Below are positions 1 to 34,859 of a stretch of 34,859 nucleotides of DNA, in pieces. Below the pieces are notes generated by a model that did not search any database, was not told the origin of the DNA, and saw only the letters and a program-made list of their open reading frames with translations. The stretch lies in assembly GCA_015486375.1 (NCBI GenBank), contig WFRR01000109.1, positions 1 through 34,859 on the forward strand. Direction: 5' to 3'. This stretch comes from Thiotrichaceae bacterium (GTDB lineage Bacteria > Pseudomonadota > Gammaproteobacteria > Thiotrichales > Thiotrichaceae). Made by a program: the position numbers and the translations under genes. How positions within the stretch are numbered: position 1 is the first letter of the stretch; each line of letters starts with the position of its first letter.

Positions 1-792
1 ACTGATATCGCTGATTGGATTATCATCAAGCGAAAGGATTTCTAATTGTGTCAACGCGGCGAGCGGACTGATATCGCTGATTGGATTATCATCAAGCGAA
101 AGGTTTGTTAATTGCGTCAACACGTCGAGCGGGCTAATATCGCTGATTTGATTATTATTAAGCCAAAGGGTTGTTAATTGCGTCAACGCGGCGAGCGGAC
201 TAATATCGCTGATTTGATTATTATTAAGCCAAAGGGTTGTTAATTGCGTCAACGCGGCGAGCGGACTGATATCGCTGATTGGATTATCATCAAGCGAAAG
301 GATTTCTAATTGCGTCAACGCGTCGAGCGGACTGATATCGCTGATTGGATTACCATCAAGCGAAAGGCTTGTTAATTGCGTCAACGCGTCGAGCGGACTG
401 ATATCGCTGATTGGATTACCATCAAGCGAAAGGCTTGTTAATTGCGTCAACGCGGCGAACGGACTGATATCGTTGACTTGATTATCATTAAAATCAAGGC
501 TTGTTAATTGTATCAACGCGGTGAGCGGACTGATGTCACTTACTTGAGTATTAGAAAGATGAAGGCGTGCTAATTGTGTCAACGCGGTGAGCGGACTGAT
601 ATCTCTGACTGGATTATCACTAAGCAAAAGGACTTTTAATTGCGTCAACGCGGTGAGCGGACTGATATCGCTGACTTGATTATTACTGAGCAAAAGGACT
701 TTTAATTGCGTCAACGCGGCGAGTAGACTGATATCGCTGACTTGATTATTACTGAGCAAAAGGGCTGTTAATTGCGTTAATTGATTTAATTC
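1..792. repeat. Twelve tandem 66-bp units encoding leucine-rich repeats
   Basis: Twelve consecutive units of exactly 66 bp start at 1, 67, 133 and so on to 727. Each begins with a variant of ACTGATATCGCTGA. Units 3 and 4 differ at one position, units 6 and 7 at two, and units 1 and 5 at two. The four units nearest the gene start (8-11) and unit 12 are more diverged. Whole units and blocks therefore appear to have been duplicated recently, more so away from the gene's 5' end. Confidence 0.95.
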
Positions 793-1050
793 ACCAATAT
801 CACTGTCTTGCAATTGTCTATCTTTACACGTAAAGGTTTGTAAGGTTTGTAATTCAGTTTGAGAAGGGGTATGACCGAATTGATCCACTAAGCAAGAGTG
901 TAATTTAGCATTATTAATCGTTATAACATTAGGATCTACAGTCACATTAATCGGATCATGACTAATAATGGTATGTTGTGCAATGATTTCTGAATTTACG
1001 ACCAATAATAGGACGAGAGTGATTGCAGCGAATATATTCTGGGATTTCAT
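1..1050 (-). CDS. Secreted internalin-type leucine-rich repeat protein, 3' end outside window
   Basis: An open frame of 350 codons runs without a stop from an ATG at 1050 to the left edge, so the C-terminus is missing. The first ~24 residues (MKSQNIFAAITLVLLLVVNS, then EIIAQ) look like a Sec signal peptide. A short N-terminal part with two cysteines (HSCLVDQ, FTCKD) precedes at least 12 leucine-rich repeats of exactly 22 residues, such as LTALTQLKVLLLSNNQVSDI. This is the internalin-like spacing, with conserved L, N and the DISPL turn. Such proteins usually act outside the cytoplasm in protein binding or adhesion; the ligand cannot be told. A weak AGAGAA lies 11-16 nt before the start. The family call is firm. 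The function and the anchoring mode (surface, outer membrane or secreted) are unknown because the C-terminus is not visible. Confidence 0.85.
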   Translation of the reverse strand, partial: MKSQNIFAAITLVLLLVVNSEIIAQHTIISHDPINVTVDPNVITINNAKLHSCLVDQFGHTPSQTELQTLQTFTCKDRQLQDSDIGELNQLTQLTALLLSNNQVSDISLLAALTQLKVLLLSNNQVSDISPLTALTQLKVLLLSDNPVRDISPLTALTQLARLHLSNTQVSDISPLTALIQLTSLDFNDNQVNDISPFAALTQLTSLSLDGNPISDISPLDALTQLTSLSLDGNPISDISPLDALTQLEILSLDDNPISDISPLAALTQLTTLWLNNNQISDISPLAALTQLTTLWLNNNQISDISPLDVLTQLTNLSLDDNPISDISPLAALTQLEILSLDDNPISDIS

Positions 1051-1103
1051 AAGTGGTTATTCTCTAAAAAGTTGGATCGATTTTGCGTATCAATTAATGA
1101 AGA

Positions 1104-1364
1104 TTGCGTTTCCTCGACTTATATCTCGGTGGACGTGAAGATAAAAGCAGTAATAGGGGGTGTTATATTCATGCGGCTAAATTACTACGCGAAAAAATCT
1201 TTCTTGCTATTGAAACCCCTGACAGTAATATTTGGAACACGCATCAAGCAACAGCTCATCATCAAGCACTCAGAACACGTTATGAAGATAAGCTTTGTAC
1301 ACTGCTTGAGATGGAGGTGGTGAATGATTTTGAACATCTAAAAAAGTTTATTGCTAAACTCTAA
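1104..1364 (+). pseudogene. Unrecognised ORF fragment, possible gene remnant
   Basis: This frame codes for 86 residues from a TTG codon to a TAA stop. There is no ATG near its beginning, and two stops (TAA, TGA at 1095-1100) lie just upstream in frame. The protein is hydrophilic and looks like real coding sequence, for example KLLREKIFLAIETPDSNIW and the ending NDFEHLKKFIAKL. I do not recognise a family. The neighbouring frame is open from before 1072 to 1323, so a frameshift joining the two frames near 1100-1130 is possible. It could be the 3' remnant of a longer gene, or a small gene with a TTG start; no clear ribosome binding site supports the latter. Confidence 0.3.
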
Positions 1365-1369
1365 AATGA

Positions 1370-1389
1370 CGGGTAACAGAAAATACCCG
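1370..1389. terminator. Small hairpin after the ORF fragment
   Basis: CGGGTA (1370-1375) and TACCCG (1384-1389) pair perfectly around an 8-nt loop, six bases after the stop of the 1104-1364 frame. No proper T-run follows on the plus strand, so terminator activity is doubtful. Nothing else is evident in 1390-1542, an AT-rich stretch between this point and the peroxiredoxin stop. Confidence 0.3.
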
Positions 1390-1542
1390 CCCCTATTTAA
1401 GAAACGATAAATATTTTTTAAAAAGGTGTAGCTGAAGGATGTGATTAGATAATCAGCGTATTAAATCAAAAATATCAGGTTTATTTATATTTCAATATTT
1501 TAGTATAAATATCCGTTACTGCGTAACATCAATTAATAACCG

Positions 1543-2271
1543 CTATTCAAACCACTCAACTAAATCACTTGAACCACCGACATGGTCACCATCGATAAAT
1601 ATTTGTGGGACAGAGCTAGTCCCTGATAAAGCCCGTAATGACACATCGGTATAATCACGTCCGAGTACTAATTCTTCATACTCAATCCCTTTTTTGGTTA
1701 ATAGTGCTTTAGCATTAGCACAGTAAGGACAACCTTGACGACTAAAAATAGTCGCATTGATCGGTGGCTTCGCATTCGGTGCAATGTAGCTTAGCATCGT
1801 ATCGGCATCAGAAACTTCAAAGGGGTCACCCGGTTCATTGGGTTCAATAAACATTTTATCAATCACCCCATTCTTGACTAACATCGAATAGCGCCAAGAA
1901 CGTTTACCAAAGCCTAAGTCGTCTTTATCAACCAAGAGTCCCATTGCATCAGTAAATTCGCCATTACCATCAGGGATAAAGGTTAATTTATCTGCGCTTT
2001 GATCTTTCGCCCACTGGTTCATGACAAAAGTATCATTAACCGACATACAAACAATTTCATCAACGCCATTATTAAGTAATGTGGCGTGTAACTGATTAAA
2101 ACGCGGGACATGTGCAGAAGAGCAGGTCGGTGTGTAAGCTCCCGGTAATGAGAATACAATCACTGTTTTATTGCTGAATAACGCTTTACTCGTGACATCG
2201 ACCCATTGGTTATCACGGTAAGTATGAAACGTTACCTCGGGTACGTTTTGACCTTCTTTATTGGTAAACAT
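1543..2271 (-). CDS. Hybrid peroxiredoxin-glutaredoxin (Prx5-Grx fusion)
   Basis: A 242-residue thiol peroxidase reducing hydrogen peroxide and alkyl hydroperoxides in the cytoplasm, carrying its own reductant domain. Residues 1-165 are a Prx5-type peroxiredoxin with the peroxidatic cysteine Cys50 in PGAYTPTCSS. Residues 172-242 are a glutaredoxin with the redox pair Cys181-Pro-Tyr-Cys184, the cis-proline segment SVPQ (Pro222) and a GGSSDL glutathione-binding turn. This matches the Haemophilus hybrid enzyme, which uses glutathione. The ATG has GGAAG 8 nt upstream. The gene lies 20 bp after lon and probably reads through from it. In many gammaproteobacteria hupB occupies this position, and hybrid Prx-Grx genes are often beside oxyR; neither is seen here. 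Confidence 0.95.
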   Translation of the reverse strand: MFTNKEGQNVPEVTFHTYRDNQWVDVTSKALFSNKTVIVFSLPGAYTPTCSSAHVPRFNQLHATLLNNGVDEIVCMSVNDTFVMNQWAKDQSADKLTFIPDGNGEFTDAMGLLVDKDDLGFGKRSWRYSMLVKNGVIDKMFIEPNEPGDPFEVSDADTMLSYIAPNAKPPINATIFSRQGCPYCANAKALLTKKGIEYEELVLGRDYTDVSLRALSGTSSVPQIFIDGDHVGGSSDLVEWFE

Positions 2272-2291
2272 GATTTTTCTTCCAGTTATAT

Positions 2292-4712
2292 TTAGTGAGC
2301 GCGAACTTCAGAGCTATCTTCTGCTTTAATCGTTTGTGATTGAGGCTTATCTTCTTTTTCAGATAATGCTTCAGGCATACTTTCTAAGGCTAGATTAAGC
2401 ACTTCATCAATCCATTTTACGGGCGTAATATTAAGACCATTACTGATATTTTTAGGAATTTCTTCAAGGTCTTTTTTGTTCTCATGTGGAATCAATACAT
2501 CGGTAATACCACCACGATGGGCAGCCAGTAATTTCTCTTTTAATCCACCAATTGGAAGGACTTCACCGCGTAGGGTAATTTCACCTGTCATCGCTACATT
2601 AGCCCGTACAGGAATATTGGTCATTGAAGAAACAATCGCTGTTACCATGCCAACCCCTGCGCTAGGGCCATCTTTAGGGGTTGCACCTTCAGGAACATGA
2701 ATATGTACATTGTGTTTCTTTAAGTAACTTCGTCTTAGACCTAAAGAAATAGCTCGACTTTTAACCACAGTTTCAGCCGCCGCAATGGATTCTTTCATCA
2801 CGTCGCCTAATTGACCTGTACTTTTGATGGTGCCATTCCCTGGTAAAGTGACACTTTCAATGGTTAGTAATTCACCTCCAACAGAAGTCCAAGCTAAACC
2901 TGTGACTTGACCCACTCGATTTTCTTTATCCGCTTTACCATAATCAAAACGTTGTACACCTAAGTACTTTTTAAGGTTTTTAATACTTATTGCAGATTTC
3001 TTTTTCTTAGTATTTAAAAGATGTTCTTTAACCACTTTACGGCAAATTTTAGAGATTTCACGCTCTAAATTTCGTACCCCTGCTTCTCGCGTATAGTGAC
3101 GAATAATGCCTCGAATAGCGGATTCACTAATCGTTAATTCACCGCGTTTAATACCATTGTTTTTAAATTGTTTCGGGGTTAAATAGTTTTTAGCAATATT
3201 CCATTTTTCATCTTCGGTATAACCGGGAATATGAATCACTTCCATACGATCAAGTAATGGTCCGGGAATATTTAGCGTATTGGAGGTTGCAACAAACATA
3301 ACGTCAGAAAGGTCAAAATCAACTTCTAAATAATGATCAGCAAAGCTACTATTTTGTTCTGGATCAAGCACTTCAAGCATCGCTGAGGCAGGATCACCGC
3401 GAAAGTCCATTGCCATTTTATCGATTTCATCCAATAAAAATAAAGGGTTACGTGTCGCAACCCGACTTAAGTTTTGAATGATTTTTCCTGGAAGTGAACC
3501 AATATAAGTACGACGATGTCCCCGAATTTCAGATTCATCTCTAACCCCGCCTAGCGCCATACGGGTAAATTTACGCCCTGTTGCTCGTGCGATTGACTGA
3601 CCTAAAGAGGTTTTACCGACACCTGGAGGTCCAACAAGACACATAATCGGTCCTTTGAGTTTTTTAACCCGTTGTTGTACCGCAAGATATTCTAAAATTC
3701 GTTCTTTGATTTTATCTAAACCATAATGATCATCATCTAAGATTTTCTGTGCTTTGGATAAATCAGAAGAAACCCGTGATTTCTTTTTCCAAGGGACACC
3801 AATGAGGCAATCAAGGTAATTACGTACCACGGTTGCCTCAGCAGACATCGGAGACATCATTTTAAGTTTCTTAAGTTCAGAATCTGCCTTTTCTTGCGCT
3901 TCTTTGGGGAGACCTGCTTTCTTAATTTTTTCAGCTAATTCATCGGTTTCACTGGATGATTCTTCACTATCACCCAGCTCTTTTTGAATCGCTTTCATTT
4001 GTTCATTCAAATAGTATTCGCGTTGACTGCGATCCATTTGCTGTTTGACTCGACTGCGAATTTTCTGTTCAACTTGCAGTAAATCAATCTCACCTTCAAT
4101 CACTTCCATGAGATAAGATAAGCGTTCTTCTACATCTAAAATGGCGAGAACTTTTTGTTTTTCCGATAATTTTAGCCCTAAGTGCGCCACAATGGTATCA
4201 CTTAAACGGCTAGCACTTTCAATACCTGATAAAGAGGAAAGAATTTCAGGAGGGACTTTTTTATTGAGTTTAACGTACTGCTCAAATAAGCCATTGAGTG
4301 ACTGCGATAAAGCTCGTTCTTTACGAGGCTTCATCTCATTAATAGAATGTTGAATTTCTATATCAGCTATTTGATATTCATCATCATGGTTATGCAACGC
4401 ATGTACCACAACACGATCGACTCCTTCAACTAAAACTTTTAAGGTGCCATCAGGCAATTTTAAAAGTTGTAGAATATTTGCCAGTGTACCAAATTCATAA
4501 ATATCCTTTTTCTCAGGTGTATCAACCTCTGCATTTTTTTGTGCAACTAATAAGACTTGTTTGCCCTTTTGCATAGCCGCATCTAAGGCAGCAATCGATT
4601 TCTTTCGACCCACAAAAAGAGGGATTACCATCCGTGGATATACCACTACATCACGTAGCGGCAATACAGGGATATTCATAATTTCACCAAACTGTTCTGC
4701 TTCTGTTGACAT
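2292..4712 (-). CDS. lon: ATP-dependent protease La (Lon)
   Basis: An 806-residue AAA+ serine protease that unfolds and degrades damaged and short-lived regulatory proteins in the cytoplasm. An N-terminal substrate-binding LON domain begins near residue 12 (IPVLPLRDVVVYP). A coiled-coil middle follows, then the ATPase with Walker A GPPGVGKTS at 361-369 and Walker B FLLDEIDK. The C-terminal protease domain has Ser684 in KDGPSAG and Lys727 in GGLKEK as the catalytic dyad; the 43-residue separation matches E. coli Lon. The length is about 20 residues above E. coli because of a charged Ser/Glu-rich C-terminal tail. The ATG at 4712 has AGAGG upstream. The gene follows clpX with an 80-bp gap containing its own heat-shock-type promoter (4751-4776). 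Confidence 0.98.
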   Translation of the reverse strand: MSTEAEQFGEIMNIPVLPLRDVVVYPRMVIPLFVGRKKSIAALDAAMQKGKQVLLVAQKNAEVDTPEKKDIYEFGTLANILQLLKLPDGTLKVLVEGVDRVVVHALHNHDDEYQIADIEIQHSINEMKPRKERALSQSLNGLFEQYVKLNKKVPPEILSSLSGIESASRLSDTIVAHLGLKLSEKQKVLAILDVEERLSYLMEVIEGEIDLLQVEQKIRSRVKQQMDRSQREYYLNEQMKAIQKELGDSEESSSETDELAEKIKKAGLPKEAQEKADSELKKLKMMSPMSAEATVVRNYLDCLIGVPWKKKSRVSSDLSKAQKILDDDHYGLDKIKERILEYLAVQQRVKKLKGPIMCLVGPPGVGKTSLGQSIARATGRKFTRMALGGVRDESEIRGHRRTYIGSLPGKIIQNLSRVATRNPLFLLDEIDKMAMDFRGDPASAMLEVLDPEQNSSFADHYLEVDFDLSDVMFVATSNTLNIPGPLLDRMEVIHIPGYTEDEKWNIAKNYLTPKQFKNNGIKRGELTISESAIRGIIRHYTREAGVRNLEREISKICRKVVKEHLLNTKKKKSAISIKNLKKYLGVQRFDYGKADKENRVGQVTGLAWTSVGGELLTIESVTLPGNGTIKSTGQLGDVMKESIAAAETVVKSRAISLGLRRSYLKKHNVHIHVPEGATPKDGPSAGVGMVTAIVSSMTNIPVRANVAMTGEITLRGEVLPIGGLKEKLLAAHRGGITDVLIPHENKKDLEEIPKNISNGLNITPVKWIDEVLNLALESMPEALSEKEDKPQSQTIKAEDSSEVRAH

Positions 4713-4750
4713 CGATAGCCTCTTATTAGATTGATACTGATAAACTGAGA

Positions 4751-4776
4751 ATGGGGATTGTCGCTAACTTTTCAAG
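4751..4776 (-). promoter_or_regulatory. Sigma32 (RpoH)-type heat-shock promoter of lon
   Basis: Read on the minus strand, CTTGAA (4776-4771) and CCCCAT (4756-4751) are separated by 14 bp and followed by TCT. This is nearly perfect against the E. coli sigma32 consensus of CTTGAA, 13-14 bp, CCCCATNT. It lies 39 bp upstream of the lon ATG, in the clpX-lon gap, so transcription would start about 32 bp before lon. Confidence 0.85.
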
Positions 4777-4792
4777 ACATAATAAACCTGTT

Positions 4793-6076
4793 TTAATCTG
4801 TTCCTGTTGCTAAAGCGACGGGGGGATTTTCATAAATTCGATAAGGTTCACATTCACCATTAACAACGGCTTCATCAATCACCACTTTGCTAACTTCTTC
4901 CTCTGAAGGCAAGTCATACATGGTATTCAATAAGACATTTTCCATAATGGTACGTAAACCCCGCGCACCTGTTTTACGTTGCTTAGATTTTGCTGCAATT
5001 GCGGTTAAACCATCTTGCCTAAACTCAAGCTCTGCCCCTTCCATAGAAAATAGCTTTTCATATTGCTTAATAATGGCATTTTTAGGTTCAGTTAAAATAC
5101 GCACCAAAGCATGTTCATCTAATTCTTCTAAGGTAGCAACCACAGGAAGACGACCGACAAATTCAGGAATTAAACCGTATTTAACCAGATCATCGGCTTC
5201 AATATCTTTGATGACTTCACCAAAGTTCTGAGTCTCATCTTTAGCTTTAACATCTGCGCCAAAACCAATACCACTTTTTTCAGTACGATTTTGAATAATC
5301 TTTTCCATACCTGCAAAAGCACCACCCACAATAAAGAGAATATTCTTAGTATCGACTTGTAAATATTCTTGTTGTGGGTGTTTTCTGCCCCCTTGGGGTG
5401 GAATGGATGCAACCGTTCCCTCAATTAATTTGAGTAAAGCTTGTTGAACACCTTCCCCTGAGACATCTCGGGTAATTGAAACATTATCACCTTTGCGTGA
5501 GATTTTATCGATCTCATCCACATAGATAATACCTGTTTGTGCTTTCTCAACATCATAGTCACAACGCTGTAAAAGCTTTTGAATAATATTTTCAACATCC
5601 TCACCGACATAACCTGCTTCGGTCAATGTCGTAGCATCAGCAATACTAAAGGGAACATCTAAGATACGTGCTAAGGTTTCTGCTAGTAATGTTTTACCAC
5701 TGCCTGTTGGACCCAATAGCATAATATTACTTTTAGATAGTTCAACATCATCTTTACTGCTATTGTTACTTTCGAGGCGTTTATAGTGATTATAAACAGC
5801 AACGGCGAGTACTTTTTTAGCCTCATCTTGACCAATTACATAGTCATTTAATAGATCATTAATTTCACGGGGCTTAGGCAGATCTGTTTTTTTATCTTCA
5901 TCTTTTACACCTTCCAATTCGTCACGAATAATTTCATTGCATAAATCAACGCACTCATCGCATACATAAACAGAAGGACCAGCAATTAATTTACGAACTT
6001 CATGCTGACTTTTTCCACAAAAGGAGCAGTAGAGTAGTTTCCCACCTTTTTTATCACCCTTGTCATTTGTACTCAT
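4793..6076 (-). CDS. clpX: ATP-dependent Clp protease ATP-binding subunit ClpX
   Basis: A 427-residue AAA+ unfoldase that recognises tagged or specific proteins and threads them into ClpP. The N-terminal zinc-binding domain has Cys17, Cys20, Cys39 and Cys42. Walker A is GPTGSGKT at 122-129 and Walker B is IIYVDEIDK. The RKH pore loop (GGRKHP) and the IGF loop that docks on ClpP (SGIGFG) are present, so partnership with the neighbouring ClpP is well supported. The ATG at 6076 has GAGG about 7 nt upstream. A 257-bp gap with a terminator separates it from clpP, so clpX has its own transcription start, possibly with some read-through. No convincing heat-shock promoter was found in that gap. Confidence 0.98.
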
Positions 6077-6280
6077 TCAAAACCTCATGTTTCTAGTGCT
6101 TTTTACAGTTTCATACTCATAAAGCATTGTTACTCTACGACCTTATACCATGCCGTATTTGTTAAAAATATTCAATCCTAAAAAATAAGTGGTTAATTTC
6201 CGCTTAAGTTATAGTGTTCTTATTTATACTATTTTCTGAGTTAAAACCCTTTGTGTCTGTTGACTGTTTACAGGGTCAAA

Positions 6281-6320
6281 AACAAAAATAGCCCGACAAA
6301 GCGGGCTGTTTTTGTTTTTT
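6281..6320. terminator. Bidirectional rho-independent terminator between clpP and clpX
   Basis: AGCCCG (6290-6295) and CGGGCT (6302-6307) form a perfect stem with a 6-nt loop. A-rich sequence lies on the left and GTTTTTGTTTTTT on the right, so each strand ends in a T-rich tail. It starts 14 bp past the clpP stop and would end the tig-clpP transcript. The rest of 6077-6280 is AT-rich leader for clpX without a clear promoter. Confidence 0.85.
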
Positions 6321-6333
6321 CTAATGATAGATA

Positions 6334-6948
6334 TTAAGTATTACGGCTACTTAATACAGTATCGATTAAGCCATAATTTTTAGCTTCTTCAGCGGTCATA
6401 AAGTTGTCTCGATCAGTATCACGTTCAATCTGTTCAAGGTCTTGCCCACTGTGTAGAGCCAATACCTTATTTAATTCTGCGCGTGTCTTTAATATTTCTT
6501 TGGCATGAATTTCAATATCGGTCGCTTGTCCCTGAAACCCTCCTAAAGGCTGATGAATCATCACTCGCGAATGTTGCAAACTATGACGTTTACCTTCAGT
6601 TCCACCTGCCAGTAAAATTGCGCCCATACTGGCTGCTTGACCAATACACAAAGTACTCACATCAGGTTTAATAAACTGCATGGTATCGTAAATCGCCATT
6701 CCTGCAGTAACCACACCACCGGGGGAATTAATATAAAGATGAATGTCTTTATCAGGATTTTCAGATTCTAAAAATAACAATTGGGCAACGATTAAGTTAG
6801 CCATATGGTCTTCGACTTGCCCAACACAAAAGATCACCCGCTCTTTTAGTAAACGTGAGTAGATATCATAAGAGCGTTCTCCTCGTGAAGTTTGCTCCAC
6901 GACCATCGGAACGAGATTGGACACGGTGTCTATGGTTGTATTTTGCAT
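6334..6948 (-). CDS. clpP: ATP-dependent Clp protease proteolytic subunit ClpP
   Basis: A 204-residue serine peptidase forming the 14-subunit chamber that degrades proteins fed by ClpX. The catalytic triad is visible as Ser107 (GQAASMGA), His132 (MIHQP) and Asp181 (DRDNF), with the 25- and 49-residue spacings of the E. coli enzyme. The oxyanion/handle sequence YINSPGG lies at 72-78. The N-terminal ~12 residues probably form a self-cleaved propeptide, as in E. coli. The start codon lies 37 bp after the tig stop without an evident promoter, so it is probably co-transcribed with tig. It is followed by a strong terminator. Confidence 0.98.
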
Positions 6949-6985
6949 AGTAGATTCTCTATTATATTATTATTGTTAGGCTTGT

Positions 6986-8308
6986 TTAAGCAGCGGCAGA
7001 CTGTCTATTCATGATGCTATCAAAATTACTTTCTGCTTCTTCTACAGTCATTTGTGCTGATGCCCAATCTACAATTAAATCTTCCATTACAGCGGCTTCA
7101 ATTCTTTGCATAGCTTGCTGATTACTACGATAATAGTCAACTAAGGCTTTAGGATCTTCATAGGTTGATGCTAGTTCTTCTAATTTAGCTTCAACTTTAG
7201 CATCATCTTTTTTGATGTCTTTTTGACGAATAATTTCACCTACCAATAAGCCTAGCTTGACGCGCTTTTCGGCTTTTTCTTGAAAGAGATCATCAGGTAA
7301 AGTACTAAGATCAAGGTTTTGTTGTGTCGTGCCACCTTGCTGCATTTCTTGTTGCATTTCTTCACGTACGTGCTTAATTTCTTCAGTCACTAAGCTAGTC
7401 GGGATGTCAAAGTCATGTGCATTTGCCAAGGTATCCATGACCTGAATTTTTAATTTGTTTTGGATAGCACTAGCAAGTTCACGCTGCATATTTTCATTGA
7501 TAGTTTCACGCAGTGCATCAACTTCGCCTGACTCAATACCAAACTTTTTAATAAAATCTGCATCTAATTCGGGTTTATCGGCTGCTTGAATCTTTTTAAC
7601 TGTCTGTGTAAATTGGGCTGTTTTACCTTGTAGCTTTTCTGTTTGATAATCATCAGGGAAGGTAACATCCGTAGTTTTTTCTTCACCGATAGACATACCG
7701 ACTAATGCTGTTTCAAAGTCTGCTAACATACGACCGCTGCCTAGCTCAATTTTTACATCTTTTGCTGTGCCACCATCGAAGCTTTCGCCCTCAATAAGAC
7801 CACTAAAATCAATTGTCAATGAGTCACCATTTTTTGCAGCACGTTCAACATCAATCCATGTTGTTTGTTGACTACGTAGTGTCTCAATCATTTTATCAAT
7901 ATCAGCATTATTAACTTGTGCAGATTCCCGCGTAACGGTGTGAGATTCTAAAGCTGCGATTTCAATATCAGGGTATACGTCAAAGCTTGCAGTGAATTCA
8001 ATATCTTTTCCGTATTGAAATATCTTTGTTTCAATATTGGGTAAACCAACAACGCGCTGTTCTTCTTGCGTTGCTGCTTCATAGAAAGAGGCTTGAATAA
8101 TACCGCCTGCAACTTCTCGATAGACATCATTGCCATGTATTTTTTTGACAACACTAAGGGGGACTTTACCAGGACGAAAACCATCCAGACGAACTTTGCC
8201 ACGCATTTCTTTTAAACGCTTATCAACTTCTAGATCAGCACGGTCGGCTGGCACTTCGATTGTCATTTTTCTTTGGATGTTGCCAGTGGATTCAACGGAA
8301 ACTTGCAT
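6986..8308 (-). CDS. tig: Trigger factor (ribosome-associated chaperone)
   Basis: A 440-residue chaperone and peptidyl-prolyl isomerase that binds the ribosome exit tunnel and shields nascent chains. The ribosome-docking signature GFRPGKVP is at residues 43-50. An FKBP-type domain follows around 160-245 (TIDFSGLIEGESF), and the C-terminal helical arms complete the protein. The open frame extends to 8467, but that extension is the tRNA-Leu gene translated. The ATG at 8308 gives the conserved start MQVSVESTGN and has GAGG 8 nt upstream. It lies downstream of four tRNA genes and probably shares their transcript, continuing into clpP. Confidence 0.97.
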   Translation of the reverse strand: MQVSVESTGNIQRKMTIEVPADRADLEVDKRLKEMRGKVRLDGFRPGKVPLSVVKKIHGNDVYREVAGGIIQASFYEAATQEEQRVVGLPNIETKIFQYGKDIEFTASFDVYPDIEIAALESHTVTRESAQVNNADIDKMIETLRSQQTTWIDVERAAKNGDSLTIDFSGLIEGESFDGGTAKDVKIELGSGRMLADFETALVGMSIGEEKTTDVTFPDDYQTEKLQGKTAQFTQTVKKIQAADKPELDADFIKKFGIESGEVDALRETINENMQRELASAIQNKLKIQVMDTLANAHDFDIPTSLVTEEIKHVREEMQQEMQQGGTTQQNLDLSTLPDDLFQEKAEKRVKLGLLVGEIIRQKDIKKDDAKVEAKLEELASTYEDPKALVDYYRSNQQAMQRIEAAVMEDLIVDWASAQMTVEEAESNFDSIMNRQSAAA

Positions 8309-8388
8309 GAAACAAACCTCAATATAACAAACGCCATGTTTCGCTATGACATTTGATTCAATAATTCTAAATATAGGGGAAAAATAAA

Positions 8389-8473
8389 TGGTGCGAAAGG
8401 AGAGACTCGAACTCTCACGCCTTGCGGCACTGGAACCTAAATCCAGCGTGTCTACCAATTTCACCACTCTCGC
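8389..8473 (-). tRNA. tRNA-Leu (anticodon UAG)
   Basis: An 85-nt cloverleaf with acceptor stem GCGAGAG/CTTTCGC, encoded CCA (8389-8391), D-arm, long class II variable arm and T-arm GAGTTCGAGTCTC. The anticodon loop TTTAGGT gives UAG, which reads CUN leucine codons. It is the last of four tRNA genes before tig. Confidence 0.95.
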
Positions 8474-8500
8474 ACGGTGGTCACTACTCTCATTTTAAGA

Positions 8501-8515
8501 GAGAGCGGGATTATA
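8501..8515 (-). promoter_or_regulatory. Internal promoter -10 and GC-rich discriminator before tRNA-Leu/tig
   Basis: On the minus strand a perfect -10 hexamer TATAAT (8515-8510) is followed at once by CCCGCTCTC (8509-8501). The same discriminator follows the -10 of the promoter upstream of tRNA-Pro. The -35 is weak (TTCAGC at 16 bp or CTTCAG at 17 bp). It lies 37 bp upstream of tRNA-Leu and could drive tRNA-Leu, tig and clpP separately from the upstream tRNAs. Confidence 0.5.
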
Positions 8516-8587
8516 CAGCTTTCATCAATAAGCTGAAGTATAATTATGAGAATTATACGGAATATTTTCTAAATTTAACTTTTTAAG

Positions 8588-8664
8588 TGGGGTGGATGAT
8601 GGGGCTTGAACCCACGACCGCCGGAATCACAATCCGGAGCTCTACCAGCTGAGCTACACCCACC
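8588..8664 (-). tRNA. tRNA-His (anticodon GUG)
   Basis: A 77-nt cloverleaf including the extra 5' G(-1) paired with the discriminator C, the hallmark of histidine tRNA. The acceptor stem is GTGGGTG/CATCCAC and CCA is encoded at 8588-8590. The anticodon loop TTGTGAT gives GUG. Confidence 0.96.
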
Positions 8665-8714
8665 ACTGGAAAATCAAATTTTACTGCTGCTGCCAACTAC
8701 TTTATTCTAAAAAA

Positions 8715-8791
8715 TGGCGCGTCCAGCAGGATTCGAACCTGCGACCTACGGCTTAGAAGGCCGTTGCTCTATCCAGCTGAGCTATAGACGC
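8715..8791 (-). tRNA. tRNA-Arg (anticodon UCU)
   Basis: A 77-nt cloverleaf with acceptor stem starting GCGTCTA and ending TGGACGC, encoded CCA (8715-8717), D-loop AGCTCAGCTGGATAGAGC and T-arm CAGGTTCGAATCCTG. The anticodon loop CTTCTAA gives UCU, reading AGA and AGG. Confidence 0.95.
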
Positions 8792-8818
8792 AACAACTGA
8801 TAATACAAGTTCAATTGT

Positions 8819-8895
8819 TGGTCGGGGTAGAGAGATTCGAACTCCCGACATCCTGCACCCAAAGCAGGCGCGCTACCAGACTGCGCTATACCCCG
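8819..8895 (-). tRNA. tRNA-Pro (anticodon UGG)
   Basis: A 77-nt cloverleaf with acceptor stem CGGGGTA/TACCCCG, encoded CCA (8819-8821) and T-arm GGAGTTCGAATCTC. The anticodon loop TTTGGGT gives UGG. It is the first gene of the tRNA-Pro/Arg/His/Leu-tig transcription unit. Confidence 0.96.
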
Positions 8896-8926
8896 ACATC
8901 AATTTAAACGTCTCGAACTAACGAGA

Positions 8927-8960
8927 GCGGGGATAATATCACGAAAAAAAGGCGCGTCAA
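8927..8960 (-). promoter_or_regulatory. Strong sigma70 promoter of the tRNA-tig operon
   Basis: Minus strand: -35 TTGACG (8960-8955), 16-bp spacer, -10 TATTAT (8938-8933), then CCCCGCTCTCG. The GC-rich discriminator after the -10 is typical of stable-RNA promoters repressed by ppGpp/DksA in gammaproteobacteria. The expected start is near 8926, about 30 bp before tRNA-Pro. The remaining sequence to folD (8961-9179) is very AT-rich, with no clear folD promoter. Confidence 0.8.
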
Positions 8961-9179
8961 GCTCTTTATGCTATGAAAGGTAAAATATTAGTGATATTAG
9001 GGTCAATTTAATGATAAATAATTGAATTTATATAAAAATATTTTTAGTAGTCAATTTAAATTAATAATTAAAATTTAAACTCGGTCTAAAATATTTAAAA
9101 AAATTAATCTTATCTTAAACCAACTCAGTATTTATGAGAGACTTTAAGCCTTTTAGTTTGTAATAAGGGGATAAACGCG

Positions 9180-10037
9180 ATGTCTGCCCAGATAATTGAT
9201 GGAAAAAAAATTGCTGCTGAGGTACGTGTAGAAGTTAAAAAACAAGTTACACAACGTATTGCAGCAGGAAAGCGCAGTCCTGGTTTAGCTGTTATCTTAA
9301 TTGGTGATAATCCTGCTTCGCAAGTTTATGTAAATAATAAGCAAAAAGCCTGCGATGAAGTAGGATTCTTATCACGCTCCTATCACCTACCTGCTAATAC
9401 AGAACAAAGTGCGCTCTTAGAAACGATTAAACAACTCAATGAAGATAATAATATTGATGGCATTTTAGTTCAGCTCCCGTTACCTGAACATATTGATGCT
9501 TCTGCTGTGATTGAGCATATTCACCCTAATAAAGATGTTGATGGCTTTCATCCCACTAATATTGGTAAATTAATGTTAAGAAATCCTGTATTACGTCCTT
9601 GTACTCCCTATGGAATAATGCATTTATTGGATGTTACAGGAGAGACTTATAAAGGTCGCCATGCTGTTATCGTTGGTGCATCGAATATCGTTGGTCGCCC
9701 AATGGTGATGGAATTATTATTAGCGGGTGCAACTGTAACCGTGTGTCATCGCTTTACTCGTAATACCCCTGAGTTAGTTGCAAAAGCAGATATTGTCATT
9801 GCCGCCGTCGGCAAAGTAAATTTAGTTAAAGGTGACTGGATTAAAGACGGTGCAACTGTGATTGATGTGGGTATTAATCGTTTGGACAACGGCAAACTAG
9901 CAGGTGATGTGGAATTTGACATAGCAAAACAAAAGGCGACATGGATTTCCCCTGTTCCTGGTGGGGTTGGACCGATGACGGTTGCAATGCTAATGAAAAA
10001 TACTTTAGCCGCTTGTAACTTAAATGAAGCAAGCTGA
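9180..10037 (+). CDS. folD: Bifunctional methylene-THF dehydrogenase / methenyl-THF cyclohydrolase
   Basis: A 285-residue cytoplasmic enzyme that converts 5,10-methylene-THF to 10-formyl-THF in two steps with NADP, supplying one-carbon units for purines and formyl-Met-tRNA. The catalytic YxxxK motif is Tyr50-Lys54 (VYVNNKQK). The folate-binding Gln98 (LVQLPLP) and Asp121 (KDVDGFHP) match E. coli numbering. The Rossmann segment [13 protein letters not shown] binds NADP, and PGGVGPMT lies near the C-terminus. The ATG has AAGGGG 9 nt upstream. It stands alone, divergent from the tRNA operon, and ends in a shared terminator with the convergent stress-protein gene. Confidence 0.98.
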
Positions 10038-10047
10038 ATTTTGATGG

Positions 10048-10080
10048 ATAGCCATAGTTACTCTATGGTTATTCATTTTT
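10048..10080. terminator. Terminator between convergent folD and usp genes
   Basis: ATAGCCATAG (10048-10057) pairs with CTATGGTTAT (10063-10072), a 10-bp stem with one G-T pair and a 5-nt loop, followed by ATTTTT for the folD direction. It lies 10 bp past the folD stop. Confidence 0.75.
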
Positions 10081-10110
10081 AGCTGCTTTCTAAATGACTA
10101 ATGCTTGATA

Positions 10111-10983
10111 TTACTCACTAAAACCATCAGGCTTAACAATTAAAATCGAGCAATCTACATTAGCAATAACCCGTTCTGCTAAATTTCCAACAAAGAAACC
10201 CATAATTCCTGTTCGAGATGCCATTCCCATCACTAATAAATCAATATCGTGTTTTTTAACTGAAAAGTCGATGGTACTCGCGGGATCTCCTGTGCCAATA
10301 TGTAAACGTGGAAAAGGTATCTCTACATTTTGCTTCAGTGACACTTCAGATAGGATTTTCTTAGCTTCCATTTTGGGGTTTTGACCATCTTGTGCAGGCA
10401 TTTTAGAAGGGATAATGGAGAGCGCATGGAGTTCACCTTCATCTGCTTCAGACAGAGCTAATGCTTCGGTAATCACTTTATTATTGATAATTTCTGCGTC
10501 CTGAGAAATATCAACACTCGCCATAATACGTTTATATTGCTGTGGATGATCAGGCTGCACAGCCAGTACGGGGATAGGGGCTCTTCTTAATACCGCTGTT
10601 GCCGTACTACCAAATAACTTTTCTTTTAGCGTCTTGTTAGGTCGTGTACCAATAATAATCAAATCATGTTGATGTTGACTGGAATATTGCACAATCACTT
10701 CACAAGGATTACCAATTTCAACATGATTATGAATATTGTAGGTATCATATTGAAGTGATAATTTTTCTAAGGAAATTCTGCGATTAAGCACGATTTTATC
10801 TAATCGCTCTTGTGGGGACATCGCTGAAATTTCTAATTGTTCATTACTCGATAGGGGTGGAATAACAGAGAGAAAGGTGATCTTTGAGTTATACAGTCTT
10901 GCTAATGTTAGCGCGTGATTGATTTCCGCCTGTTCAGGCGTTTCAAAGCTCAATGCTACCAGTATATTATTGATTTGATTCAT
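10111..10983 (-). CDS. Tandem-domain universal stress protein (UspE-like)
   Basis: 290 residues made of two Usp domains (about 1-145 and 150-290). Each keeps an ATP-binding type loop: IIIGTRPNK with FGST at 109-127, and VMGMASRTGIMGFFVGN at 251-267. Family members are cytoplasmic stress-survival proteins, and tandem forms resemble E. coli UspE; the precise role here is unknown. The ATG at 10983 has GAGGC 9 nt upstream. The gene follows dacB by 46 bp on the same strand, so joint transcription is possible, and it ends at the terminator shared with folD. Confidence 0.9.
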   Translation of the reverse strand: MNQINNILVALSFETPEQAEINHALTLARLYNSKITFLSVIPPLSSNEQLEISAMSPQERLDKIVLNRRISLEKLSLQYDTYNIHNHVEIGNPCEVIVQYSSQHQHDLIIIGTRPNKTLKEKLFGSTATAVLRRAPIPVLAVQPDHPQQYKRIMASVDISQDAEIINNKVITEALALSEADEGELHALSIIPSKMPAQDGQNPKMEAKKILSEVSLKQNVEIPFPRLHIGTGDPASTIDFSVKKHDIDLLVMGMASRTGIMGFFVGNLAERVIANVDCSILIVKPDGFSE

Positions 10984-11029
10984 GCTGTTTAGCCTCTTCG
11001 TTGCTTTAGTAAATTTTAATTATGATCAT

Positions 11030-12661
11030 CTAGTGAGAATATACCCACTTAATGACTTCATCATGTGTTGCTCGACCACGACTTCTTGCTTTCGGGTCAT
11101 TATGTAAAATAGAAACAACATAGGTCTGTCCATTACGCGCACGCACATAACCTGCGATACCACGGACATCTTTTAATGAACCTGTTTTAAATTGTCCACG
11201 CCCTCTCAAAGCAGTATTTTTCATGCGTCTTTTTAACGTACCATCTACACCCATAATAGCTAAAGAGCGAATAAAATCATTGCGATAAGGGCTTTGGTAT
11301 GCATCCACTAATAACTGTCCCATATGGCGCGCACTAATTTTTGCAGTACGACTGAGACCTGAACCATTATCTATCTGTAACTCGGGAAAATTTAAGCCTC
11401 GGCTGTTTAACCATGCTCGTACTGCTTGTTTGCCTTTAGCTGTTGTACCCGATGCGCCGTATTGTTTCGCTGCAATAGAAAGTAATAACTGTCGTGCCAT
11501 CACATTATTGCTTTTCTTATTAATGGTCGGTAATACATCACGAAGAGGTTTGGAGTGATAAGTATACAAGAGTTGAGCATGACTCGGTACTTTACGCTGT
11601 GCAAAGCCTCCCTTGATTGATCCACCCATTTTACCTACCCATGTTCTCCAAATACTCGCAAATAGCATATTGGCAGGGTCAGAGACCACTTTAAAATATT
11701 TTCTTTGTCCACAACGGCGCGAGTAACTCCCTGTAAACTTTACGGTAACACTACGTCCTTGTGGAATGATCTGCATTCTAGGACTGGCATTGCTTCCTCG
11801 GCAAGGGCGGTTATTCGCTTGAATATTATTAATAATTTTAACGTTGCGTGAAGGCGTTGGACATGATACTGAAATTTGCTTACCTTTCGGTTGTATAACA
11901 AAACAACTCACTCGTTCATTGAATAGCAAAGCGTCAGGTACAGCGTTGTAAGGCTTATAAGCCTGCCCATCGAAGGCCCCTGCATTTTGGCGTAAAACAG
12001 AAAAATAGCTATTATCAAAAACTAAATTACCTTCAATATTACGAATACCTTTACTACGAATCGCACTCAGTATTTGTTGTAAATCCTTAGGTTTAAAGTC
12101 AGGGTAACCATAACCTTTAATAATTAAATCCCCTCGAAGCGTATTCGCGCTGATAGAACCTGTTGTATAGACTTCAATTGGCCAACGGTAATCCGCGCCT
12201 AAAATACCTAAAGCCGCATAGCTAGTTACCGCTTTCATGACGGATGCAGGGTTACGAGAGCGGTTTTCTTGGAAGGTCAATAGTGGATTAGGATTATTAA
12301 CCGCTTGAATATAGACGCTTATCCCTGCTGTACTGATTCCTTGAGCACGTAAAGCAGATAATACTTGTGTCGGTAAGCGTGTTATTTTTCCTGTTTGTGA
12401 GCTGGTATTCGCTTTTGCAAAGGTACTCTTTGTAGACTGGCTAACATAGATCTGAGAGTGGTTTGTATCAATACTTTTAGTCTTATCTGTTGGGCGGTTT
12501 TCTTGGTGAGTCGCTTGACTTTTAATGCTATTTTTTGCAGGTATCGGGCTTTTACTCAGCGGAAGACTACGCGTATTCGGCTCAGCTTCAGGAATGCTAT
12601 TTGAGCTACAAGAGCTAATAAAAAGAAATGCAAGTGGTGCGATAAAGTGCCAATATTTCAT
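11030..12661 (-). CDS. dacB: PBP4-type D-Ala-D-Ala carboxypeptidase/endopeptidase, predicted lipoprotein
   Basis: 543 residues of the peptidase S13 family, which trims D-Ala from peptidoglycan stem peptides and cuts cross-links in the periplasm. The penicillin-binding motifs are Ser140-Val-Met-Lys143, Ser384-Asn-Asn386 and Lys492-Thr-Gly494. The start chosen is the ATG at 12661, giving MKYWHFIAPLAFLFISSC. This is a signal peptide ending in a lipobox (ISSC, Cys18), so membrane lipidation is likely; E. coli PBP4 is soluble. A longer frame from TTG 12721 or ATG 12715 would add 18-20 charged residues before the signal. No strong ribosome site decides between them. A ~90-residue Ser/Thr/Lys-rich linker separates the lipobox from the enzyme domain. 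Confidence 0.92.
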   Translation of the reverse strand: MKYWHFIAPLAFLFISSCSSNSIPEAEPNTRSLPLSKSPIPAKNSIKSQATHQENRPTDKTKSIDTNHSQIYVSQSTKSTFAKANTSSQTGKITRLPTQVLSALRAQGISTAGISVYIQAVNNPNPLLTFQENRSRNPASVMKAVTSYAALGILGADYRWPIEVYTTGSISANTLRGDLIIKGYGYPDFKPKDLQQILSAIRSKGIRNIEGNLVFDNSYFSVLRQNAGAFDGQAYKPYNAVPDALLFNERVSCFVIQPKGKQISVSCPTPSRNVKIINNIQANNRPCRGSNASPRMQIIPQGRSVTVKFTGSYSRRCGQRKYFKVVSDPANMLFASIWRTWVGKMGGSIKGGFAQRKVPSHAQLLYTYHSKPLRDVLPTINKKSNNVMARQLLLSIAAKQYGASGTTAKGKQAVRAWLNSRGLNFPELQIDNGSGLSRTAKISARHMGQLLVDAYQSPYRNDFIRSLAIMGVDGTLKRRMKNTALRGRGQFKTGSLKDVRGIAGYVRARNGQTYVVSILHNDPKARSRGRATHDEVIKWVYSH

Positions 12662-12747
12662 AAAATGTATACTTAGATAGTTTAAGTTTTGCCTACGACT
12701 TAGACTAGCAATCATTGACAAAGATGCAAGTCGTTGATTGAATTTTT

Positions 12748-12927
12748 TTAGGTTTTAAATGAAGTTTTTGTACTCACACCCTCTATGAATGTACCAATGA
12801 CTGCCCCGACGATACCGATTATAATGTCTCCAATCAATCCAAAACCACTGCCTCGCATTAATGTTCCTGCTAACCAACCTGCTACAGCACCAATTGCTAA
12901 CATAATAACAACTTCCATAATGCCCAT
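12748..12927 (-). CDS. Short GlsB/YeaQ/YmgE-family membrane protein
   Basis: 59 residues from the ATG at 12927, chosen because GAGAGG lies 8 nt upstream. Two hydrophobic glycine-rich segments are visible, VVIMLAIGAVAGWLAG and LIGDIIIGIVGAVIGTF. The GWLAG, the R-G-S-G-F-G turn and GDIIIGIVGAVIG are signatures of the transglycosylase-associated/GlsB family of small inner-membrane stress proteins. Family members usually have 80 or more residues and a third hydrophobic segment. Here the protein ends early with the polar tail GVSTKTSFKT, so it may be C-terminally truncated. It lies upstream of dacB on the same strand. Biochemical function is not established for the family. Confidence 0.8.
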   Translation of the reverse strand: MGIMEVVIMLAIGAVAGWLAGTLMRGSGFGLIGDIIIGIVGAVIGTFIEGVSTKTSFKT

Positions 12928-12980
12928 AAAATATCCTCTCATTTGACATATTGATGTAATAAATGAGCATTCAGAAAAAT

Positions 12981-13009
12981 TGTATACATTAAGCAATTAA
13001 TATTACCAA
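12981..13009 (-). promoter_or_regulatory. Probable sigma70 promoter of the GlsB-family gene
   Basis: Minus strand: -35 TTGGTA (13009-13004), 17-bp spacer, -10 TATACA (12986-12981), 54 bp upstream of the ATG at 12927. Both hexamers are moderate matches. It could also serve dacB. Confidence 0.45.
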
Positions 13010-13334
13010 ACACCCAATTTAAGTATAGGATATAAAAGGATAAATTTTATTATTTTAGTCGCTTTGATAACTTTTTAGTCCAGTTTTTATATAGGTTTAT
13101 TTTAATGTATTTTTATCTTAATTTTTTACATAAATAATTATCATTAATTTTTTTTATGGGAGGATTTAAATATTCTTTATATCCCACTGGATAGGGTTGT
13201 GGTTTGGGGTCAAATCAATGTATATTGACGCAGGTGTTTATTCGGTACTCAAATTTTTTAGGGGCTAGAAAACAAAGGTTTAGTCAATCTTTGACCTTAA
13301 CCTTAATTTTATCACTATGATCTGGAGATAAATT
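13010..13334 (+). promoter_or_regulatory. Upstream and leader region of the nuo operon
   Basis: About 325 bp without a gene. 13010-13190 is extremely AT-rich. The complex I promoter should lie here, but no -35/-10 pair is convincing: TTGACG at 13225 lacks a good -10, and TTGTGG with TATATT (18-bp spacing, near 13197-13226) is only fair. The outstanding element is a nested palindrome at 13275-13304. GGAG, 8 nt before the nuoA ATG, is a good ribosome site. Confidence 0.5.
13275..13304. promoter_or_regulatory. Nested inverted repeat in the nuo leader
   Basis: Outer arms AAGGTT (13275-13280) and AACCTT (13299-13304) and inner arms GTCAA (13283-13287) and TTGAC (13291-13295) are perfect inverted repeats around TCT. 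It ends 30 bp before nuoA. It could be a dimeric regulator site or an RNA hairpin in the leader. Confidence 0.5.
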
Positions 13335-13691
13335 ATGCTTGAAGCGTATCTTCCAATACTCGTTTTTTTGGGAGTTGGATTTGTATTAGCAACAGTGCTA
13401 CTGGTGCTAGGTTTGCTATTGGGACCCAACCGCTCTTATCCAGAAAAAGATTCGCCTTTCGAGTGTGGCTTTGCAGCGTTTGAAGATTCACGCATCAAGT
13501 TCGATGTGCGATATTACTTAGTTGCCATATTGTTTATTATTTTTGATCTTGAAATTGCCTTTCTTTTTCCTTGGGCAATTGTCCTCGATAAAATTGGTGT
13601 ATTTGGCTTGGTTTCAATGGGTATTTTTCTAGGAATTCTAATTCTGGGCTTTATTTATGAATGGAAAAAAGGAGCATTAGAATGGGAATAG
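13335..13691 (+). CDS. nuoA: NADH-quinone oxidoreductase subunit A
   Basis: 118-residue membrane subunit of complex I, first gene of the nuo operon. It has three predicted transmembrane segments: about 7-30, 61-83 ([20 protein letters not shown], with the conserved acidic residues) and 87-110. The loop [11 protein letters not shown] between the first two contains the conserved cysteine near the quinone cavity. Its 3' end overlaps nuoB by 10 bp, a sign of translational coupling. Confidence 0.98.
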
Positions 13692-14170
13692 AAGGAAAAA
13701 TGAAGCAAGGCTTCATGACAACTAAATTAGATGGTTTAATTAATTGGGCGCGAACAGGCTCAATGTGGCCAATGACTTTTGGTCTAGCTTGTTGCGCAGT
13801 AGAAATGATGCAGGCAGGGGCAGCCCGTTACGACTTAGATCGTTTTGGTATTGTGTTTCGCCCGAGTCCCCGTCAATCCGATGTCTTAATTGTCGCAGGA
13901 ACACTGACCAATAAAATGGCACCTGCAATTCGCAAAGTTTATGATCAAATGGCAGAACCACGCTGGGTTATTTCGATGGGTTCTTGTGCTAATGGTGGTG
14001 GTTATTACCATTATTCCTATGCTGTCGTGCGCGGCTGTGATCGTGTAATTCCTGTTGATATTTACGTACCAGGTTGTCCGCCAACGGCTGAGGCATTGCT
14101 ATATGGCATTATTCAGCTGCAAAATAAAATTAAACGCACTAATACGATTGCCCGTGTAGAGACAGCATGA
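13682..14170 (+). CDS. nuoB: NADH-quinone oxidoreductase subunit B
   Basis: 162-residue peripheral-arm subunit that binds the terminal 4Fe-4S cluster N2, which passes electrons to quinone. The ligands are Cys37, Cys38, Cys102 and Cys132 ([24 protein letters not shown]). The start is the ATG at 13682 because GGAG lies 8 nt upstream; an in-frame ATG at 13661 would lengthen the overlap with nuoA to 31 bp. It overlaps nuoC by 4 bp. Confidence 0.97.
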
Positions 14171-14871
14171 TTAATACAATAAGCGCATTACAACAACACC
14201 TGAATGAACGCTTAGGTGCAAAAATACAGCGGTCAAAAATTGCCTTTGATGAGTTAACCATTGAGGTCAAGGCGACCTATTTTTTAGATGTCGCCGCACA
14301 ATTACGCGATAATCCTCTCGTTCCTTTTGACCAATTGATTGATCTATGTGGTGTAGATTATTTAGGCTACGGTGATGTTGAGTGGGAAACTAAAACAGAA
14401 AGTTTTTCCCGAGGGGTTAGTGAAAATAGTTCAGCCCGTTTTGACTTTGACAGAACCTCAGGAAGCGTAGACTACGATGGTAAACGCTTCGCTGTCGTTG
14501 TACACCTGCTTTCCATTCCAAATAACTTACGTCTGCGTCTAATCACATTTTGTGAAGATAATGACTTCCCTAATGTAGATACATTAGTCAATGTATGGAG
14601 TTCTGCCAACTGGTATGAACGAGAAGCTTTTGATCTCTATGGAATCTTATTTAACGATCATCCTGATTTACGTCGTATTTTGACTGACTATGGTTTTGTA
14701 GGTCATCCTTTCCGTAAAGATTTCCCCTTAATCGGACATGTTGAAATGCGTTATGACGAAGACAAACAACGGGTTGTATATGAACCTGTCACGATTGAAC
14801 CGCGTGTATTAACACCAAGAATTATTCGTGATGATCAACGTTTTAGTGCCGCTGATGAGGTGAGTGAATAA
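14167..14871 (+). CDS. nuoC: NADH-quinone oxidoreductase subunit C
   Basis: 234-residue subunit of the complex I peripheral arm that supports assembly near NuoD and NuoB. The 30-kDa family signature appears as [26 protein letters not shown] (in part), followed by [10 protein letters not shown]. It is a separate gene here, whereas E. coli has a fused nuoCD. A ~35-residue stretch at about 78-108 (around SFSRGVSEN) lengthens the central region relative to shorter homologues. It overlaps nuoD by one base (TAATG). Confidence 0.97.
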
Positions 14872-16124
14872 TGCCTGAAATTCGTAATTTCACCCTAAAT
14901 TTTGGTCCAGCCCACCCTGCGGCACATGGCGTATTGCGGCTTATCCTCGAAATGGATGGCGAAGTCATTCAACGTGCTGATCCACATATCGGCTTATTAC
15001 ATCGGGGTACAGAAAAGTTAGCTGAATCGAAGATCTATAGCCAAAGTATTGGTTACATGGATCGACTCGATTATGTTTCTATGATGTGTAATGAACATGG
15101 TTATATTCTCGCTATTGAGAAAATGCTGGGTATTCAAGCTCCGATTCGAGCCCAATATATTCGTACCATGTTTGATGAAGTGACTCGCATCTTAAATCAT
15201 CTACTCTGGATTGGCGCACATGCACTGGATGTTGGTGCAATGACCATGTTCCTATATGCCTTCCGTGAGCGTGAAGACTTAATGGATGTTTATGAAGCGG
15301 TTTCAGGCGCGCGTTTACATGCCAGCTACTACCGCGTCGGTGGTGTCTATCGTGACTTACCTGATGAGATGCCTAAGTATGAACAAAATCGCTGGAATAA
15401 CGCAGCTGATGTTAAACGCCTAAACGGTGATCGTGAAGGTTCACTCTTAGATTTCTTAGAAAGTTTCACTCAGCGTTTTCCCAACTATGTTGATGAGTAT
15501 GAAACGCTATTAACGGATAATCGTATTTGGAAACAGCGTTTAGTTGATATTGGTGTTGTTTCTCCTGAACGGGCCAAACAGTTAGGTTTTACAGGTGCGA
15601 TGCTACGTGGCTCAGGGGTGGAGTGGGATTTACGCAAAAAGCAACCCTACGCAGCCTATGATCGCGTTAAGTTTGATATTCCTATCGGTACAAATGGCGA
15701 TAGTTATGACCGCTATTTGGTCCGTATCGAAGAAATGCGCCAATCCAATCAAATTATCAAACAGTGTATTGATTGGTTGCGTAAAAATCCCGGTGATGTC
15801 AGCTTAGATGATCATAAAGTCACGATGCCAAAGCGTGATAGTGTCAAAGGTGATATGGAATCCTTAATTCATCACTTTAAATTAGTCACAGAAGGTTTCT
15901 GTTTACCTGAAGGTGAAGCTTACGCCGCAATAGAACATCCTAAAGGTGAGTTTGGTTGCTATATTGTTTCGGATGGTGCTAATAAGCCTTTCCGCTTAAA
16001 AATTCGCGCCCCTGGTTTTGCACATGTTTCTGCAATGGATGAAATGACCAAAGGACACATGTTAGCTGATGTTGTCACCATTATTGGTACCCAAGATATT
16101 GTATTCGGAGAGGTAGATCGCTAA
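14871..16124 (+). CDS. nuoD: NADH-quinone oxidoreductase subunit D
   Basis: 417-residue 49-kDa subunit that forms the quinone-binding site with NuoB. Typical segments include [14 protein letters not shown] near the N-terminus, [12 protein letters not shown] (49-60), [11 protein letters not shown], and the C-terminal [18 protein letters not shown] ending expected of the family. It carries no Fe-S cluster itself and is related to NiFe hydrogenase large subunits without the metal-binding cysteines. It overlaps nuoE by one base. Confidence 0.98.
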
Positions 16125-16612
16125 TGACGAGTATTTTAAGTCAGCATGAACGGGAAGAAATTGACTATTGGTTAGCCCGTTACCCTGAAGATCAACGTCA
16201 ATCCGCTTTATTAGGCGCATTACGCGCTGTAATGCATCACGATAAATATATCTCTGGTGAAAAAGTAGCTGCGGTTGCTGAGTACCTAGACATACCTAAA
16301 ATTGCTGTATATGAAGTTGCTAGTTTTTATTCCATGTTTGAATTGGATAAAAAATCAGCGGCACGACACAGTATCTCAGTTTGTACCAATGTTTCTTGTA
16401 TGTTGCGCGGCTCTGATGATGTTATTGCTTATATTGAGAATAAGATTGGTGTTAAAGAAGGCGAAACAACCAGTGATGGTAAATTCTACTTTAAGCGTGA
16501 AGAAGAATGTTTAGCTGCTTGTGTCGGCGCACCCATGATGCAAGTTGATCATGTTTATTATGAAAATCTTGACAATGAAAAAATTGATAAGATTTTGGAC
16601 GGGTTGGAGTAA
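16124..16612 (+). CDS. nuoE: NADH-quinone oxidoreductase subunit E
   Basis: 162-residue 24-kDa subunit of the NADH dehydrogenase module. A thioredoxin-like fold binds the 2Fe-2S cluster N1a through Cys87, Cys92, Cys129 and Cys133 (SVCTNVSC and EECLAACV). It follows nuoD with a one-base overlap and lies 5 bp before nuoF. Confidence 0.98.
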
Positions 16613-16617
16613 AGATA

Positions 16618-17898
16618 ATGGCAAATCAAATTTGTTTTAATACCCGTCAGTTTGGGGATAAGTCACACCATTTAGAAAGCTATTTAGAAATGGGTGGCTA
16701 TCAAGCTTGGAATAAAATCATTTCTGAACAAAGCGATCCAAGTGACATTATTGATGAGGTAAAAGCATCAGGTTTACGTGGACGCGGCGGTGCAGGTTTT
16801 CCAACAGGTTTAAAGTGGAGCTTTATGCCTCGCAAAATGCCCGGTGATAAATATATCGTCTGTAACTCAGATGAATCCGAACCAGGTACCTGTAAAGATC
16901 GTGATATTTTACTGTATAACCCTCATTCACTTGTAGAAGGAATGGCAATCGCTGCTTATACCATCGGTGCAAAAGTGGGTTATAACTATATGCGCGGTGA
17001 ATTCTTAGACTTGCCATCACAACGTTTTGAACAAGCCGTCAAAGAAGCCTATGAACAAGGTCTACTGGGTAAAAATATTTTAGGCAGTGGCATTGATTTT
17101 GATTTATATGGTTCTTTAGGTGCAGGTGCTTATATCTGTGGTGAAGAAACCGCGTTACTAGAATCATTAGAAGGTAAAAAAGGGCAACCCCGTTTTAAAC
17201 CGCCTTTCCCTGCGAGTTATGGTTTATATGGTCGCCCGACAACCATTAATAATACAGAAACACTCTCTTCTATCCCGATTATTATGCGTAAAGGTGGAAA
17301 GTGGTTTAATGATTTAGGCGTTGAAGGTTCAGGCGGTGAGAAATTATTTTCTATGTCAGGACATCTCAATAACCCCGGTAATTTTGAAATTCCAATGGGA
17401 ACACCTTTTTCTGAATTGCTGGAAATGGCAGGTGGAGTACTGAATGGTCGCAAGCTTAAAGCTGTGATTCCTGGTGGCTCATCGGTTCCCATTGTACCGG
17501 GCGATGTCATGATGGGGCTAACCATGGATTACGATACTATCCAGAAAGCAGGTTCTTATCTGGGTTCTGGTGCAGTCATGATTATTGATGACAGTACTGA
17601 TATGGTAAAACTATTACGCCGTATTTCGCGTTTTTATCATTCTGAATCTTGTGGGCAATGTACTCCCTGCCGTGAAGGTACAGGTTGGTTATACCGTATG
17701 CTAACGCGTATGGTAGAAGGTAAAGGTCAACCAGAAGATATTGACCGTTTAGATGATGTTGCCCGTAAAATTGAAGGGCGCACGATTTGTGCTTTAGGTG
17801 AAGCTGCCGCGATGCCTGTTTGGAGCTTTATCAAACATTATCGTGAAGAGTTTGAATATTACGTCGAACATGGACGTAGCATGGTTGAAGGAGCATAG
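16618..17898 (+). CDS. nuoF: NADH-quinone oxidoreductase subunit F (NADH/FMN binding)
   Basis: 426-residue 51-kDa subunit that oxidises [18 protein letters not shown] (54-67) is the NADH/FMN glycine-rich loop, and [16 protein letters not shown] (168-183) is the FMN-binding part. Cluster N3 is bound by Cys345, Cys348, Cys351 (SCGQCTPC) and Cys391 (TICALG). All ligands are present, so the subunit should be active. It is followed by nuoG after 5 bp. Confidence 0.98.
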
Positions 17899-17903
17899 AT
17901 AAG

Positions 17904-20258
17904 ATGAGTGAAACCATCACAATCGAAGTCAATGGCAAAACACTCTCTGCACAAGCAGGTGAAATGCTGATTGCTGTCACTGATGCTAATGAAATCGACA
18001 TTCCTCGTTTCTGTTATCACAAAAAATTATCCATTGCGGCTAATTGCCGTATGTGTCTGGTAGAAGTTGAAAAAGCTCCCAAAGCTTTACCTGCTTGTGC
18101 TACACCCGTTATGGATGGCATGAAAGTTTGGACACGCTCACCATCGGCACTGGCAGCACAACAAGCCACGATGGAATTCTTATTAATTAATCATCCTTTA
18201 GATTGTCCAATTTGCGATCAGGGTGGTGAATGTGAATTACAAGATGTTTCTGTTGCTTACGGTAGTGATAAATCTCAATATGTAGAAGCTAAACGGATTG
18301 TTTTTGATAAAAATATTGGTCCGTTAATTTCTACTGATTTAACCCGTTGTATTCAATGTACTCGCTGTGTGCGTTTTGGTGCAGAAATTGCGGGAATGCG
18401 AGAATTAGGCATGATCGGTCGTGGAGATCGTGAGTCAATTGCTACATTCGCGGGGCAATGCGTGACATCTGAACTATCAGGTAATGTTGTTGATGTCTGT
18501 CCTGTTGGTGCATTAACCATGAAACCTTCTCGCTATAAAGCGCGAGCATGGGAAGTGATACAACACGCTGCGATTGCAGCCCATGATTCAGTCGGCTCAA
18601 ATGTCTATCACCATACGTTTACTCAGCAGGTCATGCGAACAGTTCCGAGTGAAAATGATGCCGTGAATGAATGTTGGATTTCTGATCGAGACCGTTTTAG
18701 TTACGAAGGTTTATATTCAGACGAACGCTTAACCCAGCCAATGCTGAAGAAAAGAGGTGAGTGGCATGTTGTCACTTGGGATGAGGCATTAGAAACCACA
18801 GCTAAAATACTCAATGAAGCTAATAAAGATCAAACAGGGGTGCTTGCCTCCGCAAATGCAACTTTAGAAGAATTATATCTATTACAAAAATCTATGCGTG
18901 CAATTGGCATTGACCATATTGATCATCGTGTCCGTCAAACAGATTTTTCAGGACAAAATGCGGCTCCATTAGCTCCAAGCTTAGGGGTAAGTTTAGAAGA
19001 CTTAGAAAAGCAAGATGCTGTATTGCTGATTGGTTCAAATATTCGTTATGAACAACCGATGGCAAACCATCGTTTGCGTAAAGCCAGTTTGCAAAACGCG
19101 AAAATCATGACGCTAAACCCTTACCATATCGAGTTTAACTATGATACGACAGAACAGAGTGTAAGTTCAGTAGCAGAAATGCTCAGTAATCTTGCAGCCA
19201 TTGCTAAAGCAGCAGGGGTTGAACTAACGCATTTTTCTAATATTGAAGTGGATGAACAAACTCAGAACATCGCTACCTATTTAAAAGAGGCTGATCAGGC
19301 ACTATTACTACTGGGTAATTTAGCCACTCAGCATCCCGCTTATGCTGACTTATGTGCTTTAGCTCAACTAATTGCAGAAAAAACAGGCGCAACGCTCGGT
19401 TATTTACCCGAAGCAGCCAATACGGCTGGTGCATGGTTGGCAGGTGTCGTGCCACATCGCCAAGCCGCAGCACAAGCAGTACAAACAATGGGTAAATCTG
19501 CTCAAGAAATATTGACAGATTCGACTAAGACCTTTGTTCTCTTAGGTTTAGAAGCAGAATTTGATACAGATAATCCACAAAAAAGTATACAGGCGTTAGC
19601 TCAGGCAGATAATGTTATTGCCATTAATAGCTATGTGAATCCACGTTTAAAAGAATATGCGACGGTATTATTACCCGCTTCTCAAACGGTGGAAACGTCT
19701 GGCACTTTCGTTAATATGGAAGGGCGTTTGCAAAGTTTTAAAGGTGTATCCAAATTACTAGGTGATGCACGTCCGACTTGGAAAATTTTACGTGTATTAG
19801 GCAATCTACTGGATGTAGACGGTTTTGATTATATGAGTTCAGAAGATGTCCGTAATGAGCTTAAAGTAAAACTTGAACAAACCAATGCTTACCAAGCTGA
19901 AGCTTCTCCCGAAGCTAAACCAATGGATATTGCTTCATCACCTGTATCAGAACACAGTTTCCATCGAATTGGTACAGTACAAATGTATTCAGGTGATAGT
20001 TTATTGCGTCGTGCAATAGCTTTACAGCAAGCAGCAGGTGATGAACGTCGTAGAGTTACATTGCATCCTGATGATATTGCACGTTTAGATTTAGGTGATG
20101 AACAAACCGTTTCTGTCGCTCAGGGTGATTCCAGTGTACGAATGAGTTTAGTGGCAGATAGTGCGATTCCAATTCATTCTGCATTGCTTCCAAGTGCAAC
20201 CCAAAAATCAGTAGAACTGGGTTCAGCATTTGGAATGATTCAAATTACAAAGGGGTAG
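17904..20258 (+). CDS. nuoG: NADH-quinone oxidoreductase subunit G
   Basis: 784-residue 75-kDa subunit carrying electrons from NuoF. The 2Fe-2S cluster N1b is bound by Cys37, Cys48, Cys51 and Cys65. Cluster N5 uses His97, Cys101, Cys104 and Cys110; cluster N4 uses Cys149, Cys152, Cys155 and Cys199. A molybdopterin-oxidoreductase-like domain, without a cofactor in known complexes, fills the rest. The four cysteines binding the extra cluster N7 in E. coli are replaced (Ile219, Ala222, Ala226, Ser260 by my alignment), so N7 is absent, as in mitochondrial-type enzymes. The length is about 120 residues short of E. coli NuoG. Confidence 0.97.
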   Translation: MSETITIEVNGKTLSAQAGEMLIAVTDANEIDIPRFCYHKKLSIAANCRMCLVEVEKAPKALPACATPVMDGMKVWTRSPSALAAQQATMEFLLINHPLDCPICDQGGECELQDVSVAYGSDKSQYVEAKRIVFDKNIGPLISTDLTRCIQCTRCVRFGAEIAGMRELGMIGRGDRESIATFAGQCVTSELSGNVVDVCPVGALTMKPSRYKARAWEVIQHAAIAAHDSVGSNVYHHTFTQQVMRTVPSENDAVNECWISDRDRFSYEGLYSDERLTQPMLKKRGEWHVVTWDEALETTAKILNEANKDQTGVLASANATLEELYLLQKSMRAIGIDHIDHRVRQTDFSGQNAAPLAPSLGVSLEDLEKQDAVLLIGSNIRYEQPMANHRLRKASLQNAKIMTLNPYHIEFNYDTTEQSVSSVAEMLSNLAAIAKAAGVELTHFSNIEVDEQTQNIATYLKEADQALLLLGNLATQHPAYADLCALAQLIAEKTGATLGYLPEAANTAGAWLAGVVPHRQAAAQAVQTMGKSAQEILTDSTKTFVLLGLEAEFDTDNPQKSIQALAQADNVIAINSYVNPRLKEYATVLLPASQTVETSGTFVNMEGRLQSFKGVSKLLGDARPTWKILRVLGNLLDVDGFDYMSSEDVRNELKVKLEQTNAYQAEASPEAKPMDIASSPVSEHSFHRIGTVQMYSGDSLLRRAIALQQAAGDERRRVTLHPDDIARLDLGDEQTVSVAQGDSSVRMSLVADSAIPIHSALLPSATQKSVELGSAFGMIQITKG

Positions 20259-20262
20259 TTAA

Positions 20263-21327
20263 ATGATTGAGAGCTTGATTTCATTCTGGGCTAGCTTGCC
20301 CATTGCATTGACTACGGTCATTGTTATTCTGTTAAAGATTGTAGCGATTATTTTACCGTTAATATTAGCGGTTGCCTATACCACTTATGCTGAGCGTAAG
20401 GTTATTGGTTATATGCAGATTCGTATGGGGCCTAATCGTGTTGGTCCTAAAGGCTGGTTACAACCCATTGCGGATGTGGTCAAGTTGATGTTCAAGGAAG
20501 TAATTATTCCTGAAAAATCAAGCCGCTTTGTTTTCTTATTTGCACCGATTATGGTGTTAGCTCCTGCTTTAGTCGCATGGTCGGTGATCCCTTTTGCGGA
20601 TGGCATGGTATTAGCTGATGTTAACGCAGGTTTGCTATTTGTATTAGCGATTACTTCCTTAGATGTATTTGGGGTTATCTTGGCAGGTTGGGCATCTAAC
20701 TCTAAATATGCCATGTTAAGTGCCATGAGAGTCGGCGCACAGGTAGTTTCTTATGAAATTGCGATGGGCTTTGCCTTAGTCGGCGTATTAATGGCATCGA
20801 ATAGTTTAAATCTCAGTGATATTGTCAATGCACAAGCAGGCGGAATTGATAATTGGTTTATCTGGCCATTATTTGGTTTGTTCTTGGTGTACTTTATCTC
20901 AGGCGTGGCTGAAACCAATCGTGCCCCTTTTGATGTCGCGGAAGGCGAATCAGAAATTGTGGCAGGTTTTCATGTTGAATATGCAGGCATGGCATTTGCC
21001 CTATTCTTCTTAGCAGAATATGCCAGCATGATTTTAATTTCGGCCTTGACCAGCTTAATGTTCTTAGGGGGTTGGCTGTCACCGTTTGAGGGCACATTCC
21101 TTGTTAACATTCCTGCGATTGGGGCTTTATTTGATAGTGGTATTCATTGGTTTTTAATTAAGATCATGATCTTTTTGTTCTTCTACCTTTGGTTTAGAGC
21201 AACTTTTCCACGCTATCGCTATGATCAAATCATGCGTTTAGGTTGGAAAATATTAATACCTGTCACCATCGTTTGGTTATTTGGTGAAATGGTTGCTATT
21301 GGCTTAGGCTGGACACCTTGGGCATAA
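20263..21327 (+). CDS. nuoH: NADH-quinone oxidoreductase subunit H
   Basis: 354-residue inner-membrane subunit with about eight transmembrane helices, joining the quinone pocket to the proton-pumping arm. Family signatures are [20 protein letters not shown] near residues 41-60 and [20 protein letters not shown] near 217-236, the acidic loop facing the quinone channel. The protein ends after a helix containing [10 protein letters not shown]. It lies 4 bp after nuoG and 16 bp before nuoI. Confidence 0.98.
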
Positions 21328-21343
21328 ATTTAGGAGTAAAAGG

Positions 21344-21835
21344 ATGATTAGTACCTTAAAACACTATGTGAAGACATTTACTCTATTTGAGTTATTACAA
21401 GGTTTAAGCGTTACAGGAAAGTATTTTTTTAAGAAAAAAATTACGATTCAATACCCTGAACAAAAAACCCCTATGTCACCACGTTTTCGTGGACATCATG
21501 CGCTACGTCGTTATGACAATGGTGAAGAGCGTTGTATTGCGTGTAAATTGTGCGAGGCAACTTGCCCCGCCTTAGCGATTAAAATTGAATCTGAAGAACG
21601 GGAAGATGGTACACGTCGTACGACGCGTTACGATATTGATATGTTCAAATGTATCTACTGTGGCTTTTGTGAGGAAGCTTGCCCTGTTGATGCCATTGTT
21701 GAGACGCGTGTATTTGAGTATCACTTTGAAAGTCGAGAAGGCAGTATTATCACTAAAGATGAATTACTAGCTTTTGGCGATAAACATGAAACCCAAATTG
21801 CTAAAGATAGAGCAGTTGAAGCCGCTTATCGTTGA
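21344..21835 (+). CDS. nuoI: NADH-quinone oxidoreductase subunit I (8Fe ferredoxin-type)
   Basis: 163-residue subunit holding the two 4Fe-4S clusters N6a and N6b that lead to N2. The ligands are the two CxxCxxCxxxC motifs, Cys64-67-70-74 (with distal Cys113) and Cys103-106-109-113 (with distal Cys74). An amphipathic N-terminal segment ([15 protein letters not shown]) sits against the membrane. The start has GGAG 8 nt upstream. A 56-bp gap follows, the largest inside the operon. Confidence 0.98.
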
Positions 21836-21862
21836 TCCCTTTCGTTGCGATAATGAACAAAG

Positions 21863-21884
21863 AATGAGACCTAAATGAGACCTA
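21863..21884 (+). repeat. 11-bp tandem duplication before nuoJ
   Basis: AATGAGACCTA occurs twice head to tail (21863-21873 and 21874-21884) in the nuoI-nuoJ gap. The second copy ends 7 bp before the nuoJ ATG, where the ribosome binding site should be. No strong Shine-Dalgarno remains apart from GAGA within the repeat. Confidence 0.85.
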
Positions 21885-21891
21885 TATTACT

Positions 21892-22503
21892 ATGACGTTT
21901 GAACAGATCATTTTTTACTTTTTTTCAACCATTTTAATCAGTGGTGCATTGGGTGTAGTGTTAGTTCGTAACCCTGTTTATGCTGCCTTATTCCTTATTT
22001 TATCTTTTTTCACCAGTTCAGCAATTTGGCTGATGTTAGAAGCCGAGTTTTTAGGTATTACGCTGGTGTTGGTATATGTTGGCGCAGTCATGGTGCTGTT
22101 CTTATTTGTGATTATGATGTTAGACATCAATATGGATCCCTTACGAGAAGGCTTTGTTAAAATGATGCCACTGGCTGCTTTAGTTGCGATTATTATCGCG
22201 GCTGAAATCGTACTCGTTATGGCTTCACCTAGCTTTAACTTTGATCAATCTGTGGTACACGCAGCTGATTACAGTAATACCAAAGCGATTGGAAATATTT
22301 TATATACCGAATATGTTTATCCCTTTGAAATTGCTGCTGTGATTTTGGTCGTAGCGATTATCGCGGCGATTGCATTAACACTGCGTCGTCGTAAAGGGGT
22401 TAAACATCAGAATCCATCCAAACAAATTAGAACCAAACGTAATGATCGGGTACGCCTTGTAAAAATGCCCTCATCGTCCACTCAAAATAGAGCAGGAGAA
22501 TAG
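21892..22503 (+). CDS. nuoJ: NADH-quinone oxidoreductase subunit J
   Basis: 203-residue membrane subunit with five predicted transmembrane helices. The conserved segment EFLGITLVLVYVGAVMVLFL (third helix, with the pi-bulge in other species) is present. The C-terminal ~40 residues after RRRKGVKHQ are basic and cytoplasmic. The ribosome site before its ATG is weak (see the 11-bp duplication). Confidence 0.97.
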   Translation: MTFEQIIFYFFSTILISGALGVVLVRNPVYAALFLILSFFTSSAIWLMLEAEFLGITLVLVYVGAVMVLFLFVIMMLDINMDPLREGFVKMMPLAALVAIIIAAEIVLVMASPSFNFDQSVVHAADYSNTKAIGNILYTEYVYPFEIAAVILVVAIIAAIALTLRRRKGVKHQNPSKQIRTKRNDRVRLVKMPSSSTQNRAGE

Positions 22504-22506
22504 TTG

Positions 22507-22812
22507 ATGATTCCATTGTCGAATTTTTTGATCCTTGGTGCAGTACTGTTCTCCATCAGTATTGCAGGGATGTTTTTAAATCGAAAAAATATTTTAATAT
22601 TGCTAATGTGTATTGAATTAATGCTATTGGCCGTTAATATTAACTTTATTGCTTTTTCACATTATCTCAATGATATGGCAGGACAAGTATTTGTTTTCTT
22701 TATTCTCACTGTTGCAGCGGCTGAAGCAGCGATTGGACTGGCAATTTTAGTGGTTTTATTTAGAAATCGCCGTACAATTAATGTTCAAGATCTTGATGAA
22801 ATGAGGGGCTAA
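22507..22812 (+). CDS. nuoK: NADH-quinone oxidoreductase subunit K
   Basis: 101-residue subunit with three transmembrane helices. It has the conserved membrane glutamates in [13 protein letters not shown] (second helix) and [13 protein letters not shown] (third helix), which form part of the proton path between NuoJ/NuoH and NuoN. The start is the ATG at 22507, with AGGAG 8 nt upstream inside the end of nuoJ; a TTG one codon earlier is less likely. It lies 2 bp before nuoL. Confidence 0.97.
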
Positions 22813-22814
22813 GC

Positions 22815-24770
22815 ATGGAAAATATCTATCTTGCTATTCCTCTCTCTGCCCTCTTTGGTTCAATACTGGCAGGACTATTCGGTCGTCAGTTAGGGCGTAT
22901 GTTATCGCATACCGTCACCATATTAGGCGTTGCTCTTGCCTGTGTTTTATCTTTAGTCGTATTTAATCATATTGTCCTTGATGGCAATACTTATAACGGT
23001 GCAGTATATACGTGGGCGGTGATAGAAGGGATTCAATTTGAAATTGGTTTTCTCATTGATAACCTCACGGCTATGATGATGGTCGTTGTGACCTTTGTCT
23101 CCTTAATGGTACATATCTACACCATTGCTTATATGCACGATGACCCAGGTTATCAACGTTTCTTCAGTTATATTTCCCTATTTACCTTCTCTATGTTGAT
23201 GTTGGTTATGTCAAATAACTTCTTACAGTTATTTTTCGGTTGGGAAGCAGTCGGTTTAGTCTCTTATTTACTGATTGGTTTCTGGTTTAAAAAAGACACG
23301 GCTATCTTTGCAAATATGAAAGCCTTTTTAGTTAACCGCGTTGGTGACTTTGGTTTCTTATTAGGTATTGCTGCGATCTATGTTCATTTTGGCACACTTG
23401 ATTATGTTGAAGTATTTAAACAAGTACCGAATTTATTAGATGTGACAGTCACCGTTATTCCAGGTGAAGAATGGTCATTAATGACCTTGATTGCTATTTT
23501 ATTATTTATTGGTGCAATGGGTAAATCAGCACAAGTGCCACTGCATGTTTGGCTTCCCGATTCAATGGAAGGCCCAACACCCATTTCTGCTTTGATTCAC
23601 GCTGCAACTATGGTAACTGCAGGTATCTTTATGGTATCGCGTATGTCACCTATTTTTGAAGTCAGCGACACCGCCTTGAGTGTGGTTATGATTATTGGTG
23701 CAATCACTGCCTTCTTTATGGGCTTGATTGGTATTATCCAAAACGATATTAAACGTGTAGTGGCTTATTCTACTTTATCGCAACTCGGTTATATGACTGT
23801 TGCCCTTGGAGCGTCCGCTTATAGCGCAGGTTTATTCCACTTAATGACCCATGCCTTCTTTAAAGCTTTATTATTCTTAGCCGCAGGTTCCGTCATTATT
23901 GCTATGCACCATGAGCAAGATATTCGTAAAATGGGTGGCTTAAAGAAGTACATGCCGATTACCTATTGGACTTCACTCATTGGTTCGTTGGCACTCATTG
24001 GTTTTCCTGGGTTCGCAGGTTTCTTCTCTAAAGACTCAATTGTTGAATCAGTACATGCCTCTAATTTAGCAGGGGCAGAATTTGCTTATTGGATGGTATT
24101 ACTCGGTGTATTTGTAACCGCATTCTATAGCTTCCGTATGTTCTTCTTAGTTTTCCATGGAAAAGAACGTATGGATGAACATACCCGCTCACATTTAAAA
24201 GAATCACCACTAACAGTTACGATTCCTTTGATTGCATTAGCCATTCCTTCAGTGATTGCAGGTTACTTTATCGACCCCATTGTCGTTGGTGACTTCTTTA
24301 AAGGTGTCGTATTCGTTGATCCTGCTCATACGGCTATCGCAGAACTGAAAGAAGGTTATCATGGTGTATTTAGCTTTATGTTACATGGCATTATGGCGCC
24401 TCCTTTCTGGTTGGCTATGTCAGGGCTTGGTTTAGCGTGGTACATCTACCTGAAGAATGATGCACTTGCACACTTTGCTTATAATAAATTCCGTTGGATG
24501 CATACTATTTTAGATAAAAAATACGGTATGGATAGCTTCAATCAGGTTGTATTTGCAGGTGGTGCTATTGCCCTAGGTAAATTATTATGGCGAGTCGGTG
24601 ATCGTTTCTTAATTGACGGTCTTATTGTTAATGGTTCAGCCAAAGCGGTGGGTTTCTTCTCAGGAATTCTACGCCGTATACAAACGGGTTATATGTATCA
24701 CTATGCTTTTTCTATGATCTTAGGCGTATTAGTCATTCTCACTTGGTTTATTTTTGGTAGTAAGGGGTAG
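22815..24770 (+). CDS. nuoL: NADH-quinone oxidoreductase subunit L (antiporter-like)
   Basis: 651-residue proton-pumping subunit at the distal end of the membrane arm, with about 16 transmembrane helices and the long lateral helix near the C-terminus. Conserved parts are LFFGWEAVGLVSYLLIGFW (TM5 with the essential glutamate), GAMGKSAQVPLHVWLPDSME (TM7 lysine region) and HLMTHAFFKALLFLAAGSVI. Related to NuoM, NuoN and Mrp antiporter subunits. Confidence 0.98.
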   Translation: MENIYLAIPLSALFGSILAGLFGRQLGRMLSHTVTILGVALACVLSLVVFNHIVLDGNTYNGAVYTWAVIEGIQFEIGFLIDNLTAMMMVVVTFVSLMVHIYTIAYMHDDPGYQRFFSYISLFTFSMLMLVMSNNFLQLFFGWEAVGLVSYLLIGFWFKKDTAIFANMKAFLVNRVGDFGFLLGIAAIYVHFGTLDYVEVFKQVPNLLDVTVTVIPGEEWSLMTLIAILLFIGAMGKSAQVPLHVWLPDSMEGPTPISALIHAATMVTAGIFMVSRMSPIFEVSDTALSVVMIIGAITAFFMGLIGIIQNDIKRVVAYSTLSQLGYMTVALGASAYSAGLFHLMTHAFFKALLFLAAGSVIIAMHHEQDIRKMGGLKKYMPITYWTSLIGSLALIGFPGFAGFFSKDSIVESVHASNLAGAEFAYWMVLLGVFVTAFYSFRMFFLVFHGKERMDEHTRSHLKESPLTVTIPLIALAIPSVIAGYFIDPIVVGDFFKGVVFVDPAHTAIAELKEGYHGVFSFMLHGIMAPPFWLAMSGLGLAWYIYLKNDALAHFAYNKFRWMHTILDKKYGMDSFNQVVFAGGAIALGKLLWRVGDRFLIDGLIVNGSAKAVGFFSGILRRIQTGYMYHYAFSMILGVLVILTWFIFGSKG

Positions 24771-24777
24771 CGTGAAT

Positions 24778-26313
24778 ATGGATATGAGTCTATTTATTGA
24801 TTGGCCGCTGTTAAGCCTTGTTATTTGGCTACCGATTATTGGTGGTATTGTCGTATTGATTGTTGGTGATCGACATGGTGCGCGCCCTGCAGCACTTTTG
24901 ATTGCTGTGGCAACCTTTTTAGTCAGTTTACCGTTATACACACTATTTGATCCCTTAACGGCTGCAATGCAGTTTACGGAAAATCATGAGTGGATACCGA
25001 CCTTTAATATTATGTATTATTTAGGGGTGGATGGTATATCCATGCCTTTGATTTTACTGAATACCTTTACTACCGTATTAGTGGTATTGGCAGGTTGGGA
25101 AGTGATTAAAGAGCGCGTCGCACAATACATGGCGGCTTTTTTAATTATGTCAGGTCTCGTAAACGGTGTGTTTGCGGCGCAAGATGCGATGTTATTCTAT
25201 GTCTTCTTTGAAGCCATGTTGATTCCTATGTTCCTTGTCATTGGTATTTGGGGTGGTCCTAATCGTGTTTATGCCACTATAAAATTCTTCTTATATACCT
25301 TTATCGGCTCAGTCTTTATGCTGGTGAGTCTGATTTATATGTATAACGTTGGAGCTGATGCGGGTAATGCTAGTTTCTGGATTCAAGACCTGTATAAACT
25401 AAAACTGGGACTAACGGAACAAATCTTTATATTCCTGTCTTTCTTACTCGCATTTGGTGTCAAAATTCCCATGTGGCCTGTACATACATGGTTGCCTGAT
25501 GCTCATGTTGAAGCACCCACTGGTGGTTCAGTCATATTAGCCGCGATTATGTTAAAGATTGGTGGTTATGGTTTCTTACGTTTTTCTCTACCGATTACAC
25601 CCGATGCTTCATTGGCACTGGATTGGCTAATTATCGTCATGTCATTGGTTGCTATCGTTTATATTGGCTTTATCGCAATTGTACAAACGGATATGAAAAA
25701 GTTGGTTGCCTACTCGTCTATTGCTCATATGGGCTTTGTCACTTTAGGTATTTTCTTAATCTATCCCATCTTTACCGCAACTAATAGTATTGTAGGGGCT
25801 GAGCTCGCCATGCAGGGTGCAATGGTACAGATGATTTCACATGGCTTTATTTCAGGTGCGATGTTCCTCTCTATTGGGGTTTTATACGACCGCATGCACA
25901 GCCGTGAAATTTCGGCTTATGGTGGTGTTGCTAATACCATGCCTATTTTCGCTGTCTTCTTTGTTTTATTTGCAATGGCGAATACAGGCTTACCAGGAAC
26001 TTCAGGGTTTGTGGGTGAATTCATGGTTATTTTGGCCAGTTTCAAAGCGAGCTTCTGGATTGCATTCCTAGCAGCAACGACCTTGATTATTGGCGCAGCG
26101 TATACATTATGGTTGGTTAAACGGGTTATCTTTGGCGAGATTGGTAATGAAAAAGTTGCTGCTTTGAAAGATTTAAATAAGCGAGAATTTGTTATTATGT
26201 TTACCTTAGCTGTAATGGTGATCGGACTCGGCTTATGGCCTCAGCCGCTTACGGATGTGATGTCAGTGACATTGCAACATCTTATTGAACAAGCTTCACA
26301 TTCTAAATTATAG
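24778..26313 (+). CDS. nuoM: NADH-quinone oxidoreductase subunit M (antiporter-like)
   Basis: 511-residue proton-pumping subunit with about 14 transmembrane helices. It has the TM5 glutamate (YVFFEAMLIPMFLVIG) and the lysine segment GVKIPMWPVHTWLPDAHVEA. The ATG at 24778 is chosen because AAGGGG ends 10 nt upstream. The longest frame begins at a TTG (24754) inside nuoL, and a GTG at 24772 is too close to the ribosome site. The gene begins 7 bp after nuoL. Confidence 0.97.
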   Translation: MDMSLFIDWPLLSLVIWLPIIGGIVVLIVGDRHGARPAALLIAVATFLVSLPLYTLFDPLTAAMQFTENHEWIPTFNIMYYLGVDGISMPLILLNTFTTVLVVLAGWEVIKERVAQYMAAFLIMSGLVNGVFAAQDAMLFYVFFEAMLIPMFLVIGIWGGPNRVYATIKFFLYTFIGSVFMLVSLIYMYNVGADAGNASFWIQDLYKLKLGLTEQIFIFLSFLLAFGVKIPMWPVHTWLPDAHVEAPTGGSVILAAIMLKIGGYGFLRFSLPITPDASLALDWLIIVMSLVAIVYIGFIAIVQTDMKKLVAYSSIAHMGFVTLGIFLIYPIFTATNSIVGAELAMQGAMVQMISHGFISGAMFLSIGVLYDRMHSREISAYGGVANTMPIFAVFFVLFAMANTGLPGTSGFVGEFMVILASFKASFWIAFLAATTLIIGAAYTLWLVKRVIFGEIGNEKVAALKDLNKREFVIMFTLAVMVIGLGLWPQPLTDVMSVTLQHLIEQASHSKL

Positions 26314-26332
26314 TTAGAGGCGGAAAAAGAAT

Positions 26333-27859
26333 ATGACTGAAACCATAATGTCTGATATTTCACGGGCTTTGCCAGAAATATTTTTGCTGGTCGCTGCATT
26401 TAGTGTGTTATTACTGGATTTATTTTTATCGAAATCCATGAAAATAGTCACCTTTTTATTAGCACAACTGAGCTTATTGACCACCGCATGGCTGGTTTAT
26501 AACCGTATGGGGGTAGAATCGATAGCAACCTCTGCAACGGTGAATAATGTTGAAAGCGTGCAATACGCTTTAGCATTTAGCAATATGTATATTAAAGATG
26601 CTTTATCTGATTTGCTAAAAATTGCGATGTTACTCATCGGAAGTGCTGGTTTTATTTACACCCGTCAGTATTTACGTGATCGTAATATGTTTAGTGGTGA
26701 ATATTATGCCTTAGTCTTATTTGCTATTTTAGGCATGATGATTATGGTTTCAGCTAATAGCATGTTATTGATTTATCTAGGCTTAGAGTTGCTCTCTTTA
26801 TCTATGTATGCCTTGGTTGCTTTGCAACGTAATAATGGTAGAGCGTCTGAAGCGGCAATGAAATACTTTGTTCTTGGTGCAATTGCCTCAGGTATGCTGT
26901 TATACGGTATGTCGATTATTTATGGTCTAAGTGGACATTTAGATTTAACAGGTATTGCCGAGTACGTTAAAAGTTCAGGCATGACAAAAGCAGGTAGTTT
27001 TGATCTAGGGCTATTATTAGGCTTATCCTTTATTTTGGTAGGTCTAGGCTTTAAGCTAGGGGTTGCACCCTTCCACATGTGGATTCCTGACGTTTATGAT
27101 GGTGCGCCAACGGCTGTTACACAATTGATTGGTACGATTCCTAAACTTGCTGCTTTTGGTATGGTATTTCGCTTATTAGTCGAAGGACTGGGTGATATGC
27201 AGACGAGCTGGCAACAAATTCTTATTCTATTAGCTGTCTTATCCTTAGCCATTGGTAATATTATTGCGATTGCTCAAACTAATTTAAAACGCATGTTAGC
27301 CTACTCCACTATTGCTCATATGGGCTTTGTTGCGATGGGTATTTTAGCAGGTTCTAATATGGGTTATTCTGCTACCTTGTTCTATACCATCGTTTACGCA
27401 TTAACGGCCTTAGGTGGCTTTGCCGTTATTATGATGTTAAGTCGTAAAGGTTATGAAGCAGATCAACTATCAGATTTAAAAGGGCTGAGTCAACGTCATC
27501 CGTGGATGGCCTTTATGATGATGATCATTCTATTTTCAATGGCAGGTGTGCCGCCTACGGTAGGTTTTTATGCCAAAATGATGGTTATTCAATCGGTTGT
27601 TGATGCCAATCTTGCTTGGTTAGCGGTTTATGCAGTGATCTTATCGGTAGTGGGTGCTTATTACTATCTACGCGCTATTAAAATTATGTACTTTGATAAA
27701 GCGGATACTGAAACGACTCAAGCAGAAACAGGACATAAAATTGGTTTAGATAGTCATATTTTATTAAGTGCGAATGGGTTAAGTTTGCTTGCTTTAGGTA
27801 TTATGCCTGGGGCATTGATGGCAACTTGTGTTGCAGTAATTAATGTCACAATGAAATAA
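26333..27859 (+). CDS. nuoN: NADH-quinone oxidoreductase subunit N (antiporter-like)
   Basis: 508-residue proton-pumping subunit with about 14 transmembrane helices, last gene of the operon. It shows YLGLELLSLSMYALVALQR (TM5 glutamate), GLGFKLGVAPFHMWIPDVYD (TM7 lysine) and the family-typical MMIILFSMAGVPPTVGFYAK. An ATG five codons inside (26348) is an alternative start. No hairpin terminator is visible in the 22 bp before the convergent gene, so transcripts may overlap. Confidence 0.97.
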   Translation: MTETIMSDISRALPEIFLLVAAFSVLLLDLFLSKSMKIVTFLLAQLSLLTTAWLVYNRMGVESIATSATVNNVESVQYALAFSNMYIKDALSDLLKIAMLLIGSAGFIYTRQYLRDRNMFSGEYYALVLFAILGMMIMVSANSMLLIYLGLELLSLSMYALVALQRNNGRASEAAMKYFVLGAIASGMLLYGMSIIYGLSGHLDLTGIAEYVKSSGMTKAGSFDLGLLLGLSFILVGLGFKLGVAPFHMWIPDVYDGAPTAVTQLIGTIPKLAAFGMVFRLLVEGLGDMQTSWQQILILLAVLSLAIGNIIAIAQTNLKRMLAYSTIAHMGFVAMGILAGSNMGYSATLFYTIVYALTALGGFAVIMMLSRKGYEADQLSDLKGLSQRHPWMAFMMMIILFSMAGVPPTVGFYAKMMVIQSVVDANLAWLAVYAVILSVVGAYYYLRAIKIMYFDKADTETTQAETGHKIGLDSHILLSANGLSLLALGIMPGALMATCVAVINVTMK

Positions 27860-27881
27860 GTATAATCTGACTTTATGTTAG

Positions 27882-28424
27882 TTACGGTAAGGGAAAAAAG
27901 CGTTTAATGGGTTTAGCGGTATGATGTAATGCTTGGGATACTTGCATTACAGAGTAGTTTAAATGCCCAAAACGCTGATTGATAATCTCAGTGTTATAAT
28001 GTACCCAGCGAGTATGTTTACCAATAGCTTTTGTATGTTGAGTCATCGATTGAATATTGGCTGTAATCCCCTGCGTACTACGTGCTATTGTGGAAATATT
28101 GGTGGAAATAACTTCCATATAGCCAATATCTTGACCAATCTCATCAACAGAGAAAGTGATTGTATCCATACTGTCCCGTAGATCAACCATTTGCTCTTGA
28201 ATAATTTTCATACTCTGAATAGAGTGACTGACACCCTGATTAAATGCAAAGAAATAGTAAAATATTATGCCAATAATCAGAGTTGCAAGGAAGGTAAACA
28301 CACTAATTACCGCATTCGTACCGATAATACTACGACGTGTAATTCCTTTTTGAAATTTGGCATCATCGGCAAGATCTTGCAAACATGATGAGATGTCTTC
28401 AAGCTGTTCCGTGGTAATTTTCAT
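27882..28424 (-). CDS. Single-pass membrane coiled-coil protein of unknown function (B)
   Basis: 180 residues, no family recognised. A cytoplasmic N-terminus (1-35), one transmembrane helix (about 38-60, rich in Phe and Tyr) and a long heptad-like region (65-165) with repeated Ile/Met/Thr spacing reminiscent of chemoreceptor or tether coiled coils. Positive charges before the helix (KGITRR) predict the coiled coil in the periplasm. It ends in a proline-rich tail, AKPIKRFFPLP, resembling the STKPFKLF tail of the neighbouring protein A. It lies 64 bp after A on the same strand and converges on nuoN. The paired arrangement and shared tail suggest a paralogous or interacting pair. No signalling domain is present. 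Confidence 0.75.
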   Translation of the reverse strand: MKITTEQLEDISSCLQDLADDAKFQKGITRRSIIGTNAVISVFTFLATLIIGIIFYYFFAFNQGVSHSIQSMKIIQEQMVDLRDSMDTITFSVDEIGQDIGYMEVISTNISTIARSTQGITANIQSMTQHTKAIGKHTRWVHYNTEIINQRFGHLNYSVMQVSQALHHTAKPIKRFFPLP

Positions 28425-28488
28425 GATAAAGAATCTATTGACGATTAATTAGGCTCGTCATAGTACACGAAATAGCTATTAAAATAGA

Positions 28489-29064
28489 TTAATCAAAAGG
28501 ATTGAGGTCATTAAAAAGTTTAAAAGGCTTAGTTGATGACTGCATATCCTGATTAATTTGGTTTAAATTTCCATCAAGTACACCCACTTTATTAGAGACT
28601 TGTTGAAGCGTTTGTTTTAAAGCCCCTATTTCATCTGAAACAACCCGCATTTCTGAATTCATCTGCGCACTACTATTATCAATCGTAGCAATATTACTAT
28701 CAATCGCATCAATCGCTGTACTCATTTCAGGCAGTTCTTTCATATGTGCTTCAACGCTTTGCATCACCAATGCAATGCTTTCCATACTAATTTGCACTGC
28801 ATAGGTTTCATCCGAAATACTATCGAGAGTAGACGTTAAGGCGTTAACTTGATGCGTTAATATATAAAGTAGATATAAAATAAATAGTAAGGCAATGACC
28901 AAAGAAGCCATTAATGAACGAATTAATATACGTAAGCGTACAGCCACTCGACGCTGTGATTGGCTATAAGTAGTAATGGTAAATTTTAAATTATTTAATG
29001 CTTGTCTAAATGTTGCATTATCAGCTGATATATTGCTAACGGGTGTTTGTATATTCATGTTCAT
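28489..29064 (-). CDS. Single-pass membrane coiled-coil protein of unknown function (A)
   Basis: 191 residues, no family recognised. A polar N-terminus is followed by an Arg-rich stretch (RRVAVRLR, 38-45), one transmembrane helix (about 48-70, Leu/Ile/Tyr) and a coiled-coil segment (72-175) of Ile/Met/Leu heptads. Near the end is STKPFKLFNDL, similar to the KPIKRFF tail of protein B. By charge, the coiled coil is periplasmic. It starts 19 bp after the zapD stop, so co-transcription with coaE-zapD is likely. It resembles the transmembrane and helical parts of methyl-accepting proteins but lacks HAMP and the signalling hairpin. A structural or division-associated role is conceivable only from its position. 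Confidence 0.75.
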   Translation of the reverse strand: MNMNIQTPVSNISADNATFRQALNNLKFTITTYSQSQRRVAVRLRILIRSLMASLVIALLFILYLLYILTHQVNALTSTLDSISDETYAVQISMESIALVMQSVEAHMKELPEMSTAIDAIDSNIATIDNSSAQMNSEMRVVSDEIGALKQTLQQVSNKVGVLDGNLNQINQDMQSSTKPFKLFNDLNPFD

Positions 29065-29083
29065 CGACTCAAGACCTTATCAA

Positions 29084-29845
29084 TCAAAAACTACATAATG
29101 TTAATTTGAAATTAATATCTTCCATGACCTGTTTACCTCGTTCATCTAATGTTTTAATTTCCACAAAACGAACTGAAAAACGCTGTTTTCCCGCGCTAAT
29201 TTCTGGGTAATAGCTCACATCATCGGCTACCTCTACTCGCAATAATTGCTTAGGTGGACGTTGTGATAAAGTTGCCTGAAAAAACCCATGCTTAGCGATA
29301 TGCTCTGTACCTGCAGAGCAGCCACGGATTAATAATAAAATGACTTGAATTGCATCATTTGCTAATCGATAAGCTTCAACCAGATGAATAAGATCTTTAC
29401 AACGGGCTGTGGCAGGTTTATTTAACCAATGTTGCAACATTGGAATATCAAAACCATTAATTCCTCCTGGCAAACTAGAGCGTTGCCGCAATACATTAAA
29501 AAAACCATGATTTTTTAAACGCTGTCCTAAAGGGCCTGAAAGGGTATAAAGTTTCGTATTGACGCGCGTTAATGTTTCTAGAATATCATCTGCTGATTCT
29601 TTATCAATTTCACCTTGCTTTTGGCGGTATTTAACTGCCAGTGCCTGACGATCGATTTCTTTTAATATTTCACTCTTTAAATCCAGTCGAGCTGCTAAAT
29701 TATACATCTCAAGAAGTAATAGTAGAGCGGCTTCACTACTTGCTCGTTTATCATCTAGAATATGGAAATTAAAACGGCGGACTAACTGTTCTAAGCGTAG
29801 TAAAACACGGGTTTTTTCATGTAAAGGTTGTTCGTATATTGTCAT
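29084..29845 (-). CDS. zapD: Cell division protein ZapD (FtsZ-binding)
   Basis: 253-residue cytoplasmic protein of the ZapD (YacF/DUF1342) family, which cross-links FtsZ filaments and stabilises the Z ring. The N-terminal family sequence YEQPLHEKTRVLLRLEQL is clear, as are SSLPGGINGFDIPMLQHWL near the middle and the C-terminal beta region ending EDINFKLTLCSF. Its length is like E. coli ZapD (247). It follows coaE by 30 bp, the same order as in E. coli, where yacG comes next; here yacG is absent and the two coiled-coil membrane proteins follow. Confidence 0.95.
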   Translation of the reverse strand: MTIYEQPLHEKTRVLLRLEQLVRRFNFHILDDKRASSEAALLLLLEMYNLAARLDLKSEILKEIDRQALAVKYRQKQGEIDKESADDILETLTRVNTKLYTLSGPLGQRLKNHGFFNVLRQRSSLPGGINGFDIPMLQHWLNKPATARCKDLIHLVEAYRLANDAIQVILLLIRGCSAGTEHIAKHGFFQATLSQRPPKQLLRVEVADDVSYYPEISAGKQRFSVRFVEIKTLDERGKQVMEDINFKLTLCSF

Positions 29846-29875
29846 TTCTGGGATTGTTCTATAAGGAAATTATGG

Positions 29876-30484
29876 TTATCGCGCACACAATTTTTCATGA
29901 TATTGCTTAACCTGTCTACGGAGCTTATCAAGACTCCCTGTATTATCCAATACATTATCTGCAATCGCTAAGCGTTCTTGACGACTTACTTGTAAATTCA
30001 TCATTGCTTGAATCTGACTAACACTGCGTTTATCACGTTGTTGTGCGCGTATCATTTGTTGTTTTGGCTCACAGTCAATCACAAGTATTTGGTCAAATAA
30101 TGCAGAATAGTTTTGTTCAATTAACAAAGGAACATCAACGATAAGATAATGATTTTTATCAGATTCATATTGAATTTTTTGTTGAATTATTCGCTTTATT
30201 TGGGGGTGTAGAATCGCTTCTAATTGATGTAACTTTTCTGTCTGTTTAAAAACAATATGACCTAACTGTTTTCGGTTAAGTTCTCCATTAGAATATAAAA
30301 TAGTTTGTCCAAATACCTTAACAATTTTTTTTAAAGTTGCTTGTTCTGTATGAACTAATTGTTTAGCAATATGATCAGCATCAATAATATGAATACCGAG
30401 TGCTTGAAATAGTTGACAGACTGTTGATTTACCACAAGCTAGCCCCCCTGTTAAACCCACTCGGATAGTCCTTTTAGTTGACAT
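29876..30484 (-). CDS. coaE: Dephospho-CoA kinase
   Basis: 202-residue cytoplasmic kinase for the last step of CoA synthesis, phosphorylating dephospho-CoA at the ribose 3'-OH. The P-loop GGLACGKST lies at 13-21, followed by the DADHIAKQLV segment, in which the first Asp is the expected catalytic base. The LID region contains QQRDKRS and the family sequence ADNVLDNTGS is near the end. It forms a pair with zapD. The usual gammaproteobacterial neighbour pilD is not here; truA is 71 bp upstream. Confidence 0.97.
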   Translation of the reverse strand: MSTKRTIRVGLTGGLACGKSTVCQLFQALGIHIIDADHIAKQLVHTEQATLKKIVKVFGQTILYSNGELNRKQLGHIVFKQTEKLHQLEAILHPQIKRIIQQKIQYESDKNHYLIVDVPLLIEQNYSALFDQILVIDCEPKQQMIRAQQRDKRSVSQIQAMMNLQVSRQERLAIADNVLDNTGSLDKLRRQVKQYHEKLCAR

Positions 30485-30555
30485 AAAATAAATCTCTGCA
30501 AATCTGTAAAAAGGTAAATATTAAATTATTATAACTTGTCCATTAGGTGATTCAT

Positions 30556-31335
30556 TTAAGAAAACTGAGGTAAAATCATAGGAATATCCAATTTAAATCG
30601 ACGAGGATAATCTACTTTAACAAAGTATAAGCCTGATGCAGGCGCAGTCATGCCCGCTAAGGTACGATCCTTTTGTTCTAATAGTTCAGCCATCCAGTTG
30701 AGTGTTTGTTTATCTTGTCCAATGACTAATAGTGAACCAACAATATTACGTACCATATGATACAAAAATGCATTAGCTTGAATATCGATATAAATAAAAT
30801 CACCCTGTGCTTTAACACTGATTGCCTGTACCTCACGATTGGCATGAGAGGCTTGACAGCCAGCAGCCCGAAAACTGCTAAAATCATGTTTACCCAATAA
30901 GGCTTGCGCTGCATGGTGCATCTTTTCTATATTGAGGGAGTAAGGATACCAATAGGCTTGATGATGTAATAAAGCTGAACGACTCGCACGATTTAAAACA
31001 ATATAGCGGTAATAACGTGACTTTGCGGAAAAACGAGCATGAAAGTCTTCTGCAATCGGGCTGACCCAACGTAAGGCAATATCATCGGATAAATAGGTAT
31101 TTGCTCCCATTTGCCAAGAATGCGAACTACGCTCTGCTTGAGTCTCAAAGTGAATCACTTGTCCAACCGCATGAACACCACTATCGGTACGTCCAGCACA
31201 GCTTATTTGAATCGGTTCATTAGCAATACGACTTAAGGATTTTTCAACTTCTTGTTGTACTGAAGGATGTGTTTTCAAACGTTGCCAACCACAGTAGGCT
31301 GTACCATTGTATTCAACACAAGCTGCTATTTTCAT
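30556..31335 (-). CDS. truA: tRNA pseudouridine(38-40) synthase
   Basis: 259-residue enzyme that converts uridines 38, 39 and 40 in the anticodon arm of tRNAs to pseudouridine. The catalytic aspartate is Asp51 in AGRTDSGVHA. The N-terminal EYNGTAYCGWQRL and the C-terminal FLYHMVRNIVGSLL segments are family signatures. It starts 18 bp after the SPOR-protein stop, so translation is probably coupled to upstream genes. It ends 71 bp before coaE. Confidence 0.97.
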   Translation of the reverse strand: MKIAACVEYNGTAYCGWQRLKTHPSVQQEVEKSLSRIANEPIQISCAGRTDSGVHAVGQVIHFETQAERSSHSWQMGANTYLSDDIALRWVSPIAEDFHARFSAKSRYYRYIVLNRASRSALLHHQAYWYPYSLNIEKMHHAAQALLGKHDFSSFRAAGCQASHANREVQAISVKAQGDFIYIDIQANAFLYHMVRNIVGSLLVIGQDKQTLNWMAELLEQKDRTLAGMTAPASGLYFVKVDYPRRFKLDIPMILPQFS

Positions 31336-31353
31336 TCTATTGCACTCTTAAAC

Positions 31354-32013
31354 TTAACCACAGTTTCGTGGAATTCGTTGTATGGTAGCAGTGGGTTCAA
31401 TGCTTCGACTCCATGTCATTACGGGTGTATTACTGCCAAAGGGTTCGTCATAGTTAATCCAAAAAACCTCTAGAGGTGATTTTTCTTTACTTTGCCGTGC
31501 ATCATAGCCTAAATAGCGAACATGTTGGGTTTCTCTGCGGGCTTGGGTTAAATTAGAGTAAAAGCCCACTGAAATTGCATTTTTATAGCGACCTGCTGTA
31601 ATAATATTAACTTCTTTAATCCCGTATTTTTGTAAATCTTGAGTTGTCTGTTGAGCTTGAGCTTGATTTTCAAAAGGGGGAATATAAACTAAATAGCGTA
31701 GGGTTTCTAAGCTTCTAATAGAGCGTATTTCAAAGGCAAGTCCATAATCACGGATATGTCTCCCTACTTGTTGTGCTGCAACAGCGCTATTAAAGGGACC
31801 GAGTGAATAACAGCTACTATCTAATGAAGTTGGACTATTGCGGTATAAATCATTGGGAGAGTTATTCAGTAATACTAACGCAGGAATCGTGCTTTTAGGT
31901 ATTTCAGTGAGGATAGCTTTGCCAGATAAGAAAATAGCGTTGGGAGTTGATGTAATACTGAGTATTAGTAGTAAAAAATTTATGACTATCAAGCCTATAA
32001 CCACTTTTAGCAT
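31354..32013 (-). CDS. Membrane-anchored SPOR-domain protein
   Basis: 219 residues with one N-terminal transmembrane helix (about 4-22, LKVVIGLIVINFLLLILS) and a SPOR domain (about 66-145). The domain begins CYSLGPFNSAVAAQQVGRHI and continues through YLVYIPPFENQAQAQQ. SPOR domains bind glycan strands stripped of peptide stems, often at the septum. The remaining C-terminal ~70 residues contain a second repeat-like half (AISVGFYSNLTQARRETQHV). The domain lies in the periplasm by topology. SPOR proteins are often found after coaX, as here. Substrate and partners are unknown, but the presence of zapD three genes on fits a division or envelope role. Confidence 0.85.
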   Translation of the reverse strand: MLKVVIGLIVINFLLLILSITSTPNAIFLSGKAILTEIPKSTIPALVLLNNSPNDLYRNSPTSLDSSCYSLGPFNSAVAAQQVGRHIRDYGLAFEIRSIRSLETLRYLVYIPPFENQAQAQQTTQDLQKYGIKEVNIITAGRYKNAISVGFYSNLTQARRETQHVRYLGYDARQSKEKSPLEVFWINYDEPFGSNTPVMTWSRSIEPTATIQRIPRNCG

Positions 32014-32086
32014 CGATTCACGCCTATTTTTATTATTATGGGCTGATTTTAATTGATATTGCCGAATAAAACCTGAATTACCCTCT

Positions 32087-32902
32087 CTATGGTCTCACTG
32101 TTTCAGTCGCAATATAGGCTAAGCCATCCATAACAAGATCGACTTTGAGCTGGTAGCCTGAAAGTAAAGGGTAAAATACTTTGGCATCCCCTCCACAAAT
32201 GATTTTATTGATTTTTGTAGAATGAATATCACACTTTATTAAGGTCTTTTCCATTTTTTGACAAATATCCCTAATCGCTCCAGCTAAGCCATAGTAACAA
32301 CCGCTTTGTATTCCGTATTGTGTATCTGTAGCAAATAATGTTGTTTTATCAAGCTCAATAGGGTGATTTACCTGACTAGAGTTCCCCCCGTTTTGTAAAT
32401 TTTTAGCTTTGTTATTTAAACTTTCTTTGCATAAAGATAGACCTGGTAAAATAATCCCGCCAATATGCTCTCCCAAATGATTCACAGTATCAATGGTAAT
32501 CGCGGTGCCACAATCAATTACAATACAAGCTTTACTCTTTTGTGATCGATACGCAGCTAACATTGCTACAAAACGATCTGCACCCAGTTTACTAGCTTGA
32601 AGATAGTGAGTAGAAATACCATAAGCTCTAGGTTGAGAGTATATAAGTTGTAAGGGAATGCTGTATTGAGTCATTAATCGTTTTATCTCGGTATCAAATA
32701 CTCCACCCAGCACATGTACCATAAATATTTTTTGAATAGGTACAAGTGTTTGGATAATATTTTCGAGAATAGTCAGTGCATGACTTTGATGATTAATTGC
32801 AGTCTGATTTGACCTATTTTCGATTATAATTTGAGCATGATTGTTACTATTAATACTTGCCCATTTTATCCGACTATTCCCAATATCAATAAGTAATATC
32901 AT
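32087..32902 (-). CDS. coaX: Type III pantothenate kinase
   Basis: 271-residue kinase for the first step of CoA synthesis, of the ASKHA fold. Motifs are DIGNSRIKW (6-14, phosphate-binding), KLGADRFVAMLAAY (105-118, with Asp109) and IDCGTAITID (129-138). Type III enzymes are not feedback-inhibited by CoA and need a monovalent cation. The ATG at 32902 gives MILLIDIGNS, the expected N-terminus; the longer frame (to 32986) overlaps the DUF3144-like gene. It lies 16 bp after that gene, and is followed 73 bp later by the SPOR protein. Confidence 0.96.
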   Translation of the reverse strand: MILLIDIGNSRIKWASINSNNHAQIIIENRSNQTAINHQSHALTILENIIQTLVPIQKIFMVHVLGGVFDTEIKRLMTQYSIPLQLIYSQPRAYGISTHYLQASKLGADRFVAMLAAYRSQKSKACIVIDCGTAITIDTVNHLGEHIGGIILPGLSLCKESLNNKAKNLQNGGNSSQVNHPIELDKTTLFATDTQYGIQSGCYYGLAGAIRDICQKMEKTLIKCDIHSTKINKIICGGDAKVFYPLLSGYQLKVDLVMDGLAYIATETVRP

Positions 32903-32918
32903 ATAAATACTTAAGTAC

Positions 32919-33257
32919 TTACTTTTTCTGTAGATGTGCATAGCGAGATTTATTACTACTTTCTTCCTCGGTGCTTGTAAAGGCACTTTGATAATTATTT
33001 AGGTTTTCTTCTAACATATTTTGGAATATTTCAGTGTAATGTTGAATCGCATCTTGACGATTATGATTATATTCTTGTAAATTTTTAGAACTGGATGCAA
33101 TCGCGAATGCATTGAAACGTGCTGCACCGTAAATAAAGCCTGAATTAACTAAATGTAAATCACCTGTTTTTAATTGTGTATTTGCAACATCAATATGACT
33201 ATCTGCAAATTGTTTAAATAGTTGATTTTGTTCTTCTGTTGAAAGTGGTGCTGCCAT
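32919..33257 (-). CDS. DUF3144-like hypothetical protein
   Basis: 112-residue soluble, mostly helical protein without a signal peptide or transmembrane segment. The region around residues 14-55 (FADSHIDVANTQL, then VNSGFIYGAARFNAFAIA) matches my memory of the DUF3144 family, a small conserved proteobacterial family of unknown function. The C-terminus is acidic, then basic. It sits between birA and coaX with a 16-bp gap to coaX. Confidence 0.65.
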   Translation of the reverse strand: MAAPLSTEEQNQLFKQFADSHIDVANTQLKTGDLHLVNSGFIYGAARFNAFAIASSSKNLQEYNHNRQDAIQHYTEIFQNMLEENLNNYQSAFTSTEEESSNKSRYAHLQKK

Positions 33258-33346
33258 TATATAAGCCCTTTAAATACGTGCATATGTTTAAGTAATTTAC
33301 TTGAACCTTGCTGTATTAATATTAAAAAATTTTCGATATTCTACCT

Positions 33347-34129
33347 TTAATAACGAATACTTACATCTGCAGAATATACATTTTTTTGAATTCCTGTCTC
33401 TTGTTCAATCAATAATGAACCATCATGATTAATACCCACTACTTTAGCTATATATTTTTCAGAACTATGCACAATTACTAATTGACCATCCAAATGATCC
33501 CATTTTTTCCATACTTTCATAAATTGTGAAAAGCTTAACGTATTAAATCTTTTTAGAGATACAACTAAGTGATTAAGCAATTGTGCGGTAAGTAAATTTC
33601 TATCCCAACAACTACCTGAAATTTGTTGTAAACTGCACCAACTAGAAGTAAGTTTTTGATTATTAATATTTTTTTTACTCATATTAACGTTGAGTCCTAC
33701 TCCTATCACAATCTCATTAGAACTCCCTTTAGATTCGAGTAAAATTCCTGCTAACTTTTTGTTTTCAAACAAAATATCATTTGGCCATTTAATCGTATGT
33801 CCAGTAATACCTGTCATTTCTAAACACTCAGCAATAGCAACAGCAATGACCAACCCTAATAATCCTATCGACTGTACTTCAAGAGAAAAACACCATTTTA
33901 AGGATAGATAAAGATTACAATTAGGAGGGGAGTGCCAAGTATGCCCACGTCGACCCCGCCCTGCTGTTTGTTGTTCGGCTAAACAAACATCTCCACATCG
34001 AGCATATTTTAATGCCCATTCATTGCTGGAGTCTAAAAGTGGAAATATTGAGAGTGTATTAATTTTTGTTGCTGAAAGGTGTTGCCTTATCTGTTCGGGG
34101 TTCAAAGAGGGACTGAGGTGTATTGTCAT
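33347..34129 (-). CDS. birA: Biotin-[acetyl-CoA carboxylase] ligase, no DNA-binding domain
   Basis: 260-residue enzyme that activates biotin with ATP and attaches it to the carrier protein of acetyl-CoA carboxylase. Present are SSNEW near residue 34-38, the biotinyl-AMP loop GRGRRGHTWHSP (58-69), and KWPNDILFENKKLAGILLE, which contains the conserved lysine. A small C-terminal SH3-like domain follows. The N-terminal winged-helix domain of E. coli BirA (321 residues) is missing, so it cannot act as a biotin-operon repressor in the same way. It is the first gene of the leftward cluster. Confidence 0.95.
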   Translation of the reverse strand: MTIHLSPSLNPEQIRQHLSATKINTLSIFPLLDSSNEWALKYARCGDVCLAEQQTAGRGRRGHTWHSPPNCNLYLSLKWCFSLEVQSIGLLGLVIAVAIAECLEMTGITGHTIKWPNDILFENKKLAGILLESKGSSNEIVIGVGLNVNMSKKNINNQKLTSSWCSLQQISGSCWDRNLLTAQLLNHLVVSLKRFNTLSFSQFMKVWKKWDHLDGQLVIVHSSEKYIAKVVGINHDGSLLIEQETGIQKNVYSADVSIRY

Positions 34130-34219
34130 TATTAGAGGTGATAAATTCTCAGCAAAATCGTAAAAAATCTAGCAAAGAATAAATAATTTTACCATAGTGC
34201 AAAAAAATAAAAATAATAC

Positions 34220-34248
34220 TGGAAACCTTACTCTATTTCCATTATATT
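34220..34248 (+). promoter_or_regulatory. Possible promoter of tRNA-Ser
   Basis: TGGAAA (34220-34225) and TATATT (34243-34248) are separated by 17 bp, and the tRNA starts 14 bp further on. The -10 is good and the -35 weak. The region is divergent to birA. Confidence 0.4.
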
Positions 34249-34262
34249 ACGCATCTCAAATT

Positions 34263-34354
34263 GGAGAGGTGGCAGAGCTCGGCCGAATGCACTTGATTTG
34301 AAATCAAGCGAAGGTTCACCCCTTCCGTGGGTTCGAATCCCACCCTCTCCGCCA
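34263..34354 (+). tRNA. tRNA-Ser (anticodon UGA)
   Basis: A 92-nt class II cloverleaf with acceptor stem GGAGAGG/CCTCTCC, a long variable arm (AAGG...CCTT), T-arm GTGGGTTCGAATCCCAC and encoded CCA (34352-34354). The anticodon loop TTTGAAA gives UGA, reading UCN serine codons. A terminator follows 33 bp downstream. Confidence 0.96.
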
Positions 34355-34387
34355 TAACATAGTCTCAGCTTGTCCGAGGCATACTTA

Positions 34388-34412
34388 AACCCTTGATTAT
34401 AAGGGTTTTTTT
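34388..34412 (+). terminator. Rho-independent terminator after tRNA-Ser
   Basis: AACCCTT (34388-34394) and AAGGGTT (34401-34407) form a perfect 7-bp stem with a 6-nt loop, running into seven T bases. Confidence 0.9.
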
Positions 34413-34859
34413 GTGCCTGCAAAGTTTGTCATCTTCCCCTCATATCCTACCCAATCCCAAGCAGTTGACGGTACTTTACACGGTATTTTTCAGCGTCATA
34501 TTAAATACCGCCAACCATATATAAAATCATGATTTATAAAGTAATTTAATCTATTTCTTGTACCCTAAAAATAAGATAAAAACGGTATTTTTTTAAGCTT
34601 GGAGGGTATTGATTTAACTAAATTGAGGCTATCAAAGCATTACATCAGATGGCTTCGCCGATGCTTATCAGCAGGATTTTTCGCCAAAGGGCAGCGGGGT
34701 GGGCTTTTCGCTGCGCTACTCTTCCACCCCTCATGACTAGGTTGAAAGAGCTAAATTTAATCGTATTCAGTTTTGGTAATTCGCTTCCGTTGGTCGCTCT
34801 GAACTATTGGGGTCACAATGCTGCCCTACGGTGCTGTGTTTGCTAATGATCTGATTGGA
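34413..34859. other. No convincing gene; unassigned right-edge region
   Basis: 447 bp after the tRNA-Ser terminator. The only ORF (65 residues at 34649-34846) has no ribosome site and a low-complexity Arg/Cys/Leu-rich composition unlike a protein. The first ~200 bp are AT-rich. The remainder is more GC-rich and carries a palindromic element at 34696-34730 and a short hairpin GGCTTCGCC at 34651-34659. No transposase, integrase or copy of the tRNA-Ser 3' end is seen. Confidence 0.6.
34696..34730. repeat. REP-like palindrome
   Basis: GGGGTGG (34696-34702) and CCACCCC (34724-34730) are perfect inverted arms around a 21-nt centre that contains TCGCTGCGCTA. GC-rich palindromes of this style are typical of dispersed intergenic repeats in gammaproteobacteria. 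Only one copy is visible in this window, so dispersal is inferred. Confidence 0.5.

Follow-up and report, generated by a model that had tools for sequence, protein, structure and literature searches.

What do two short genes of no recognised family, standing directly behind the division gene zapD in a Thiotrichaceae bacterium, code for, and is their position a guide to their function? The window analysed here is a stretch of 34,859 nucleotides from a 2.67-Mb assembly in 175 contigs (genome G000; below, G numbers are genomes and L numbers are loci). In it, two adjacent open reading frames, here called A and B, lie on the minus strand behind coaE-zapD with a gap of 19 bp between zapD and A, as the initial annotation had described. 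The gene order on their strand is coaX, a gene for a SPOR-domain protein, truA, coaE, zapD, A and B, and the nuo operon meets this strand tail to tail after B. The features are as follows.

29876 to 30484, minus strand: coaE, upstream of zapD.
29084 to 29845, minus strand: zapD, the neighbour upstream of A (PF07072, E 1.2e-56).
28489 to 29064, minus strand: gene A, 191 aa, a bitopic membrane coiled-coil protein, first gene of the pair.
28858 to 28914, minus strand: predicted transmembrane helix of A, residues about 51-69, after an Arg-rich cytoplasmic segment.
28528 to 28857, minus strand: predicted coiled coil of A, residues about 70-179, heptad period 3.5, with a phase shift around residue 112.
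28729 to 28731, minus strand: proline 112 of A, exactly 68 residues before the tail proline P180.
28492 to 28527, minus strand: tail of A, PFKLFNDLNPFD, P180-D191, conserved as P...FN...P[FW].
27882 to 28424, minus strand: gene B, 180 aa, a bitopic membrane coiled-coil protein, second in the pair and a paralogue of A.
28257 to 28313, minus strand: predicted transmembrane helix of B, residues about 38-56.
27912 to 28256, minus strand: predicted coiled coil of B, residues about 57-171.
27885 to 27911, minus strand: tail of B, PIKRFFPLP, P172-P180, with the stop codon directly after.

A contig of the same-genus genome G001 carries the same genes (L001), and A and B are kept in relatives as intact reading frames of similar length; they are therefore real genes. 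Scans for promoters and terminators near the pair gave signals no better than those from shuffled sequence, and a plasmid search using a relative gave no match. In G001, B and a Cas6 gene are neighbours in convergent orientation (L059:3010-3699). Elsewhere in the window there is a tRNA cluster, Leu-His-Arg-Pro, at 8389-8895 (minus strand) and a separate tRNA-Ser at 34263-34354 (plus strand). The long trigger-factor reading frame, with its start at 8467, reaches into the tRNA-Leu gene; the actual start therefore lies further in.

The two proteins share a plan. Each has one strong hydrophobic segment (about 51-69 in A, about 38-56 in B), with positive charges gathered ahead of it: K/R residues before and after number 5 vs 0 in A and 4 vs 0 in B for the window proteins, and the K+R means are 5.0/0.6 for the A group and 2.9/1.0 for the B group. 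R43 and R49, before the membrane helix of A, are kept in 23/23 A-type proteins. On the positive-inside rule, the N-terminus is predicted to be cytoplasmic and the coil periplasmic. The coils have a hydrophobic period of 3.5 over some 110 residues in each protein, and AlphaFold2 returns one continuous helix for A (residues 10-186, pLDDT 81.5) and for B (5-176, pLDDT 72.7); these models are of single chains built on shallow alignments (11-12 sequences), and long helices of this kind say little on oligomers. The architecture first read from the sequence, with a cytoplasmic N-terminus, one membrane helix and a heptad-like periplasmic region of about 100 residues in each protein, is therefore borne out as a prediction. 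The proteins also end alike. Invariant residues in the tail are P180, F184, N185, P189 and F190 among 12 A orthologues (P...FN...PF), and P172, F176, P178 and P180 among 11 B orthologues (P...F.P.P). A common tail had been proposed under the wording KPxK; a check of homologues found the tail real and conserved, but the wording is inapt, as the lysines vary among both A and B orthologues and it is the prolines and phenylalanines that are invariant. Across A-type proteins as a whole the FN is not universal.

How are A and B related? Profile comparison of A with B gives a probability of 98.8% (E 5e-17) over 177 columns that include the tail and the membrane segment, so the earlier remark that the sequences differ outside the tail holds by eye only. 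Judged from sequence, A and B are diverged paralogues. In a tree of 80 sequences, all 33 A proteins, drawn from two bacterial classes, fall to the same side of one branch, whose support is weak (66), and the B label needs 2 changes against a mean of 25.8 for shuffled labels. Outside the close Thiotrichaceae group, the identity of A-type proteins to the window A is mostly 14-23% (35% in L141). No family had been recognised for either protein, and profile searches likewise gave no curated family above cut-off: scans of A and B against Pfam, NCBIfam and PADLOC produced generic coiled-coil matches only, all sub-threshold, and the profile search of the PDB returned a mix of unrelated, generic coiled coils. 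A and B belong to an undescribed, widespread and uncurated coiled-coil family, found mostly in sulfur-oxidising bacteria. A profile built from mixed members finds relatives in 62/274 Gammaproteobacteria, and family members are present in 77/369; in this wider family most tails end P(M/L)..(F/M)N...P(W/F). The window genome has three further paralogues of the family on other contigs (L074, L206, L207), one of them with an N-terminal extension of ~220 residues.

Several known proteins resemble A and B in build. DUF948 (PF06103) and DUF1664 (PF07889) are likewise short membrane-anchored coiled-coil proteins and are the best Pfam matches of several members, but the matches cover the coil only and all fall below the gathering score; membership was rejected for A at 23.8 vs 34.6 bits (DUF1664) and 15.5 vs 37.2 bits (DUF948). 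TolA and Lpp are helical rods that span the periplasm or set its distance. A and B differ from these: they are two equally long paralogues that each carry a membrane helix, they end in a short tail of prolines and aromatic residues where TolA and Lpp have a globular domain or a lipid, and there is no match between the sequence families. Chemoreceptor (MCP) stalks also carry a long heptad coil after a membrane helix, and one is the best PDB profile match (2ch7, E 5e-12), but their coil lies on the membrane side opposite to the one predicted for A and B, and A and B have no MCP signalling domain: nothing matched MCPsignal over cut-off, the only match being a member of the wider family, L071, at 16.9 vs 34.6 bits. 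The gammaproteobacterial division protein ZapG/YhcB (DUF1043) has a single N-terminal membrane helix followed by a coiled coil (PMC8163987). A and B share this plan, but their coil is predicted to be periplasmic and their link to a division gene is lineage-restricted; DUF1043 is absent from the B matches at E <= 10, from the best 25 matches of A and from the families matched by A-type members. SgpD of Allochromatium vinosum is a periplasmic, predicted coiled-coil protein of sulfur oxidisers whose gene adjoins a hydrophobic/amphiphilic exporter; it has a cleavable signal peptide, regularly spaced prolines and two short helices, and is restricted to Chromatiaceae (PMC10386293). Identity with SgpD was set aside on this published description, since A and B have neither the signal peptide nor the proline-repeat body but a long, charged cytoplasmic N-terminus ahead of their membrane helix, and a coil nearly free of prolines.

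The pairing itself is constant. B lies directly behind A in all 47 A-type loci where the contig continues, two further loci ending at a contig edge; the supposition that A and B always adjoin each other was checked, and no A without B was found on a continuing contig. Among the 63 Thiotrichaceae genomes searched, the close A type is present in 16 (3/3 in g1, 9/9 in g8, 4/6 in g3) and a dCache-linked A type in two g2 genomes, with B directly behind A wherever the contig continues (that of G009 ends just after A). Across 369 Gammaproteobacteria, all 13 strong A-type loci (E < 1e-45) have B behind. In a second class, probably Magnetococcia, for which 299 genomes of the phylum were searched, 17 of 18 A-type loci have B behind and one is at a contig edge. 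An apparently decayed copy of the pair is seen in a 4.5-Mb single-contig Thiotrichaceae genome (G427, L226:5512-6529), where a truncated A overlaps a lengthened B frame.

Given such divergence in sequence, what has been conserved? The clearest signal comes from length. In A, the spacing from R49 to P180 is 131 residues in 39/39 proteins (23/23 in the first set, 7/7 held-out, 9/9 in the second class), the column 131 before the tail proline being R in 38 and K in 1. In B, the distance from the T36 column to the tail column is 136 residues in 38/38 (22/22, 7/7 held-out and 9/9, respectively); the T36 column is T in 35 and A in 3 (dCache subtype), and the B proteins of the dCache subtype lack the tail proline. 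Counted over the columns of A, B also measures 131 residues, equal to A. The held-out test comprised 7 A and 7 B proteins found later, plus 9 of each from the second class, and all agree: from membrane to tail there are no indels despite identities of 14-60%. Unpaired members of the wider family with the same kind of tail (n=58) have spacings of 97-198. Heptad phase counted from the tail is also common to all four A/B groups, with hydrophobic positions at 3,6 mod 7 distally and 2,6 mod 7 proximally. The phase change falls close to a proline located 68 residues ahead of the tail, which is present in 17/21 A-type proteins of the first set and 9/9 of the second class, and in 7/21 and 9/9 B-type proteins respectively; among Thiotrichaceae B proteins of the first set it occurs in only 1/9, and the window pair has it in A (P112) but not in B. 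On this sequence evidence, the description of A and B as paired, length-locked rods is well supported.

We are inclined, if only slightly, to take the pair as a register-matched periplasmic rod, that is, a spacer or tether of set length in the envelope. A and B would be the two paralogous subunits of a single device in the envelope. One helix would anchor each of them in the inner membrane, with ~45 N-terminal residues in the cytoplasm, and each would continue as a single long periplasmic coiled-coil helix of ~110 residues, or ~16 nm at 0.149 nm per residue. Since coil length and heptad phase are the same, A and B most likely zip parallel and in register, as a heterodimer or higher heteromer. 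The paired proline-aromatic tails would then sit next to each other at a constant distance from the inner membrane and may dock there on a partner close to the cell wall or the outer membrane, and the device would serve as a set-length spacer or tether beside different envelope machines in different lineages. Alternatively, matched length and phase could have been inherited from the common ancestor and kept as each protein homo-oligomerises, and conserved length alone is compatible with two homo-oligomers; length and phase matched together in obligately paired paralogues make the in-register heteromer the simplest reading. The frequent absence of the mid-coil proline from B and the loss of the tail proline in B proteins of the dCache subtype weigh against it. 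Of the heteromeric or paralogous tether suggested initially, the paralogous pair stands, and a heteromeric tether would fit the residue-exact match in length.

Does genomic context identify the machine? The zapD gene precedes the pair in 7 loci only (gaps < 40 bp), in two Thiotrichaceae genera (G000-G002, G004, G022, G028, G034). In all nine g8 genomes an ExbB/ExbD-like operon, an ExbB-like gene and two genes for small membrane proteins, lies upstream (L069:2202-4481, with the same place in L062, L063, L065, L067 and L220-L223). A Maf gene precedes the pair at some other loci, and dCache-type genes and RND genes at others again (below). The constant link to zapD that the initial annotation had marked for testing was checked and does not hold, as A is found away from zapD; a division-site role is likewise unsupported as a general rule. 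Because the upstream neighbours differ by lineage, the zapD link is local, a role in division is one of several possible uses, and context points to no docking partner. The ExbB gene of g8 is MotA/ExbB-like, with a weak ZorA match in PADLOC, and its companions are two single-TM proteins of ~212 aa, ExbD-like in look; together these may form a small motor driven by ions, with two proteins as stator rods. A general functional bond of A-B with this gene was rejected on co-distribution, since g5 and g7 have the gene but no A-B, and G000 lacks it.

One neighbour found in both classes is an RND pump. In the second class an RND gene is in operon with the pair at 9/14 loci, most in the order TolC-HlyD-RND-A-B and often with 4-bp overlaps, and the gammaproteobacterial locus L175 has the same order. 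Family singletons are often in operon with an RND pump, DUF4412, a ParA-like ATPase, a TPR protein and a dynamin-family GTPase. A and B might accordingly be accessory subunits that brace or recruit a tripartite TolC-adaptor-RND exporter, the Thiotrichaceae pair having moved away from the pump genes. The distance from inner to outer membrane across tripartite RND pumps is about 17 nm, which a rod of ~16 nm would roughly equal, and the operon of the unpaired members (HlyD-RND-...-ParA-TPR-coil-dynamin) speaks for the same association. However, most gammaproteobacterial pairs have no adjoining pump. In the window genome the pair stands behind zapD and not in an RND operon, and the pump type linked to the pair elsewhere (about 60% identity) was not found there, the best RND being at 44%; nor did five g8 genomes, all with A, yield a full-length copy, one (G026) having a short 59% fragment. 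We regard an exporter-specific role as possible but unlikely.

The operon of the unpaired members recurs in Gammaproteobacteria as HlyD - RND - DUF4412 - (DUF302) - ParA-like - TPR - coiled-coil member - dynamin_N GTPase (L233:1002-11465, L234:3894-15078, and related loci L075, L076, L078, L153, L156, L161, L188 and L194). At L233 and L234 it is close to a gene located as soxB. In the window genome, HlyD, ParA and dynamin genes adjoin without the RND and coil genes (L205:2151-5414, contig C34). A literature search turned up no relevant paper on an operon of dynamin, ParA, RND and coil genes, or on a periplasmic ruler of such a type.

Could the family instead have an organising role in the periplasm of sulfur-oxidising bacteria, for instance around their periplasmic sulfur globules? 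Among Gammaproteobacteria, dsrA is present in 65/77 family-bearing and 54/292 other genomes (OR 24, p 5e-27; uncorrected for phylogeny), and soxB in 68/77 and 88/292 (likewise uncorrected). The window genome carries both, and some family members are near dsr or sox genes. Yet 12 family-bearing genomes are without dsrA, 54 dsrA genomes are without the family, the lack of phylogenetic correction weakens the association, and the A-B pair is rarer than the wider family. Such a role is conceivable, though we think it rather doubtful.

A division tether, in which A-B would join ZapD and the Z-ring to the outer envelope during constriction, draws on the zapD-A-B order of the seven Thiotrichaceae genomes and on cytoplasmic N-termini long enough to touch a partner, but the pairs of nine g8 and two g2 genomes, like those of the second class and of other gammaproteobacterial families, have no zapD beside them, which makes such a tether improbable. 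Relay of a signal from a periplasmic dCache sensor in the fashion of a chemoreceptor stalk is very improbable: a dCache-type gene overlaps A by 4 bp (L064, L224) and directly precedes it in L145, a decayed copy being present in L226, and an MCP stalk is the top PDB profile match, but the sensor is confined to one subtype, the L224 gene is assigned by size and place alone, the MCP match is that of a generic coiled coil and A-B has no output domain.

Returning to the set-length spacer, we tentatively raise a more specific form, which we hold to be less likely than not: a two-subunit molecular ruler, its length fixed since before the split between Gammaproteobacteria and the second class (probably Magnetococcia), which would set the distance from the inner membrane to the tail partner at machines that span the envelope, RND pumps for example. 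Control of periplasmic width is a live question, answered for few proteins so far, and residue-exact paralogous rods that are mostly < 25% identical between families make an unusually clean candidate ruler; as rod length can be altered heptad by heptad, the idea is directly testable. A widespread and uncurated coiled-coil family also receives a first description here, which ties it by co-occurrence to sulfur oxidation and, through the operons of its members, to ParA, dynamin-like GTPases and RND pumps.
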